Origin: an uncultured Lachnospiraceae bacterium
GTDB lineage: Bacteria; Bacillota; Clostridia; Lachnospirales; Lachnospiraceae
Length of the DNA stretch: 64,000 nt
Direction of reading: 5' to 3'
Assembly: GCA_947644545.1 (NCBI GenBank)
Contig: CANRZW010000012.1
Coordinates: forward strand, 33,892-97,891
The notes beneath the pieces are model-generated. The model was not told the origin of the DNA. It did not search any database and saw nothing but the letters and a program-made list of their open reading frames with translations. The translations under genes and the position numbers were made by a program. Every line of letters begins with the position of its first letter. Position 1 is the first letter of the stretch. Below are positions 1-64,000 of this stretch, in pieces.

Positions 1-791
1 TGCCCTGCAGTAATCTGTGATACCTGCAGCATTCCTTCTGACCCCCCTGCCAGACGGATCATGATATTTGCAACATCCTCATTCTGAACATCTACCTCAC
101 CAAGAAATCTGCCCCGTTCTTTGGAAAAAGTGCCCCCATTCTTTTCATAATGCAGCCTTTTTTGATGCGCGATCATCAACTTTGCATTCACCGCTACAAT
201 ATGTTGGCCGGTGACAAACTGACACAGATCAAACAGATGGGAACCGATATCAGAAAGCGCCCTTGTTCTTCCTCCCATCTCAAGATCAAGACGCCAATCA
301 TAATCATCCTGATACATCATCCAGTCCTGGATATAACTGCCTGTCACTATAAAAAGACGCCCGCTCTCCCTGTCCTGCACTCTTTTTCTCATCTCCTGAA
401 CAAGAGCATTCATACGATAATTCAGGTTTACAGCATTCGGCACCGGATTCTTTTTCAACAGCACCATAAGCTCGGTTGCCTCTTCCAGACTCATTGTCAG
501 CGGCTTTTCACAATACAGGCTTTTTCCAGCACATATGACCTTCTTATTCACTTCGAAATGCTTTGATGTCGGAGTACAATTGTGTACTATATCAATCTGA
601 TCCGATGCCAGCATTTCATCCACAGTCGCAAAGACATAAGGAATTTCCAAATCCCTGGCCGTCTGCCACGCCCGTTCATAGTCTGCATCCACGACTCCCA
701 TAATTCTCGTGTGTGGTATTCTGCGAATGGTTTCTATATGCTTATTTCCGATATATCCAACACCTACGATTCCTATTCTCAACGTCTCCAT
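1..791 (-). CDS. Gfo/Idh/MocA family oxidoreductase (C-terminus beyond left edge)
   Basis: NAD(P)-dependent sugar or inositol-type dehydrogenase. The frame is open for 263 codons from the ATG at 791 to the window edge, so the C-terminus is missing. The N-terminal Rossmann motif GVGYIG (residues 10-15) and the family signature CEKP (94-97), which carries the catalytic-site lysine, are both visible, followed by the start of the alpha/beta substrate domain. A GGGGG ribosome binding site lies 5 bases before the start. It is 55 bases downstream of a second family member on the same strand and probably shares its transcript. The substrate cannot be deduced. Confidence 0.9.
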   Translation of the reverse strand, partial: METLRIGIVGVGYIGNKHIETIRRIPHTRIMGVVDADYERAWQTARDLEIPYVFATVDEMLASDQIDIVHNCTPTSKHFEVNKKVICAGKSLYCEKPLTMSLEEATELMVLLKKNPVPNAVNLNYRMNALVQEMRKRVQDRESGRLFIVTGSYIQDWMMYQDDYDWRLDLEMGGRTRALSDIGSHLFDLCQFVTGQHIVAVNAKLMIAHQKRLHYEKNGGTFSKERGRFLGEVDVQNEDVANIMIRLAGGSEGMLQVSQITAG

Positions 792-846
792 CGCTGCCCC
801 CTTACCGTAACAGTTCAGATTCCCTTCCTGTTATCCTAATCTGCCT

Positions 847-1833
847 TCATTCCACATTCCATTGACGATACATCTCATCCATCACGCCAGCTAAAGCAAT
901 ACTTTCCTCCAAAGGCATCACACTACACTCTGTCCTGCCTGCCTGAATACACTTCATGGTCTCTATGATCTCAAATTGGAATCCTGGAAACGTAAAGGGC
1001 ATTTCAACTGTTTCCACCGCTTCTCCATCCCGAATGATATACGCCCGATCCGGATGCCAGAAGTTAGGAATGTATACGGCGCCCTTTTCAAACGCGATAT
1101 TTGCAGCCCAGACAGACTCGCTCTGAAATCCGGTATAAATCTGTGCCGTGCCTCCACAGGGAAATCTTAGGAGAGCACTGCTTCTTAAATCAACTCCGTT
1201 TCTTGTCTCCGCCATAGCCTTAATCTCACAGGGTATTTCTCCAAATACCATCACTGCCATGGACAATGGATAAATCCCTGCTCCACGCATCGCTCCTCCT
1301 CCCAGTTCCTTTTTAAAGAAGCGATATTCCGGGTCATACTCCGCCTGATAAGAAAAGTCTGCCATCACATTGGAAACCTTCCCCATTTTTCCGGAAGCGA
1401 TCAACTCTCTCAACCAGACCGAAATCGGAAAAAAACGTGACCACAGCGCTTCCATCAGAAAGACTCCTTTCTCCCTTGCAAGATCGACCATCCCCTGCGT
1501 CTCCTGTGCTGACATTGCAATTGGCTTCTCACACAGAACATGCTTCCCGGCCTGCAGTGCCTTCATCGTATGCTCGTAATGCACGATATGCGGTGTCGCC
1601 AGATATACAATGTCAACCTCTGGATCATTAACCAGTTCTTCCACCGTCTCATACCGCTTTGGAATTTCCCACTGATCACAAAATTCCTGCATTGCCTTAA
1701 TGTTACGGCTGTAAGCTGCAACCACCTCCGCCTCCGGCACCAACTCAAAAGCTACCATAATCCTCTGTGCAATCTTTCCAGTTCCAACAAAACCCCATCG
1801 CAATTTTTTCACCTCATTCTGAAAATTTTTCAT
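847..1833 (-). CDS. Gfo/Idh/MocA family oxidoreductase
   Basis: Complete 328-residue NAD(P)-dependent dehydrogenase, the usual length for the family. It has a Rossmann fingerprint GTGKIA (residues 17-22), the CEKP signature near residue 100 and a C-terminal alpha/beta domain. The sequence resembles the dihydrodiol dehydrogenase/glucose-fructose oxidoreductase branch; the substrate is unknown. The ATG at 1833 has a poor ribosome binding site. A TTG at residue 11 is preceded by GAGGTG and could be the true start. It is divergent from a LacI-type regulator, which makes that regulator a likely controller of this gene and the partial gene after it. Confidence 0.9.
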   Translation of the reverse strand: MKNFQNEVKKLRWGFVGTGKIAQRIMVAFELVPEAEVVAAYSRNIKAMQEFCDQWEIPKRYETVEELVNDPEVDIVYLATPHIVHYEHTMKALQAGKHVLCEKPIAMSAQETQGMVDLAREKGVFLMEALWSRFFPISVWLRELIASGKMGKVSNVMADFSYQAEYDPEYRFFKKELGGGAMRGAGIYPLSMAVMVFGEIPCEIKAMAETRNGVDLRSSALLRFPCGGTAQIYTGFQSESVWAANIAFEKGAVYIPNFWHPDRAYIIRDGEAVETVEMPFTFPGFQFEIIETMKCIQAGRTECSVMPLEESIALAGVMDEMYRQWNVE

Positions 1834-1870
1834 TATTTTCTTTGATATTTTTCGTAAAATTTACACTTTC

Positions 1871-1899
1871 AGTATACTTGTCATTGTGGAAAAAGTAAA
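1871..1899 (-). promoter_or_regulatory. Vegetative promoter of the Gfo/Idh/MocA pair
   Basis: On the minus strand the -35 box TTTACT (1894-1899) and the -10 box TATACT (1871-1876) are separated by exactly 17 bases. The start codon lies 38 bases downstream of the -10 box. Two hexamers each one mismatch from consensus with optimal spacing make this a good sigma-A candidate. Confidence 0.65.
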
Positions 1900-2038
1900 G
1901 AGATTATTTGTCCGAAATATGCTTTTTGTATATTTTACTAAATTTTAACTTTTAAAATCATGCATTTTGCACAAATACCGTATTCCTTTGTTTGATTTTC
2001 CCTCTTCGTACTTTTGTAATTTTTTCGAAAACTTATAA

Positions 2039-2067
2039 TTGTAATCTTATAAAAAAACATGTATAAT
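2039..2067 (+). promoter_or_regulatory. Vegetative promoter of the LacI-family regulator gene
   Basis: -35 TTGTAA (2039-2044), 17-base spacer, -10 TATAAT (2062-2067). The start codon follows 38 bases downstream. A perfect 10-bp palindrome TTTTCGAAAA (2022-2031) lies just upstream of the -35 box and is a candidate operator for autoregulation by the LacI protein; that role is inferred only. Confidence 0.7.
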
Positions 2068-2105
2068 GAAAAAAAGTCACAAAATGGAAAAGGAACGTAA
2101 AACAT

Positions 2106-3092
2106 ATGGCACTCTCTAAAAATCTAACCATAAGCCAGATCGCGGAAAAAGCAAACGTATCTATTGCTACGGCCTCCCGTGTGATCAATCAGTCCGGCAC
2201 CGTAAAGCCCGAGACTCGTGAAAGAGTTCTTCGGGCCATGAAGGATCTGAATTATCAGCGTAAAGGTGGTCAGAGTGACAGTAAGTTTATTCTCACCAGT
2301 TTTCCCGATTTTGATAACCCATTTAACGCAGAAATCATCAGCGGTATACAGGCAGCCACCAGACGACGCGGGTATCGTCTGTTTTTACAACAGATGGAAG
2401 ATTTCCGTTCACCTGATGCCTATCGTTTTCTGCTCAATCAGCAGATATTCGGCGGTATCATTTTCGCCCATTTGATTCCGGATAATGCCCTCCTTGACAG
2501 CCTTTGTCTGCAGCATCCTGTCGTGATGTGTTCCGAACATTCCGAGACAGATGCGGTTCCCTTCGTTGCCATAGACGATTTTAATGCCGCACATGATGCT
2601 ATGGAATATCTTATCTCCATCGGTAAACGACGAATCGCCATGCTGAATTCATCCATGGACTACAACTATGCCGTTCACCGTGAGCGCGGATACCGCACCG
2701 CTCTGCTGGATGCCGGTCTGCCCATACAGGAACACTGGATTGCACACCTGCCCGGTATTGATGCCGAGTTCGCATACTCAACAGCTGTCAGCATACTCTC
2801 CTCAAGCGAGCGCCCTGACGCTTTTTTCTGCGTATCCGACATGTTTGCCAGCGCTGTAATCAAAGCGGCACGCAGCCTGAACCTCTCAATTCCTCAGGAT
2901 GTGGCTATTCTAGGATTTGATAATATATATTTGACAACCATGACAGTCCCTTCCATCACCACAGTCAGCCAGCCCACTTACCAGATCGGTTACCAGAGCG
3001 GCAATTTGTTGATGGATTTGATGGAAGGAACCCCGATTTTAAACAGACGTGTTATCCTGGATACTGAACTGATCGTGCGGGGTTCAACCTGA
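2106..3092 (+). CDS. LacI family transcriptional regulator
   Basis: 328-residue DNA-binding regulator. The N-terminal LacI helix-turn-helix (about residues 8-55) contains the typical run IAEKANVSIATASRVIN, and the remainder is a periplasmic-binding-protein-like effector domain with the usual GFDN segment near residue 275. The start is supported by a good promoter and an AAAGGA ribosome binding site. It is divergent from two Gfo/Idh/MocA dehydrogenases, its likely targets. A strong hairpin terminator follows. The effector is unknown, probably a sugar or sugar derivative. Confidence 0.93.
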   Translation: MALSKNLTISQIAEKANVSIATASRVINQSGTVKPETRERVLRAMKDLNYQRKGGQSDSKFILTSFPDFDNPFNAEIISGIQAATRRRGYRLFLQQMEDFRSPDAYRFLLNQQIFGGIIFAHLIPDNALLDSLCLQHPVVMCSEHSETDAVPFVAIDDFNAAHDAMEYLISIGKRRIAMLNSSMDYNYAVHRERGYRTALLDAGLPIQEHWIAHLPGIDAEFAYSTAVSILSSSERPDAFFCVSDMFASAVIKAARSLNLSIPQDVAILGFDNIYLTTMTVPSITTVSQPTYQIGYQSGNLLMDLMEGTPILNRRVILDTELIVRGST

Positions 3093-3183
3093 ATTTCTTT
3101 CCAGGGATTATATCTTCTATTCACCTGCACACCTATGTTGATGACACAATAAGAAAATACAGATATGTCTACATAAAAGCAAA

Positions 3184-3222
3184 ACGGCAGCAGCTGTCAA
3201 TAGACACAAAAGCTGTTGCCGT
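3184..3222 (+). terminator. Bidirectional intrinsic terminator between lacI-type and araC-type genes
   Basis: A 12-bp stem (3184-3195 paired with 3211-3222, one G-T wobble) with a 15-base loop. The right side is followed by a T-rich stretch, and the left side read on the minus strand is also T-rich, so it can end both convergent transcripts. Confidence 0.75.
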
Positions 3223-3244
3223 CTTACTCTTCTTAATTATTTCC

Positions 3245-4099
3245 CTACCCCTCTTGCTTCCGCACCGCAGAAGGCGCGACGCCAAACTTCTTCTTAAACA
3301 GCTTGCTGAAATGATAGGCGTCATCATACCCGACCCGCGCCGCCACCTCCTGAATGCTTAAGCCCGGCTCCGCCAGAAGCAGTTCCCTTGCTTTCTCCAT
3401 GCGGATGTCGATCAGGGAATGAATGGGTGTCTCCCCAGTCTCAGCCTTGAAGATCTTTGATATATAAAAGGGACTCAAGTACATGTTGCCCGCGATCTGC
3501 CCCAGAGAGATCTTCTGCGTGTAATGCTCCTCGAAATAATCCATAATCTTCTCCACCAGATATTTCCGGTTCACCGACTCGAAGGCATACTGCTCCACAG
3601 GCCGTTCCTTCCGGGGCTGCTCCTGTCCTCTGATAAAGAGCAGCAGCATCTGCAGCGCATAGGTCTTCATCATGAAGTAACCGCCAAGCCGCTCCGTCTC
3701 CTTCTCCGCTTCCATGGAAATACACAGTCTGCTCAGCTTCATCTTCAACTCTCCCGACGTGTGCAGGATCGGCTCATCCTCCGGCGCCGGAAGGCAGTTC
3801 TTCTCGTAGCCTCTTAAGTGGATATCCGTCATGCCCACGTAGAATTCCACCGCCGGACCGCCGCTCGCACTGACCAACGACTGATGATGCTGCCCGGCGT
3901 TGATCAGGATCAGATCCCCCTCACTGACCTCGTAGACCCGGTCCTCGATCCGATGACGGCCCTGTCCTGACATCACATAACAGAATTCCACATACTCATG
4001 TTTATGATAGTTCTTTTCATCCTCCCTGCGGATTCCTTTCCATGTAAAAAGAAAGGCAGGGTTAAAATCTTCCTGCAGCAAAGTTTCCTGTTCTCTCAT
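3245..4099 (-). CDS. AraC family transcriptional regulator with cupin sensor domain
   Basis: A cupin-like N-terminal ligand domain (roughly residues 10-150, with the H-x-H pattern near KHEYVEF) is followed by a C-terminal pair of AraC helix-turn-helix motifs (about 185-282), including the typical ending FKKKFGVAPSAVRK. I chose the ATG at 4099 because GGAG sits 6 bases upstream; a GTG at 4123 would add 8 residues. It is divergent from the two-gene ABC exporter and is a plausible regulator of it. The effector is unknown. Confidence 0.9.
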   Translation of the reverse strand: MREQETLLQEDFNPAFLFTWKGIRREDEKNYHKHEYVEFCYVMSGQGRHRIEDRVYEVSEGDLILINAGQHHQSLVSASGGPAVEFYVGMTDIHLRGYEKNCLPAPEDEPILHTSGELKMKLSRLCISMEAEKETERLGGYFMMKTYALQMLLLFIRGQEQPRKERPVEQYAFESVNRKYLVEKIMDYFEEHYTQKISLGQIAGNMYLSPFYISKIFKAETGETPIHSLIDIRMEKARELLLAEPGLSIQEVAARVGYDDAYHFSKLFKKKFGVAPSAVRKQEG

Positions 4100-4372
4100 C
4101 GTGTTCTCCATTCCACCCGTCACGATCCAGGGACCGGTAAGTTAAGTTCCCGCCATGACTTTGGGCCAATCCGCATCCACCGGACAGCATTGGCATTTTG
4201 TCTGAAAAGTTGCAGATAATTTTGTACAACCTGCACATCCCCGCAACATAACAACATCCGACAGGCAGCCCGCAAGATAGTACATTTCCTTTTTACCTCA
4301 AAATTATAAAATTAACAAGGGTTTTCTTAAATTAAAATATTTATTTCAATCTGTTTCAAGGGAGGATATCAT

Positions 4373-6136
4373 ATGACACCCATAAAATGGTTCTGGGGAT
4401 TTCTGAAAAAATACTGTGTATTGCTGTGCATAGGGCTTGTGATGACCACCGCGATCTCCGTCCTGTCCATTGTAAATCCGTATATCTCCGGGCGTATCGT
4501 GGACGACGTGATCCGGGGCGGTGCGCTGGACCAGCTGCCGCGGCTGATCCTGATCCTGCTTTCGGTGACACTGGTGCGGGGCGCCCTGCGTTTCACCCAC
4601 CAAGTGATCTTCGAGAGCTGTTCTCAGGGCGTTCTCTACGATATGCGCGACAAGTTTTTCCGCCGCCTACTGCTGGAGGATCTGAATTTTTTTAACCGCA
4701 AGAAGACAGGTGACCTGATGAGTCGACAGACCGGTGACATGGATGCCATCCGTCATTTTACCGCCTATATCATCTACGCCGTTTACGAAAATCTGCTGAT
4801 GTTTGTGTTTGCCCTGCTGATGATCTTTACGGTCAATGTGAAGCTGGCGCTGTGTATGCTTTTCGTCCTGCCTTTCACTGCCCTTGCCACCGTGCGGCAG
4901 TCGAAGGAAGTGCGGCCCACCTTCGCCCGCATCCGCAACCGCTTCTCTTCCCTGAATTCTTTTGTCCAGGAAAATGTCAGCGGCAACCGGGTAGTCAAGG
5001 CCTTCGCCAAGGAGGACTTTGAAATCGAGAAATTTAATAAGGAAAACGACGCCTATCTGGAGGCGCAGCTTGCCTCTTCCCGGGTCTGGATGAAGTACCT
5101 GCCCGTGTTTGAAGTGCTCTCCTATCTGCTCAACGTGGTGCTGATGTTCTACGGTGGCTACATGGTCATTCAGGAGGAGATCACCATCGGCAATCTGGTC
5201 ACAGTGAACGGCTATCTGTGGATGTTGAACATGCCGCTGAGAATGGCCGGCTGGTGGGTCAACGACATCCACCGCTTCCTCACCTCCGTGGAAAAGATCT
5301 ACGACACTTACGTGGAAGAACCCAGGATCAAAATGCCGACTGAACCGGTCAAAAGCCGGCAGTACCGGGGAGACGTGGAATTTCGGAACGTTTCCTATAC
5401 GGCGGACGGTGAGACCATCGTCAGCGATATCAGCTTTGCCGCCTCCAAGGGACAGACCATCGGCATTCTGGGTTCCACCGGAGCAGGCAAATCCACCATC
5501 ATGAATCTGCTCTGCCGCTTTGTGGACGCGGACAGCGGTCAGGTTCTGGTGGACGGCGTCAATGTAAAGGATCTGGATCTCTACGAGCTGCGGGACAACA
5601 TCGGCATGGCCATGCAGGATATCTTCCTGTTCTCCGACACCATCGAGGGAAATATCGCCTACGGCCGTCCCCACTGCTCTTTTGAGGATATCCATGATGC
5701 TGCCGTCATGGCGGACGCCAACCACTTTATCAAGGGAATGCCGGACGGTTATGACACCGTCGTGGGCGAGCGGGGCGTCGGCCTTTCCGGCGGTCAGAAG
5801 CAGCGTATCTCCCTGGCCCGGGCGCTGCTCAAGAAGCCTTCCATCCTGATCCTGGACGACACCACATCCGCCGTGGACATGGAGACAGAAAGCTACATAC
5901 AGAACCAGCTGAAAAAATTAAACGGTCAGTGCACCGTCTTCGTGATCGCCTACCGGATCTCTTCCATCAAGGACGCGGATCTGATCCTTGTCATGGACAA
6001 CGGCCGCATCATCGAACGGGGCACCCACAAAGAACTGCTGGCACAAAACGGATATTATGCCAGCGCCTTCCACCATCAGTACGGAGAGATTCCCTCCGCG
6101 GAAGAAATGCGCCGCGCTGGATTCGCAGTCTCTTAA
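4373..6136 (+). CDS. ABC exporter half-transporter, degenerate-site subunit
   Basis: 587-residue type IV ABC exporter half: six-helix membrane domain (about 1-320) followed by an ATPase domain. Walker A GSTGAGKST (about 366-374), signature LSGGQ (about 470) and Walker B ending LDD (about 493-495) are visible. The catalytic Glu after Walker B is Asp, and the switch His is Tyr (IAYR, about 525), so this subunit carries the non-hydrolytic site of a heterodimer, as in BmrC/BmrD or TM287/288. The ribosome binding site GGGAGGA is strong. The partner gene follows 25 bases downstream. Likely a multidrug or peptide exporter; substrate unknown. Confidence 0.93.
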   Translation: MTPIKWFWGFLKKYCVLLCIGLVMTTAISVLSIVNPYISGRIVDDVIRGGALDQLPRLILILLSVTLVRGALRFTHQVIFESCSQGVLYDMRDKFFRRLLLEDLNFFNRKKTGDLMSRQTGDMDAIRHFTAYIIYAVYENLLMFVFALLMIFTVNVKLALCMLFVLPFTALATVRQSKEVRPTFARIRNRFSSLNSFVQENVSGNRVVKAFAKEDFEIEKFNKENDAYLEAQLASSRVWMKYLPVFEVLSYLLNVVLMFYGGYMVIQEEITIGNLVTVNGYLWMLNMPLRMAGWWVNDIHRFLTSVEKIYDTYVEEPRIKMPTEPVKSRQYRGDVEFRNVSYTADGETIVSDISFAASKGQTIGILGSTGAGKSTIMNLLCRFVDADSGQVLVDGVNVKDLDLYELRDNIGMAMQDIFLFSDTIEGNIAYGRPHCSFEDIHDAAVMADANHFIKGMPDGYDTVVGERGVGLSGGQKQRISLARALLKKPSILILDDTTSAVDMETESYIQNQLKKLNGQCTVFVIAYRISSIKDADLILVMDNGRIIERGTHKELLAQNGYYASAFHHQYGEIPSAEEMRRAGFAVS

Positions 6137-6161
6137 CATCATAGAAAGGAATGAAACATCC

Positions 6162-7946
6162 ATGGCACGTAACAAATACGACGTAGACGAGATTTTAGAA
6201 GAGAGCTTCGACTTTGACCAGTTCAAGCGGTTGATGGCCTACTTAAAGCCCTACCGGAAACGCTTCTTCTCCGTGGCGGTGATGATGCTGACCGCTTCCG
6301 CCTTTACCATGCTGATTCCGCAGTTTTTCCTGCGCATCATGGACGTGTGCATCCCTGCAAAGGATATGCGCGGCGTGGCTTTTTACAGCGGACTGACACT
6401 GCTTGCCGCCCTGTATTCCGCCATCAGCCTGCGCTATAAGATCAAGCATACCAATATCATCGGCCAGCAGATCATCCATGACCTGCGAAGCGATATTTTT
6501 GAACATCTGCAGGATCTTCCTTTTGCCTATTACGACAACCGGCCCCACGGCAAGATACAGGTCCGGGTGGTCAACTACGTGAACAGCTTAAGCGATCTGC
6601 TCTCCAACGGTATCGTCAATACCATCACCGATCTGTGCAACCTGTTCTTTATCGTGACCTTTATGTTCCTGACCAACGTGCGGCTGACGCTGCTGTGCCT
6701 CTGCGGCCTGCCGATCCTCGCCGCCGTAGTGATTTTCATCAAAAAGAGACAGCATAAGGCCTGGCAGATCCAGAGCAACAAGCAGTCCAACCTGAACGCC
6801 TACATCGCGGAAAGCATCAACGGCATCCGGGTAACCCAGTCCTTCGTGCGCGAGGAAATGAACAGCAATATTTTCAATGACCTGAGCAGCAGCTACCGTA
6901 AATCCTGGATGCATGCCGTGCTGTACAACTTCACTATGGGACCCAGCGTGGATCTCATCTCCATGGCCACCACTTCGGCCATCTACGTGCTCGGTATCCA
7001 CTGGATGTTTGACAGCGCCTCCCCGATTACCATCGGTGTGTTGATCGCCTTCACCTCCTACGTAAGCCGGTTCTGGGCACCGATCAACACGCTGGCGGCC
7101 TTTTATAATTCGCTGCTCACCGCCATCTCCTACCTGGAGCGTATCTTCGAGACCATCGACGAACCGGTCTCCGTACAGGATGCCCCGGACGCCGTCGAGA
7201 TGCCGCCCATTCATGGCGATGTGTCTTTCGAACAGGTATCTTTCAGTTACGAGCCGGGCGTCAGAATCCTGGACAATGTGAATTTCAAGGCCAAAGCCGG
7301 TGACAGCTTCGCCATCGTAGGCCCTACCGGAGCGGGAAAGACCACACTGGTCAATCTGTTGAGCCGTTTCTACAATCTGGATACGGGACGCATCCTGATC
7401 GACGGCACCGATATCTCGAACGTGACGATCCACTCCCTGCGTGCACAGATGGGCGTGATGATGCAGGACAGCTTTATTTTCGCCGGAACGATCATGGACA
7501 ATATCCGTTACGGCAATCATACCGCCACCGACGAGGACGTCGTCCGCGCCGCGAAGACGGTCTGCGCCCATGACTTTATCATGGAACTGGAAAACGGCTA
7601 CCAGACCGAGGTAAATGAACGCGGCAGCCGCCTCTCCGCAGGCCAGCGCCAGCTGATCTCTTTCGCCCGCGCCCTGCTGGCCGATCCGAAGATCCTCATA
7701 CTGGATGAGGCTACCTCCAGCATCGACACGGAGACGGAGATTGCACTGCAGAAAGGCTTAAGTGAGCTTCTGAAAGGACGTACTTCCTTCATCATCGCCC
7801 ACAGACTCTCCACCATCCGCAATGCCGACTGCATCATGTATGTAGATTGGGGAAATATTCTGGAGAAGGGCACCCATGAAGAACTCATGGCCCTTGGCGG
7901 GGAATATTACAGATTGTATATGTCGCAGTATTTGAATTGCGCATAA
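6162..7946 (+). CDS. ABC exporter half-transporter, canonical-site subunit
   Basis: 594-residue ABC exporter half, with an N-terminal six-helix membrane domain and a C-terminal ATPase. Walker A GPTGAGKTT (about 387), Walker B ILILDEATSSID with the catalytic Glu, and switch IAHR (about 545) are intact; the signature reads LSAGQ (about 490). It complements the degenerate upstream subunit, whose LSGGQ signature would complete the active site. The frame is open upstream to 5988, inside the previous gene, but the ATG at 6162 has AAAGGA in front and gives the normal family length. Confidence 0.93.
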   Translation: MARNKYDVDEILEESFDFDQFKRLMAYLKPYRKRFFSVAVMMLTASAFTMLIPQFFLRIMDVCIPAKDMRGVAFYSGLTLLAALYSAISLRYKIKHTNIIGQQIIHDLRSDIFEHLQDLPFAYYDNRPHGKIQVRVVNYVNSLSDLLSNGIVNTITDLCNLFFIVTFMFLTNVRLTLLCLCGLPILAAVVIFIKKRQHKAWQIQSNKQSNLNAYIAESINGIRVTQSFVREEMNSNIFNDLSSSYRKSWMHAVLYNFTMGPSVDLISMATTSAIYVLGIHWMFDSASPITIGVLIAFTSYVSRFWAPINTLAAFYNSLLTAISYLERIFETIDEPVSVQDAPDAVEMPPIHGDVSFEQVSFSYEPGVRILDNVNFKAKAGDSFAIVGPTGAGKTTLVNLLSRFYNLDTGRILIDGTDISNVTIHSLRAQMGVMMQDSFIFAGTIMDNIRYGNHTATDEDVVRAAKTVCAHDFIMELENGYQTEVNERGSRLSAGQRQLISFARALLADPKILILDEATSSIDTETEIALQKGLSELLKGRTSFIIAHRLSTIRNADCIMYVDWGNILEKGTHEELMALGGEYYRLYMSQYLNCA

Positions 7947-7955
7947 AATTTATCG

Positions 7956-8040
7956 TCTTGCTGCGTTGCAGAGCAGCGGGGTATATGACCCTGGCAGTAT
8001 GCGCCAAATGCTCGTGCAGGCATGGCACTTGGCGCATTGC
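7956..8040. repeat. Cluster of three stem-loops, candidate dispersed repeat
   Basis: Three successive inverted repeats fill the gap between the convergent ABC exporter and acetyltransferase genes: GCTGC/GCAGC (7960-7964 with 7973-7977), GGGT/ACCC (7979-7982 with 7988-7991) and a perfect 9-bp stem ATGCGCCAA/TTGGCGCAT (7999-8007 with 8029-8037). No T-run follows, so it is not a classical terminator. A 14-base segment (8006-8019) recurs with one mismatch at 40058-40071. I infer a REP-like interspersed element or structured RNA end. Confidence 0.45.
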
Positions 8041-8055
8041 CCGCGGGAATCAATC

Positions 8056-8556
8056 TCACAAACGGGCGTTACCTGTTTTCTCATAGGCGATCCGCGGCGT
8101 CCCGTCACTCACATGGATGATGCCGCATCGCCGAAAGCCGCACTGTGCGATCACATGCTGCATGACATGATTATCTTCATGCGTATCGATCCGCAGATGC
8201 GGTATTCTTTTCTCACAGTAAGATACCACTTTCCGCAGCAGGCCATGCACCGTCCCGTCTCCTGCTATCCGGTGGATCGTCCCGTATGCACTGTCCGAAA
8301 ACCATTCTCCCTGCTCGATCACGCCGTAAGTCTCATCCGGCCCGATGGCGAAGAAGAAAACGCCGCAGACCCGTCCTGTCTCTTCTTCCGTCACCACGTA
8401 CAGATTGTGCTTTGCAATGTCATCCTGCAGCAGGGATGTGGGCGGGAATCCGCCCGCCCACTGATAAGGATTGCCATTCTTCGCCATAAAGTCTCTTGCG
8501 TACGCATAGATTTCCAGTATAACCGGTAAATCTGCTTCTTCTGCCTGTCGAATCAT
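8056..8556 (-). CDS. GNAT family N-acetyltransferase
   Basis: 166-residue acetyl-CoA-dependent acyltransferase of the GNAT superfamily. The N-terminal segment MIRQAEEADLPVILEIY is the usual beta1-alpha1 entry, the middle region is the central sheet, and the C-terminal part (INxxVMQHVIAQCGF-like, about 130-150) matches the late-helix pattern of these enzymes. GGGAG lies 7 bases before the start. It is 68 bases downstream of the C-S lyase gene and may be the last gene of that transcript. The substrate is unknown. Confidence 0.8.
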   Translation of the reverse strand: MIRQAEEADLPVILEIYAYARDFMAKNGNPYQWAGGFPPTSLLQDDIAKHNLYVVTEEETGRVCGVFFFAIGPDETYGVIEQGEWFSDSAYGTIHRIAGDGTVHGLLRKVVSYCEKRIPHLRIDTHEDNHVMQHVIAQCGFRRCGIIHVSDGTPRIAYEKTGNARL

Positions 8557-8624
8557 ATCGGTTCTCCCTTTCCCGTTCTCTTATCGTTAACGACATTAGA
8601 AATTTGTTATGTCGTTTACTATAT

Positions 8625-9824
8625 CTACACAAACACATATTTCCGCAGACGGTCCATTGCCTCTTCCAGCAGCGTCTTCGGCAGCGCCAGATTCACACGG
8701 ATACCGCAGGGACTGTGGAAAGCCCTTCCGTCCTGCCAGATCACGCCTGCCTCCACGCCCGCTCTCTGCACGTCATCAATCGTCTTTCCATGCTGACTGC
8801 ACCAGTCACCGCAATCTAAGAGCAGCATATAGGTGCCCTGCGGCCTGGCCACCGAGACACCGGGAAAGTGCTGCGCTATGTAATCGCAGGCGTAAGCCAC
8901 ATTGCTGCTCAGCACCTGGCAGAGCTCGTCCGCCCACTCGGCCCCTTCGTCGCTGTATGCCCCCAGCAGTGCATACATGGACAGGACGTTCATGGAATTA
9001 TAGTGGCAGAGGGAAGATTCCTTTAGGACCCTGTCCCTGATCCACGGATTATAGATGATGTGATAGCTGCCGATCAGCCCTGCCAGGTTAAAGGTCTTGG
9101 ACGGTGCATAGAATGCGGCCGTGCGCATTCTGGCATCTTCCGATATTGACTGTGTCGGTATATGGATATTGCCATCCAGGATGATATCAGACCAGATCTC
9201 ATCCGAAACGACCATCACGTCATACTTCTTAAATAACGCCATGGCTTCTTCCAGCTCCCAGCGCTCCCATACTCTGCCGCATGGATTGTGCGGGGAACAG
9301 AATACCGCCGCATGGATCGACTGCTCTTTCAGCTTCTTCTCCATATCCGCAAAGTCCATCCGCCATACGCCCTGTGCATCCCTTTGCAGAGGACTTAACA
9401 CCATGTCATAGCCGTTGTTGCCAAGACTTCCGGTGAATCCCACATATGTCGGAGAATGCAGCAGCACCTTATCGCCCCTGGAGCAGAACACGTTGAGCGC
9501 GCTGACCACACCGCCCAATACGCCGTTCTCATACCCGATGCACTCCTTCGTCAGCCCCTGCACGCCGTGCCGCTCCTGCTGCCAGCGGATGATCGCGTCA
9601 TAATACTCCTGTCTGGGATCGAAATAACCGTATAAGGGATGCGCCAGACGCTCCGCAACCTTCTGCGGGATCGACGGAGCCGTCGCGAAGTTCATATCCG
9701 CCACCCACATGGGAATCCGGCTGAATCCCTCCTTCACCTGCATATCCGCCGCATAGGGGATCTTCTCCGCCGCGATCGCATCTTTACCGTTTCGTTCGAT
9801 AATATCTGTAAAATTGTACTTCAT
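8625..9824 (-). CDS. MalY/PatB-type pyridoxal-phosphate C-S lyase
   Basis: 399-residue fold-type I PLP enzyme of the MalY/PatB group, which cleaves C-S bonds of cystathionine or cysteine conjugates (beta-lyase). NPCGR (180-184), SDEIW (207-211) and the PLP lysine K243 in SKTFNLAGL are visible. The WVADMNFATAP segment near residue 40 is typical for PatB proteins. An AAAGGA ribosome binding site lies upstream. It follows a small PAS protein on the same strand. Function as cystathionine beta-lyase or as a broader C-S lyase cannot be separated from sequence. Confidence 0.88.
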   Translation of the reverse strand: MKYNFTDIIERNGKDAIAAEKIPYAADMQVKEGFSRIPMWVADMNFATAPSIPQKVAERLAHPLYGYFDPRQEYYDAIIRWQQERHGVQGLTKECIGYENGVLGGVVSALNVFCSRGDKVLLHSPTYVGFTGSLGNNGYDMVLSPLQRDAQGVWRMDFADMEKKLKEQSIHAAVFCSPHNPCGRVWERWELEEAMALFKKYDVMVVSDEIWSDIILDGNIHIPTQSISEDARMRTAAFYAPSKTFNLAGLIGSYHIIYNPWIRDRVLKESSLCHYNSMNVLSMYALLGAYSDEGAEWADELCQVLSSNVAYACDYIAQHFPGVSVARPQGTYMLLLDCGDWCSQHGKTIDDVQRAGVEAGVIWQDGRAFHSPCGIRVNLALPKTLLEEAMDRLRKYVFV

Positions 9825-9901
9825 ATCTGCGTCTTATCCTTTCGTCGTTTTTACTTCAATATGGAATTCTCCGGCCATGCCTGTCATCCTCTGCAGGAGG
9901 C

Positions 9902-10276
9902 TCAATCAAACTGATATACCTTCCCCGTCTCCACATCCCGGTATTCATGCTTCTCATAATATCCGATCAGCTTCCCCGTCTCGTCGCGGAGGGCGACCAT
10001 ATACACGTCCTTATTCTCCTTCTCGTTACGGAAAGTATAGATCCTGTTATGTTCCACGCTCTCCTCAAACCAGGCCGTCACTTTCCGGATCAGCTCCTCC
10101 GAACCCTTGTTATGACACCCGAAAATACTCTGTCCCACAAGACTTGCACCGCCGCGCTTCCCGTACCGCACCGCTGCCGCAGGATTCATATAGATGATCT
10201 CATGCTCCAGATTGCAGATTACGACGGAGCACAGATCCTGGTCAATAATACTTTTGAAATAATTCGATAACTCCAT
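9902..10276 (-). CDS. Small single PAS-domain protein
   Basis: 124-residue protein consisting almost entirely of one PAS fold: the run VVICNLEHEIIYMNPAA (about residues 17-33) is the PAS entry, and the C-terminal strands include the segment DVYMVALRDE. No output domain is present, so it may bind a ligand or a partner protein. The ATG at 10276 is preceded by GGAGG with 5-base spacing and is preferred over an ATG 12 bases upstream. It lies between the GH38 and C-S lyase genes, probably in one operon. Function not known. Confidence 0.78.
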   Translation of the reverse strand: MELSNYFKSIIDQDLCSVVICNLEHEIIYMNPAAAVRYGKRGGASLVGQSIFGCHNKGSEELIRKVTAWFEESVEHNRIYTFRNEKENKDVYMVALRDETGKLIGYYEKHEYRDVETGKVYQFD

Positions 10277-10309
10277 ATGCACCTCCATGCCAGGTTTCTC
10301 CTCCCCCTG

Positions 10310-13300
10310 CTACGCTCTTTTCAGCCGTACGGTCTTCACCTCAAATGCCCTGAACGGCAGTGTCAGCACACCGTCTTCCATCGGAATCTCTTCTACCACA
10401 TTCTCCAGCATATCGCACAGCCAGGCCTTCACACCCAGCCTGCACGCCACCCTGGCCGTGACCGCTGCTTTCTTTGACTCATAGAGTCGCAGGATAATGT
10501 CGCCGCTTCCGTCTTCCGCCGGCTTCATGGTCTCCAGGATCACATTCGCCTGGTCCACTGCCGCCGCACTGAAAGCCTTCACCGCGCCGTCACTGATCTT
10601 CGGCTGCACGTTAAGCTCATAGCCCTGCCTCACCACATCACTCTCCATAAAGTTGCCTTCCCATGCCGTAAAGGCATAGGTGAATCGGTGCAGCCCGTTA
10701 TCCGCCTGCATCTCCGGACAGGCAGACGCCCGCAGCAATGTCAGTTCCAGCGCATTCCCGTTCATACTGATTCCATACTTACAGTCATTCAGTACCGCCG
10801 CTCCGTGAGCGCCGTCGCACAACGCGCTGTAACGGTGGTTACACACTTCAAAACGGTCTTTATCGTAAGGCTTGGAACGATGCGTCGGACGCTCCACGAA
10901 ACCAAACTGCATCTCGTTGATGCCGTTCTCCGCATATACCTCCACCGGGAAACACGTCTTTAACAGACGATGCAGTTCCCTCCAGTCGATCGTCGTGTCG
11001 AAAACAAGCCTGCTGCTTCCTGCCGCAAGCCGGATATACTGCTCTACGGAAGATTTGCTGACTTTTCCGGTCAACTTCAGGATTCCCTCCAGTCCCTGCG
11101 ACACAATCTCCACTCTGGCGTCAGTCAGGGCTTCCACCTCCTGCTGTATATAACCGGAATCAATGTCCCATGCGTCAAACAGCCGCGGCACGTCTTTGTA
11201 GAGCCGGAAACGGTTCATGGGCTGCGCCGCAAACTCCCTGCCGGAGTTCTTTAAGACGAAAGAAGTTACTTGACCTTTGAAGTCAATTATCGCTTTCAGG
11301 CGGCTGTTCTCCATCACGAAGCCCTGTGCAGTCTCCACAACGGTCACTTCTCTCTCTGCCTCCACGGCGTCCGCATCTTTCCTGCTGCCATTCTCCTCGT
11401 CCGCCGACACCGGAAGTAACGAAACCGCCCCGCAGGAAGGAAGCGTCACCAGGGCTTTCACGACACTGCCCTCTGCCCCCTCCTGTTTCCGCACCGGTAC
11501 GCTCTCTCCTTCCGGCGTCCTTGCTCCGGCAGCAAACCGTTCCGGCAGCTCCACAAGTGCACGCCTCTCGAAGCTCAACGAGTTCCAGATCGTCACCGCT
11601 CCTTCCTCGGACCATCCTGTCAGGGCTTCAAGCGCCTGCTGTGTCATCTCCTGCGCTCCCCTCTGGATCCTGCCGTGTGCCTCCTTTGCCTCCACATAGA
11701 CCCGGGCAATACTGGATCCCGGCAGAATATCGTGGAATTGATGCAATAACAGCTCCTTCCACAGCGCATCCGCGCAGGACAAGTCATAGGGCATCCCGCC
11801 CGCCATCGCCAGACAGCTCCACACTTCCATCTCCCGCAGTGCAAGCTCACTGCGGCGGTTGTTCTGCTTGACCATCGCCTGGGCCGTATAGGTGCCTCTA
11901 TGCGCGCTGAAATACAGCTCTCCCACATAGGTATTCACCGGACCGCCCTGCTTCTCCATATCATGGAAAAACGTAAGCGGGCCTTCCATCTTCACCTTCA
12001 CGCTTCCTTCCAGGTCCTCCTGCCGTCTTGCATATTCCACGAAGTCCCTGGCCGGACCACCGCCGCCGTCCCCGTATCCGAAAGGCATCAAAAAGGCGTC
12101 CAGATCCTGCAGCTGCGTCCGTTCCTTCCAGATTTTATTCGCCTCCACCGGATCGGTACGGTAAGTATAACTGGTCGGCAAAAAGGAGATGATCTGCGAA
12201 CCGTCCATTCCCTCCCAGGTGAAATAATGGTACGGGAACTGCTCCCCCTCATTGTAGGACCAGAAGATCTTCTGGGTCACCAGATACTTCACGCCGCAGC
12301 CCTGCAGGATCTGCGGCAGCGCCGCCGTGTAGCCAAAAGTATCCGGCAGCCACAGGATCTGGCTGTCTACACCGAATTCCTCCTGATAATAACGTTTCCC
12401 ATGAACCAGCTGGCGGATCAACGCCTCACCGCCGGCCATATTGGTATCCGGCTCCACCCACATGGCGCCGTCCGCGATCCACTGACCGCCCTTCACGGCC
12501 TCCTTGATCCTTGCAAACAGCTCCGGATAATATTTTCTGCACATCTCATAGGACGCCGGCTGACTCTGGATAAACTTATACTCCGGATATTCCTCGATCA
12601 GACGCAGCTGCGCCGCAAAGGTCCGCTCCGTCTTGCGGTAAGTCTCCGCCATGGGCCACAACCATGCCAGATCCAGATGCGCGTTGCCCACCGCGTAGAA
12701 TACCGGCGCACTGGAACCGTTCTTGGCCTCCATCACGGGTCTAAGCGCCTCCCTAGCCGCCTGATAGGCGGCGATCCTGCCCTCCCGCGGCTGTTCAAAA
12801 TCCACGATCAGGGTAAACTGCTCCAATGCCTTTGCAATCCGGGCAGCCCGCAGAGAAGTCTCGTCCAGGGTAGTCAACAGCATCTGCAGCGTCGTCACAT
12901 CCATATAAAGCTGATAGGCCGTTTCATTCCAGATACCATAGGTGCATTTTCCCAGGGTTCTTCTTGCGCCTTCCTTCGCCTGATCCTGATAAGCGCCGGG
13001 CAGCACCGGTCCGGTACAGCATCCGCCCGCGGGCGCCTCCGGCATAAAATGTCCCGCATAAGTCTCCATCAGCACATCGAAGCGCTCTCCGCCTTCCGCA
13101 TGGAAAGTCAGCACATTGTCCTCCATAAAGTGATGCGGTTCATATACCCAGGAAGCACGATACGTGCCAAACGCTTTGCCGTTTACGAACAGGGCAGATT
13201 CCCCGTCAGGCTTTAGATCCATCACGACCCGCTCTCCGCGTGCCCTCTCCGGAAGCGTGAAACTGCCCCGAAACCAGCCGTACTCCCACTCTTTCCCCCA

Positions 13301-13477
13301 GGTATATCCGGGCGTTACCGGCATAAAGCTCCCCTGTGAGGCTTCCTCCGGTGTCAGATATTCCATGGTGGTAAAAGCCTCCCAGGCAATCTCCCCCAAC
13401 GGCTCATAGAAATCGTCTTTCAGCGTACGTATCCAATGTTTCACCCGATCCTGCCATTCCGAATGCATCAATCTCAT
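10310..13477 (-). CDS. Glycoside hydrolase family 38 alpha-mannosidase
   Basis: 1055-residue GH38 enzyme, typical length for the bacterial cytoplasmic alpha-mannosidases. The N-terminal beta-domain (about 50-250) precedes the catalytic domain, which opens with the zinc-binding HLD motif at 267-269 inside AVGNAHLDLAWLWP; the catalytic region continues through the segment around LWLPDTFGY and is followed by the long C-terminal beta-domains. No signal peptide, so it acts in the cytoplasm on imported mannosides. GGAGG precedes the ATG by 5 bases. It is 58 bases downstream of an alpha-glucuronidase gene, suggesting joint breakdown of a branched plant or host glycan. Confidence 0.92.
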   Translation of the reverse strand: MRLMHSEWQDRVKHWIRTLKDDFYEPLGEIAWEAFTTMEYLTPEEASQGSFMPVTPGYTWGKEWEYGWFRGSFTLPERARGERVVMDLKPDGESALFVNGKAFGTYRASWVYEPHHFMEDNVLTFHAEGGERFDVLMETYAGHFMPEAPAGGCCTGPVLPGAYQDQAKEGARRTLGKCTYGIWNETAYQLYMDVTTLQMLLTTLDETSLRAARIAKALEQFTLIVDFEQPREGRIAAYQAAREALRPVMEAKNGSSAPVFYAVGNAHLDLAWLWPMAETYRKTERTFAAQLRLIEEYPEYKFIQSQPASYEMCRKYYPELFARIKEAVKGGQWIADGAMWVEPDTNMAGGEALIRQLVHGKRYYQEEFGVDSQILWLPDTFGYTAALPQILQGCGVKYLVTQKIFWSYNEGEQFPYHYFTWEGMDGSQIISFLPTSYTYRTDPVEANKIWKERTQLQDLDAFLMPFGYGDGGGGPARDFVEYARRQEDLEGSVKVKMEGPLTFFHDMEKQGGPVNTYVGELYFSAHRGTYTAQAMVKQNNRRSELALREMEVWSCLAMAGGMPYDLSCADALWKELLLHQFHDILPGSSIARVYVEAKEAHGRIQRGAQEMTQQALEALTGWSEEGAVTIWNSLSFERRALVELPERFAAGARTPEGESVPVRKQEGAEGSVVKALVTLPSCGAVSLLPVSADEENGSRKDADAVEAEREVTVVETAQGFVMENSRLKAIIDFKGQVTSFVLKNSGREFAAQPMNRFRLYKDVPRLFDAWDIDSGYIQQEVEALTDARVEIVSQGLEGILKLTGKVSKSSVEQYIRLAAGSSRLVFDTTIDWRELHRLLKTCFPVEVYAENGINEMQFGFVERPTHRSKPYDKDRFEVCNHRYSALCDGAHGAAVLNDCKYGISMNGNALELTLLRASACPEMQADNGLHRFTYAFTAWEGNFMESDVVRQGYELNVQPKISDGAVKAFSAAAVDQANVILETMKPAEDGSGDIILRLYESKKAAVTARVACRLGVKAWLCDMLENVVEEIPMEDGVLTLPFRAFEVKTVRLKRA

Positions 13478-13535
13478 GTTCTCCTCCGTTCTTTCGCTTC
13501 ACTTTGCGCATGTTTTATCCGAACCGTTAATAGAT

Positions 13536-15569
13536 CTAATAGATCCTGCGTCCCTTTTCGTCCGCAATCCCGCTCTTCCTGTAAAAATAGCTGTTCACCT
13601 GATCCCGCCACTCCCTGGCATTCTCCAGCTGGCGGACAAACCGCTCTGATACATTCTGATAGATCCGCTCCTCTATCTTCCCTTCCAGCTCTTTCCAGAG
13701 ACGAATCATCTCCTCCACTTCCTCAACGCCCTCGAAATGGCTGTCGTATATATGCTGGATGATCGTCTTACCTGACCGAAGCCTGTGCTGATAGGGCAAA
13801 TGGTGAAAGAACAAAAGCAGTTCTTCCGGACAGGTCTCTGCACCGTTATACAGACAGGCCATAGGATTCGCATACTGCTGTGCATACCCCGTTCCCCGAT
13901 CCGTCCGGTCTACTCCGATTCCCTGCCAATCCGCCCGGTGATAAGTGCCCCAGCGGGAATACTCATAGCCGTCCACACTTGGCCCGTAGTGCTCCATAGG
14001 TGTCACCATCCAGCCGATTCCCAGGGGGCTGGTATATTTCTCATAGGTTTCCCGGGAAGGAAGCAGGATCTTCTTCCCATGCTCCACCACCTGCCTGTCG
14101 TTGGAAAGCGCCAGCCTGATCCATTCCTCCGCGATTGTTTCCGCAGACAGCCCTGTATCGTAGGCCAGACGCCCGAAACCGTAGAAGTTGGCCCCCGCCA
14201 GGTCGTTTCCCGTCCAGTTCTCATCCCTGCCCGTATTACATACCGCGCAGATACCCGCATTGCCGTTATGCATCGTCCGCCCGCTGACCACATCCGCCAC
14301 CGTGCTTCTCTTCTCACAGCAGGTAACGGGCGCGGTGCATTCGCTCCGTGACGGACAGGCTGCACAAGTATTAAAGTCCAGCACCTCTTTGAACATCGGT
14401 ATCAGATAACACACATCAATCTGATGCCCTGTATACTCCTGCGCGATCTGCACCTCCAGCATCTGGTTCGTCTTCTGAAGCGCCCCAAACAGCGGCGACA
14501 CCGGTTCTCTGATCTGGAAATCCATGGGGCCGTTTTTGATCTGCAGGATCACATTGTCGCGGTAATCTCCGTCCGTACCGATGAAATTATCATAGGCCGC
14601 ACGGGCGCGGTCCGTCTTCGTATCCCGCCAGTCCTGCGTACAGTTATAGACAAAACAACGCCAGAGGATGATCCCGCCATAAGGCCTGACCAGATCCGCC
14701 AGCATATTCGCCCCGTCGGCCTGCGTCCTGCCATAGGTAAAAGGCCCCGGCCGTCCCTCCGAATCCGCCTTCACCAGAAAACCGCCAAGCTCCGGAACCG
14801 CCTCATAAACCTGTGCGATCTTCTGCCGCCACCAGGCTGTCACATCCTCATCAAAAGGATCCGCACTGTCCGGGCCGCCCAGCTCTATGGGCGCCGCAAA
14901 ATTCAGGCTTAAGAACAGACGTATCCCGTATTCTGCAAAGAGCGCCGCCATCTTCTTAACCTGCCCCAGATACCGTTCCGTAATCAGCCAGGAAGCGGCC
15001 TCCTTCACATTCACATTGTTGATGACCACGCCGTTGATCCCCACGCTGGCTGCCAGACGGCAGTAATCTCTGGTACGGCGGTTCACAAGTACCCTGTTAT
15101 CCTCAAAGAAAAAGGAATTTCCGGAATATCCCCGCTCAATACTCCCGTCCATATTATCCCAATGGTTGTACATCCTGAGCGGATTGTCCGGCCTGCAGGT
15201 AACATCGATTCCCCGCATCGGCTTTTCCATGGCAACAAGCCGCAACACATGAAAAATACCGTACAGAACCCCCGGACCGTCGGCGGCTTCCACCTGTAGT
15301 ATTCCATCCGCCTCCCGGATCCGATATCCCTCTGCCGGTATCTCCTGTCGGCAGCTTACCAGTACCCCTTCCCGCATCGCTCCGGCGTGCACCAACGTTA
15401 CGCTGCCTCCCAGCATCCCCCTGATTCCCCTGCGAAACTCCGCGACGGCATTTCGTACCATCGGCTGCTCTTCGTCAAATCCCGTTATTTTGATCTTTCT
15501 TGTCAGCTGCGCATTCCCGACATCCTCCACATGCCTGTAAACAAGCCAGCCTTGTGTCCAATTCTCCAT
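13536..15569 (-). CDS. Glycoside hydrolase family 67 alpha-glucuronidase
   Basis: Cytoplasmic enzyme releasing glucuronic or 4-O-methylglucuronic acid from xylan-derived aldouronic acids. GH67 blocks are clear: GINGVVINNVN, LNFAAPIELGGPDSADP, GGFLVKADSEGRPGP and the segment around NGPMDFQIREP, spread through a 677-residue protein of normal family length. The frame is open back to a TTG at 15620, but a perfect stem-loop sits directly there; starting at MENW (15569) matches where the family begins. ATGs at 15590 and 15575 are alternatives. First gene of the GH67-GH38 run. Confidence 0.92.
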   Translation of the reverse strand: MENWTQGWLVYRHVEDVGNAQLTRKIKITGFDEEQPMVRNAVAEFRRGIRGMLGGSVTLVHAGAMREGVLVSCRQEIPAEGYRIREADGILQVEAADGPGVLYGIFHVLRLVAMEKPMRGIDVTCRPDNPLRMYNHWDNMDGSIERGYSGNSFFFEDNRVLVNRRTRDYCRLAASVGINGVVINNVNVKEAASWLITERYLGQVKKMAALFAEYGIRLFLSLNFAAPIELGGPDSADPFDEDVTAWWRQKIAQVYEAVPELGGFLVKADSEGRPGPFTYGRTQADGANMLADLVRPYGGIILWRCFVYNCTQDWRDTKTDRARAAYDNFIGTDGDYRDNVILQIKNGPMDFQIREPVSPLFGALQKTNQMLEVQIAQEYTGHQIDVCYLIPMFKEVLDFNTCAACPSRSECTAPVTCCEKRSTVADVVSGRTMHNGNAGICAVCNTGRDENWTGNDLAGANFYGFGRLAYDTGLSAETIAEEWIRLALSNDRQVVEHGKKILLPSRETYEKYTSPLGIGWMVTPMEHYGPSVDGYEYSRWGTYHRADWQGIGVDRTDRGTGYAQQYANPMACLYNGAETCPEELLLFFHHLPYQHRLRSGKTIIQHIYDSHFEGVEEVEEMIRLWKELEGKIEERIYQNVSERFVRQLENAREWRDQVNSYFYRKSGIADEKGRRIY

Positions 15570-15620
15570 ACTCATCCCCCATAATGCCATCCTGCCTGGC
15601 AAAGTCTTATTTTCATACAA

Positions 15621-15645
15621 AGAATGCCCTTATATTGGGCATTCT
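15621..15645 (-). terminator. Candidate terminator or 5'-leader hairpin
   Basis: Perfect 9-bp stem AGAATGCCC/GGGCATTCT (15621-15629 with 15637-15645) with a 7-base loop, followed on the minus strand by TTTGTAT. It lies between the end of the radical SAM operon and the GH67 gene, downstream of a likely promoter, so it could be a weak terminator of the first or a leader structure of the second. Confidence 0.45.
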
Positions 15646-15687
15646 CTGAAACACTCCGTAGCACTGACGAAGCTTACTCTTTCCTAT

Positions 15688-15716
15688 ATAATATTAATAA
15701 CACAAGACAACCACAA
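15688..15716 (-). promoter_or_regulatory. Probable promoter of the GH67-GH38 operon
   Basis: Minus strand: -35 TTGTGG (15711-15716), 17-base spacer, -10 TATTAT (15688-15693). An overlapping alternative is TTGTCT with a 16-base spacer to TATAGG. It overlaps no gene and lies about 120 bases before the chosen GH67 start. Confidence 0.5.
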
Positions 15717-15724
15717 AAACAACT

Positions 15725-16627
15725 TTAATATGAATACCCATCGGCGCCACCCTCTGCACCTGCATATGCAATGGCCGATCTGATCGCATAATGTATCCCA
15801 CCGCCATTGACAGGATTACAGGTTCCTGCGAAATCACCTATACCGTTTTTCCTGTAAGAATCCGGCCTTCTCTGATCACAGTGCCCCAGGAACTCCGCCC
15901 TTGGTTTTCTCACATACTCCCATTTTCCCGATACCTTGTGAAGAAAAAAAGCTTCCAGACAATACTGATAGTCGTTTTTCAGTTTCCGGTCAAAATGCCT
16001 GTTCCAGACTCCGACATTCCATAAATGACCGCCAATGGGAAACGCCCAGAAATACTTTTCATGATCGGCTGCATCAAAATACCAGTAATGGAACCTGTCC
16101 TCCGCTAAATTTACGTTTGCCGCTATTTGTCCGGATAAACCTATGCTCTGCTCTTTGGGTATCTCTCCTGAAATCCCTCTGGCCCCGCTTGCCCAGACAA
16201 GTTCTCTGGCGAGGAATCCATTTACCTCATAGAGCTCTCCGCTTTTCGTGACCATGGCGGCCCTCTGACCAAACTGTATCTGCGCATGAACATGCGCAGC
16301 AGCACAAAGCAGATACTGATCCAGCAAAGTTCTCTGTATTCCCAGTGACACCCGCCCTTCCCCATATAACTTCTCTGTGCATCCGCCATCCTCGTAGATC
16401 ACATGGCCCCCGACCTGTCTGGCATTCATCAGAAACAACGGTTCGGCTGCTATTCCTATTTCCTTAAGCATCCGTAACGCTTTATAAGACACACCGCCTC
16501 CACATACTTTTTCTGCCTGACGGCTGTTTCGCTCAAGGATCAAACACCTCTTCCCCTTTTTGCCAAGTTCATATGCACATACGCTTCCTGCAATCCCACC
16601 GCCCACGATAATATAATCATAGATCAT
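15725..16627 (-). CDS. FAD-dependent oxidoreductase of the radical SAM peptide cluster
   Basis: 300-residue flavoprotein with an N-terminal FAD-binding fingerprint VGGGIAGS (residues 8-15) and ILER at the end of the second strand. The C-terminal segment GIGDFAGTCNPVNGGGIHYAIRSA-like (split here only for description; about residues 265-290) resembles the GD motif region of geranylgeranyl reductase and halogenase-type monooxygenases. It starts within the stop codon of the upstream kinase gene (ATGA overlap), so the two are translationally coupled. In this operon it probably oxidises or reduces the modified peptide. No NAD-binding domain is apparent. Confidence 0.82.
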   Translation of the reverse strand: MIYDYIIVGGGIAGSVCAYELGKKGKRCLILERNSRQAEKVCGGGVSYKALRMLKEIGIAAEPLFLMNARQVGGHVIYEDGGCTEKLYGEGRVSLGIQRTLLDQYLLCAAAHVHAQIQFGQRAAMVTKSGELYEVNGFLARELVWASGARGISGEIPKEQSIGLSGQIAANVNLAEDRFHYWYFDAADHEKYFWAFPIGGHLWNVGVWNRHFDRKLKNDYQYCLEAFFLHKVSGKWEYVRKPRAEFLGHCDQRRPDSYRKNGIGDFAGTCNPVNGGGIHYAIRSAIAYAGAEGGADGYSY

Positions 16628-17304
16628 TCTTTCATCATCCTGTACATTTTCTCCACGTCCAAATCTGCTATATTACTCTGTACTGCTATGACTCTGACTA
16701 TCCTGCAAAGATCGTCTGCCACTTCACCCGCAAGCCTTCTGTATTCTTCCGGATAATCATCCCGGATCCTCTCGACCGCCTCTTCTCGGCTCATCCTGCG
16801 CATAGCACAGTCTTTGCTTTTTGAAATAAAAGCAATCCCGTTCACCTTATAAGCCCGAAACGGATCTCCATGACTTACTTTACTCCAGGGCGTCATCCAC
16901 CCCGCTGCCTGTCTTTCTTTGATGCCGGCCACTGTCCTGTCATCGCTTAGTATAAAGGATCTGCCGACGAAATGATCCAGCCATTGACGCGCCATTGTGG
17001 ATTTACCTGCGCCGGGCTTTCCGGCAATCACATACCCCTCATTGTCCACAACCACCGTCACCGCGTGCATCAATAATTTCTTATGGCAGGCTGCACTTTT
17101 GGCAAACATCTGCATGGACAACAGCAGCTCACACTGCTTTGCGCTAAGATGGACATATTTGGCCCTGAACTCTGCCAGACTGCCCATTTCCAGCTTAGTG
17201 CACTCCCCTCTTTCTTCCCGTACCCTGAACCGTTCAAATTGTTCCAGGATCTCTGCAGAATCGGTGGAAAAACTTATTCTCTTCTCAGCGATCAGATATT
17301 GCAC
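16624..17304 (-). CDS. HPr-kinase-like P-loop protein of the radical SAM cluster
   Basis: 226-residue protein with a Walker A motif GKPGAGKST (95-103) inside VDNEGYVIAGKPGAGKST, followed by ILSDD (118-122), the arrangement of HPr serine kinase/phosphorylase-like proteins found in peptide biosynthesis clusters. The N-terminal 80 residues are not recognised. Start is GTG at 17304; GGAG lies 10 bases upstream. HPr-kinase homologues in some lasso peptide clusters (paeninodin) phosphorylate a precursor serine; a similar role on the nearby precursor peptide is inferred, not shown. Overlaps the next gene by 4 bases. Confidence 0.78.
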   Translation of the reverse strand: MQYLIAEKRISFSTDSAEILEQFERFRVREERGECTKLEMGSLAEFRAKYVHLSAKQCELLLSMQMFAKSAACHKKLLMHAVTVVVDNEGYVIAGKPGAGKSTMARQWLDHFVGRSFILSDDRTVAGIKERQAAGWMTPWSKVSHGDPFRAYKVNGIAFISKSKDCAMRRMSREEAVERIRDDYPEEYRRLAGEVADDLCRIVRVIAVQSNIADLDVEKMYRMMKE

Positions 17305-17335
17305 CTGCCTGTATCTCCTCTTCTCTTCTGCCTCT

Positions 17336-18067
17336 TTATGCCAAATAGTAAATATTATATCCTGTCACATTGCCCTTCTGGATTCTCTGGGCTGTCAATA
17401 CTACTTCGCCGTATCGACTGTTCTTTTCTATACAATATCCCATTTCTTCATGCAGCAAACGGCCCAAAGGCTCCTGCGCTACTCTCCCATATAGCTTATA
17501 GCCAATGTTGTTTCCACTAATATGTACGCTGATCCCCTTAAACTTATAAACAGACTTCATATAGGCTTTTATTTCCTTCTCAGTAACAGGATCGCCGTTG
17601 GAAACATGCGCCGCGAATCGATCTGTCTGTTCCCGGATCTTCTCCTGATCCACTACCCCCTTAATACCGTAACGATGCCCCTTCAATATGGTCGGGTAAA
17701 AGTAGAAACTTTGTCCGGTCACTTCCCCCTCCCGGATCCGATACCCAACCGTATAATTCCGGAAAGACTCGTCGAACAGAATCGGAACCAGATCCAGTTC
17801 CTCTCTCACATCCGGCGGCAGATCCCTGTAAATCTCCCGATACTCCTCTCTCATAAGATCAACGTGGAAATTACAGGTATCCATCAGGTTCCCCTCAAGC
17901 ATTGCATATTCAAACAGCGACAGGATCCCCTGTTCCATCCATGTCTGAATGCGGCTGTTTTCTATGCGGCAGCCATCAGGTTCATAATAGATCTTCATCT
18001 GTTCGGTGAATCCCTTCCCGGCATCCTTTAAGATTCTGATCCCACGTGAACGAAATCCGTCTGACAA
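17336..18067 (-). CDS. Unrecognised protein of the radical SAM cluster
   Basis: 243-residue protein that I do not recognise. It starts with TTG directly after the TAA of the preceding radical SAM gene (18068-18070); GGAGG lies 8 bases upstream, so the unusual start is well supported and the two genes are coupled. The sequence is soluble-looking, with alternating charged beta-strand-like blocks in the second half (for example SFYFYPTILKGHRYGIKGV around 120-138 and VVLTAQRIQKGNVTGYNIYYLA at the end). No catalytic motif is obvious. Candidates are a recognition protein for the precursor or an additional tailoring enzyme. Confidence 0.75.
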   Translation of the reverse strand: MSDGFRSRGIRILKDAGKGFTEQMKIYYEPDGCRIENSRIQTWMEQGILSLFEYAMLEGNLMDTCNFHVDLMREEYREIYRDLPPDVREELDLVPILFDESFRNYTVGYRIREGEVTGQSFYFYPTILKGHRYGIKGVVDQEKIREQTDRFAAHVSNGDPVTEKEIKAYMKSVYKFKGISVHISGNNIGYKLYGRVAQEPLGRLLHEEMGYCIEKNSRYGEVVLTAQRIQKGNVTGYNIYYLA

Positions 18068-19198
18068 TTACGTTTCCTCCCCGTCTTTGTGTATATCGCC
18101 AAATTTCCTTTTTATCGTATCGCTGTACTCCTCCGTCTCTCCCCGTCTGAAATCATTTATGATCTCGTCATTGATGTCCAAGACGGCCTTGAAGATCCGA
18201 TCGGATTGATTGCAGCTGTACCGCAGTAAAGCATCATCCTGGACATACATATACGACATGCAGATACATACGCCATTGCATACCCCGGAGGAATCACAAT
18301 CTGTACAATATTCTCCCCGCAATTTCTCCAGTATTCCCAACATTCGTTCATATTCGCTCGAAGTAAAGCAGCTGCTGATGCGCAAGTCATCCGACGGTTC
18401 TCCCAGACAGAACTGCACATCATTCGGCCTTCCAAACGGATAAATCTTTCCGTCCGGATTCAATGCGATTTCCCGATGAAACCAAAACGGCTTAAACTGG
18501 GTATCCCTTCTGAGCGATGCAAATTCTTCAAACGTATAAAACCTTATCTTACACGACCGATCCTTGATCCAATAGCGATAAGTATCCGTGAGGACATGGA
18601 TGAAATGATCCGTATCCATCAAAAGTTCCTGATCAACAGCCGCATACCCTCTTGGTTCGATCGGCAAGATCTTAAAATCTATTTTCCTCTCATTGAACCA
18701 TTTATATATTTCCGTCAAATGCTCATAGGATCCTTTTGAAATCGTACAAAATGCTCTGACTCTGCCGCCCTTTGCCTTGACCTGACCGATCTTTTCATAC
18801 ACCCGTTCCTTATGCTGACGCAGGAAGTCATGGTATGGGCCGTCAAAAGATATATTGATCAGCGTCTGATTTGCAACCAGCAATTCTATCAGCTCATCAT
18901 CCAGCAAAAGGCCATTGGTTGTAAAGTTATTTGCGAACCTGACATGATACTTGTCGATCATCTGCTTTTGAAATGCAAAGACTTCCCTGTAAAAAGCATT
19001 CCCCGCAAGTGTCGGTTCCCCGCCATGAAAAGTAACTTTGACGTCGCTGTACTCCCTGCAGGCCGATTCTATGAACTGACAGACGGTTCCGACTCCCGTC
19101 ATTTCAACCCGCTTCAAATCATCTCCGTTAAAACAGTGCCTGCATTTCATATTGCATTTCAATGTCGGTTTAATTGTTAAAGCAATTTCATGTACCAT
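18068..19198 (-). CDS. Radical SAM/SPASM-type peptide-modifying enzyme (third)
   Basis: 376-residue radical SAM enzyme. The iron-sulfur motif CNMKCRHC (C15, C19, C22) is followed by FHGGEPTL, the GGE SAM-binding motif. The C-terminus holds a Cys-rich auxiliary-cluster region (CTDCDSSGVCNGVCIC... C near residues 295-310 and a further C around 330), as in anaerobic sulfatase-maturing-like and SPASM enzymes. Two adjacent ATGs exist; the second (19198) has GGAG 6 bases upstream. It is immediately adjacent to the previous radical SAM gene. It probably installs a crosslink or other change in the precursor at 21201-21305. Confidence 0.88.
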   Translation of the reverse strand: MVHEIALTIKPTLKCNMKCRHCFNGDDLKRVEMTGVGTVCQFIESACREYSDVKVTFHGGEPTLAGNAFYREVFAFQKQMIDKYHVRFANNFTTNGLLLDDELIELLVANQTLINISFDGPYHDFLRQHKERVYEKIGQVKAKGGRVRAFCTISKGSYEHLTEIYKWFNERKIDFKILPIEPRGYAAVDQELLMDTDHFIHVLTDTYRYWIKDRSCKIRFYTFEEFASLRRDTQFKPFWFHREIALNPDGKIYPFGRPNDVQFCLGEPSDDLRISSCFTSSEYERMLGILEKLRGEYCTDCDSSGVCNGVCICMSYMYVQDDALLRYSCNQSDRIFKAVLDINDEIINDFRRGETEEYSDTIKRKFGDIHKDGEET

Positions 19199-19201
19199 CA
19201 T

Positions 19202-20101
19202 TCACTCCAAATTTTCATATAGTCTGTTTTCAAAAAACTCCAGTGCCTTATACTCGTCCACTGCTGACATACATCGGTCAGCGAAAGGACAGTCTGCCAT
19301 ACAATCCATCCGATTCCGGGTAAGATCCATAATGCGGTATTGATTCCTGTCTTTGAAATAAACGATCAAAGCTTCCCGATCTCTTTCCAACTCACAGCTT
19401 CGCATCCACTCCATACTCTTGATGCAGCTGTCAAAGATCTTGATCTTTACATTACGCTGACTGAAATAGTCAAAAAATATCTTCATAAACCGGGACGCAT
19501 CATCATTCGATATCGTTTTGCAGCCATTCTGAGCCGACACGATCGTATCGGCCATCTTTGTCAGATGGATTGCATGGTCAAACAGGATCTCCCGCTCGAA
19601 AGCCTGCAATGTCCTGTCACCGGAAGGATCTTCCTCTATCATGCGGTTGTTCAGGATCAGTTTTACGTCAACCGGACAGTTCGTCTGCTCCACAAGATAC
19701 TTCAATCCCGCTATGGTTTCCTGATAACTGCCCTTCACTCTCGTGATACTGTCATGAATTTCCTCATATCCATGAATCGGAATAATAAATCGGAAATTTT
19801 CGTTTAAACAGGAAAGATCATAGTTCGTAATCATTCGGCCGTTCGTATAAATCAATACTTCACATCCGTAAGGAAGCAGGCCGCCGAGTATTTTTCCTAT
19901 CTCAGTATGCATCAATGGTTCTCCGCCATTGACAATCACACGATCCTTTGCAGAAAGCTCTTTGTCGTCCAAATATTCAAAAAACTGTTCGACCGTCATT
20001 TCATTATGTGGCTGCGCATTATGCCACGTGTTATGCGAGTAGCAAAATATGCAGTTGCTGTTACACCCATATGTAATATTGAAATAGAAAATCCTTTTCA
20101 T
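19202..20101 (-). CDS. Radical SAM enzyme with short Cys-rich C-terminus (second)
   Basis: 299-residue radical SAM protein. CNSNCIFC (C13, C17, C20) binds the SAM [4Fe-4S] cluster, and VNGGEPLMH is the GGE motif. The C-terminal end carries the pattern C-x3-C-x5-C (CMADCPFADRC, about 270-280), less than a full SPASM set, so a reduced auxiliary cluster (twitch-like) is possible. The ATG at 20101 has GGAGG 5 bases upstream and is preferred over one 12 bases earlier. It is 21 bases downstream of the first radical SAM gene, in the same operon. Confidence 0.87.
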   Translation of the reverse strand: MKRIFYFNITYGCNSNCIFCYSHNTWHNAQPHNEMTVEQFFEYLDDKELSAKDRVIVNGGEPLMHTEIGKILGGLLPYGCEVLIYTNGRMITNYDLSCLNENFRFIIPIHGYEEIHDSITRVKGSYQETIAGLKYLVEQTNCPVDVKLILNNRMIEEDPSGDRTLQAFEREILFDHAIHLTKMADTIVSAQNGCKTISNDDASRFMKIFFDYFSQRNVKIKIFDSCIKSMEWMRSCELERDREALIVYFKDRNQYRIMDLTRNRMDCMADCPFADRCMSAVDEYKALEFFENRLYENLE

Positions 20102-20122
20102 GATTCCCTCCATTCCGCAGCG

Positions 20123-21109
20123 TCACAACCTTTTCTCCTTAAGCTTAGGACATCTTATATCACCCATGCCCAATTTCCCGAAATAGTGATAGGACATTCC
20201 TATGCATCCTCCGTTACAGAACTTCTGATATTCACAATTACGGCACTCTGTATCGTCCGCCGGCTTATATTCTGTAAAGATCTTATTCTGCTCGCTGTCA
20301 AGTATTTCGGCAAGTGACTGCCTGCGCAGATCACCGATACAGAAATCCGTCAGACAGGTGCACGGATATACCCTAAAATCCGGATAGACATAAATCTTAT
20401 TCCTGCCGCTGCTGCAATTCAGCGTTCTGATACGGTCAGCAGACACCCGCTCCAGTTCCGCCTTTCTTTTCTCGTATAAGTCAAACGGAAATATTTTGCG
20501 GATTTGAAGCTTGAAAGCAACCCTTTTTAACAGCTCATCGACAAATTCATTCCACTCATCGGCGCTCATCATAGATGCAAAGCCGGCGCTTCCAAAGGGC
20601 ATTTCATACGATACCCGCCAATATTTCATACCGGACAATTTCTCTAATTCCGGTATCAGTGCAAATATTTCGTCCCTGTTCTTATGGCTGACCACTGACG
20701 CGACAGCATATTTTAATGCAAGCCGCTCCAATCTCAACAAGGTCTGCCAGGTTCTCTCAAATGCCTTCTCTCCTCTGATCTGATCGTGTTTCTCTCTGTT
20801 ACCATCCAGGGAGACCTGAAACAAAAGATTATCATAGGGAACCAATTCCTCCAGATGCTCTCCGAACGTTCCGTTCGTGGTAACCGTGACTGTCTTCGCT
20901 TCACCGCACATTAATTTCACAATCCTTACAAACTCTCCGTGCAGAAAAGGTTCCCCGCCTGTTATCACAATATCATGTCCCGTAAAATCATTCTCATTGA
21001 CGATCTTTTGAAGCTGATCGAAATCTAAGTTGATCCCCTTCTGTTTCCCCCTGACGCACATTGAACAATTCAAATTACAGTTCTCCGTGAGTAATATATA
21101 GATCTGCAT
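20123..21109 (-). CDS. Radical SAM/SPASM enzyme (first after precursor)
   Basis: 328-residue radical SAM protein: CNLNCSMC (C11, C15, C18), GGEPF as SAM-binding motif, and a complete-looking SPASM domain with Cys residues around CSSGRNK, YPCTCLTDFC and CRNCEYQKFCNGGC. This architecture is usual for enzymes that modify ribosomal peptides. The frame is open 78 bases further upstream, but the ATG at 21109 has GGAG 7 bases in front and begins just before the first strand, so I use it. It is the first enzyme after the candidate precursor and most likely acts on it. Confidence 0.9.
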   Translation of the reverse strand: MQIYILLTENCNLNCSMCVRGKQKGINLDFDQLQKIVNENDFTGHDIVITGGEPFLHGEFVRIVKLMCGEAKTVTVTTNGTFGEHLEELVPYDNLLFQVSLDGNREKHDQIRGEKAFERTWQTLLRLERLALKYAVASVVSHKNRDEIFALIPELEKLSGMKYWRVSYEMPFGSAGFASMMSADEWNEFVDELLKRVAFKLQIRKIFPFDLYEKRKAELERVSADRIRTLNCSSGRNKIYVYPDFRVYPCTCLTDFCIGDLRRQSLAEILDSEQNKIFTEYKPADDTECRNCEYQKFCNGGCIGMSYHYFGKLGMGDIRCPKLKEKRL

Positions 21110-21129
21110 TCTCCTACTCCTCTCTCTAT

Positions 21130-21167
21130 GACAGGCCGCCGACGGTAAAGTCTGCCGGCAGCCTGTC
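21130..21167 (-). promoter_or_regulatory. Intercistronic hairpin between precursor and enzymes
   Basis: A 14-bp stem (21130-21143 with 21154-21167, 12 Watson-Crick pairs and two wobble or mismatch positions) follows the precursor stop codon. There is no T-run on the minus strand after it, so it is more likely an attenuating or mRNA-stabilising structure than a full terminator. Such a structure would let the short precursor be made in excess over the enzymes. Confidence 0.6.
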
Positions 21168-21200
21168 ATCTTGTTGGTATCTGCCAATCAATCAGGATAC

Positions 21201-21305
21201 CTAATTGGCTTCTCCCCAGGAACACATGTCAAATAAGCTGGCTTCATCACACTCAGCGCTATTGACATCCTGCCAGGACATTGCCATAATTTCAATGTTT
21301 TCCAT
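21201..21305 (-). CDS. Candidate RiPP precursor peptide (34 residues)
   Basis: Short ORF from ATG 21305 to TAG 21201, preceded by a strong AAAGGAGG site 10 bases upstream. The 34-residue peptide begins MENIEIMAM, has Trp at 11 and 30, Cys at 19 and 28, and ends SWGEAN. It is acidic, has no membrane segment, and is the first gene of an operon encoding three radical SAM enzymes, an HPr-kinase-like protein and a flavoenzyme. That placement and size are typical of a ribosomally made precursor. Ser 10, 16, 23 and 29 are possible phosphorylation sites. I do not recognise the family; the leader/core boundary is unknown. Confidence 0.7.
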   Translation of the reverse strand: MENIEIMAMSWQDVNSAECDEASLFDMCSWGEAN

Positions 21306-21648
21306 GCTTCTGCTGCCTCCTTTCTTTTGGTCTTATCTGGAACATTTCACGCGATTCCATGATCACGCTGCAATGTTCAGATCTATTGAAGTAAACCCCA
21401 ATCATGCTCAGCCTGCCGCCTGGCGGCCGCATTGCCATTCAGAGATACCTTTGTTATAATAAAGACTGGCGGTCGTCACCTTCCTGCCGGCGCTTTATTT
21501 ATTGTCTCTATAGTAGCACAGTGCAATGATACCCGTTAACAAAAAACCTGTAAAAATATAAAAAATGTGTTGCAAGACTCATGACGATCGCAGCGTAAAG
21601 CGCTTCGGAACACAGGAAAATATAACTTTGCGGAGGCCCTGAAACAAT
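21306..21648. other. Divergent control region of the radical SAM cluster and WYL gene
   Basis: 343 bases without a convincing gene. It holds the probable promoter of the precursor operon (21526-21554), a leader of roughly 200 bases containing a GCCGCC/GGCGGC inverted repeat near 21422-21434, and the upstream region of the WYL gene with GGAGG 12 bases before its start. A 48-codon frame (21292-21438, minus) overlaps the precursor start but is not convincingly coding. Confidence 0.6.
21526..21554 (-). promoter_or_regulatory. Probable promoter of the precursor-peptide operon
   Basis: Minus strand: -35 TTTACA (21549-21554), 17-base spacer, -10 TATCAT (21526-21531). It would give an untranslated leader of about 215 bases before the precursor gene, long enough for post-transcriptional control. 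Confidence 0.5.
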
Positions 21649-22659
21649 ATGGAACTATTCAACAAATACAAAAATAAAGACTTCACTTACATGACCAATT
21701 ACATAAACAACTGTCTTAACGATGATACACTGGCTCTCTCGCCCGGAGAAATCGCCTCCCAGCTTTCCGGCGAATCCCAAAGAACATTCGAGGAGTTCAT
21801 TCATGCAATCCTGAACCAATCCTCCACAGACGAAGAGCTTAATGCGGCGCTGCTCTATGAGAATGACGGCAGGATGCAGCCCATACGCCAGATTTCAATC
21901 CCGGTCAGAGCCACTGTTGCGGAAAAGGCATGGCTGTATTACATCCTGCAAAATCCAAAATCCGACTTATTCCTGGAACCTGCTTTGAAGGAGCATCTGC
22001 TTAAGGCGCTTGCCTCTGACAGCGATTTATCCGATTACCCATTGCAATCCGACTATATCGATCTGCGCAGTCTCTCTCCGGATAACCACCTGCATATCAC
22101 ACCGGAATATACTGCCAATTTCAAGAAAATAGTAACGGCTGTCCGCGGACACAGATATCTCCTCGTGACAAATAACAGTTACGCCGGACACGTTTATGCC
22201 GATCAAAAGATAATACCCTATAAGCTTGAGTACTCGGCTCAATTCGATTCCTTTTCGCTGTCATGCTGTCCTCTGGAAAGTAAAAGACCTGTGAAAATGA
22301 ATCTGAACAATCTCTCCAGAGTAGAAATAGATGCCCCTATAGAAAATTATGAAAAAATCCTGCATGAATACGAGCGTTTGTTAGTCGAGACAAAAATGGA
22401 CGTTCCCGTCACCATTGAAATTTCTAATAATAATGAAGCTTATGACCGATGCTCCTACCTTTTCTCGTCGTTTGATACCTATTGTTACGATAAAGGAAAT
22501 GACAAACTGATCATGCGCATTTATTACTACAGATTTCAGAAAGAGGAAATTATCCGCAATATCCTCTTTCTGGGTCACTACGTTAAAGTAATCTCCCCGG
22601 AAGACATTAAGACCGAAGTCATTTCCGCTATCAAAAGCTCTTACGAAAACTATCTGTAA
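21649..22659 (+). CDS. WYL-domain protein, putative regulator of the radical SAM cluster
   Basis: 336-residue protein. The middle part resembles a WYL ligand-sensing domain (LRSLSPDNHLHITPEY-like region, then PYKLEYSAQFDSFSLSCC), and the end, ILFLGHYVKVISPEDIKTEVISAIKSSYENYL in outline, matches the C-terminal extension (WCX) of WYL regulators. No N-terminal helix-turn-helix is evident, which is unusual. GGAGG sits 12 bases before the ATG. It is divergent from the precursor operon and visibly poorer in G+C than the flanking sugar genes, like that operon. Regulation of the cluster is inferred from position. A strong terminator follows. Confidence 0.65.
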   Translation: MELFNKYKNKDFTYMTNYINNCLNDDTLALSPGEIASQLSGESQRTFEEFIHAILNQSSTDEELNAALLYENDGRMQPIRQISIPVRATVAEKAWLYYILQNPKSDLFLEPALKEHLLKALASDSDLSDYPLQSDYIDLRSLSPDNHLHITPEYTANFKKIVTAVRGHRYLLVTNNSYAGHVYADQKIIPYKLEYSAQFDSFSLSCCPLESKRPVKMNLNNLSRVEIDAPIENYEKILHEYERLLVETKMDVPVTIEISNNNEAYDRCSYLFSSFDTYCYDKGNDKLIMRIYYYRFQKEEIIRNILFLGHYVKVISPEDIKTEVISAIKSSYENYL

Positions 22660-22698
22660 GCGGTCTGTCACAACTGCAAAATGCTGTTATCCCTTATA

Positions 22699-22746
22699 AT
22701 ACGGTATCATGAACCCATACACTCTGCCGGTTCCTGCATGCCGTAT
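22699..22746 (+). terminator. Intrinsic terminator of the WYL gene
   Basis: Outer stem ATACGG/CCGTAT (22699-22704 with 22741-22746) with an inner CATGAACC/GGTT...CATG pairing, followed by a run of T residues (22746-22751). Confidence 0.7.
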
Positions 22747-22764
22747 TTTTTCTCACTTTATTTC

Positions 22765-22808
22765 AGATGTACAACAAAATACATCTAAATGCATAAGAAA
22801 ATACATTT
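22765..22808 (+). promoter_or_regulatory. Two tandem 22-bp dyad operators before the MFS gene
   Basis: AGATGTA-N8-TACATCT (22765-22786) is a perfect dyad; AAATGCA-N8-TACATTT (22787-22808) repeats the layout with one arm mismatch, exactly 22 bases later. The second site overlaps a possible -35 region of a promoter with -10 TATTAT (22824-22829). ATGT/ACAT dyads recall PadR-type operators, though the spacing here is longer than in known cases. The regulator is not in this window. Confidence 0.6.
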
Positions 22809-22888
22809 CTAATTCGAGCATTCTATTATAGCATGAAGCCATAATGCACTTTCTGGGAAAGGTAAGGAATTATTTCCAAGGTATTCTT

Positions 22889-24292
22889 ATGGAAAGACTG
22901 ATGCTTGATATGCACTGGTTTTTAGGACGTTTTCGACGGACCTTCTTTATGGCGCTGCCGGAAAACGAGGCGGATTACGAGAAAAGCCGGCGGCGTTACA
23001 TCGTAGGGGATGCGGCCGCACAGACCATCGTTCAGCTGGCGGGCGGAACCTTCCTTGTTTCTCTTATGCTCTCCGTTGGCTTCTCCGATGCACAGGCGGG
23101 TGTGCTCACTTCCGTTGGCTGTCTGGCCGCCCTGTTTCAGCTCTTCACCATGCGGATGGTCAACCATCTGACAAAGCGGAAACTGTTTATCTGTCTGATG
23201 ACGGTGCAGAAGCTTTATCTGGCATTTATTTTCTTTATCCCACTGCTGCCGGTTCCTGACAGCGCCCGTCAGTTATTGCTGATCACGGGTTACTTTATTG
23301 CACAGGTCTGTGCGCAGATCGGGACTCCTGCCACCCAGGACTGGATCGCGTCCCTCGTTCCTGCACGGCTGCGTGGAAACTATTTTTCCAGAAAAGACGC
23401 GGTCTGCGTTTTCGTCACGGTCACGATGATGCTGCTGTCGGGAATTGTCATGGATGCCACTGCCGGGGAACGGCAAAGTACAGGGTTTACGCTGAATGGC
23501 AGTATCATCCTGATCCTGGTGCTCTTAAATGCCTGGGCTTTCAGCTGCATGAAAGAACCACGGTTGGGTGAAATGAATGCAGACGGCAAGGAAATCCACG
23601 GAAAATTACGCCATAAATATATGCAAAAACAATCCGCACATAACGGAAGCTTCCTCCTTGAAATGCGGGACGCTTTTGGAAAAGCCGACTTTCGGATGGC
23701 CTTTACGCTCACGCTTCTCTGGCAGACCGCATTCTACTGCGCCGCTCCTTTTAACAGCAGCTACCAGCTGGAAGAATTGGGAATGCCCTTTACCTTTATC
23801 ATGGTCATCGGTTTCCTGTGCAATATGCTGCGCATCGCCATCACCCCGCTGATGGGGAAGCTGGGCGATAAACACGGCATGGCCTTCCTTTACAAATATT
23901 CCCTGGTGGGAATCCTGTTGTACTTTATCTTTTTTGCCCTGGCAGTCCCTTCCAACGCTTACCCGATGGTGATCCTGGGAACGGTCTTCTCGGCGCTTGG
24001 ATGGAGCTTTGCCGGAATCGGTCTGTTCGGCGTACAGCTGGAGCTGCTGGAGGAAGGGAAGCGGGATATTCATCTTTCGATCCTGCTGGCCCTTTCCGGT
24101 GTGTACGGATTTCTGGTCTCCTTTGCGTCCGGATTCCTGCTTGATTTTCTGCAGAAGACGCTTATTTCACGGCCCGGTCAAAGGCTTTATGCCCAGCAGT
24201 TTACCAATCTCCTGGGCGCCGGATTCCTGCTGCTCACGATTGTTTACCTGAAATGCAAGGTACAGAAAAGGGAACGGCAGATCACATCCTGA
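22889..24292 (+). CDS. MFS family transporter
   Basis: 467-residue major facilitator protein with about 12 hydrophobic segments. The N-terminal ~45 residues are a cytoplasmic extension, followed by TM1 around VQLAGGTFLVSLMLSVGF, a central charged loop (EIHGKLRHKYMQKQ region) and six further segments. The ATG at 22889 has CAAGG 7 bases upstream; an ATG at 22844 lacks a ribosome binding site. Substrate unknown. Tandem operators before the gene suggest tight control, possibly drug- or metabolite-responsive. It is the only transporter near the peptide cluster on this side, but is separated from it by a terminator. Confidence 0.85.
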   Translation: MERLMLDMHWFLGRFRRTFFMALPENEADYEKSRRRYIVGDAAAQTIVQLAGGTFLVSLMLSVGFSDAQAGVLTSVGCLAALFQLFTMRMVNHLTKRKLFICLMTVQKLYLAFIFFIPLLPVPDSARQLLLITGYFIAQVCAQIGTPATQDWIASLVPARLRGNYFSRKDAVCVFVTVTMMLLSGIVMDATAGERQSTGFTLNGSIILILVLLNAWAFSCMKEPRLGEMNADGKEIHGKLRHKYMQKQSAHNGSFLLEMRDAFGKADFRMAFTLTLLWQTAFYCAAPFNSSYQLEELGMPFTFIMVIGFLCNMLRIAITPLMGKLGDKHGMAFLYKYSLVGILLYFIFFALAVPSNAYPMVILGTVFSALGWSFAGIGLFGVQLELLEEGKRDIHLSILLALSGVYGFLVSFASGFLLDFLQKTLISRPGQRLYAQQFTNLLGAGFLLLTIVYLKCKVQKRERQITS

Positions 24293-24315
24293 CGCTCCCT
24301 CCAAAGATCCGTTCT

Positions 24316-25179
24316 CTAACCAATGGCCTGGCTGCCTTTTCCCTGGCAGCCACAGGTCATCATACGGTCTTTCACCAGATTCTTCACCCGCTCTCTGCCG
24401 TTCTTCCCGTAGATCTTGGGATCAAAGGTTTCCGGGACATCCGCCAGGATCTCCTTAATCCCATCGGAATAGGCGATCCGCAGTTCCGTGGCAAAGTTCA
24501 CCTTACAGATACCTGCCTGAATACATTCCTTCACACTGTCGTCGGACAGGCCCGAAGCCCCGTGCAGTACCAACGGTACCATGACCAATTTCCGGATCTC
24601 GCGCAGCCGGCCTACATCCAGCTTCGGCTCACCGTGGTAGACCCCATGGGCAGTGCCGATGGCTACAGCCAGCGAATCCACCCCTGTCTGCTCCACAAAG
24701 ATCCTGGCCTGTTCCGGGTCCGTATAGACGTCTGCTTCCGCTTCCAGATCGTCCTCTTTTCCTCCCACTTTCCCAAGCTCAGCCTCCACCGGCACCTGAT
24801 ACTTGTGCGCGGCCTCCACCACCTGCCGGGTAAGCCGGATATTCTGCTCAAACGTCTCTTTGGAGCCATCGATCATCACAGAGCTGTATCCTGCCTCCAA
24901 TGCCTGCCCGGCCATATCAAAACTGCTCCCGTGATCCAGATGCAGGGCAACCGGGACCGGCGCCTGCCTGGCCAGCTGGGTCACGATCGCGCTGTATGTC
25001 TTAGCCGCAGCGTATCGAAGCGTGGAGGGCGTCGTCTGCAGGATCACCGGCGCCGACAACTCTGCCGCTGCCCTGATGACCGCCTGTGCCATCTCCATAT
25101 TCTCCACATTGAATGCCCCCACTGCATAACCGCCCTGCTGTGCCTGTAATAAAATATCTTTTGTTGTTACATACGACAT
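24316..25179 (-). CDS. Class II fructose/tagatose-bisphosphate aldolase
   Basis: 287-residue zinc-dependent aldolase. The zinc-binding HLDHG motif (about residues 80-84), the EAELGKVGG segment (about 135), the GTAHG segment (about 180) and HGASGL (about 210) are all present. It splits a ketose bisphosphate to dihydroxyacetone phosphate and glyceraldehyde 3-phosphate. ATG 25179 is chosen because GGAG lies 6 bases upstream; the frame is open further but would overlap the kinase gene. Last gene of the fructan-type operon, directly after the sugar kinase. GatY/KbaY-type specificity (tagatose) cannot be excluded. Confidence 0.92.
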   Translation of the reverse strand: MSYVTTKDILLQAQQGGYAVGAFNVENMEMAQAVIRAAAELSAPVILQTTPSTLRYAAAKTYSAIVTQLARQAPVPVALHLDHGSSFDMAGQALEAGYSSVMIDGSKETFEQNIRLTRQVVEAAHKYQVPVEAELGKVGGKEDDLEAEADVYTDPEQARIFVEQTGVDSLAVAIGTAHGVYHGEPKLDVGRLREIRKLVMVPLVLHGASGLSDDSVKECIQAGICKVNFATELRIAYSDGIKEILADVPETFDPKIYGKNGRERVKNLVKDRMMTCGCQGKGSQAIG

Positions 25180-25207
25180 AATTTTCTCCATCCTTTGCTG
25201 TATTTTT

Positions 25208-26140
25208 TCATGCGTAAACCAGCGCTTCAATCTCCTTCTTCCACGCCGCTCCTTCCATCGGTCCTCTCTGCTGCACGGCCAGTGCACCGGCGCCACAGCC
25301 GAATCTTACCGCCTCCTCCGGTTCATACCCCAGCGCCAGGGCGGCGATAAATGCCCCGTCGAAACAATCCCCCGCTCCGGTAGGATCCACCTCCTTCGCC
25401 GGAAAAGAAGCCACCGGAATCCGGGATCCCGGCCTGTAAAGAACCGTATCCCGGCTCCCGTTCTTCACAATTACCATCTCCGCTGTCTCTAACAGTTGTG
25501 CCGCTCCCTCCTCCGTATTTCCACAGCCGGTTATCTGCTGCAGTTCCTCCACACCGGTCAGGATCAGATCTGCCTGCCGCAGGATGGTCTCAAAGATCTG
25601 CCTGGTTTCCTCACTGTGGATCAATTCCGGTCGGATATTGGGATCAAAAGAAACCCGTACCCCATGTCTGACGGCCAGTTCCACCCCTCTTGCAGCCGCC
25701 TGCGCAAGCTGCGGCGAGGCCAGCAGTGTACAGCCCATGATATGTAAATATTTCGCACCGATAAGATATTCCTCATCTGTCTCCTGTAAGCTGAAACGAC
25801 CCACCGCCGAATCCTTGAAATGATAGAGGAAAGTCCGGCTTCCGTCCTCACGGTAGGTCACAAAGGCAATTCCCGTCAGCCGCTTTGAATCCACGCTCAC
25901 ATGACTGACGTCCACACCGTCCTCGCGTAACCGTCTCAGATTCAACCGTCCGAAATCATCCTCTCCCACCCGGGAGATCATCCCGCAGCTTACTCCCATC
26001 CGGGCTGCCTGATCAGCAAAAATCGCCGGGGCGCCGCTTGGAAACGGCCCACAGAATACCCCCGGCTGCAGAAACGTCTGCTCCTTTTTCTCCGCCATGA
26101 TCTCAACTAAAATCTCTCCTATGGTAACAATCTCTGGCAT
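25208..26140 (-). CDS. PfkB family sugar kinase, probable fructokinase
   Basis: 310-residue ribokinase-like kinase. The N-terminal PSGAPAIFADQAARMG segment replaces the usual GG-N-A motif, and the C-terminal signature DPTGAGDCFDGAF (about 245-257) holds the catalytic Asp and anion hole. AGGAGG lies 6 bases before ATG 26140. Between the response regulator and the aldolase in a GH32-containing operon, phosphorylation of the fructose released by GH32 is the most economical role; 2-keto-3-deoxygluconate kinases look similar. Confidence 0.88.
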   Translation of the reverse strand: MPEIVTIGEILVEIMAEKKEQTFLQPGVFCGPFPSGAPAIFADQAARMGVSCGMISRVGEDDFGRLNLRRLREDGVDVSHVSVDSKRLTGIAFVTYREDGSRTFLYHFKDSAVGRFSLQETDEEYLIGAKYLHIMGCTLLASPQLAQAAARGVELAVRHGVRVSFDPNIRPELIHSEETRQIFETILRQADLILTGVEELQQITGCGNTEEGAAQLLETAEMVIVKNGSRDTVLYRPGSRIPVASFPAKEVDPTGAGDCFDGAFIAALALGYEPEEAVRFGCGAGALAVQQRGPMEGAAWKKEIEALVYA

Positions 26141-26150
26141 ACGTATCCTC

Positions 26151-27692
26151 CTATCTCTTTCCACCCAGCCGGCTTCTATACTGCTCCGGCGTACAGCCTA
26201 CCAGACTCTTGAATTTGTCACAGAAATAGCGGTAATTCTGGAATCCCACTCTCTGATAGATCTCTTTCACTTTCAGCCCCTGCGCCAACAATTGCTTCGC
26301 ATGTTCCATCCGCACGAAATTGATATATTTGATATAACTCTGTCCTACCTGCTCCTTGAACATCATGCTGAAATACGTCGGCTGCATCCCACACAGAGAG
26401 GCAACGTAGGGCAGCGTCAGAATCTCGCTGTAATGGGCATCGATATACTCCTTTGCCACGGCAACCTTACGTTCCTCCTTGCTCCTGCGCTCCCACATCC
26501 ACTGCACCATGCTCCGAAATACCGAAACCGTCCAGCCGCTGATATCCGCTGCCCGGTGATACTGCCTGATCTCCACATGAGGCAGGAAGACCTTGCCGTC
26601 CCGGTCAAACTCCCTGCCTGTCTCCCGGCACAATCCCATGCCCACATGGATCAGCTTCAGACACTCGCTGTAAAACAAATCAAGTTCCAGCTTGCTGTTT
26701 TGCAAAAGCTGCAAAAGCTCCTCCACTTTCTGCAGGGCCTGGTCATATTCCCCTGTGCGGAAACAGTAAATAATGTCGTTCGTCCCGTTCAGCAGCTGTA
26801 CCGGCGGTTCTTCATGATATTCCAATTCTTTCAGATCCACCCATGGTTCACCCAGATATTCCGCATATTGCAGCGCCTGCTCCCCGTCCTTTAAGGCATA
26901 CTCCAGCTCCGTGATTCCCGTGTGCACCTCCCCGTATCCGATCGCCTCAACGACACCCTCCAGCGCCAGACTCTCGCCAAAAGCCCGCAGCCTTTCCGGA
27001 AAATCAGGCGCCGGTTCCTCCTGAAATGTAACAAACAGAAGCAGCTTTCTCTCCCTTGTAAAAATCTCCAGGTCACATCCTTCCGGAAACCCGGCTTCCT
27101 CCCACATCTGCCAGACTCTCTGCCCCGCCTCCGGTCCGCCGGGCCTGCCCGCAGCGATCAAAAATCTCTGCAGGCCCATCAGATCCACCCCATACTTTTC
27201 CTTCAGACAGGGAATCATCTTCATGGCCTGCTGCGGCGCTCTTAACAACTCCTCCATTGCCTGAGAGAACTGTGATCGCTTCTCCTCCGTCACCGTATGG
27301 AAGCGCTGTCTTGCCTGAAAGATCTGATTGATCTTCCCATAGACCTCCTCGATCTTCTCCACCGTGACCGGCTTGTCTATATAGTCGATCACCCCCAGAC
27401 GCAGCGCCGAACGCGCATACTCAAACTCGTTGTATCCACTGATGACCACGAATAGCGTCGATGGCAGCAGCCGTTTGACCGCCGCAATCAGATCCAGCCC
27501 GTTCATCCCGGGCATCCGGATATCAGTCAGTACGACATCCGGATATACAATCCTGATCTGCTCCAAAGCTGTTTTCCCGTCATAAGCCGCCCCACAGACC
27601 TGTGCGCCCATCCCCTTCCAATCTACCAGCCGCATCAGCCCCTCAATCGCCAAATACTCATCGTCTACCAAAAATACCTTCTTCGTATCCAT
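26151..27692 (-). CDS. YesN-type response regulator with AraC output domain
   Basis: 513-residue regulator. The receiver domain (1-120) has the acidic pair D10-D11 and the phospho-acceptor D57 in VVLTDIRMPG; a long linker domain follows (about 150-400), and the C-terminal 100 residues hold two AraC helix-turn-helix motifs (VASLCGMQPTYFSMMFKEQ and VGFQNYRYFCDKFKSL). GAGGAGGGA precedes the ATG. It is 47 bases after the cognate kinase gene. It probably activates the fructan operon in which it is embedded. Confidence 0.93.
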   Translation of the reverse strand: MDTKKVFLVDDEYLAIEGLMRLVDWKGMGAQVCGAAYDGKTALEQIRIVYPDVVLTDIRMPGMNGLDLIAAVKRLLPSTLFVVISGYNEFEYARSALRLGVIDYIDKPVTVEKIEEVYGKINQIFQARQRFHTVTEEKRSQFSQAMEELLRAPQQAMKMIPCLKEKYGVDLMGLQRFLIAAGRPGGPEAGQRVWQMWEEAGFPEGCDLEIFTRERKLLLFVTFQEEPAPDFPERLRAFGESLALEGVVEAIGYGEVHTGITELEYALKDGEQALQYAEYLGEPWVDLKELEYHEEPPVQLLNGTNDIIYCFRTGEYDQALQKVEELLQLLQNSKLELDLFYSECLKLIHVGMGLCRETGREFDRDGKVFLPHVEIRQYHRAADISGWTVSVFRSMVQWMWERRSKEERKVAVAKEYIDAHYSEILTLPYVASLCGMQPTYFSMMFKEQVGQSYIKYINFVRMEHAKQLLAQGLKVKEIYQRVGFQNYRYFCDKFKSLVGCTPEQYRSRLGGKR

Positions 27693-27739
27693 TCCCTCCT
27701 CTCATGGATCAGGCCCCTTACTGTAATCCCGCCTTTCCC

Positions 27740-29479
27740 CTATTCCCCGATATCCGGCACGGTCACAATGACACGAGTTCCTTCGCCCGGTGCACTCTCG
27801 AAGCGGCAGCCGTATGCCTCGCCGTACCGCAGCCTGATCCGTTCTGTCACGTTCCGGATGCCGATTCCCTCCACAGCCAGACCCGTATCCTCCATCCCTA
27901 CGCCATTGTCTTCGATGTAAAATACCAGATTCCCGTCTTCCGCACACCCTCTGACCGAAAGCCTCCACTCTCCTGTCTTCGTCTCCAGACCGTGGTAGAT
28001 CGCATTTTCCACCAGCGGCTGCAGGAGAAGCTTCAACAGTTTCCTGGGAAGCAGTTCCTCCTCCACCTGCAGCTCGAACTGAATACGGTTCTGGTAACGA
28101 ATATTCTGGATACTGATATATTTCCTGATATGCTCCAGTTCTTCTTCCACCGTAATGATGTCCGTCCCCCTCTTTAAGGCGATCTTGAAGATATCCGACA
28201 GCGCAACCGCCATTTGCGCCACATCATCAGTCTTGCCAAACTTCGCGAGCCAGTACATGGATGCCAGCGTATTATAGAAGAAGTGGGGGTTGATCTGCGC
28301 CTGCAGGGCATTCAGCTCCGCTTCCTTTTCCAACAAGGACAGCTTTACAACCTTCTGATTCAGCTGTTGGTTCTGCTGGATTACGATCTGGAATTTTCTG
28401 CCGATTCGTCCGATCTCATCGTCGGCAAACCGGGCAGCCGCCACCTGTTCCATGTCGTCGGCGTTATCAATCAGGGTGTTCAGCTTTTTCAGCGGTCTGG
28501 TTATGGTATTCGCCGCCACCACCGAGCAGATCACCGACAGCACAATCAACACCAGGATCACGAAGGTGGTCAGCAGTGGAATGGTGAAACCCTGAGCGAT
28601 GATCTTCCAATTCTCGATCACATGAACCAGATCCCAGCCTGTGCGCTGGTTACGCACCCGGGATATGGTGTATCCTTTCACTTCCAGCGACTGCGGATAC
28701 TTTGCCAGAACCTCACTCTTTCCGCTGAATTCCCCGATCTGCAGGCCGACATAACCTGTCTGCTCGCTCTTTGGATCGATCAACAGATAACAGGAATCCT
28801 CCGACTGGATCGCCACCGGATACACGTTGCGGTAGTAGTCGATCGGCGTATTCATCACGAGCAGTCCATAGGCGCTGCCGGTTTGGGTATCCCGCAGAAG
28901 CTTCGTGACGGAGACGCATCTGATCATGCCCGGAACGGCATAATCCTCCAGTACATCATAGAGAAAATAGCATTCTTTTCCTTCCGCCTCCATCGTCTGC
29001 CGGTACCAGTCCTGCTTCCGGATCTCCTCCATATCAAGCTTCCACAGATTTGCCGACGAGCGGGAAAAAGCATTGTACTGATAGCGGAATCCAGCTTCAT
29101 TGAACAAAAAGAGACTGGAAATATAGCTGTTGTCCGAGATCAGTTCCGCAATCGTTGTGTCCAGCCGCTGAATCGCCTGGGCGCTCAGGTATCGATCCGA
29201 ACTTGATGTAAATTCCTCCATATAGCGCTCGATGATCCGATTGCCCAGCACAGAGCGGGCCAGCGACTCGATATTCTTCGACAGCAAATCCACGGTAATA
29301 TTGGAAATGCTCAGATTATTGGCATAAAGCTCCATGGAACTGTCACGCACGTTTCTGGTAGCGATCACGAACGACATACTGCCCACCGTCACCAGCGGAA
29401 TCAATCCGATCGCCAACGTGATGTACAGGAATTTATTACGGATTCTCCGAATAGACATAAATTCTCTCAGTCTGCGCAT
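27740..29479 (-). CDS. YesM-type sensor histidine kinase
   Basis: 579-residue membrane kinase: TM1 near residues 15-38, an extracellular sensor domain of about 250 residues, TM2 near 290-312, a HAMP segment, the His_kinase segment with phospho-acceptor His in INPHFFYNTLASM, and an HATPase domain with NAIYHG, VGM and GIGIRN boxes. AGGAGG lies 6 bases before ATG 29479; the upstream extension to 29512 is not needed. One base separates this start from the GH32 stop codon. It likely senses an extracellular sugar ligand or a loaded binding protein. Confidence 0.93.
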   Translation of the reverse strand: MRRLREFMSIRRIRNKFLYITLAIGLIPLVTVGSMSFVIATRNVRDSSMELYANNLSISNITVDLLSKNIESLARSVLGNRIIERYMEEFTSSSDRYLSAQAIQRLDTTIAELISDNSYISSLFLFNEAGFRYQYNAFSRSSANLWKLDMEEIRKQDWYRQTMEAEGKECYFLYDVLEDYAVPGMIRCVSVTKLLRDTQTGSAYGLLVMNTPIDYYRNVYPVAIQSEDSCYLLIDPKSEQTGYVGLQIGEFSGKSEVLAKYPQSLEVKGYTISRVRNQRTGWDLVHVIENWKIIAQGFTIPLLTTFVILVLIVLSVICSVVAANTITRPLKKLNTLIDNADDMEQVAAARFADDEIGRIGRKFQIVIQQNQQLNQKVVKLSLLEKEAELNALQAQINPHFFYNTLASMYWLAKFGKTDDVAQMAVALSDIFKIALKRGTDIITVEEELEHIRKYISIQNIRYQNRIQFELQVEEELLPRKLLKLLLQPLVENAIYHGLETKTGEWRLSVRGCAEDGNLVFYIEDNGVGMEDTGLAVEGIGIRNVTERIRLRYGEAYGCRFESAPGEGTRVIVTVPDIGE

Positions 29480-29480
29480 G

Positions 29481-31031
29481 TTATCCCTCCTGTGGATCAC
29501 AATCACCCGCATCTGCCTGCCAGATACTTTTCAGTGTCCACACATCCAGTGAGACAATATCCGCGCTTCCGTCTTTTACATACACTTCCGTCTGTGTACA
29601 GCCCGCGTCCGGATAGATCCTGTTCGTCATACACACCTGACCCTCGTTGCCGTAGACTTCCACACAGGAGCTGTCTACATACACCCGGAAACTGATGCGC
29701 CCCAACGCATCTGCCGGACAGCTGCACCGGCTCCCCTGCGCGCTGCAGCCATCCGCTCTGCTCCGATCAAAGACCAGTTCTCCAGTCTTCGTAATATATC
29801 GCAGCACCGTCTGACGGCCGGTTGTTTCATTGCCCCTCAGGATCAGGCCAAACTCCCCGGCAGTAGTCCTTTGTAAGTCACAGGTCAACGCGATTTCCAG
29901 ACTCACACCGCCTGCTTTGTGAGCAATCAACCGCTCCCCGGGATGTAACACGGCCGGTTCCCAGTGGAAGTGCTCCTCCCGCAGGCTCTCGGCCTCCCGA
30001 ACCGGAGTAAAACGCAGATGTCCGGTCTGGTCCAGACTCAGCATCCGCGGCAGGGAGATGGCCCCACACCAGTTCTGCTGCACGGTCGGTCCAAAATCCT
30101 GAAACCATGGCATCCACTCCCAGGAATTCAGCCAGCCAAACATAATCCGCCGGCCCTGGCTGTCCTCAAATGTCTGCGGCGCGTAATACTCACAGCCGTA
30201 GTCCATCTCCCCTCTGGTCTGCCAGGTGAATCGTCCCGTCTCATAATCCAGGTCTCCCACCAGGTAGATTCCCTTCACCGCACCCAGCCCCATAGGCGAA
30301 AAGAGCAGTACATACTTGTCCTCTAACGGAAAGAAATCCGGACACTCCCACATGGTGCCAAGCGTCCCGTCACTCTCGGCAAGTACGCTCTTATACTCCC
30401 AATGTTTCATATCCTCGGAACGATACAACACCGCTTTACCTTTCCCGTCCCGGCATGTTCCCAATACCATATACCAGTGACCGTCATGCTTCCAGATATT
30501 GGGATCCCGGAAATTAGCCGATCCCTCCGGCGGCGGCCCTGCGATCACCGGATTGTCCGCATCCTTGGTGAAATGAATGCCGTCCCTGCTCACTGCCAGG
30601 CACTGTACTTGACGCAAGTCACTGCCTTCTCCGGTGGAACCACAATAGATCACCTTCAATTCCTCGCCGTCTGCCATGGCACAGCCGGTGAAGATGCCGC
30701 CTCTTGGATGTATGTCATAAGGTTCACTTGGCGCCAGGGCAATGGGCAGATGCTCCCAATGGATCAAATCCCTGCTTCTGGCATGACCCCAGTGCATATG
30801 CCCCCAGACAGGCGCATAGGGGTTAAACTGATAAAACAGATGATATTCCCCCCTGAACTCCACCAGTCCACAGGGATCGTTGACCCAGTAAGCCGGCGCC
30901 ATCAGATGGTAATGAAGGCGCAAGGGATCCCGTGCTGCCTGCGCACTCACCTGCGCCACGGATGCCTCCGCCCTGACCAGAGCCTCCTTATGGCGCCTGT
31001 CTATCTCCTTCACATCGCTTCGCTCTTCCAT
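29481..31031 (-). CDS. Glycoside hydrolase family 32 beta-fructosidase
   Basis: 516-residue GH32 enzyme (sucrose-6-phosphate hydrolase/levanase group) cleaving beta-fructosides. The nucleophile motif WVNDPCG (D52), FRDPNIW and ECPDFF (general acid region) appear in family order, followed by the C-terminal beta-sandwich. No signal peptide, so it acts in the cytoplasm on imported substrate. ATG 31031 has GGAGG 5 bases upstream. The frame is open further to 31139, but that stretch is a 26-bp tandem repeat whose period is not a multiple of three, so it is not coding. Confidence 0.93.
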   Translation of the reverse strand: MEERSDVKEIDRRHKEALVRAEASVAQVSAQAARDPLRLHYHLMAPAYWVNDPCGLVEFRGEYHLFYQFNPYAPVWGHMHWGHARSRDLIHWEHLPIALAPSEPYDIHPRGGIFTGCAMADGEELKVIYCGSTGEGSDLRQVQCLAVSRDGIHFTKDADNPVIAGPPPEGSANFRDPNIWKHDGHWYMVLGTCRDGKGKAVLYRSEDMKHWEYKSVLAESDGTLGTMWECPDFFPLEDKYVLLFSPMGLGAVKGIYLVGDLDYETGRFTWQTRGEMDYGCEYYAPQTFEDSQGRRIMFGWLNSWEWMPWFQDFGPTVQQNWCGAISLPRMLSLDQTGHLRFTPVREAESLREEHFHWEPAVLHPGERLIAHKAGGVSLEIALTCDLQRTTAGEFGLILRGNETTGRQTVLRYITKTGELVFDRSRADGCSAQGSRCSCPADALGRISFRVYVDSSCVEVYGNEGQVCMTNRIYPDAGCTQTEVYVKDGSADIVSLDVWTLKSIWQADAGDCDPQEG

Positions 31032-31054
31032 ACTTCCCTCCGTCTCCTCCCTCC

Positions 31055-31132
31055 GTCTCTTTGCTCCGTTTCTTTGCTTCTTCTCTTCGCTTCGTCCCTT
31101 TGCTTCTTCTCTTCGCTTCGTTTCTTTGCTTC
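31055..31132. repeat. Three tandem 26-bp units upstream of the GH32 gene
   Basis: Units at 31055-31080, 31081-31106 and 31107-31132. The last two differ at two positions; the first carries several more changes. In the mRNA (minus strand) they are purine-rich, built of GAAGC/AAAG blocks. They fill the 105-base gap between the second permease gene and the GH32 gene. Confidence 0.8.
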
Positions 31133-31135
31133 CTG

Positions 31136-31963
31136 TCATCCCTTGACCGCCCCCGCAGACAGCCCATCTATGATCTTGCGATTCAATATCAGATACAATG
31201 CCAGGGTGGGAACAATGGCCGCGCAGATCGTCGCAAATGTGGGACCCCAGTCCCGGTTTCCACGATCGTCGATAAAGGATGCCAGCCCTACCTGCAGCAT
31301 CTTATTGGTATTACTGGAAACGAAAGTCTGGGAGATCAGCAGATCATTCCAAATATTGACGAACGCCAGCATGACCACCGTGACCGCTCCATTCAGTGAA
31401 AGCGGAATCGCAATCCTTACAAAACACCGGTAGATATCACAGCCGTCCATCACCGCCGCCTCTAAGATCTCATCCGGCAGATATTTATAGAATCCGGTCA
31501 GCAAGTAGAAGGACATCGGTATCGACGTGCTGATAAAGATCACGATCAGACCCGCCAGAGAGTTGAGCAGATGCGTTTTCTGCAGCAGCAGGAACTGCGG
31601 CAGCAAAAGCACAAACGCCGGGATGAACATCCCCATCGTGATATAATTAAGCGCTAACCTCGACCACTTCCACTTCATCTTGGTTACGGCAAAGGCTGCC
31701 GTGGCGCTGAGCAGCCACACAAAAACGATCGAAGTACATGTGACGATCATCGTATTCTTAAACAGGGTACCCAAATGCGCCTGTGAAATCGCAACGCTAT
31801 AGTTTTGCCAGTGCAGCCCCTCCGGTAGCATATACATCGGCTTGATAAACTCTGCCTCTCTTTTAAAGGAAGAGAGGATCAGCCAGATGATGGGGTAGAG
31901 ATCGATCACCAACAGTGCAACGATCAGAAACTTCAAAATCCCTCTTCCCAGTTTAGCCATCAT
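31136..31963 (-). CDS. Carbohydrate ABC transporter permease (MalG-like)
   Basis: 275-residue membrane component with six helices. The EAA loop EAAVMDGCDIYRCFVRIAIPL is clear, and the C-terminus KIIDGLSAGAVKG is the usual end of sugar permeases of this type. The frame is open to 32035; ATG 31963 has GAGGTG 5 bases upstream and begins at the normal distance before TM1, while ATG 31996 is an alternative. It pairs with the permease encoded just upstream and shares the solute-binding lipoprotein of the fructan operon. Confidence 0.92.
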   Translation of the reverse strand: MMAKLGRGILKFLIVALLVIDLYPIIWLILSSFKREAEFIKPMYMLPEGLHWQNYSVAISQAHLGTLFKNTMIVTCTSIVFVWLLSATAAFAVTKMKWKWSRLALNYITMGMFIPAFVLLLPQFLLLQKTHLLNSLAGLIVIFISTSIPMSFYLLTGFYKYLPDEILEAAVMDGCDIYRCFVRIAIPLSLNGAVTVVMLAFVNIWNDLLISQTFVSSNTNKMLQVGLASFIDDRGNRDWGPTFATICAAIVPTLALYLILNRKIIDGLSAGAVKG

Positions 31964-32053
31964 GCGGGCACCTCTTTTTTCATCCTTTGTTCCCATTCCT
32001 TTCTCACCCCTTATACTTCGTATCTCTTTCTTCATTAATATTATCTGGCCTGA

Positions 32054-32938
32054 TCATTTCTCACTCTTTCGTTCAAAGCGCATGACTGCCTGAGTCAACA
32101 CCAGGATCAATAACAACAGCACCACCGCGATCGTACTGCCATACCCGTACTGCCACTTAGTGAACGCTGTCTTGTACATATAGATGGACAATACCGTGGT
32201 TGTCCGCCCCGGTCCGCCGTCCGTGAGAACCACCGGCATATCATATACTTTCAGCGAATTCATGATTGCCAGCACCACACACATGACCGTCACCGGTTTC
32301 AGCAAGGGCAGCACGATCTTCCATATGACAGTGAGTCTCCCGGCCCCGTCTATCCTGGCCGCCTCTTCCAGTTCTGTCGGCACGTTGACCAATCCGGCAT
32401 AGAAAATAACCGTATAATAGCCTATGCCCTTCCACAGATCTACCAAGCACACCATCCACATGGCCGTTGCCGAATCTCCTGTCCAGCCCCGAATGAACTG
32501 CTCCAGTCCCAGCGCATCCAGCAGACTGTTCACCAGGCCATAAGTAGGAGTCACCTCCAACACCTTGGAAAACAACGCCGCTGCCGCCACTCCCGGTATC
32601 ACCACCGGCAGGTAGGCAATGGTCCGCGACAGGTTCGAGAAACGCTTCATTCCATATTGCAGCATCAACGCCACGACCAGCCCCAGGATCACCCAGCCGC
32701 CGCCTGTAACAAGAAAATACTGCATGGTTATCAGAAAACTCTCTTTGAAATCCACATCATGAAAGAGCTTGGCATAATTCTCCAGCCCCACAAACTCGAA
32801 ATCCACATTGGGCGTACCTTCAAAAAAAGTAAAATAAACAGACTGGCACATGGGAAAAAATACAAATATCGTATATACCAGCATTGCCGGAAGCATAAAC
32901 AACAGGATTGCTTTCTTATCTCGCAGGACTCTTTCCAT
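32054..32938 (-). CDS. Carbohydrate ABC transporter permease (MalF-like)
   Basis: 294-residue sugar ABC permease with six predicted helices; TM1 is LLFMLPAMLVYTIFVFFPM. The EAA loop reads EEAARIDGAGRLTVIWKIVLP. GGGGGAG lies 8 bases before the ATG. It forms the inner-membrane channel with the next gene product. No ATPase gene is in the operon, so a shared MsmK-type ATPase encoded elsewhere is expected, as is common for these importers in Firmicutes. Confidence 0.93.
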   Translation of the reverse strand: MERVLRDKKAILLFMLPAMLVYTIFVFFPMCQSVYFTFFEGTPNVDFEFVGLENYAKLFHDVDFKESFLITMQYFLVTGGGWVILGLVVALMLQYGMKRFSNLSRTIAYLPVVIPGVAAAALFSKVLEVTPTYGLVNSLLDALGLEQFIRGWTGDSATAMWMVCLVDLWKGIGYYTVIFYAGLVNVPTELEEAARIDGAGRLTVIWKIVLPLLKPVTVMCVVLAIMNSLKVYDMPVVLTDGGPGRTTTVLSIYMYKTAFTKWQYGYGSTIAVVLLLLILVLTQAVMRFERKSEK

Positions 32939-33082
32939 TTAATTCTCTCCCCCATTAATCATCACCTTCTATTGAAGGCAGGAATGGATGAGGCCATTGA
33001 GAAAACCTCATGGCCCCTTTTTCCTGTGTTACTATTACCTGTATCTTTACCTGTATCTTGCAGAATCCCTGCGGCGATTCCC

Positions 33083-34543
33083 TCATTCTGCCAGGAAGGA
33101 TTCATCCACCGAACTTGCCAGCCGTTCACAGTATTCCTCCGGCGTCATGGTGCCCTCCGCAAGCAGCTGCGCATTCTCCAGAGCCACATCGGTTGACGCG
33201 CTGTCCATCTTCGCCTCAAACCACAACGTAGGGTACAGGGATTCCTGCAGCTGATCCACGATGATCTGCTGGGTCGGTGAATACTCCAGCTCCTCTGTCG
33301 TCACATAAGGAGTCATGATGCCGACCTCACTCTGACGATCTCCCAGCGTAGTAAAGAGGTAGCGCAGGAAATCATGTGTCTTACCGGTCTCGAACTTTTC
33401 CTTGCCCAGGCACAATGCCGTAGCACAGGACAGATCGTCCATCTTGGAAGCGCGGTCCATATCAACCTGGCTGCCTTCGATTCCGGGCGGAATGAAATAT
33501 CCGATATTTTCCTCACCCAGAGTATTTACCTCAGGATCAGTCCAGGTAGCCAACAGCCAGGAACCGCTGTACATCATGGCTGTCTGCCCTGTCAGGAACA
33601 TCTGATACTGTGTGGAAGCCTCTACCGTGTTGAAGCCCTCGCCAAAATATCCGTTCTGGAACATTTTCTGTGCCTCGGTAGCAGCTTCTACGAAGATCGG
33701 ATCACGGAAGCTGCGGCCGTTCTTGTTCTGGGAAGCGTCCAGATGTACATTCTCTCCCTCCATCCGGTCCGCATACAGCATAATCCACCGGGTGATAGGC
33801 CACTTATCCGCACCATTGCAGGCTAACGGCTGAATCCCGGCCTCTTTGATATCCACGCACAGATCCTGAAATTCCTGCCATGTAGTCGGCACATTCCAGC
33901 CATGCTCGGCGAACATCTGCTTATTGTACCAAACGCCGTTGGTGGTCAACTGCATCGGCAGGGAATAGATATCTTCATAATTACTCAGAACATGTTTCGA
34001 GCTGATTGCACCGGGCAGAACCACATCCTCCAGTTCCACGCCGATCCTGGAAAAGTCTTCCGAAATATTCACGATCGCATCACGCTCGATCAGCGCATCC
34101 AGCGAAGTGCCGTCTTCATAAGTGAACAAGTCGGGCACATCGTTAGAAGAAATAAGGATGGCGATCTTGGACGCGATATCATACTTCTTCACAACCTCAA
34201 ACTCATAATCAAAATTGGGGTGTTCTTTCTTATAGTCGTCCAGAGCCAGCTTGATCGCATAGACGTCACTGGTTGGATCGTCCGGCGAGTTTTCGGAAAT
34301 AACCTTGAATGTGTAGGGCGTATCGTCATAAGCCGCCGCATCTGCCGACTCTGTCTGCGCCGCGTCCGCTGTCTCTGTAGTTTCCGTCGTATCCGCCGTG
34401 GTTTCTGTTTCGGCGGTCTCCCCTGCGCTATTGCCGTCAGAGGCGCCGGAACTGTCGTTTCCCCCGCCTGCACAACCGGTTAACGTGGATATGCCCAGCG
34501 CTGCCGCCAGCCATATCGCCAGTACTCGTTTGTTTCTCTTCAT
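33083..34543 (-). CDS. Sugar-binding lipoprotein of the fructan-type ABC importer
   Basis: 486-residue extracellular solute-binding protein. A lipoprotein signal peptide ends in the lipobox LTGC (Cys at residue 24), followed by a long Thr/Glu/Ala-rich linker (about 30-75) and a family 1 solute-binding fold (segments such as KKYDIASKIAILISSNDVPDLF in outline and YSGSWLLATW). It is the first gene of the operon with two permeases, GH32 and the two-component system. The likely ligand is a fructo-oligosaccharide or sucrose, inferred from the GH32 neighbour. Confidence 0.92.
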   Translation of the reverse strand: MKRNKRVLAIWLAAALGISTLTGCAGGGNDSSGASDGNSAGETAETETTADTTETTETADAAQTESADAAAYDDTPYTFKVISENSPDDPTSDVYAIKLALDDYKKEHPNFDYEFEVVKKYDIASKIAILISSNDVPDLFTYEDGTSLDALIERDAIVNISEDFSRIGVELEDVVLPGAISSKHVLSNYEDIYSLPMQLTTNGVWYNKQMFAEHGWNVPTTWQEFQDLCVDIKEAGIQPLACNGADKWPITRWIMLYADRMEGENVHLDASQNKNGRSFRDPIFVEAATEAQKMFQNGYFGEGFNTVEASTQYQMFLTGQTAMMYSGSWLLATWTDPEVNTLGEENIGYFIPPGIEGSQVDMDRASKMDDLSCATALCLGKEKFETGKTHDFLRYLFTTLGDRQSEVGIMTPYVTTEELEYSPTQQIIVDQLQESLYPTLWFEAKMDSASTDVALENAQLLAEGTMTPEEYCERLASSVDESFLAE

Positions 34544-34750
34544 CGTTTACACCTATCCCTTTCTTGATATTTGGACGGCCGCCCAAACGGCCCGCCCTGT
34601 GTATGTAACTTCATCAGAGCAATACGCGTTTTGCTTTCGTTACTATTATTATCACAAATTCCCGAAAAATTTATAGTGCTAATTTTTTCAGCGATGACAG
34701 TGTTTTTATATATTTTCTTAAGGAAAATACCACTATCTTTTATCAAAAAA

Positions 34751-34790
34751 AGAAACCCTTGCGATCGTAAAAACAACCGCAGGGGTTTCT
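34751..34790 (-). terminator. Intrinsic terminator of the MATE gene
   Basis: A 13-bp stem (34751-34763 with 34778-34790, one wobble) followed on the minus strand by seven T residues. It ends the MATE-CPBP side before the fructan operon promoter region. Confidence 0.85.
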
Positions 34791-34808
34791 TAATTCCATT
34801 TTATTTAT

Positions 34809-36191
34809 TTAAGATGCCGCTTCTTGTTGTGCCTTCCCGTTCATTTCCCGCAATTCTCTGACTACCATCACTACAATAATCTGCGTAAGCAGGAACGTGA
34901 GTCCGTCCGCTACAGGCTGCGCAAGCTGCAATCCCGTCACACCGAAGATACGGGGCAGGATCAGGATCGCCGGGATAAAGAACAATCCCTGCTTGCTGAC
35001 AGCGGTAAGCGTTGCCCGGAAGCTGTAACCGATCGACTGCGTCAGCATATTGCCTATGATCACAAAGGACTGGAAGGGAAGCAGACAGCACTGCATTTTC
35101 AACGCCAGCGCACCGATCCGGATCACCTCGGCATCCTCTCTTCTAAACAAACGCATGATCGGCGTGGATACGGCAAACATCACAATGCCCATCACCAGCA
35201 GAAAGACAAGGGCCACACGGCGGCAGAAAAAGTAAGATTCCAACACCCTGTCATACCGCTTAGCCCCGAAATTAAATCCGCATACCGGCTGAAAGCCCTG
35301 CCCAAAACCGATCAAGGCGGAATTGATAAACATCATGATCCTTGTGACAATAGACATAGCCGCTACCGCCGCATCTCCGAACCCGGATGCGGCCACATTC
35401 AGAAGGACGGACGCCACACTGGCCAGCCCCTGCCTGCCGAGCGTCGGCAGACCGGCGGAAAGGATCTCTCCATACACCCATCCCTGTAAAGTAAAATATT
35501 TCGGCAGCGGCTTCAATACATTATCCGAACGGATCACCAGCACCAGCAAAATCACAAAACTGACAAACTGGCTGAAAATCGTGGCAATCGCCGCACCTGA
35601 AATTCCCATGTTAAAACCGAAAATCAGGATCGGATCCAGGATCACATTCAGCACACCGCCCGTGGTAATGCCGATCATGGAGAGAGCCGCGTTTCCCTGA
35701 GAACGAAGATGATTGTTGAACACAAAGGAAACTGTCATATAAGGAGCCGCAATCAATATGTAACGCCCATAGTCCTTTGCATAAGGGGCAATCGTCTCCG
35801 TCGCTCCCAGGATGCGGACCAGGCTGTCAATATTCAGGATTCCCAGAATCGCCAGCCCCAGTCCGAAAGCCAGCGCCGTATATACCGCCGTAGAACATGC
35901 CCTCTGCGCCTTTTCCTGCTCTCTGGCCCCTAACATTCTGGAGATATAATTTCCGCTTCCCATACCAAGTGTAAAGCCGATCGCCTGGATCATGGCCATC
36001 AGCGAGAAATTGACTCCCACGGCTCCGGACGCGCTTGTACTTAACTGACTGACGAAAAAGGTATCCGCCATATTGTATATGGATGTAATCAGCATACTGA
36101 TGATCGTCGGCGCCGCCAGCCTTGAAATCAAACGATTGACCGGCGTTTCCGTCATCATTCTGTACTTTTCTTCATAACTCATTGCTTTCAT
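34809..36191 (-). CDS. MATE family multidrug efflux protein
   Basis: 460-residue polytopic protein of the MATE family with about 12 membrane segments; the segments PTIISMLITSIYNMADTFFV and ALIGFGQGFQPVCGFNFGA are typical of NorM/DinF-like members. It exports cationic drugs or metabolites by cation antiport. ATG 36191 has GGAGG 7 bases upstream; the open extension to 36257 overlaps the previous gene end and is unlikely. It follows the CPBP gene closely on the same strand. Substrate unknown. Confidence 0.92.
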   Translation of the reverse strand: MKAMSYEEKYRMMTETPVNRLISRLAAPTIISMLITSIYNMADTFFVSQLSTSASGAVGVNFSLMAMIQAIGFTLGMGSGNYISRMLGAREQEKAQRACSTAVYTALAFGLGLAILGILNIDSLVRILGATETIAPYAKDYGRYILIAAPYMTVSFVFNNHLRSQGNAALSMIGITTGGVLNVILDPILIFGFNMGISGAAIATIFSQFVSFVILLVLVIRSDNVLKPLPKYFTLQGWVYGEILSAGLPTLGRQGLASVASVLLNVAASGFGDAAVAAMSIVTRIMMFINSALIGFGQGFQPVCGFNFGAKRYDRVLESYFFCRRVALVFLLVMGIVMFAVSTPIMRLFRREDAEVIRIGALALKMQCCLLPFQSFVIIGNMLTQSIGYSFRATLTAVSKQGLFFIPAILILPRIFGVTGLQLAQPVADGLTFLLTQIIVVMVVRELREMNGKAQQEAAS

Positions 36192-36253
36192 GTCTGTACC
36201 TCCCTGGCTGTCACGATACGGATTCTCATGAAAAAAGGCCTGCGCAGGATACC

Positions 36254-37162
36254 TCACTCATCATAATGCAGTCTTCTGATGATCATCGCCGCCGCGATCG
36301 TGACCGCAGTTAACGCTACACACCACGGAACCGTAAGCATCCTTTCCTGCAAGAGAGCATTCTGCGCCATCAGATAGACCACGCAGTTTGCCGATGCATG
36401 AAAAAGAACCGGGATACAGAAAGCCTGCGTTTCTTCATACAGATACGCCATTAGGATACCCATGCAGCAGCCATAGATACCCTGTACCAGATTCCCATGA
36501 TAGACACCGAACAGCAGCCCTGACACAACAATCGCTGCCGCCTGTCCCTGTCCCGTCGCTCCCCGTTCTAACGCTCCATGCCGCAGACGATTATAGATCA
36601 CACCCCGGAAGACGATTTCCTCCGCCAGCGGCGATACGACCGTATAGAGCAGCAGCCCCACGCCAAACGCTACGCCATACTGCCTCTGCGCCACTCCCTG
36701 ATACGCTGTCGAAGTCTGTACCAATCCGGTCAATGACATCAGTATATTCAATCCGACCGAAGAGGAAACCGCCGACACAACTGTCAACAGCAGGATTATG
36801 ATCCCCTGCCATCCCCGCAGCCTTCCACGTATCGCTGCTGATACAGCTCTCTCATCCTTCTGACACGACTGTATGCGCATCTGCAGTTCCATCCGCAACA
36901 TAGGAAGAAGGAACACCGTTCCGATTAACATGCCAATACTGTTGACTATACCGGTCACACTCTCCCGATGTTCCTCCAACAACTTTCCGATGTCTGATGC
37001 CACTCTTCCGCCGTTTTCTACTCCCTCGACTCCCGGCGCTCCCGCTAATATTTGCAGGAGTCCCGACAGAAGAAAAAGCGATACTACATACACGCCATAA
37101 TATAGCAGCAACGGCTCAAACACCCTTCGCGTTATCCGAAAAAAGCCATTTTCCTTATACAT
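36254..37162 (-). CDS. CPBP family intramembrane glutamic endopeptidase
   Basis: 302-residue membrane protein of the CPBP (Abi/Rce1-like) family. Conserved motifs are visible: EEIVFRG (motif 1, about 185-191), FGVYHGN (motif 2) and HASAN (motif 3), with about eight hydrophobic segments. Such proteins are intramembrane proteases; substrates are usually unknown. ATG 37162 with GGAG 4 bases upstream lies inside the 3' end of the chemoreceptor gene, an 8-base overlap, so the two genes are probably co-transcribed. Confidence 0.88.
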
Positions 37163-39131
37163 GGAACTCCTCGATGATGCCATTCAGACGCTTCACCACT
37201 TCATTCAATTCACTCATGGATACATTGATCCTGTCTATTTCTGCACTCTGGTTCTCCACCCGCTCATTCACTTCCTGGCTGGCAGCCGTCAGCTCCTGGG
37301 TCTCACTGGAGATATTGGAGAATTTATCTACGATGCCGTCCTTGTTATGGTTCAGGTTCTCCACGGCATTCTCAAGCTCGTTAATATCATTACCCATACC
37401 GGAAATATTGTCGCTGATCCGCTGGAATACTCCCTGCGTATCGGACATCGTACTCATGCAGTCTGTAGTCGTATCCTGAATCTGTCCGATTTGCTGACTC
37501 ACATTCCTGATCTCATTCTGGATCTCGGAAATAATATGGTTAATATCCCCGGTAGCCGTTGCCGTCTGCGCCGCAAGTCCGCCGATCTCGCCGGCTACCA
37601 CCGCAAATCCCTTACCCATCTCGCCGGCTCTTGCAGCCTCGATAGACGCATTCAACGCCAGAAGGGAAGTCTGACTGGCAATCTCGCTGATTGTCTTGCT
37701 GATCCCGTCAATGGAACGCGACTTCTGGGAAAGACTGTTGGCCGTCTCATAGGTAGCATTCTGCAGCTCGCGGCTCTGATCGATCTTCCTGGAAAGCAGC
37801 TCTACCGTCTCCATCCCGTCATAACACTGGCTGACCGCCGCCGCCGCAACTTCATTCATGCGCTCCATACGCCCGGCAACCATGGAAAGCTCATTCGCAA
37901 AATCGCTGAAATTCTCATTCGCCTGCTGTGTCTGCTGCGCTACATCATCGATCGCAATCACGATCTGTCCTATCGTATCTCTCACAGAATGATTGTCTGA
38001 TACGGAATTTTCCACCGATACGCATACCGTATCAAACTGCTCCTTCAACGTGTCAGACGCCTGGATCATCTGCTGTACGATCTGATTCAGACGGCCTCGC
38101 AGCTCCTGGATTGCCTTGTTCATAATACCCATTTCATCCTGACGCCCATGTCCGCCGGACGCACTGCTCTTCATCTGCAGCTTCAATTCGCGCAGCTCTA
38201 CGATCTCGTGCTGCATCGCAACGATCGGCTTCGTAATGCTGCCGCTGATTAGCGCCACAATAACGGCAGCCACAACGGCGGCGATCAACATGGTAACGAT
38301 AAAAGTGAGCACAAGTTGATTTGTCGCTTCATTGTAAACAGAAACCGGCGTGGCAATAACCACACTGCCCACACTGCTGGGCACCGCAGTCAGATATCGC
38401 TTTACACCGTCGTAGTCCTTGACCGGAACCGACGCGTCCTCCATGGAAACATGATACGCCCCGTCCAGGACTTCCAATACAGAACTGATCTTTTCCTGAG
38501 ACGGCATATATTCCGTATTCTCATGCATCAGAATATTACCGCTGTTATCCGTCATAAATACATAACTGCCATCCGAAGAGGCTGCAATCTCATTGACCGT
38601 ATCAAACAACATCTGCAGCTGTAAGCTCATACCGATCACACCGGTAGAACCGTCCTTACAGGTAAACTGCCTGGATACAGGCATTACCATGCCTCCGTCG
38701 TTGTACGGTTCACAATAAACCTTCTTATCGACAGCCAGAGCTTCCGTATACCACGGATAGCCGGTATAGTCCCAATCCGACCCAAGATCAAGCCGTCCGC
38801 CGTCCATAAAAGTGCCGTCCGTAAACGCCGCAAACACATCTGTCGTTCCTCCATTGGCTTTCATCAATGCCTCCAGATAATCGACAACCTCCGCTTCATT
38901 GACCACATCCAGAGATTCCATATATACTACCGCGGAATCAACAAGAGACGTTTTCTGTTCGAGCCATGTCTGAATCGAGGAAGCGTAATATTCGGCCATT
39001 GTCCTCGCTTCCATATCATTCATCTCGTCGAACCTCTTATGCGTCCTTGTCAGGACACATAACATTGCGATCAGCATACATCCTATGCAGATCGCAGAAA
39101 AACAAATGATCAGTTTGGCTTTGATTTTCAT
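37155..39131 (-). CDS. Methyl-accepting chemotaxis protein with Cache sensor
   Basis: 658-residue transmembrane chemoreceptor. TM1 (about 7-29) is followed by an extracellular dCache-type domain ([13 protein letters not shown] through [17 protein letters not shown]), TM2 (about 275-300), a HAMP-like segment and a signalling domain whose hairpin tip reads [28 protein letters not shown] lies upstream of ATG 39131, and a near-consensus promoter is present. It would report an extracellular small molecule to CheA. No other chemotaxis or flagellar gene is in the window. Confidence 0.93.
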
Positions 39132-39172
39132 CGTAAAATCCCTCCTATATGTAAACGATAATACTGCTGTAT

Positions 39173-39201
39173 AGTATACTGGTTTTTCCATAAAAAGTCA
39201 A
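39173..39201 (-). promoter_or_regulatory. Vegetative promoter of the chemoreceptor gene
   Basis: Minus strand: -35 TTGACT (39196-39201), 17-base spacer, -10 TATACT (39173-39178), 42 bases before the start codon. Five of six matches in each hexamer. Confidence 0.75.
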
Positions 39202-39301
39202 AGCCGACAGACCGTCTGATCTGCGTTCTTCTACACAAAAAACTACATTGTCCAAAGGTCCCCGGAGGGCTTCTCCTGTGTGATACGAAACACTACAACC
39301 T

Positions 39302-39976
39302 TCACCCCAACAGCGCCTCCTCCAGCTCTTTCACCGTCTCCACGATTCTGTCTGCTCCCGCCTCTTCCAGTTCTCCTGCCGCCGCATACCCATAGGCCAC
39401 CCCGATCGATGCAAGTCCGAACTGCTTCGCTCCCTGCACGTCAAACTTCCTGTCCCCGACCATGACAGCATCCCTGATCTTCCCGGAAGCCGCCTGCCGT
39501 ACCCCATTCTCCCCCAGCAACTGGCGCAAAGCCTCTTCCACCACTTCTTCCTTCTGCACCCTCCTGCCATCCAACTCGCTTCCCACTATCACCTCGAAAT
39601 AAGGCAGCATCCCGAAATGCTCCAGGATCTTCTTCACAAACACTTCCGGCTTGCTGGATGCCACCGCCAGATGACACTCAGCTTCCCGCAGTCTGGCAAG
39701 CATCCTCGTGATTCCCGGATAGGCCTCATTCTCAAACAAACCTACCGTACTGAACCGCTCCCTGTAATATGCTATCGCCTGCAAACCTGTCGCCTCATCC
39801 AATCCGCAGAGTTCCCGAAAACTGTCCAGAAGAGGCGGCCCGATAAACGGTTCCAGCGCATCGGCTTCCGGCGCCTCCATACCCAATTTGCGTAGCGCAT
39901 ACTGCACGCACCCCGTAATACCCGGCTTCGGATCGGTCAATGTGCCGTCCAGATCAAAAAGTATGTAATGATACAT
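39302..39976 (-). CDS. HAD family phosphatase, phosphoglycolate phosphatase-like
   Basis: 224-residue haloacid dehalogenase-like hydrolase. Motif I is DLDGTLTD (nucleophile D8 in FDLDGTL), motif II Ser/Thr in VASSKPE, motif III Lys nearby, and motif IV GDRKFD (about 170). The cap inserted after motif I is of the helical (C1) type, as in Gph/PpaX. It probably dephosphorylates a small phosphorylated metabolite. The ribosome binding site GGGGTG precedes the ATG. Substrate not deducible. Confidence 0.9.
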   Translation of the reverse strand: MYHYILFDLDGTLTDPKPGITGCVQYALRKLGMEAPEADALEPFIGPPLLDSFRELCGLDEATGLQAIAYYRERFSTVGLFENEAYPGITRMLARLREAECHLAVASSKPEVFVKKILEHFGMLPYFEVIVGSELDGRRVQKEEVVEEALRQLLGENGVRQAASGKIRDAVMVGDRKFDVQGAKQFGLASIGVAYGYAAAGELEEAGADRIVETVKELEEALLG

Positions 39977-40325
39977 AACTTCACCCCTTCGTTTTCTATT
40001 TTAATATGTTATCACGATAACAATCGGCTGATAGATTTTGCATGAGCATATTGCCCAAAATGCTCGCGCAGTTGTCTTGCGCAGGAGATTGAGATTTTCT
40101 TAATAGTCCGCTCGACATCCAGCAATTTACGGACATGGATGTCCGTAAAAGCCCGTACCGAGCCTGGATGGCGAGTAAAGGGCGGTTGCGTTCGCTCATC
40201 ATAAACTGTATCGGAATATTTAGAAAATCCATTCGACGGAGCCGACACAAGAGAGCTTTTGGTGCATTATGCTCTCTCAAAATGCAAAAGCATCTATTGA
40301 TATCCTAATCCTATATGACAAAAAA
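39977..40325. other. Gene-free structured island
   Basis: About 350 bases with no convincing gene. Minus-strand frames 39996-40280 and 40012-40248 overlap each other and lack ribosome binding sites. A near-perfect palindrome (11-bp arms, 40126-40136 and 40139-40149) lies in the middle, and 40058-40071 matches 8006-8019 with one mismatch. I suspect a dispersed repeat or a non-coding RNA rather than a protein gene. Confidence 0.5.
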
Positions 40326-40355
40326 GAATCCTCACTCTGTATCAAGTAAGGATTC
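40326..40355 (-). terminator. Intrinsic terminator of the 167-residue protein gene
   Basis: A 10-bp stem (40326-40335 with 40346-40355, one wobble) followed on the minus strand by six T residues, 7 bases after the stop codon. Confidence 0.85.
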
Positions 40356-40361
40356 CGCTTA

Positions 40362-40865
40362 TTACGCTGTCATAAACATCTCGTATGCCCGCAACGCCTG
40401 CTGCATCTGATAGTTAATATTTCCGCCGCCCGCATCCGCTGCAGCCTCCTCCTCGGGACGCATCGCTTCCGTGTCTGTCAGATCAAACCGAGCCTCGGCC
40501 ATATCCTCAACGCTCCCCGCGCCCGTCGTCTGCTGCGTCAATTCTTCTGCCGCATTCTGCACGCTGCCTGCTTCCGCTTCCATCGGCTTCATGATCTTAG
40601 CGGCAACATTCTGTCCCCGCCTCATCTGCATATCAAGAATCCCCTGAAAATCAAGCGTCTGCCCCTTCTTCAACGGATTCTCGTTAAGACTCTCATCTGC
40701 CAGCTCACTGTAGTCAATCTTCTTATCCAGCACGTCGTCGGATATCCTGGAAAGCTTATTCATGCTGGCTGCATTTACTGTATTCGCATTATACACATAC
40801 GGCCGAAAACTCACTGCGCTCATCGCACCCATCGCGCCGTATGCACTGATCGCTCCGATCGCCAT
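40362..40865 (-). CDS. Hypothetical protein
   Basis: 167-residue protein that I do not recognise. The N-terminus MAIGAISAYGAMGAMSAVSF is small-residue- and Met-rich without a charged signal sequence; the middle is polar and acidic (SELADESLNEN, EEAAADAGGG), and the end NYQMQQALRAYEMFMTA could form an amphipathic helix. It has its own good promoter, an SD-like GGGA before the ATG, and a strong terminator, so it is clearly an expressed single-gene unit. Function unknown. Confidence 0.8.
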   Translation of the reverse strand: MAIGAISAYGAMGAMSAVSFRPYVYNANTVNAASMNKLSRISDDVLDKKIDYSELADESLNENPLKKGQTLDFQGILDMQMRRGQNVAAKIMKPMEAEAGSVQNAAEELTQQTTGAGSVEDMAEARFDLTDTEAMRPEEEAAADAGGGNINYQMQQALRAYEMFMTA

Positions 40866-40913
40866 AACTCATTCCCTCTCTTCGCTGCATGTCTTAAATA
40901 TATACCTCTATCT

Positions 40914-40942
40914 ATTTTATTACGTCCGCCCTGAATTTACAA
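40914..40942 (-). promoter_or_regulatory. Vegetative promoter of the 167-residue protein gene
   Basis: Minus strand: -35 TTGTAA (40937-40942), 17-base spacer, -10 TAAAAT (40914-40919). The start codon lies 48 bases downstream. Confidence 0.65.
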
Positions 40943-41042
40943 GTCCCATCTTGATTTTTCTCCGCCCCAGTTTTGCAGTATTGCAGTGTTTTGCAGTGCT
41001 TCCCAACGTATTATATTATCAGGCCGCCGCTCCCGCTTCCTG

Positions 41043-42272
41043 CTACTGCTCTCCGCTCTTTAACTCATCAAACTTTTCTCTCACGCTGGGCGCATTTTTC
41101 GTCAGCTTCTTGATCGTCAGATCCTCTGCCTTGTTATTCGCCAGCCGCAGGTTATTTTCCGATGAGAGCAGCGCATCTTTCGTCTTCTGCAAATGTGTGA
41201 TCGTCTTATCAATCTCGTCAATTGCCGTCTTGAACTTATCACTTGCAAGCCTGTAATTGCGTGCAAATCCATCCTTAAAGGCATTCATATTCTCTTCAAA
41301 ATGAAGCAGGTCGATCTGCTGATGCCTCGTCACCTCCAGCTCCTGACGGTACTGCAGCGAATTCAGTGCCGCATTGCGCAGCAGCGTAATCATCGGGATA
41401 AAGAACTGGGGACGGATCACATACATTTTCTCATATTTATAAGAAACGTCCACGATACCGTTGTTATACAGATCATTGTCGATCTCCAGCAGAGAGACCA
41501 GAATCGCATACTCACATCCCTTCTCACGTCTGTCCTTATCCAGCTCCTTCAGGAAATCTTCGTTCTTGTGTTTGGTAGCCGTCTCGTCCATCTCATTTTT
41601 CATCTCAAACATTATCGAGAGAAATTCGACTCCGTCTGCCGCTTCCCTGAAAATAAAGTCCCCCTTGCTGCCGGTCCGCGCGTCATTATCCTTTTCAAAA
41701 TAAGCCCTCGGAAATGCCGTCATCCGCAGCGCATTAAACTGGTTCAGGCAATGCTGTTCCAGGCTCTCTCCGATCATTTTCGTAGACTGTCTGGCCTTAA
41801 AGTCTTTATAATATTCGATCTGCTCCTCTTTCAGCCTGAGCCTGTCTTCATACTGCTTCTGCAGGGCCTGCTCCTTCAACTGGCGTTCCGTCTCTTTCCC
41901 GGACAGCTGGCTTCTCAATTCCGTGATCTGCGTCGCCTTCTCGGAAAGCTCCTTCTCCTTCTTCTGCACCGCCTCCGATACGGCCAGTCTCTTCTCGGTC
42001 TCACTGTTGCCAAGCTGCGCTTTCAGAAGCGCAATCTCCCTGTCCTTCTCGGATAATGCCGCTTCTCTTAAAGAAAGCGCTTTGTCAAATGCTTCCTTCT
42101 GCTTTATCTGCGCCAGCTCCAGATCCTTTTCTTTCAGATCTTCCAGCTCTTTCTCACGCTGTCTCAGTTCCCTGTCGAACTCCTGATCCCTGACCTGCTT
42201 CACGATCTGCGCGTAGCCGGATTCATCGACCACGAAGACCTCTCCGCAGTTGGGACATTTAATCTTCTGCAT
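41043..42272 (-). CDS. DUF2130 domain-containing protein
   Basis: 409-residue protein. The N-terminus carries a half zinc ribbon (KCPNCGEVF, residues 4-12), then a long coiled coil rich in Glu/Lys/Gln (about 35-165), then the DUF2130 domain, with the segment MIGESLEQHCLNQFN and the strongly conserved stretch around KGDFIFRE and FEMKNEMDETATKHKNEDF. The domain has been related to the PD-(D/E)xK nuclease fold, with D-x-n-E-x-K residues visible here, but its function is not established. GGAAGGA precedes the ATG. Confidence 0.9.
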   Translation of the reverse strand: MQKIKCPNCGEVFVVDESGYAQIVKQVRDQEFDRELRQREKELEDLKEKDLELAQIKQKEAFDKALSLREAALSEKDREIALLKAQLGNSETEKRLAVSEAVQKKEKELSEKATQITELRSQLSGKETERQLKEQALQKQYEDRLRLKEEQIEYYKDFKARQSTKMIGESLEQHCLNQFNALRMTAFPRAYFEKDNDARTGSKGDFIFREAADGVEFLSIMFEMKNEMDETATKHKNEDFLKELDKDRREKGCEYAILVSLLEIDNDLYNNGIVDVSYKYEKMYVIRPQFFIPMITLLRNAALNSLQYRQELEVTRHQQIDLLHFEENMNAFKDGFARNYRLASDKFKTAIDEIDKTITHLQKTKDALLSSENNLRLANNKAEDLTIKKLTKNAPSVREKFDELKSGEQ

Positions 42273-42310
42273 CGGCGTTCCTTCCTTCCAGATAGTATCT
42301 GCTTTCTTTC

Positions 42311-42901
42311 TCAGTCAATCTCCTCGGCTTTCACATCAAGCGCTTCGGCCTCCTGGCGGAGCGCCTTCGCCGTCCTGGACAGCCTTGACACGATCCACAG
42401 ATCCGACACCCCGTCATAGATCAGGAAGAATCCGATCAGCGTCACCACCGTATCCAGCGCCGCAAAGGGCTTAAAGATCAACAGCGCGCCGAATCCCACC
42501 GTCACCACTCCCAGGATCAGCACCACCCACCATTTATCGTATTTCTCCCTGCCAAGCGCCACTGCCTGCTGTAAATTATTCAGACCATGCACCGCGATCA
42601 CGATCCCCACGATAATGGGAATGATCGCCAGTACTTTCTCCGGCTTGATCACGATCCAGACCCCGACCACGGCAAAGATGATCCCTACGATCATATTCAT
42701 CTGCGTATACATACTGCCGTCTCTGTCAAAAAAGCTCTCTGCCAGCCGTACCAGACCACCCAGGATCAGCACCGAACCGATGGCAATGCACACGATATGA
42801 ATCGACATCCCCGGCCAGACAGCTAACACCAGCCCCAGCACAATACATAAAACAGCAGAGATTACCACATTTTTCTTTAGTTTCTTTAATAGGCCGCCCA
42901 T
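42311..42901 (-). CDS. HdeD/DUF308 family membrane protein
   Basis: 196-residue membrane protein with six hydrophobic segments in three helix pairs (for example VVISAVLCIVLGLVLAVWPG and MIVGIIFAVVGVWIVIKPEK), the repeat pattern of the HdeD/DUF308 family, plus a charged C-terminal tail. ATG 42901 has AGGAGG 7 bases upstream; the frame open to 42982 overlaps the promoter and is not used. HdeD is linked to acid stress in E. coli, but the role in Firmicutes is unknown. Confidence 0.87.
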   Translation of the reverse strand: MGGLLKKLKKNVVISAVLCIVLGLVLAVWPGMSIHIVCIAIGSVLILGGLVRLAESFFDRDGSMYTQMNMIVGIIFAVVGVWIVIKPEKVLAIIPIIVGIVIAVHGLNNLQQAVALGREKYDKWWVVLILGVVTVGFGALLIFKPFAALDTVVTLIGFFLIYDGVSDLWIVSRLSRTAKALRQEAEALDVKAEEID

Positions 42902-42939
42902 ATTATCCCCTCCTATATATACCCATGTACTACAGTAAT

Positions 42940-42968
42940 ATTTTATTCCTTTTCCAGGGTAAACACAA
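42940..42968 (-). promoter_or_regulatory. Vegetative promoter of the HdeD-like gene
   Basis: Minus strand: -35 TTGTGT (42963-42968), 17-base spacer, -10 TAAAAT (42940-42945), 38 bases before the start codon. Confidence 0.65.
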
Positions 42969-42993
42969 CCGCTTCTGCACAATCCCGCTGTTT

Positions 42994-43479
42994 TTATGTC
43001 TTAATGAATCCTCTTTTCTCCAATACTTTATAAATTCCGAATCCCAGCGCCGCTCCCAGACAGTTTAACAGGATATCATCCACATCAAAAGCCCCGAAAG
43101 CGCTGAACAGCTGGAAGGTCTCGATCCCCAGCACGAAAGTGAAGGCATTCACAAACATGACCGAGAACTTCCTGCCATCCGGAGAGAGCAGGGGGAAAAG
43201 AAAACCGAAGGGCACAAAAACCAGGATATTTCCCGCCAGATTCTCCACACTGTTTAACTTGTACGCATAATCTATATACATCTTAATCGTATGAAACGGC
43301 ACGAAATTTGCCGTGCCCAGCCCTTCCAGGATCACGCCTTTCTGCCATGTATTGGCGATTGCCCGCAGCTGTTCAAAAGGATATTTAAAGATAATGACCT
43401 TGATGACCACCACGATATAAAGGGCGAAAAGGAATTTCAGGAAGCGCCTTGATTTCAATTTCTCTAATTCAATCCTCAT
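42994..43479 (-). CDS. VanZ family membrane protein
   Basis: 161-residue protein with four hydrophobic segments and the VanZ-family pattern: NLAGNILVFVPFGFLFPLL (about 80-98) and FDVDDILLNCLGAALGFGIY near the C-terminus. The prototype VanZ gives teicoplanin resistance by an unknown mechanism; most family members are of unknown function. It overlaps the stop codon of the upstream VanH-like gene by 4 bases (ATGA), so the two are coupled. Confidence 0.88.
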   Translation of the reverse strand: MRIELEKLKSRRFLKFLFALYIVVVIKVIIFKYPFEQLRAIANTWQKGVILEGLGTANFVPFHTIKMYIDYAYKLNSVENLAGNILVFVPFGFLFPLLSPDGRKFSVMFVNAFTFVLGIETFQLFSAFGAFDVDDILLNCLGAALGFGIYKVLEKRGFIKT

Positions 43480-44462
43480 TTAATCTCCCATGGATTCTCT
43501 TTTCCTTCCATATGACATCTACAACTCATCAGGGAGTCCCTGACCACCGTTTCCACATAGTTTCTCGTATAAAAAGCCATATGGTGCGACACTGTCACAT
43601 TCGGAAAACTCCTGAGCAATGCAAGCTCCTTATTCTTTAATATATCCGATTTGTGGTCATAATAGTATAGTCCGAACTCATTTTCTACCACATCCAGTCC
43701 TGCGGCGCCAATCTTCCCCGCTTCAATGGCCTCGATAAAAGCATCCGAATCGATCAATGCTCCCCTGGCCGTGTTGATAATCACCACGCCGTCCTTCATC
43801 TGCGCTATGGTGTCCGCCCCGATCAGATGGTAATTATCTTTTGTCAACGGCGTGTGCAATGTAATCACATCCGCCTCCTTCCAGATCCGGTCAAGCGGCA
43901 CATAAGAAGCATATTGTCTGACCTCCTCCTTCTCGTACAGATCATGAGCCAGAATACGACAGCCAAACCCGGACAGGCTGTGGACCACTGTCGCACCGAT
44001 TCTTCCCGTTCCGATGACTCCTACGGTCAAATCCTTTAGCTCCCTGCCGTTTAAGCCGGCCAGCGTATAATCCTGCAGCGCGGTCCGTCCCAGAATCGCG
44101 CTCATTTTGCGGATAGACATCAGAATCAGCATGACCGTGTAATCGGCTACCCCATGCGGGCCGTAGGGCGCATTTCCCACCCGGATACCGCATTCCCTGG
44201 CTGCCGCCAGATCGATATGATCATAACCGATCGTTCTGGTCGTGATATATTCTATCCCCTGCTCCTGAAATGCCCGCATTAACTGCGCGTCAATCTTAGA
44301 TGTGATCACATCCACACAGCGGCTGCCCTTACACAGAGAAACATTATCAAGATCCGGTGCATCCGCACACAACACGACTTCCATCCCCAGTTCCCTGGCA
44401 TATTCCAGAAAAAGCGCCTTCTCGTCAAAAGGCCTGCAATTATATACCGTCACCTGCATCAT
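43476..44462 (-). CDS. D-2-hydroxyacid dehydrogenase, VanH/D-lactate dehydrogenase-like
   Basis: 328-residue NAD-dependent dehydrogenase reducing a 2-ketoacid such as pyruvate to D-lactate. The Rossmann motif GVIGTGRIGATV (about 148-159), the catalytic Arg in NTARGALID (about 234), the Glu in VVENE (about 262) and the His in SHHMAFYT (about 297) are present. The sequence closely follows VanH in many segments (YITTRTIGYDHID, ADYTVMLILMSIRK). AGGA lies 7 bases upstream of the ATG. No D-Ala-D-Lac ligase or VanX is nearby, so fermentative D-lactate formation is as likely as a cell-wall role. Confidence 0.9.
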   Translation of the reverse strand: MMQVTVYNCRPFDEKALFLEYARELGMEVVLCADAPDLDNVSLCKGSRCVDVITSKIDAQLMRAFQEQGIEYITTRTIGYDHIDLAAARECGIRVGNAPYGPHGVADYTVMLILMSIRKMSAILGRTALQDYTLAGLNGRELKDLTVGVIGTGRIGATVVHSLSGFGCRILAHDLYEKEEVRQYASYVPLDRIWKEADVITLHTPLTKDNYHLIGADTIAQMKDGVVIINTARGALIDSDAFIEAIEAGKIGAAGLDVVENEFGLYYYDHKSDILKNKELALLRSFPNVTVSHHMAFYTRNYVETVVRDSLMSCRCHMEGKENPWEIK

Positions 44463-44572
44463 CAGTTCATCCTTCTTTCTTTTCCTTGATTCCGTTTATT
44501 CTGACCGCTTAATTCCTGCCATGCACAGCCGCTGCCCTTCCGTTAATCCGCTGCGCAACGGCCGGCAGTCCT

Positions 44573-45871
44573 TTATTTCTTATCACTCTTCTTCGAGATA
44601 ATCTTCTTAATGATAAGCGGCTCCTCGATCTTAATCTTCGCCGCCTCCTCCAGCTCGCGCTCTTCCTCCTCCGCGCTCTTCAATTTCGACTGATAGCTGC
44701 GCTCCACCTCACGTTCGTATTCCTCCACGATCGCGATATCCTCCGGCCGAATCCGGCGGAATTTATTGAATCCCGCTGCCAGAATCTTGAGGCTCTGTCT
44801 GGTGGTGTCAAAAGCGCCGTCCTCATAGAGATTGATCACGATGATACCGATCGGCACCGCTATGATCATCCCCATCACGCCGGCCAGCTTATACCCGATA
44901 AACAGCAGAAACAGCGTAGGAATAGCATCCACGCCGATGGAATCCCCCACGATCTTCGGCTGAATCACCTGCCGCACAAGCTGACCCGACAGCCAGATGA
45001 TGATCAGCCCCACCGCCATCTTATAATCCTTACTCAGAATCTCGATCACCGCCCAGGGGAGCATCACCGTACCCGTACCAAAGACCGGAAGGAAGTCCAA
45101 GAATGCGATTCCCAGCGCCACCAGCGGTACATACCGTACTTTCAGGATAAACAGGCCGATCACCAACATCACATAGATCCAGCACTCGATCTTGAACTGC
45201 GCCTTGAAATAGCCTCCCACTGCGTTGCGGAAGCTTCTGCGGATCAGGTCAAACCGGTAAAGCACCGCTCCCGGCACGTATTTTTTCAGGATATTTGCCA
45301 TATATCCCTTGTCCGCCACGAAAAAGTACGCAGAGAGAATACACATGATGACCCCCAGGAAAATATCCGGCAGCTGTTTGGCCACATTGCCCACTGCCTC
45401 AAACGTCGGCGAGCCGATGCTCTCTATGATCCCGCCGAAATAAGTGCCCATCTCTGCGCCAAGATCATCCAGCGTCTCCTGTGTCTCCACCGGCAGTTTA
45501 TTGAACAGCCCTTCCAGGTTCTCTCCGACCTCATTAAACTCCGCCACGATACTGTCCCACAGCATGGGCAGCTCGTTGATAAAGTTGATGCCTTCCTTCA
45601 CAAGCTTAGCACCGATCGCATAGAACAGGAGGATCACAACCGCAAGCACGGCCACGATCACGATCACCGACGCACCCTTCCGCCGTATCTTCATTCGCTC
45701 CTCAAAAAAACGCACCACCGGAGAAGCGATCAGCGATATGATCCACCCGATGATAAACGGCATGAAAAAGATGACGCACCGCGGCAGCAGAAAAATGCAC
45801 AAAAGCAGTATGATAAGCGCCGTCAGCAGGTTCAATATGACTTTCAGATATGTCTTGATCGATTGTCTCAT
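44573..45871 (-). CDS. AI-2E family transporter
   Basis: 432-residue membrane protein of the AI-2E (TqsA/YtvI-like) family, with about eight hydrophobic segments: two or three at the start (ILNLLTALIILLLCIFLLP, FFMPFIIGWIISLIASPVV), a long amphipathic middle (about 95-160) and four at the end, including PTLFLLFIGYKLAGVMGMIIAVPIG. The C-terminal 60 residues are charged and cytoplasmic. ATG 45871 has GGAGG 7 bases upstream and is preferred to the frame start at 45952. The substrate of Firmicute members is uncertain; some are sodium or autoinducer exporters. Confidence 0.9.
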   Translation of the reverse strand: MRQSIKTYLKVILNLLTALIILLLCIFLLPRCVIFFMPFIIGWIISLIASPVVRFFEERMKIRRKGASVIVIVAVLAVVILLFYAIGAKLVKEGINFINELPMLWDSIVAEFNEVGENLEGLFNKLPVETQETLDDLGAEMGTYFGGIIESIGSPTFEAVGNVAKQLPDIFLGVIMCILSAYFFVADKGYMANILKKYVPGAVLYRFDLIRRSFRNAVGGYFKAQFKIECWIYVMLVIGLFILKVRYVPLVALGIAFLDFLPVFGTGTVMLPWAVIEILSKDYKMAVGLIIIWLSGQLVRQVIQPKIVGDSIGVDAIPTLFLLFIGYKLAGVMGMIIAVPIGIIVINLYEDGAFDTTRQSLKILAAGFNKFRRIRPEDIAIVEEYEREVERSYQSKLKSAEEEERELEEAAKIKIEEPLIIKKIISKKSDKK

Positions 45872-45926
45872 CCGTATTCCTCCATTCTTAACCAAGCCAC
45901 CCCTCTGTTTATCGCACCGTATCCAA

Positions 45927-45999
45927 AACGAGCGAAGCTCGTTTGCGAGCAAAGCTCATTTACAAGCAAAGCTCGTTTACAAGCAAAGCTCGTTTACAA
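45927..45999. repeat. Four 17-bp tandem units overlapping the engB stop codon
   Basis: Units of 17 bases at 45932-45948, 45949-45965, 45966-45982 and 45983-45999; the last two are identical, the second differs by one base, the first by a few. Each unit contains an AAGCTCGTTT-like block, and the left end forms the hairpin AAACGAGC-GAA-GCTCGTTT (45926-45944). The last unit contains the engB stop codon (45994-45996). Confidence 0.85.
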
Positions 46000-46593
46000 G
46001 CCAACCTCATCCGCAAGCATCCTGTCAAGGAGCTCGTATATCTCCTCCCGTCCCTGCTTTGACAGGGAAGAGTACGGAATAACCGTAGTGTCCTCCACCA
46101 CTTCCAGCGTATCGCAGATCAGCTTCACCTGCTTCTGCACCTGACTCCGCTTAATCTTATCAAGCTTCGTGGCAATGATGATCGGCTGATACCCCCTGTC
46201 CAGAATCCAGTCATACATGATCTTGTCATTCTCGGAAGGTGCATGTCTGATATCGATCAGAAGGAAAACCGCACGGATCATCTTCGACTGATGCAGATAA
46301 TCCTCGATCAGTTTCCCCCACTGCGCCTTCACTTGCTCGTTGGCAGTGGCGTACCCGTACCCCGGCAGATCGACGAAATACATCTGGCCATTCACGTTAT
46401 AATAATTGATTGTCTGCGTCTTGCCCGGCTGCGAGCTGGTACGCGCCAGAGACTTGCGGTTCATCAGCCCGTTGATTAACGATGACTTCCCCACGTTACT
46501 CTTTCCAGCAAAAGCCACCTCCGGCAGTACATTTTTTGGCAGCGTGCTCGTGATTCCGCACACCGTTTCCAAATTCACATTCTTAATTACCAT
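45994..46593 (-). CDS. engB: Ribosome biogenesis GTPase EngB/YsxC
   Basis: 199-residue GTP-binding protein of the YihA/YsxC/EngB family, needed for large ribosomal subunit assembly. G1 GKSNVGKSS (about 30-38), G2 region with [15 protein letters not shown]3 DLPGYGYA and G4 TKLDK are visible. ATG 46593 has GGAGG 5 bases upstream; the frame extends to 46629, right up to the lon stop. It follows lon, as in many Firmicutes. The 3' end runs into a 17-bp tandem repeat that includes the stop codon, so its extreme C-terminus may vary between strains. Confidence 0.95.
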
Positions 46594-46629
46594 TTTCTCC
46601 TCCATATGCATACTGCATACTCTTTGCAT

Positions 46630-49077
46630 TCAGTTCGATCCAAACGCATATCCCACAACCTCGTCCATACACTCTACCATACAAATCTCTAAACCGTCTG
46701 TAATTTCCTTGTCCAGTTCCGCGATATCCTTCTCGTTTTCCTTCGGAACGAGCACTCTATGTACCCCTGCCGTCTTCGCCGCCAGCATCTTCTCCTTCAA
46801 GCCGCCTATAGGCAATACCCTTCCGCGGAGCGTAACTTCACCGGTCATCGCCACATCCGCCCGCACCGGCCTTCCCGTCACCGCAGACAGAATCGCCGTA
46901 GCCATGGTTATGCCCGCCGACGGTCCGTCTTTGGGAACAGCCCCCTCCGGGATATGAAGATGGAAATCCCTCTTCCGGAACAGCTTTTCCTCAATCTGAT
47001 ACTGCTCGCCCACAGACCGCACATAACTCAGGGCGATCCGGGCGGATTCCTTCATTACGTCGCCCATTTGACCTGTCAAGTCAATCTTCCCTTCACCGGG
47101 CATCATGTTAACCTCGATCTGCAAGGTATCGCCTCCCACGCTCGTCCATGCCAGGCCGCGCACAATACCGACTTCATCCTTCTTTGCGATCTTATCCTGA
47201 CGATACCCGGGCTTGCCCAGATAGTGTTCCAGGCTGTCCGCAGTAACTTCTACTCTGTCAGTCAATCCCGTCTTTTTCTCTCCGGCATGTTTTCTGGCAG
47301 CAGCCGTATCCTGCCGTCTCTCCAGGATATGCCTCGCCTCCTTCCGGCATACGGCCCCGATCTGCCGCTCTAAACCACGCACGCCGGCCTCTCTTGTATA
47401 ACGGCTGATCATGACACGCAGCGCTTCGTCGGTAAAGGTTATCTCATCCTCCCGGATCCCGTTCTTATGAAGTTCCTTCTTCACCAGATGTTCCCTGGCG
47501 ATATGAAATTTCTCGTTGGCCGTATAGCTGTTGATCTCGATCAGCTCCATACGGTCCAGAAGCGGCCTCGGAATGGTGTCCGTACTGTTCGCCGTGGCGA
47601 TGAACAACACCTCCGACAGATCGATGGGAATCTCTACATAGTGATCCCGGAACGCCTCATTCTGTTCTCCGTCCAATACCTCCAGCAGCGCCGAACTGGG
47701 ATCTCCCTTATAATCGCTGCTCACCTTATCAATCTCATCCAGAAGCAGCAGCGGGTTCTTCACACCGGCCTGTCTGACCGCATTGGTGATCCTGCCGGGC
47801 ATGGCCCCCACATAAGTTTTGCGGTGCCCCCTGATCTCGGCCTCATCCCGGACGCCGCCCAGACAGATCCGCACATATTTCTTATTTAACGATGCCGCCA
47901 CACTGCGGGCAATGGATGTCTTACCGGTGCCCGGCGGGCCCACAAGACAGATGATCGGACTCCTGCCCTTGCCGGTCAGCGCGCGCACGGCCAGATATTC
48001 CAGAATCCGCTCCTTTACCTTCGTGAGTCCGTAATGATCCTCATTCAGGATCTTCTCCGCCCGGGCCAGATCATTGCTGTCCCGTGACGCCTTATCCCAG
48101 GGCAGCTCCAGCAGTGTCTCGATATAAGCCCGCTCCACCGCCGCTTCCGAATTGCTGCCGGTCACATTCTTATACCGGCCAATCTCCTTGCGGATTCTCT
48201 CCTTGACTTCCTTCTTCGCCTTCAGCTTCTCCACTGCGGCCTCGAACTGCTCCACATCGGAATCCGTATTGTTCTCTCCCAATGCCTCTTTAATATAGTA
48301 TAACTGCTCCCGCAGAATGTAGTCTCTCTGGTTCTTGTCGATCCGCTCCCTGATATCCTTCGCCAGCTCATTCTTAATCCGAATAACGTCCACTTCCCGC
48401 GTCAGAAGACCCGTCAGAATCCCGAACCGTTCCTTCACGGATACCGCGCCAAGAATGGCCTGTTTATCTGCTAACGCCAGGGGCATATTGATGGTAATGC
48501 AGTCCAACAGCCGTCCCAGCGGCATCTCCTCCTCAATCTGATCCGACACCGCCTTACCCACTTTCGGGAAATATGTGTAATATGCCGCAAAAGTTTCCTT
48601 GACCATTCTGGTCATTGCTTCCTGCTCTTCTGCCGTCAGCTCTGTCATATCATCATTTTCATACGACACCTCTGCCGCAATATAGTCTTTTTCCTCCACA
48701 AACCGGTATACTCTGCCCCTGGATTTTCCTTCTACCAACACCCGCAGGACATGCCCCGGCAGTTTCGTCACCTGTCTGATCACCGCGACCGTACCGGTCT
48801 CATAGACGTCCTCGAATCCCGGATCTTCCACTTCCACATCCTTCTGTGTCACCACAAAAAGCCGCTGATCCGCCAGCATCGACCTCTCCACCGCCTCAAT
48901 CGACTTATCCGCACTCAAATCAAAATGAATGATCATCCCCGGCAGGATCGACAGCCCACGAAGCGTCACGGTGGGAAGAATCTCCGTTCCCGATTCCATT
49001 CCCCTATAATTAAGATAGGGCATCGCTCTCACAGCAGCTTCATCATATTCCATACCGTTTTCCGTGTCTCTGCTCAT
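46630..49077 (-). CDS. lon: ATP-dependent protease Lon
   Basis: 815-residue LonA protease degrading misfolded and regulatory proteins. N-terminal substrate domain (about 35-230), AAA+ module with Walker [10 protein letters not shown] and Walker [10 protein letters not shown], and C-terminal protease domain with the Ser-Lys dyad: Ser in PKDGPSAG (about 720) and Lys in GGLKEK about 43 residues later. GAGGG lies 7 bases before the ATG. It follows clpX after a terminator-like hairpin, and engB starts 36 bases after it, so lon-engB form a unit. Confidence 0.96.
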
Positions 49078-49168
49078 ATCTATTCCCTCTTTTCGTAACA
49101 GTTCCTAACAGCCCCAGGACGCCACTGCTTCTTACCGTATCCTGTTTCCCTGTCCTGTAATGGCAACA

Positions 49169-49194
49169 AACGCCGCCTGATTTCGGGCGACGTT
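49169..49194 (-). terminator. Intrinsic terminator downstream of clpX
   Basis: 9-bp stem AACGCCGCC/GGCGACGTT (49169-49177 with 49186-49194, one wobble), followed on the minus strand by TTTGTT. It would end or reduce transcription from tig-clpP-clpX before lon. Confidence 0.65.
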
Positions 49195-49218
49195 TTCGTA
49201 TAGGAAATTCCTTCGCTT

Positions 49219-49241
49219 AAAACGAGCTGTGCTCGCTTTTT
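49219..49241. repeat. AAACGAGC hairpin element, copy 2
   Basis: AAAACGAGC-TGT-GCTCGCTTTTT forms a 7- to 9-bp hairpin in the clpX-lon gap. On the minus strand it continues into GGAATTTCCTATA, as does the copy at 59637-59680. Its run of T on the plus strand also resembles a terminator, although no plus-strand gene precedes it. Confidence 0.65.
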
Positions 49242-49320
49242 ATCACAATTAGCTGCTCTTTGGCACGGTCAGCGCAGTCTACGCGCAGACCCGGCTGAAC
49301 TGCTGCCGCAATTATCTTCT

Positions 49321-50577
49321 TTACTCGGCACGCATCAATTTATTGCGGTAGACAATACGCGGTTTACCCTTGCCATCCACAACATCCTTCGTCAAAATAC
49401 ACTCCGCAATGTTATCGTCCGACGGAATCTCATACATAACGTCCATCAGCACATCTTCCATAATGGAACGCAGTCCTCTGGCGCCGGTCTTGCGTTCATA
49501 TGCCAGTCTCGCAATTTCCTGTGCCGCCTCATCCTCAACGCCAAGTTTGACTTCATCGAACTCAAATAACTTCTTATACTGCTTGATCAGCGCATTCTTG
49601 GGCTCCTTCAAAATACGTACCAGAGCTTCCTGATCCAGATCGTCCAGCGTAACGGTAATCGGCACACGTCCGATAAACTCCGGAATCAGGCCAAATTTCA
49701 TCAAATCCTGCGCTGAAACTTCCTTCAGCACCGCGCCGATATCCTTACTGCTCTTCTCTGCAATCTGCGCATTGAAACCGATGGAATTACGGTCCAGACG
49801 CTCCTCCACGATCTTCTCCAATCCGTCAAACGCGCCGCCGCACAGAAACAGAATATTGGAAGTGTCGATCTGAAGCAATTCCTGATGCGGGTGCTTCCTG
49901 CCGCCCTGGGGAGGAACACTCGCCATCGTTCCTTCTATGATCTTCAAGAGCGCCTGCTGAACACCCTCTCCGGAAACGTCTCTGGTGATGGATACATTTT
50001 CACTCTTCTTCGTGATCTTGTCAATCTCATCGATATAGATAATGCCATACTGTGCCCTGTCAATATCATAGTCGGCCGCCTGGATCAGCTTAAGCAGAAT
50101 ATTCTCCACATCCTCCCCGACATAACCTGCCTCCGTCAGGGTCGTAGCGTCTGCGATTGCAAAAGGTACGTTGATGATCTTAGCCAGAGTCTGCGCAAGA
50201 TAAGTCTTACCGGAACCGGTAGGCCCTACCATGATGATATTGCTCTTCTGCAGTTCCACGCCGTCATCCTCCTCCGGCGCCAGTACTCTTTTGTAATGAT
50301 TATAGACAGAAACAGCCAGCACCTTCTTGGCGTCCTCCTGCCCGATCACATAGTCATCCAGGAAATGTTTGATTTCCACCGGTTTCAGGAGATTGATCTC
50401 CATTTCTTCTGTTTCCGGCTCCTCTTCGTACTCTTCCTCGATAATATCCGCACAGATATCCACGCATTCATCACAAATATAAACACCCGCAGGACCTGCA
50501 ATCAACTTCTTGACCTGTCCCTGTGTCTTATTGCAAAAAGAACACCTCACTCTGTCATCAGAATTCTTTCCTGCCAT
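49321..50577 (-). CDS. clpX: ATP-dependent Clp protease ATP-binding subunit ClpX
   Basis: 418-residue AAA+ unfoldase that feeds substrates to ClpP. The N-terminal zinc-binding domain has four cysteines (C12, C15, C35, C38). The AAA+ domain has Walker A GPTGSGKT (about 117-124), Walker [10 protein letters not shown], and the ClpP-docking IGF-type loop (IGFNAQI, about 265). The ribosome binding site is weak (AAAGG). It lies 120 bases downstream of clpP, in the usual tig-clpP-clpX order. Confidence 0.97.
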
Positions 50578-50697
50578 TTTAATGTTCCATGCCTTTCTTC
50601 AATATTTAGCGGCCATAAGGCTATCAAGCCTCACAGCCGCTGCCCTTCTTGATCCCATGTCCGTGAGAACCGCTTTCCTGTTCCTTACGCTTCCCCA

Positions 50698-51291
50698 CTA
50701 TACAGCACTGGCATGATTCGTGATAATACGATCGATCAACCCATAAGAGAGCGCTTCTTCGGCCGTCTTCCAATTATCTCTCTCCGTATCCGCCATGATC
50801 ACTTCAAAGTCCTGGCCCGTATTCTCTGCCATGATCCTCGCCATCTTCTCTTTCGTGGCAAGAATGTGCTTCGCCGTGATCTCAATCTCCGTAGCCTGCC
50901 CCTGTGCACCACCGGCCGGCTGATGGATCATGATCTCCGCATTGGGAAGAGCCATTCTCTTACCCTTAGTGCCGCCTGCCAGAAGGAACGCGCCCATGCT
51001 GGCCGCCATACCGATGCATACCGTACTCACATCACACTTAATGAAATTCATCGTATCATAGATCGCCATGCCTGCCGTAATCACACCGCCGGGACTGTTG
51101 ATATACAGATGGATATCTTTCTCCGGATCCTCCGACTCCAGGAAAAGCAGCTGTGCCACGATCACACTCGCCGATGCGTCGTTCACTTCTTCTCCCAGAA
51201 AGATGATCCTCTCCTTCAGTAATCTCGAATAAATGTCATAAGAGCGTTCTCCTCTGGAAGTCTGCTCAATGACATAAGGTATTAAAGCCAT
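50698..51291 (-). CDS. clpP: ATP-dependent Clp protease proteolytic subunit ClpP
   Basis: 197-residue serine peptidase forming the tetradecameric chamber. The catalytic triad is Ser98 (GMAASMGA), His123 (MIHQPAGG) and Asp172, positions identical within one residue to the family standard. GGAGG precedes the ATG by 6 bases. It sits 26 bases downstream of the trigger factor gene, an arrangement shared by many bacteria, and works with ClpX encoded next. Confidence 0.97.
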
Positions 51292-51317
51292 GCTAATTCC
51301 TCCGCTTTCTCATACTA

Positions 51318-52604
51318 CTACTCTTCTACTGCATTCTCAGCCACGAACTCGGCCGCTTTTCTCACAGCCAGATCCTGCATGATATTCTTCTTCTCTCTCT
51401 CACCCATCAGCTCTTTCACCTTGTCGATCTCCATCTGGTAAACCTCAGCCATGGTCTTCATCTCTTCGTCATAATCTTCTTCGGTAGCCACGATGTTCTC
51501 GGCCTTAGCGATCGCCTCCAATACCAGTCTGGATTTGATCCTTTCTTCCGCCTGCGGCTTCACCTGCTCGATCATCTTCTCATAGGTCGCGCCTGTGAAC
51601 TGCATATACTGCTCCATGCTCATTCCCTGCATGGTGATCCGCTGTGCAAACTCGTCCACCATCTGTCTCTGCTGCGTCTCCAGCATCGCCTCCGGAATCT
51701 CCATCTCGCTTGCTTTCACTGCCGCCTCAACAGCCTCATTTTCTCTGGCCGACTTAGCATCCTTCTCCTTCTTCTCGGTCAGGTTCTTCCTCACATCTTC
51801 TTTATATTCATCCAATGTTTCGAATTCGGATACTTCGCTCGCAAATTCGTCGTCAAGCTCCGGAATTTCCTTCTCCTTGATCTCCAGCACCGTGCACTTG
51901 AACACGGCTTCTTTGCCCTGCAGTTCCTCTGCCTGATACTCTTCCGGGAAAGTAACCTTCACTTCCACTTCCTTACCGATCTCGGCACCCACAAGCTGCT
52001 CCTCAAAGCCAGGGATAAACGCACCGGAACCGATGGTCAACGGATAATTCTCGCCCTTACCGCCGTCAAAAGCCACGCCATCCACGAAACCTTCAAAATC
52101 AATTACGGTCATATCGCCGTCTTTCACCGGTCTGTCCTCAACCGTGATATTTCTGGCATTGTTTTCGCGCTCTTTGTTGATCTCAGCCATCACTTCTTCT
52201 TCCGTGACTTCCCTGTCGATCTTCTCGATCTTCACGCCCTTGTATTCACCCAGCTTCACCTCTGGCTTCAACGCAACCGTCGCCGTAAAGATAAAAGGCT
52301 TGCCTGCTTCAATCTGAGTCACCTCAATCTTCGGGGAAGATACGATATCCTCCTCGCACTCGTCCACTGCCTTGTCATAAGCATCCGGGATCAGGTCATT
52401 GGCTGCATCCTCATAGAATACTTCCTTGCCATACATCTTCTCCACCATCATACGCGGCACTTTTCCTTTTCTAAAGCCCGGAATGCTGATCTGTTTCTTC
52501 TGTTTCTGATAAACTTTCTCAATTGCTTTCTCAAGATCTTCTGCGCTTACTTCCACCGTAAGCTTCGCCATGTTCTTTTCTAATTTTTCTACCTGTAAGC
52601 TCAT
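51318..52604 (-). CDS. tig: Trigger factor
   Basis: 428-residue ribosome-associated chaperone and peptidyl-prolyl isomerase. The N-terminal ribosome-binding domain has the signature GFRKGKVPRMM (about 44-54; the family form is GFRxGKxP), the FKBP domain follows (about 150-240, VIDFEGFVDGVAFDGG in outline), and the C-terminal helical arms complete it. AAGGAGG lies upstream of the ATG. First gene of the tig-clpP-clpX transcript, with a clear promoter. Confidence 0.97.
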   Translation of the reverse strand: MSLQVEKLEKNMAKLTVEVSAEDLEKAIEKVYQKQKKQISIPGFRKGKVPRMMVEKMYGKEVFYEDAANDLIPDAYDKAVDECEEDIVSSPKIEVTQIEAGKPFIFTATVALKPEVKLGEYKGVKIEKIDREVTEEEVMAEINKERENNARNITVEDRPVKDGDMTVIDFEGFVDGVAFDGGKGENYPLTIGSGAFIPGFEEQLVGAEIGKEVEVKVTFPEEYQAEELQGKEAVFKCTVLEIKEKEIPELDDEFASEVSEFETLDEYKEDVRKNLTEKKEKDAKSARENEAVEAAVKASEMEIPEAMLETQQRQMVDEFAQRITMQGMSMEQYMQFTGATYEKMIEQVKPQAEERIKSRLVLEAIAKAENIVATEEDYDEEMKTMAEVYQMEIDKVKELMGEREKKNIMQDLAVRKAAEFVAENAVEE

Positions 52605-52678
52605 TATATGGGTTCCTCCTTCAAATGCCTCTGCGACATGTGGAAGCCCTTTTTGCCCCTAGTCACAGTCATTTAAGC

Positions 52679-52708
52679 ATTATAGCACAAACTCTCAGAA
52701 AATGCCAG
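52679..52708 (-). promoter_or_regulatory. Promoter of tig-clpP-clpX
   Basis: Minus strand: consensus -10 TATAAT (52679-52684) with an extended TGC just upstream, and a weak -35 CTGGCA (52703-52708) at 18 bases. The start codon of tig lies 74 bases downstream. Confidence 0.65.
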
Positions 52709-52750
52709 ATAGTTTTTTCTATAATTATGCGGCAAATATGCGCCATTCTT

Positions 52751-54235
52751 TCAGAGCCGCACCTTCGATGCCTGCAGCAAGTCCGCATCTTCTTCTCTGT
52801 GCGTCGACATGAGGAACATCCTGCCCTGCAGATTCTCCATAAGATACCGCGCACAGCGCGCGCGGTTTTCCTCATCCAGACCCGAAAAAGGTTCATCGAA
52901 GATCAGCAGGTCCGCATCCGAAAGCAGTGCGCGCAGCAACGCCACACGCCTGCGCATCCCGCCGCTCAGATTCTTGACCGGATTAGTCAGACATTCCTCC
53001 GGCAGGATCCTTGCCGCCTGCTCTTGGACATATTCCGTCAGCTGTTTCCCTGTCAGGCCTTCCGGCCCGTAGCGCAGCGGCCTTCTCCCGCCCCCTGCCT
53101 TCATACCCAGCAGAATATTACACACCGCGTCGTATTCCTCACACAGCCTGTCTTCCTGAAAGACCATACCGATTCTGTCAGGCATCCCCTCGATCTTCCC
53201 CCGGTCCGCCTCCTCCAGGCCTGTCAGGATCTTAAGCAGCGTCGTCTTGCCTGCACCGGAAGGCGCCAGCAACAGATACCGGCCCCCTGCCTCCATTGTC
53301 AGATTATAATCCTGCAGTACAGGCCGGCCATTGTAAGCTTTATCAACGTGCAGCATCCGGACACTACCGTGTGCCGCTATCTTCTCGTCTCTCCCGGATT
53401 CCCGCCGCCTGTTCTCACGCCCTGCCCTCCCATTCCGCTCAGGGCACGGCGCATCAGGAGAACCTATTCTCACGCCGCAGGCCGGATACGGCCGCCACGC
53501 CGCGATCCTTTGGAACAGCCACAAAACCGCCTTTTCAAAAAGAAAACTGACCAGCACGATCGTCACCGTCCACGCAAACAATCCTGCCGTATCCAGATAT
53601 ATCTTTGACATGTAAAGCTGCTCTCCCAGGGACGACTCCGACAGGCCGATGATCTCCGCCGCCACCCCGGATTTCCAGCTCATGCCCAGGGAAATCTTTA
53701 AGCAGCTTCCCAGATACGGCATCAGGGCCGGCATATAGATATAGAAAAGCTTTCTTGCGCGGCTCATACCAAACACATGGGACATCTCTAACAGCTTCCT
53801 GTCCGTACTTTTCAGGCCGGCTATGGTATTCACAAACACATTCGGGAACACGATCAGAAAGCTGATCAAAGCGGTCAACCGCCCGGCGCCGAACCAAATC
53901 AGCAGAAGTACCACAAAAGAGGCTACCGGAACGGACTTAAGCGCCGCCATCACAGGCGCCAGCGCCTCCTCTACCCAGGCCATGCAATATCCTGCACTCC
54001 CAAACAGCATTCCCGCGAAAAGAGCCATGAAAAATCCCTGCCCGATTCCCGCCATCGAATGCAAAACAATGTGGAAGAAATCGGGACGCTGTAGATTCCC
54101 CACAAAAGCATGCAGAACCAGAACCGGCCCTGCCAGAAGGATTGCATTGTCCGTCAGTGCCGCTGCCGCCTGCCATACGCCAAGCCAGAATACCAGTATG
54201 ATCGTTTTTCTGATCCGCCTATGTGTCCCTTTCAT
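52751..54235 (-). CDS. NitT/TauT-type ABC transporter with permease fused to ATPase
   Basis: 494-residue fusion. Residues 1-245 form an inner-membrane permease of the SsuC/TauC type (six helices; EAA-like loop with HVFGMSRARKLFYIYMPALMPYL in outline). A charged linker (about 250-290) leads to an ATPase domain with Walker A APSGAGKTT (about 320), signature LSGGM (about 420) and Walker B LLIFDEPFSGLD. The two parts are normally separate polypeptides; the fusion is uninterrupted here. It follows the solute-binding lipoprotein by 40 bases. The substrate could be an aliphatic sulfonate, a thiamine precursor or similar. Confidence 0.9.
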   Translation of the reverse strand: MKGTHRRIRKTIILVFWLGVWQAAAALTDNAILLAGPVLVLHAFVGNLQRPDFFHIVLHSMAGIGQGFFMALFAGMLFGSAGYCMAWVEEALAPVMAALKSVPVASFVVLLLIWFGAGRLTALISFLIVFPNVFVNTIAGLKSTDRKLLEMSHVFGMSRARKLFYIYMPALMPYLGSCLKISLGMSWKSGVAAEIIGLSESSLGEQLYMSKIYLDTAGLFAWTVTIVLVSFLFEKAVLWLFQRIAAWRPYPACGVRIGSPDAPCPERNGRAGRENRRRESGRDEKIAAHGSVRMLHVDKAYNGRPVLQDYNLTMEAGGRYLLLAPSGAGKTTLLKILTGLEEADRGKIEGMPDRIGMVFQEDRLCEEYDAVCNILLGMKAGGGRRPLRYGPEGLTGKQLTEYVQEQAARILPEECLTNPVKNLSGGMRRRVALLRALLSDADLLIFDEPFSGLDEENRARCARYLMENLQGRMFLMSTHREEDADLLQASKVRL

Positions 54236-54275
54236 GAATGATTCCTGCTTTCGGTTACGTATATTCGCTGACGCG

Positions 54276-55427
54276 TTATTTTACATAGTAGAACTCGTCG
54301 CCCGGCAGGCCGCCGCCTACCGACTGCGGGTCCTGCTCCCACAATACTTCCAGATAACCGGACAGCGCCGTCTTCATTTCTTCCCCGTCTATACAGGTAA
54401 TATTGCACTCCGGCAGGGCTTTTGCCGCCACCGGCGCCTTGTCAATAATGCCTGCCGCCGCCACCAGCTGCGCCGTCTCTTCCACATGCTCGTTGGCATA
54501 GGCCGCGCTGGCTGCATGTTCCTCTAGGAATATGTCCACCGCTTCCTGCCGCTCTGTCAGAAGTGCATTGCGCACCACCGTCACACCGGTCACCAGACTG
54601 CTGCCTCCCTCCTTCTGCACCATGGCCCACTGCTCCGTCAAGTCAAGCGCCACGGACAGCTTCTCGTTCTGCGCACACGCCGCCGTCACGAAGGGCTGCG
54701 GCAGCACGCCTGCCGCTTCCGGCATTTCTGCCAGCATGGCCGCCACTTCCGCCGCTTCCGATTTATACTCCAGTGTGACATCCGCCGCCGTAAGGCCGTT
54801 TTCCTTTAATAAATACTGCATTACATAATCCGGCGTCGTTCCCTTGCCTGTCATGTAGACGGTCTTTCCTTTCAGATCCTTGATCTCCCTGATGTTCTCA
54901 TCGCCCGATACCGCATACAGCACGCCCAATGTATTGATATCGATCACCGATACGTCGCCTTCCGCCCTGTTATACAATACGCTTGCCATATTGGCAGGTA
55001 TCAGGACAATATCCAGATCCCCGGAAAGCATGGCCGGCAGCAGTTCATCCGCCGCAGCCGTCATCGTAAATTCATAGTCGTTTATCGTTTCGCCCTTTTC
55101 GGACCGTTCCATCAGATAGACAAGTCCCATGGATGTAGGCCCTTTTAAGGAACCGATCTTAAGCGTCACGCCTTCATCGGTCCCGGCGCCGGCATTTCGA
55201 TCATCTCCGGTCCCTTCTTTCGTCTCTTCTTTCGTCTCTTCCTTCGTTCCTTCCGGTGCCTCTTCCGGTATCAGTTCTTCAGCCGCCGGTTCGCTTTCCG
55301 CCACGACTTCCTCTTCCGGCTCTGTACTGACCATCCCGGTATCGACGTCTTTGCCCGCTCCACACCCGGCCAGCATGATTGCACACACTAACGCGCTCAT
55401 CCATATTGTCACTGTTTTCTTTTTCAT
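54276..55427 (-). CDS. Solute-binding lipoprotein of the NitT/TauT-type importer
   Basis: 383-residue lipoprotein with a signal peptide ending in LAGC (Cys at 22), a Glu/Ala-rich linker containing the near repeats KEETKEETKEGT (about 60-72), and an NMT1/SsuA-like binding domain beginning LKIGSLKGPTSMGLVYL (about 90). GGGAG lies 7 bases before the ATG. It is encoded directly before the fused permease-ATPase and together they form a complete importer. The ligand is not evident; no riboswitch is seen upstream. Confidence 0.9.
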   Translation of the reverse strand: MKKKTVTIWMSALVCAIMLAGCGAGKDVDTGMVSTEPEEEVVAESEPAAEELIPEEAPEGTKEETKEETKEGTGDDRNAGAGTDEGVTLKIGSLKGPTSMGLVYLMERSEKGETINDYEFTMTAAADELLPAMLSGDLDIVLIPANMASVLYNRAEGDVSVIDINTLGVLYAVSGDENIREIKDLKGKTVYMTGKGTTPDYVMQYLLKENGLTAADVTLEYKSEAAEVAAMLAEMPEAAGVLPQPFVTAACAQNEKLSVALDLTEQWAMVQKEGGSSLVTGVTVVRNALLTERQEAVDIFLEEHAASAAYANEHVEETAQLVAAAGIIDKAPVAAKALPECNITCIDGEEMKTALSGYLEVLWEQDPQSVGGGLPGDEFYYVK

Positions 55428-55488
55428 TTTCCCGCTCCCTGCTTTTCTATCGATTTCTGCACAATAGCGTTATTTACACGAACCATCC

Positions 55489-56610
55489 TCACAATCTCTT
55501 CTTCAAATACGCCGTGATCACCTCCGCCGCCCGGGCGTGTGCCAGCTCCCCTGGATGCTGTCTTGATCCAAAGGTCTTATCCGTCGTGTCTGGCAGCAAC
55601 AGGAACGCCGTATTCCCGTCTCCCGTCATCTCTACATATCTGTCTACGGCTTCCCTGATCGCCGGCGCAAGCTCATCTCCCAGCATACCGTACACCCAAA
55701 GAATATGCGCAGTAGGATTGTTCCGCCGTATCTTCGCAAGGAAATCGACCACCGCCTGCCGGACGCGTTCCAGATCCGCCGGATGACAGGCCCCGTCAGC
55801 TCCCCTTTTCAGTTCAAATGTCTCCTGCGTCACAGGATCCGTCCACGCCGGCTGATCAAAAGCGCCCGCATCATTCGTTCCCAGATTGACAATGACCGCA
55901 TCCGCCTGCCAGCTTCGGAAATCATAAGGCTTCGCCGCGCCCAGCTTTTCATTCGTCCCGCCCTTGGCCAGACCGCAGATCTGCTCGTAACAGGACGGAA
56001 TATTGTGCCTAAGATCATTGTCCCAACCGCACAATACGCCCCAGCCGCCCTGGGAGATCAGACGGCATTCCGCATCCAGCGCATCAGCCACCATGCGCGT
56101 ATAGTTCCGGCTGTTTCCCATATACATCGGGAGCCAATCCATATCCTCCTTCGCGCCGTATACTCCCTCCCCGGAAGTAATGCTGTCACCGATAAATTCC
56201 AGCTTACAGCTATGCTCTTCCACCGGCAGGAATTCGCCGTCACTGCGCAATCCTCTAACAAGCAGACGACAATCATCGTCCTCCGACATGGCTTGCAGCT
56301 CCCGAAAAAATCTGACATTCTTCACCGGCTCCGGACTCATCCCCCGGAAAAGACAAAGAGAACAGACACCGGGCATCAGCATCTGACGGCTCAGAAACGC
56401 TCCGTTTAACGCCGTCCATACCCATGGCTCATGCACATCAAAATCCACCTCGATTTCGATCCACAGTTCCGTCCCCGTCACGTTCAATTCGATACCGCTC
56501 CCTTGATAAAACAACGGCAGCGGATCCTGCGTCTCATCTGTCCGACCGTGAATCTTATATGCCGTAAGCTCTTTTAACCCGTAGGATCTTAATCTCTCGT
56601 TTTTCTTCAT
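55489..56610 (-). CDS. SGNH/GDSL hydrolase, carbohydrate esterase-like
   Basis: 373-residue hydrolase. The N-terminal beta-rich domain (about 1-120) precedes an SGNH esterase domain with block I FIGDSITSGEG (catalytic Ser), block III NLGTNDAG and the catalytic pair in HPGELAHARAA near the C-terminus. The layout resembles CE2-type acetyl-carbohydrate esterases. It has no signal peptide. ATG 56610 with GGAGG 10 bases upstream is used instead of the frame start at 56658. It is on the same strand as the NitT/TauT-type importer, 62 bases upstream, with no clear functional link. Confidence 0.88.
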   Translation of the reverse strand: MKKNERLRSYGLKELTAYKIHGRTDETQDPLPLFYQGSGIELNVTGTELWIEIEVDFDVHEPWVWTALNGAFLSRQMLMPGVCSLCLFRGMSPEPVKNVRFFRELQAMSEDDDCRLLVRGLRSDGEFLPVEEHSCKLEFIGDSITSGEGVYGAKEDMDWLPMYMGNSRNYTRMVADALDAECRLISQGGWGVLCGWDNDLRHNIPSCYEQICGLAKGGTNEKLGAAKPYDFRSWQADAVIVNLGTNDAGAFDQPAWTDPVTQETFELKRGADGACHPADLERVRQAVVDFLAKIRRNNPTAHILWVYGMLGDELAPAIREAVDRYVEMTGDGNTAFLLLPDTTDKTFGSRQHPGELAHARAAEVITAYLKKRL

Positions 56611-56688
56611 GCCCGCAATACCTCCCTGTATCCTTTCGCTTTGGTTCGTCGCATCCATTATAACAGATATTTTCCCAAAAGCAAAAGG

Positions 56689-56736
56689 GGAGCCATCGCC
56701 CCCCGCAGATTCTTGATCTGCCGGAACGACGGCTCC
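56689..56736 (-). terminator. Intrinsic terminator of the SASP gene
   Basis: Outer stem GGAGCC(A)TCG/CGACGGCTCC (56689-56698 with 56727-56736) enclosing a second stem GCAGAT/ATCTGC (56705-56710 with 56716-56721), followed on the minus strand by CCTTTTGCTTTT. Confidence 0.75.
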
Positions 56737-56760
56737 TTCCTTTTGTTTCCTGCTCTTAGC

Positions 56761-56961
56761 TTATTTCATCTGCTCTTCCTGGCTCTTGATCATTCTACGA
56801 ACCATCTCACCGCCGATAGAACCAGCCTCTTTGGATGTCAGGTCACCATTGTAACCTTCCTTCAGGTTTACACCTAACTCAGATGCAACCTCAGTCTTGA
56901 AACGATCCATTGCTGCCTTAGCTTCAGGAACTTCTACTCTATTCGTCTTGTTGCTTGCCAT
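56761..56961 (-). CDS. Alpha/beta-type small acid-soluble spore protein
   Basis: 66-residue DNA-binding protein that coats and protects spore DNA. The two family blocks are intact: the GPR-protease site region EVASELGVNLKEGYNGDLTS and the second block EAGSIGGEMVRRMIKSQ. GGAGG lies 8 bases before ATG 56961. It has a possible forespore-type promoter and its own terminator. The gene is direct evidence that the organism forms endospores. Confidence 0.95.
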   Translation of the reverse strand: MASNKTNRVEVPEAKAAMDRFKTEVASELGVNLKEGYNGDLTSKEAGSIGGEMVRRMIKSQEEQMK

Positions 56962-57289
56962 TTCTTTCACCTCCGAAATACTTTTGGATGAAAATCCTGT
57001 TTCCATCCATAATCTATATTATTGAGATAAGCGCTGTCGTTTATACGCTTATCCCAGATACTTCTGCCTCGATCAGTTCCCGGATCCTTACCTGGATCCT
57101 TTCGCTCTGAATGAAGCTGCGATTCGAATTGGAATCTCGTTGTCTGTTAAAGCGTTCACTTTATCGCTTATCTTGATGTTAGTATGTTCGGATCGATTGA
57201 AAATATTATGGTAAATTTTGCCATGATACTGATGCGATTCATTTCTTCTATAAACTTATATATTATATGCCTATTTACTTATATAATCG
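56962..57289. other. Non-coding region between SASP and DJ-1/PfpI genes
   Basis: 328 bases without a gene. The part next to the SASP gene holds a possible forespore promoter and an inverted repeat GATAAGCG/CGCTTATC (57026-57033 with 57046-57053); a further CGCTTATC occurs at 57167-57174. The part next to the DJ-1 gene is AT-rich and shows nothing I recognise. Confidence 0.6.
57017..57046 (-). promoter_or_regulatory. Possible sigma-G/F-type promoter of the SASP gene
   Basis: Minus strand: GTATAAA (57040-57046), 15-base spacer, CAATAATA (57017-57024), resembling forespore sigma consensus elements (GYATRHT and CAWAMTR) with mismatches. SASP genes are known to be transcribed by sigma-G. It lies 56 bases before the start codon. 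Confidence 0.4.
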
Positions 57290-57841
57290 TCACGCCTCAT
57301 ATACGATCTGCGCCGCCATCTTCTTCGCCGCATCCGCACCCTGCAGCTTCTCCAGGACAGCCAGTGCAAACGGCACCGCCGCACCCATGCCGCGCCCGGT
57401 AACGATATTGCCGTCGATCACTGCCGGCTGGTGCATCACCTCCGCACCTTCCAGATGACTCTCGAACGTAGGATAAGAACAAGCCTTCCGGCCTTTCAGG
57501 AAGCCTCTATGTCCCAGAATACTCGGCGCCGCACAGATCGCCGCCACAGGTTTCCCCTGCGCCACGAAAGCATCCACCTGTGCCATCAATGCCTCGCAGG
57601 CCTCCAGATTCTGCGTACCCAGACCGCCACCCGGCAGTACGATCATATCCAGCTCGTCAAAATCTATCTCCGTCAGTACCGCATCCATCGCAACCGAGAT
57701 CTCGTGAGAGCCCGTTACGCTGCGCTCCTGTGTGATGGAGACCATCGGTGTCTCCACATCTGCCCGACGCAGAATATCCACCACCGTCAATGCCTCGATT
57801 TCCTCATATCCTGTTGCAAAAAAAACTGCCGCTTTGCTCAT
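57290..57841 (-). CDS. DJ-1/PfpI family protein (YajL-like)
   Basis: 183-residue protein of the DJ-1/ThiJ/PfpI superfamily. The N-terminal MSKAAVFFATGYEEIEA carries the conserved Glu, and the nucleophile elbow is AAICAAPSILG with Cys at about 102. Members act as glyoxalase/deglycase-like enzymes or redox-sensitive chaperones; the exact role is debated. GGAGG precedes the ATG. It has its own promoter and is alone on its transcript. Confidence 0.92.
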   Translation of the reverse strand: MSKAAVFFATGYEEIEALTVVDILRRADVETPMVSITQERSVTGSHEISVAMDAVLTEIDFDELDMIVLPGGGLGTQNLEACEALMAQVDAFVAQGKPVAAICAAPSILGHRGFLKGRKACSYPTFESHLEGAEVMHQPAVIDGNIVTGRGMGAAVPFALAVLEKLQGADAAKKMAAQIVYEA

Positions 57842-57866
57842 TGTCCATTTCCTCCGTTCTTCTATT

Positions 57867-57895
57867 ACTATAAGTTGTACAAATTCAGCTTACAA
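57867..57895 (-). promoter_or_regulatory. Vegetative promoter of the DJ-1/PfpI gene
   Basis: Minus strand: -35 TTGTAA (57890-57895), 17-base spacer, -10 TATAGT (57867-57872), 25 bases before the start codon. Confidence 0.65.
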
Positions 57896-57987
57896 TAATC
57901 ATACACAACTATTCCTTAAATAGCAAGAACGCCGTATCCTGTAATACGGGAAATAGCGCAACGCGGCCTGACGCTTCTCTCTTACAC

Positions 57988-58016
57988 TTTACACCCTGAC
58001 CTGCCATTGCTATAAT
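57988..58016 (+). promoter_or_regulatory. Vegetative promoter of the CYTH gene
   Basis: -35 TTTACA (57988-57993), 17-base spacer, consensus -10 TATAAT (58011-58016) with TGC before it, 54 bases before the start codon. Confidence 0.75.
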
Positions 58017-58070
58017 CTAATCAGCAAAAAGAGAACCCGAAATGTTGTCCGTCAAGGAGAAGGAGTTATT

Positions 58071-58562
58071 ATGGAAATCGAACGAAAATTTACCGTCAAA
58101 GCTCTGCCGGAGAATCTGGCTGACTATCCCTGCCATAAGATCGAGCAGGCCTACCTTAACACTGACCCGGTTGTCAGAATCCGCCGTCAGGACGACGAGT
58201 ACTATCTGACCTATAAGGGAAAGGGCCTGCTCGCAAGAGAAGAATACAATCTCCCGTTAAACCGGGATTCTTACTACCACCTGCGTGATAAAGCAGATGG
58301 GAATGTGATATCGAAGAAACGCTATATTATACCGATCGTTCAACCGACATTTACGTCAGATTACGCCGAAAACATTGACCGGATAAGTCTGTCAGTAGAA
58401 CTGGACCTGTTTGAGCCTCCCTTTGCACCTCTCGTCATAGCCGAGGTGGAGTTTCCGGATGAGTCCATGGCCCATGCCTTTCTGCCTCTTGACTGGTTTG
58501 ATCAAGATGTAACCCAGGACCCGGCCTACCACAATTCCGTGCTCAGCCGGCGTACTTTCTGA
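58071..58562 (+). CDS. CYTH domain protein
   Basis: 163-residue CYTH-fold protein beginning MEIERKF, the ExExK metal-binding motif. Further conserved basic residues line the tunnel (VVRIRRQ, YLTYKGKG, KKRYIIP) and the acidic strands SVELDLF and IAEVEFPDE follow in family order. Such enzymes hydrolyse triphosphate-containing substrates (tripolyphosphate, thiamine triphosphate). AAGGAG lies 5 bases before the ATG. It is convergent with the LacI-type gene, with 2 bases between the stops. Confidence 0.92.
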   Translation: MEIERKFTVKALPENLADYPCHKIEQAYLNTDPVVRIRRQDDEYYLTYKGKGLLAREEYNLPLNRDSYYHLRDKADGNVISKKRYIIPIVQPTFTSDYAENIDRISLSVELDLFEPPFAPLVIAEVEFPDESMAHAFLPLDWFDQDVTQDPAYHNSVLSRRTF

Positions 58563-58564
58563 TG

Positions 58565-59605
58565 TCAGTTGCGTTCTAACCTTGCCGCAGACTCTCTCTC
58601 CACCAATTCTGCGGCAAAGATGATCTGCTGGTGTTCCTTATGTCCGGCGATCACGTCGAACAGCAGACGAATGGCTTCCTTCGCCATCTCCTCCACAGGC
58701 TGTTTGATCGTGGTCAGCTTCGGATTATAGTATTCCCCGATCTCCATCCCGTCATAACCTGCCACCGAGATATCCTCCGGGATCCGCAGCCCCGCTTCCC
58801 GGACTGCCCGGCAGGCGCCGATGGCCAGTGAATCCGCCGCCGCATAGATCGCCGTCACCTCGCATCCCGACTGCAGCAGCTTCTTCGTCGTCAGATAACC
58901 ATTTTCCATACTATAATGATCCACGTCTTCCTGTACGTAGCAGATCAGATCCTCCGGCACTTCCAGTCCTCTCTCCACATAAGCGTTCCAGTAGCCTTCC
59001 ATACGGCTGCGCCCGATGCTCTCGTCCGCATTCTCCGTGATAAAGGCAATCCGTCTGTGTCCCAGATCCAGCAGATATTCCGTCATCTTCTTACTCTCCA
59101 GACAGTCATCCACCGCAATATTGGAGAATTTCGCCTCTCCCGTCTGCTCGAAGGCTTCAACGCTGATCGCGCAGAAAATATACGGCACCTTCAACTTATC
59201 CAGCTTTTCCTGTGAATGCCGGAACATACCGCCCAGGAAGACGATACCCCGCAACCGCTTTTCCTTCTCCAGTTCCAACGCCACGTCCAGCTCATCCTCC
59301 TGCGCGTCCACATGACGCAGCACCAGCGCATAACGTTTACGCTTCGCCTCATCCTCTATGATCTCGATCATCTTGCTGAAAAAGGGGTTCGTGATACCCT
59401 TTACCAGCATGGCGATACATTTGGCATCCGTGCGCTTTAAATTGCGCGCGCTGTTATTGGGAATAAACCCGGTCTGCTCGATCACTTCCAGTATCTTTTT
59501 CCTGGTTTCCGGGTTGATATCCGGATGATTGTTCAGCGCCCGCGACACGGTGCTGACTCCCACACCGCACTCTTTTGCAATGTCCTTGATCGTTATCTCT
59601 GCCAT
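58565..59605 (-). CDS. LacI family regulator, probable maltodextrin regulator
   Basis: 346-residue repressor. The helix-turn-helix (ITIKDIAKECGVGVSTVSRALN, residues 3-24 in outline) and hinge are followed by a sugar-binding-like domain (segment AGYDGMEIGEYY near 270). The ATG at 59605 starts at the usual MAEITIKDIA; an ATG at 59620 is possible. It is downstream of malQ and the maltodextrin permeases on the same strand, so control of those genes is likely. The operator candidate at 61241-61255 fits a LacI/CcpA-type dyad. Confidence 0.92.
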   Translation of the reverse strand: MAEITIKDIAKECGVGVSTVSRALNNHPDINPETRKKILEVIEQTGFIPNNSARNLKRTDAKCIAMLVKGITNPFFSKMIEIIEDEAKRKRYALVLRHVDAQEDELDVALELEKEKRLRGIVFLGGMFRHSQEKLDKLKVPYIFCAISVEAFEQTGEAKFSNIAVDDCLESKKMTEYLLDLGHRRIAFITENADESIGRSRMEGYWNAYVERGLEVPEDLICYVQEDVDHYSMENGYLTTKKLLQSGCEVTAIYAAADSLAIGACRAVREAGLRIPEDISVAGYDGMEIGEYYNPKLTTIKQPVEEMAKEAIRLLFDVIAGHKEHQQIIFAAELVERESAARLERN

Positions 59606-59636
59606 ATCATCACTTCCCATTCATTTTTATAAGCAT

Positions 59637-59680
59637 AAACGAGCACAGTTCGTTTGCGAGATTCGGAAAATTTCCTATAA
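59637..59680. repeat. AAACGAGC hairpin element, copy 3
   Basis: AAACGAG-CACA-GTTCGTTT followed by GCGAG and GGAAAATTTCCTATA. It lies in the malQ-lacI gap. It aligns with the minus strand of the 49200-49240 region (GAGCACAG, then C/T TCGTTT, then GGAA...TTTCCTATA) and with the hairpin at 45927-45948. Confidence 0.65.
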
Positions 59681-59690
59681 GATAGAAACT

Positions 59691-59724
59691 GGCTGACAGT
59701 CTGATGATCTCCTAACTGTCAGCC
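59691..59724 (-). terminator. Intrinsic terminator of malQ
   Basis: Perfect 10-bp stem GGCTGACAGT/ACTGTCAGCC (59691-59700 with 59715-59724), followed on the minus strand by AGTTTCTATCTT. It lies 13 bases after the malQ stop codon. Confidence 0.75.
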
Positions 59725-59736
59725 CTTCCTCGCAAT

Positions 59737-61212
59737 CTATACCCTGCTGTATAATCTGGTCATATCATAGATCTGCCCCGCAAGCTCCTGCGTAAACTCT
59801 CCCCGCAGCATCCTCCATTTCCAGTTCGTCCCCAACGTGGAAGGCATATTGATCCTTGCCTCCGTACCAAGTCCCAGATAATCCTGCATCGGGATTACAC
59901 AGGTATCGGAGACACTGGCCATCGCCGCACGAATAAACGCCCACTGCGCATCCTTGCTGCTGCGAATATGCAGATATTTCCTGGCAAACGCTTTATCCTT
60001 ACGGTTCAGCTGCGTATACCAGCCGACTGTCGTGTCATTGTCATGTGTGCCTGTATATACAATACTGTTCTTATCATAATTATGCGGCAGGTAATCGCTC
60101 TCTTCCCTGGAGTCAAAAGCAAACTGCAATATCTTCATACCCGGATAGCCGGTCTTCTTTACGAGTTTGATGACCGTATCAGTCAGAAATCCCAGATCCT
60201 CGGCGATCACGGCCTTATTGCCCAGCTTCGCCTTCATCGTCTTGAAAATATCGTAACCGGGTCCTGCCTCCCAGTGCCCAAATTCCGCTGTCTCATCGCC
60301 ATACGGAATCGAATAGTATTCGTCAAAGCCGCGGAAATGATCAATACGCACCACATCATACAACTTGTAACAATAGGCGATACGCTTCATCCACCAGGCA
60401 TACTCCGTCTCCTTATGATACTCCCAGCGGTATAACGGATTCCCCCACAGCTGCCCCGTTGCCGAGAAAGCATCTGGCGGACATCCTGCCACTGCCGTAG
60501 GCGTCAACGTATCATCCAACTGAAACAGCTCCGGGTTTGCCCAGGTATCCGCACTGTCAAAGGCCACATAGATCGGAATATCGCCGATGATCTGTATCTT
60601 CTTCTTATTCGCGTATGTCTTCAGAGCGAACCACTGCTTCGCGAACAGGTACTGCTGAAACTTATAAAATTCCACTTCTTCCGCATATTCCTCACGGTAT
60701 TTCTTCATGGCTTCCGGCCGGCGGAGCTTGATATCCTCATCCCATTCGCTCCAGCTCTTCCCGTCAAAGGAATTCTTCACCGCCATATACAGCGCGTAAT
60801 CGTCAAGCCAGTAGCCGTTCTCTTCCACATAATCCCGGAAATCATTCTCCTGCTCCGGATGACTGTTGTGAAAAGCCGTCTTTAGCACTTTAAATCTGGA
60901 CAAATAGATCTTCTCATAATCGATATATCTGTCATTATCCCCAAAATCACATTTGATACAATCTTCTTCGCTCAGATATCCTTCCTCGATCAGAGATTCC
61001 AGATCGATATAATAGGGATTCCCTGCAAACGTGGAAAAAGACTGATAGGGAGAATCTCCGTATCCTGTCGGTCCCAACGGAAGGATCTGCCAGTAGGACT
61101 GCCCCGCCTTCTCCAGTAAATCTATAAACTCATAAGCCTGCTTCGAAAATGTGCCAATCCCATATCTTGACGGAATACTCGATACAGGTAATAAAATTCC
61201 ACTTTTTCTCAT
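59737..61212 (-). CDS. malQ: 4-alpha-glucanotransferase (amylomaltase)
   Basis: 491-residue GH77 enzyme that transfers alpha-1,4-glucan chains between maltodextrins and releases glucose. The N-terminus RKSGILLPVSSIPSRYGIG and LPLGPTGYGDSPYQ are family hallmarks; the catalytic nucleophile lies in VRIDHFRGF (about 290), the acid in the VIAEDLG segment and the stabiliser Asp in GTHDNDT. Start ATG 61212 has AAGGA 11 bases upstream; the frame is open to 61287 across the promoter. It follows two maltodextrin-type permease genes but has its own promoter. Confidence 0.95.
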   Translation of the reverse strand: MRKSGILLPVSSIPSRYGIGTFSKQAYEFIDLLEKAGQSYWQILPLGPTGYGDSPYQSFSTFAGNPYYIDLESLIEEGYLSEEDCIKCDFGDNDRYIDYEKIYLSRFKVLKTAFHNSHPEQENDFRDYVEENGYWLDDYALYMAVKNSFDGKSWSEWDEDIKLRRPEAMKKYREEYAEEVEFYKFQQYLFAKQWFALKTYANKKKIQIIGDIPIYVAFDSADTWANPELFQLDDTLTPTAVAGCPPDAFSATGQLWGNPLYRWEYHKETEYAWWMKRIAYCYKLYDVVRIDHFRGFDEYYSIPYGDETAEFGHWEAGPGYDIFKTMKAKLGNKAVIAEDLGFLTDTVIKLVKKTGYPGMKILQFAFDSREESDYLPHNYDKNSIVYTGTHDNDTTVGWYTQLNRKDKAFARKYLHIRSSKDAQWAFIRAAMASVSDTCVIPMQDYLGLGTEARINMPSTLGTNWKWRMLRGEFTQELAGQIYDMTRLYSRV

Positions 61213-61240
61213 GACTGCAACAATCCTTTCCCCACAATTT

Positions 61241-61255
61241 CGGTATCGTTTCCAT
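61241..61255 (-). promoter_or_regulatory. Candidate cre/LacI-type operator at the malQ promoter
   Basis: Minus-strand ATGGAAACGATACCG fits 14 of 15 positions of the catabolite-responsive element consensus WTGNAANCGNWNNCW. It overlaps the end of the -10 box and would block transcription when bound by CcpA or by the LacI-type protein encoded downstream. Confidence 0.5.
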
Positions 61256-61282
61256 TCTACACTTTTCCCCTCATTCCCGCAA
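61254..61282 (-). promoter_or_regulatory. Vegetative promoter of malQ
   Basis: Minus strand: -35 TTGCGG (61277-61282), 17-base spacer, -10 TAGAAT (61254-61259), 41 bases before the start codon. Confidence 0.6.
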
Positions 61283-61337
61283 GACAAATTTGCAAATTTC
61301 GCCGAGATTCGACAGAGGGTAACTCATAGATAAGTAT

Positions 61338-61365
61338 GGCAGAATGCCACTTCTGACATTCTGCC
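61338..61365 (-). terminator. Probable terminator after the MalG-like permease gene
   Basis: Perfect 9-bp stem GGCAGAATG/CATTCTGCC (61338-61346 with 61357-61365), followed on the minus strand by ATACTTATCT; only a modest T content, so partial termination is possible. Confidence 0.6.
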
Positions 61366-61380
61366 AACAACGGTTCATCA

Positions 61381-62217
61381 TCAACCCTTAACGGCGCCTG
61401 CCACAATACCTTCAATGATATACTTCTGACACATAAAATAGAAGATAACAATCGGGATCAGCGCGATCACGATCGTCGCCATCAAATGGCCGTAGTCAAT
61501 GGAGCCGTAACCGCTTCGCAGATACTGAATCGCAACCGGAATAGTTCTGTACTTTGTTCCGATGATCAGATAGGGAAGCAGGAAATCGTTCCAGATCCAC
61601 ATCGCATTCAGGATCGCAATCGTGATGGAGATCGGTTTCAGAACCGGAAATACCACCTTAACAAACATTGTCAGCGGATTACAGCCGTCAATCAGTCCGG
61701 CCTCCTCCAGTTCGATCGGAATCCCCTTCACGAAGCCGGTAAACATGAACACTGCCATACTGGAACCGAATCCCAGATACAGTACGTTAATGCCGATGAA
61801 ATTGTCCAGGTGCGTCATATTCGCCACCTTGGTCATCGTATACATAACCATCTGGAAAGGCACTACCATACTTGCAATAAACATAAAGTAAATAAAGGAT
61901 GTCAGTTTATTCTTCACTCTGGTAATATACCAGGCTGTCATGGAACAGAAAACAATAATCATGATAACGGAAACCACTGTGATAAACAGGGAATAACCGA
62001 TACTGTCCATGAAATGTATCTTCGTCAGACCTTCAATATAGTTCTTCAGTCCCCGGAAACTCTCACTGTTTGGCAGCGCAAAAGGCGAGGTTGAAATATA
62101 CAACTTATTCTTCAAGGAGTTCATGATCACCAGCGCGATCGGAATGATGAATATCACTGACAAAATCGTAAGGATAACATAAACGAGTGTATTTGCTGCT
62201 TTTCTCTTTTCCTGCAT
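61381..62217 (-). CDS. Maltodextrin-type ABC permease (MalG-like)
   Basis: 278-residue permease with six helices. TM1 is VYVILTILSVIFIIPIALVIM, the EAA loop is EEAGLIDGCNPLTMFVKVVFP, and the end YIIEGIVAGAVKG is the common terminus of MalG-type proteins. GGAGG lies 9 bases before ATG 62217, and the start nearly touches the stop of the upstream permease gene. With malQ and a LacI-type gene nearby, import of maltodextrins is likely. No ATPase gene is present. Confidence 0.93.
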   Translation of the reverse strand: MQEKRKAANTLVYVILTILSVIFIIPIALVIMNSLKNKLYISTSPFALPNSESFRGLKNYIEGLTKIHFMDSIGYSLFITVVSVIMIIVFCSMTAWYITRVKNKLTSFIYFMFIASMVVPFQMVMYTMTKVANMTHLDNFIGINVLYLGFGSSMAVFMFTGFVKGIPIELEEAGLIDGCNPLTMFVKVVFPVLKPISITIAILNAMWIWNDFLLPYLIIGTKYRTIPVAIQYLRSGYGSIDYGHLMATIVIALIPIVIFYFMCQKYIIEGIVAGAVKG

Positions 62218-62218
62218 C

Positions 62219-63064
62219 TTACTCCACCTCCTTGGACTGTGTAATCCGAAGTTGAACCAACGAGATAACAAGTACCAGCACGGTAAATACTACCGCCTTG
62301 GCCTGGCCTACACCGGCGAAACCTGTACGGTTATAATACGTATTGAAAATATCCATCGCCAGCATCGCTGTCTGGTTTGCGGGTGCACCGCCTGTCAATG
62401 CCAGGTTCTGGTCGTACATCTTGAAGCAGTCTGTCAATGCCAGGAAAGTACAGGTCGTGATGGATGTCATAACAAGCGGAATAATGATCTTCTTTAAAGT
62501 CTGCACGTAATTGGCGCCGTCGATCTTGGCTGCCTCCAGGATATCGCCTGAAATAGACTGGATCCCTGCGATATAGATGATCATCAGATAACCGATCTTC
62601 TGCCAGTTATACAGAATAATGATACCCCAGTAACCAAAGGTAGAATTGAAAGTCAGGTCCACGCCTGCCACTCGGATCAGAATACCATTTAACAACAGCT
62701 GCCAGATATAACCGAGGATAATACCACCGATCAGGTTTGGCATAAAGAAGATTGTACGGTATACGTTAGTACCCTTAAGCCCCTTCGTCAAAAGAAGCGC
62801 CAGTGCGAATGCCAGCACATTCGTGGAGACAACTCCAACAACGGCAATTTTAACGGTAAACCACAGTGCCGAGAGGAAACCGGCGCTGTCACGGAACACA
62901 TAAAGATAATTAGATAAACCCACCCATTTTGCGGAACCGATCGTCTTGAAATTACAGAAAGACAGATACAGTCCCATAAAAAAAGGAATCACGAATGCAA
63001 TGATAAATGCCAACAACGTTGGAAGTACAAAAATCGGAAAATACTTTTTATAGTTTTTTTGCAT
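62219..63064 (-). CDS. Maltodextrin-type ABC permease (MalF-like)
   Basis: 281-residue sugar permease with six helices; TM1 is FPIFVLPTLLAFIIAFVIPFF and the EAA loop ILEAAKIDGANYVQTLKKIIIP is standard. AAAGGAG lies upstream of the ATG. It is the first of two coupled permease genes and is separated from the solute-binding protein gene by 279 bases that contain a hairpin terminator, so lipoprotein and permeases are probably made in different amounts. Confidence 0.93.
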   Translation of the reverse strand: MQKNYKKYFPIFVLPTLLAFIIAFVIPFFMGLYLSFCNFKTIGSAKWVGLSNYLYVFRDSAGFLSALWFTVKIAVVGVVSTNVLAFALALLLTKGLKGTNVYRTIFFMPNLIGGIILGYIWQLLLNGILIRVAGVDLTFNSTFGYWGIIILYNWQKIGYLMIIYIAGIQSISGDILEAAKIDGANYVQTLKKIIIPLVMTSITTCTFLALTDCFKMYDQNLALTGGAPANQTAMLAMDIFNTYYNRTGFAGVGQAKAVVFTVLVLVISLVQLRITQSKEVE

Positions 63065-63201
63065 GGTTCTCTCCTTTCCCCATATATTTCACACATCTTA
63101 TTAACAATTTAACAACGTTTCTGAATCTTTCGTGCTTGTGCCCCTATCTCCTCTGGCACAAATGCTTCTTTTCCATACTTTTTTGCTAAGTACTCATAAA
63201 A

Positions 63202-63259
63202 AGAGCGCTTTATTCAAATGGCTGCTATATTTCTGGCGTACCATAAAACAAAGCGCTCT
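63202..63259 (-). terminator. Terminator between the solute-binding protein and permease genes
   Basis: Perfect 10-bp stem AGAGCGCTTT/AAAGCGCTCT (63202-63211 with 63250-63259) with a 38-base loop containing an ATGG/CCAT pairing, followed on the minus strand by a T-rich stretch (TTTTTATGAG). Typical of a partial terminator that lowers permease expression relative to the binding protein. Confidence 0.7.
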
Positions 63260-63343
63260 CGTCATGCAAAAGCTATGATGACCGGATACCCCCGCCGCCT
63301 GCCTTCAGACAGACAGCGTACGGATATCCTTCGTCGTCATTTC

Positions 63344-63973
63344 TTAGTTGCCGTTAGCCGTATTGGTGATGTCTCTCTCAACAGCCCACTCGGAAACAGC
63401 GTCTGCAACAACGTCTTCCCATGTCTTCTGCCCCTGAGCGTACATAAGCAGGCTTGCACCGAAGCTGTCCTTCCATGTCTGGTCAGGAATCAGGTTACAG
63501 GTTGTGCTGTATGCAGTCTTGCCGGCTGCGGAGATCTCAGCCTCACTGCCGAACAGCGGATTGGTGTATTCTGCGCCTTCCATGCAGGAGAAAGGTGTTA
63601 CAAGCTGCAGCTTCTGAGCTACCATATTCTTACCTGTGTCGGAAGAGAACAACCATGTCAGGAAGTCGATCGCTGCCAACTGATCTTCCTCAGGAAGCTG
63701 GGAGTTGATACAGAAGGACTGGGAACCGCCTACGCAAAGACCCATGTTCTCCTCACCGGCTGCGCCGGATGTGATCGGGATGAAACGAACCTTATCATCC
63801 TTTACAACCTTGCCTTCCGTGTTCAGGATCGTGTTCCAGGCCCAGTCACCGTTCTGGATCATAGCACACTGTCCAAGTGCGAACTCAGCCATGGAGTCGT
63901 CAACTGTTCTCGTACCAACAAGGCTGGGCTCGATCACGGAGTTGTTTAAATAAAAGTTTCCCAGTTTTTCGGA
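63344..63973 (-). pseudogene. Sugar-binding protein, C-terminal part with upstream stop in frame
   Basis: C-terminal part of a family 1 extracellular solute-binding protein for maltodextrin-like sugars: VGTRTVDDSMAEFALGQCAM and NGDWAWNTI are typical mid-domain segments, and the protein ends NTANGN. Homology appears to continue to about residue FYLNNS (63938-63955), but an in-frame TAG at 63974-63976 closes the frame, and no proper start is nearby (only a GTG at 63937 without ribosome binding site). The N-terminal half should lie beyond the right edge. Either the gene is interrupted (point mutation, insertion) or the sequence near the edge is faulty. Confidence 0.6.
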
Positions 63974-64000
63974 CTATAGAAAATTGCTTATAATCCGGCA

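Follow-up and report, generated by a model that had tools for sequence, protein, structure and literature searches.

Within the window, by which we mean the whole 64,000-nucleotide stretch of DNA that was analysed, ORF calling recovered all the reading frames of seven tightly spaced genes on the minus strand between positions 15725 and 21305. Read in the direction of the genes, they are:

21201 to 21305, minus strand: precursor peptide of 34 residues with a conserved C-terminal segment, SWQDVNSAECDEASLFDMCSWGEAN (relatives in 5/5 other loci, alignment and codon comparison)
20123 to 21109, minus strand: rSAM1, radical SAM protein that carries a SPASM domain (cut-offs of Pfam Radical_SAM and SPASM both exceeded)
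19202 to 20101, minus strand: rSAM2, short radical SAM protein (Pfam Radical_SAM; SPASM match absent)
18068 to 19201, minus strand: rSAM3, radical SAM protein whose C-terminal cysteines are SPASM-like (Pfam Radical_SAM; relative of anaerobic sulfatase-maturating enzyme)
17336 to 18067, minus strand: predicted ABBA-fold prenyltransferase of 243 residues with a TTG start (AlphaFold2 model, Foldseek and VIA-align)
16624 to 17304, minus strand: HPr-kinase-related P-loop protein of 226 residues with a GTG start, an optional member (HprK-related matches below the cut-off)
15725 to 16627, minus strand: flavoprotein related to geranylgeranyl reductases (TIGR02032 below the cut-off; 3oz2 as the best solved relative)

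The peptide gene is separated from rSAM1 by 91 bases and rSAM1 from rSAM2 by 21 bases. Between rSAM2 and rSAM3 the gap is 0 or 3 bases, depending on the choice of the start codon. The 243-residue ORF follows rSAM3 with a gap of 0 bases, the gene of the P-loop protein follows after 31 bases and overlaps with the FAD gene by 4 bases. This layout with its gaps agrees with the preliminary description of the locus, which had also stated that no dedicated protease or exporter lies in the operon. Among the seven genes, neither a leader protease nor an exporter was found by inspection of the ORFs and by Pfam and NCBIfam searches. Not every RiPP needs such a gene in its cluster. One flank of the operon carries a GH67 alpha-glucuronidase gene (13536 to 15620), the other a divergent gene of 336 residues with an unclear family assignment. 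The GC content of the operon is 45.7%, compared to 54.9% and 52.3% in the two measured flanks.

Related loci were collected by a profile scan of genome contigs that started from the 243-residue protein and led to four loci, L003 to L006. All four have the same genes behind a short ORF. Since the scan employed two peptide patterns, it misses divergent relatives. With the rSAM3 profile, one further relative was found in the genome G414, which belongs to the same phylum but to a different class. Its locus L010 has the gene order peptide, rSAM1, rSAM2 and rSAM3, and is without the other three operon genes. G414 gave no match to the prenyltransferase profile or the flavoprotein profile; as a control, the same two profiles did match in the genome of the window. 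The radical SAM proteins of L010 are 49% (rSAM1), 41% (rSAM2) and 47% (rSAM3) identical to those of the window, and by sequence the three proteins are orthologous across the classes. The peptide and the radical SAM trio are thus retained in 6/6 loci, the window included.

A relative of the 34-residue peptide precedes the same radical SAM genes in each of the five other loci examined. Whether homologous clusters retain a short ORF next to these enzymes had been proposed as a test of the first reading of this locus, a RiPP-type pathway, and the outcome supports that reading: a conserved short precursor gene adjoins the putative modifying enzymes in all six loci. Full-length relatives of the peptide are encoded in L003 (2931 to 3035), L004 (6797 to 6901), L005 (6792 to 6905) and L006 (1557 to 1658). 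The L010 peptide, MEKENIKAEDIQEENRTDMELESILNMCSWGEFN or one methionine longer, has only the C-terminal end in common with the others and contains no second tryptophan or cysteine. All six peptides terminate in MCSW(G/A)ExN, which in L010 reads MCSWGExN. The five peptides from loci with the 243-residue gene align over 37 columns, 19 of which are invariant, and the common pattern consists of M1, E2, a variable stretch and SW[QE][DE][VI]N..ECD[EN]ASLFDMCSW[GA]E.N. In addition, an AGGAG-type stretch is found upstream of the peptide ORF in 6/6 loci. The DNA pattern of the peptide core had a single match in the window's genome and a single match in G414, in both cases at the operon. It was absent from a third genome tested, and the reversed control pattern gave zero matches.

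The codons of the last 24 residues were compared between pairs of loci. Between the window and L003, 4 synonymous and 1 non-synonymous differences were counted, and between the window and L005 there were 8 and 2, respectively. The excess of synonymous change weakens with the distance between the loci, with 6 synonymous and 6 non-synonymous differences for the window and L006, 7 and 8 for L004 and L006, and 4 and 7 for L005 and L006. Because the peptide ORF has kept its place and its sequence in 6/6 loci, within a conserved gene order, we conclude that it is a real gene. That it arose by chance and that the enzymes serve unrelated pathways can be dismissed as hardly credible: short ORFs are frequent in this stretch, but chance does not account for a place, sequence and gene order conserved in all six loci, or for the mostly synonymous differences between near relatives.

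The distribution of the operon was studied in genome draws that overlap and that each cover part of their group. The 243-residue protein was found in 1/398, 1/397 and 1/391 genomes, each time the window's own. In the draws searched for rSAM3, 1/98, 2/329, 1/80, 1/180 and 1/116 genomes were positive, and these were only the window's genome and G414. Within the genus of the window, rSAM3 occurred in one of 60 searched genomes, again the window's own. The rSAM3 relatives include proteins of Clostridium baratii, Paraclostridium bifermentans, Bacteroides and Muribaculaceae. Among the genomes searched, the operon is rare and patchy. Its GC content below that of the flanks and its rarity in the genus would fit a horizontal gain. 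A plasmid origin was rejected since neither the operon DNA nor the 243-residue protein nor rSAM3 had a plasmid match, and a phage origin since the 243-residue protein had no matches in phages or viral contigs. Searched against viral contigs, rSAM3 gave four matches with 22-28% identity, which were left out of the argument.

All three radical SAM proteins contain the CxxxCxxC motif, as had been described, in the forms CNLNCSMC, CNSNCIFC and CNMKCRHC, and all three exceed the cut-off of Pfam Radical_SAM. In rSAM1, the CX3CX2C motif and the C-terminal cysteines C289-X2-C-X5-C-X3-C and C320 are invariant in the 6 loci, and the closest solved relative is SkfB. In rSAM2, the cysteines C226, C267, C271 and C277 are invariant in the 6 loci, and the C-terminal CX3CX5C arrangement suggests one auxiliary cluster. 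The closest solved relative of rSAM3 is an anaerobic sulfatase-maturating enzyme (E 1.6e-28). The best NCBIfam profile matches of the radical SAM proteins were to DynA and PapB, far below the curated cut-offs. The cut-offs of the DynA, PapB and anSME equivalogs were missed, with a best score of 131 bits against 450 for rSAM3 with the DynA model. All three proteins also matched the PADLOC viperin models with about 51 bits. An anti-phage identity was rejected, since this probably reflects the shared radical SAM fold, given that dozens of maturase models were matched as well.

The 243-residue protein matched no Pfam or NCBIfam model. It was modelled with AlphaFold2, which gave a pLDDT of 95.2 and a pTM of 0.91. 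When the model was compared with known structures by Foldseek and VIA-align, prenyltransferases filled 50/50 rows in each among the matches listed, and the structure of KgpF was among the Foldseek rows. The Foldseek superposition was loose over the whole length, with TM scores of 0.44-0.57 and an rmsd of 6-9 Å. In the family of the protein, 39/46 invariant columns lie in strands. Invariant Lys, Arg and Tyr, considered as candidates for diphosphate binding, are located in strands as well. The invariant polar strand residues gave no signal for being on one face of the barrel (20/29; 12687 of 20000 random draws were equally good). By its predicted fold, the protein is probably an ABBA-type prenyltransferase. 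The preliminary description had listed it as an unknown protein, which it still is for Pfam and NCBIfam; the structural comparisons now provide a candidate identity.

The flavoprotein had its best curated match to TIGR02032, the geranylgeranyl reductase family, with E values of 1.1e-30 for the window's protein and 6.6e-34 and 1.2e-35 for two further members. The three proteins missed the cut-off of this family with 107.3, 117.9 and 123.6 bits against 158.8. The best solved relative was 3oz2, an archaeal digeranylgeranylglycerophospholipid reductase, where positions 1-295 of the 300 profile positions were aligned. The rows after 3oz2 are titled conserved archaeal protein, and we take them to be geranylgeranyl reductases as well. 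The invariant segments CGGG and KYFWxFPxG..WNVG align with the corresponding segments of 3oz2. The homology to geranylgeranyl reductases was full-length, with the CG and YxWxFPxG segments kept, which are presumably catalytic in these enzymes. Halogenases trailed in the profile search. Given this relationship to the geranylgeranyl reductases, a prenyl chain is a likelier substrate of the flavoprotein than the peptide, which refines the earlier proposal of a flavin redox step on the peptide.

The co-occurrence of the genes was tested with a proxy, in which exactly equal longest-contig sizes of two protein clusters were taken to indicate the same contig. The lists contained 69 prenyltransferase clusters, the best 120 of 166 rSAM3 hits and 85 flavoprotein hits from 7997 scored candidates. 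With the best 120 of 166 rSAM3 hits, 18/69 prenyltransferase clusters matched an rSAM3 cluster, 30/69 matched an rSAM3 or a flavoprotein cluster and 9 contig sizes were common to all three lists. A flavoprotein cluster among the 85 hits was matched by 21/69 prenyltransferase clusters. Controls with shifted lengths gave 0-2 matches. Another 11 contig sizes linked rSAM3 to flavoprotein clusters but did not appear in the prenyltransferase list, which reflects either missed divergent copies or true absences. A prenyl reductase beside a predicted prenyltransferase would make sense of both genes.

It has to be considered that the 243-residue protein is an ABBA-like barrel but not a prenyltransferase, and that the flavoprotein acts on the peptide, by oxidation or halogenation. 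Two observations are in line with this: no sequence similarity was detected between the 243-residue family and known prenyltransferases or ABBA families, and the flavoprotein profile also reaches the halogenase 3e1t with an E value of 1.3e-07. However, the geranylgeranyl reductases rank above the halogenases, with a lead of four to five orders of magnitude, both structure comparisons returned prenyltransferases throughout among the matches listed, and a partner gene resembling a prenyl reductase fits prenyl transfer. We regard this alternative as clearly doubtful.

The kinase-like gene is present in 3/5 prenyltransferase loci (the window, L003 and L006), whereas in L004 and L005 no kinase-like ORF was found between the prenyltransferase and flavoprotein genes. 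Its product had weak matches, below the cut-offs, to HprK-related kinase models, and a structure prediction with three sequences gave a pLDDT of 40.4 and an uninformative fold. In the alignment of the five peptides, no Ser or Thr was confined to the kinase-bearing loci. Position 31 is Gly in 3/3 loci with the gene and Ala in 2/2 without, which among five related sequences can equally be explained by descent. Since the ORF is missing from 2/5 loci, the possible phosphorylation proposed earlier may stand as an optional tailoring, but not as a core step.

Taken together, from the gene content, the conservation, the relatives of the flavoprotein, the co-location and the predicted fold we infer, with a probability of about 0.55, that the operon encodes a RiPP pathway in which a core modified by the radical SAM trio is prenylated by the predicted ABBA enzyme and the prenyl chain is then reduced by the flavoprotein. 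The trio would modify the C-terminal MCSW(G/A)ExN segment of the 34-residue precursor. Since the locus of the distant genome G414 is limited to the trio and the peptide, these may be the core module, to which the prenyltransferase and the flavoprotein would have been added as a lipidation module that travels together. The prenyl acceptor would most likely be a tryptophan. Residues that are confined to the prenyltransferase loci are better candidates, with a single locus on the contrasting side. Trp11 is favoured since it is found in 5/5 loci with the prenyltransferase and in 0/1 without; Cys19 has the same distribution and, like Trp30, is a possible acceptor. The kinase-like protein would contribute an optional tailoring step. 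Both the removal of the leader, by a protease, and the transport would depend on genes outside the operon.

Other roles of the product were weighed against this pathway. The peptide could give rise to a small cofactor within the cell, like PQQ or mycofactocin, where a few residues of CSWGExN are remodelled and excised. The short precursor, the one core-pattern match per genome, a core that is nearly invariant across classes and the lack of an exporter or immunity gene in the operon would be consistent with this, and such a fixed core seems more cofactor-like than weapon-like. However, the operon is rare and patchy, down to one in 60 genomes of the genus for rSAM3, a cognate dehydrogenase was not observed among the operon genes, and conservation extends back to Trp11 and so exceeds a few residues. 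With the model of the mycofactocin radical SAM maturase, rSAM1 scored 67.8 bits against a cut-off of 265. A cofactor of this kind is possible but unlikely.

Alternatively, the product could be a secreted antimicrobial or signalling peptide. Such roles are frequent among lipidated and radical SAM modified RiPPs, and 3/6 loci adjoin genes for macro, vWA, NYN, PIN, AAA+ or protein-kinase/TPR proteins, which are possible markers of conflict or stress regions. In a non-systematic look at the ORFs, such neighbours were not seen at the window, L005 and L006. In addition, the operon has no exporter, immunity or protease gene, and the core sequence is not diversified, which makes a secreted product rather improbable.

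The most far-reaching reading, which we consider a long shot, is that the product is a membrane lipid cofactor of ribosomal origin, where the trio would generate a cross-linked or redox-active CSWGExN headgroup and the prenyltransferase and the reductase together would attach a saturated isoprenoid anchor. If true, this would be a peptide-derived counterpart of the lipoquinones, in which the radical SAM chemistry of RiPPs and isoprenoid tailing meet in one pathway.

The RiPP pathway with prenylation and prenyl-chain reduction, if right, would join these steps with radical SAM modification in one pathway, in a compact system with a substrate of 34 residues. The ABBA-fold prenyltransferases would gain a sequence family without a Pfam or NCBIfam model. 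As a natural control, the trio-only locus in the distant genome would allow the core chemistry to be told apart from the lipidation. Among the matches listed in the open-licence literature, we found no case in which radical SAM enzymes were described to act on one precursor together with a prenyltransferase and a relative of the geranylgeranyl reductases, and no named class that has this set of genes, in line with the first impression that the combination belonged to none. The single steps are known kinds of chemistry; what is new is how they are combined, along with the enzyme family and the conserved core.

Radical SAM RiPPs are well known, as described in PMC8326336. The operon resembles the systems with maturases of the DynA, PapB, SkfB and anSME type in the SPASM or twitch-like cysteines and in the short precursor gene adjoining the enzymes, but it has three non-identical enzymes for one precursor and scores far below the respective cut-offs. 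With the archaeal geranylgeranyl reductases such as 3oz2, the flavoprotein aligns nearly end to end, but it is shorter (300 versus about 400-450 residues) and encoded in an operon with a peptide.

In the SynChlorMet cassette (ScmC, ScmE and ScmF), an HprK-related protein is likewise encoded along with two proteins of the radical SAM/SPASM type. The kinase-like protein of L006 matched ScmC with an E value of 2e-06, and the window's radical SAM proteins matched ScmE and ScmF weakly, all below the cut-offs. To our knowledge, the cassette has no prenyltransferase or geranylgeranyl-reductase relative, both of which are added in the operon.

A kinase gene inside a RiPP cluster is also found in the lasso clusters with PadeK and ThcoK, where a tailoring kinase is described to phosphorylate the precursor (PMC9266682), and an HPr kinase is noted in lasso clusters of anaerobes (PMC4289311). 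Unlike these, the operon contains no lasso B or C gene, and the precursor ends with Asn and not with Ser.

The clusters of MppC, KgpF and LimF, which make prenylated lanthipeptides and cyanobactins, share with the operon a gene for a soluble ABBA-type prenyltransferase, as predicted here for the 243-residue protein. MppC is reported to geranylate a Trp of its precursor and to require the leader (PMC12715784), and KgpF is described as a Trp C-prenyltransferase (PMC11002830). The 243-residue protein differs from these enzymes in having no detectable sequence similarity to them. In the operon, three radical SAM enzymes take the place of the lanthionine synthetase or macrocyclase, and a relative of the geranylgeranyl reductases is added.

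The start of the operon in the window is adjoined by one divergently oriented gene:

21649-22659, plus strand, gene for a 336-aa protein

Its Pfam matches were weak and all below the cut-off (WCX 0.07, Col-Pyo_DNase 0.066), and the gene is a possible candidate for a regulator. Immediately upstream of the peptide gene, two of the related loci encode a small charged protein, which was not seen upstream of the window's operon:

L003 2520-2807, 95 aa
L004 6568-6789, 73 aa

These two proteins are 72% identical across 39 residues.

In three of the six loci, genes for macro, vWA (below the cut-off), NYN, DUF1232, PIN, AAA+, a small radical SAM/Fer4_12 protein or a protein-kinase/TPR protein were observed close to the operon:

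L003 642-1712, 1812-2498, 9321-10115 and 10962-11732
L004 2338-6543
L010 157-2181, 3308-5146, 5152-5724, 10234-10785 and 11066-11290

The neighbour proteins of L003 and L010, loci from different classes, have a C-terminal domain in common (45% over 118 aa) as well as a short DUF1232-like match.

Within the precursor peptide, residue 31 is Gly in all three loci with the kinase-like gene and Ala in both loci lacking it (window and L003-L006), a pattern in five sequences that are too few and too closely related to tell it from shared descent. More peptide variants may lie near the genes of four distant rSAM3 homologues with 46-49% identity, P0156, P0168, P0176 and P0181, whose source names include Clostridium baratii, Paraclostridium bifermentans, Bacteroides and Muribaculaceae.
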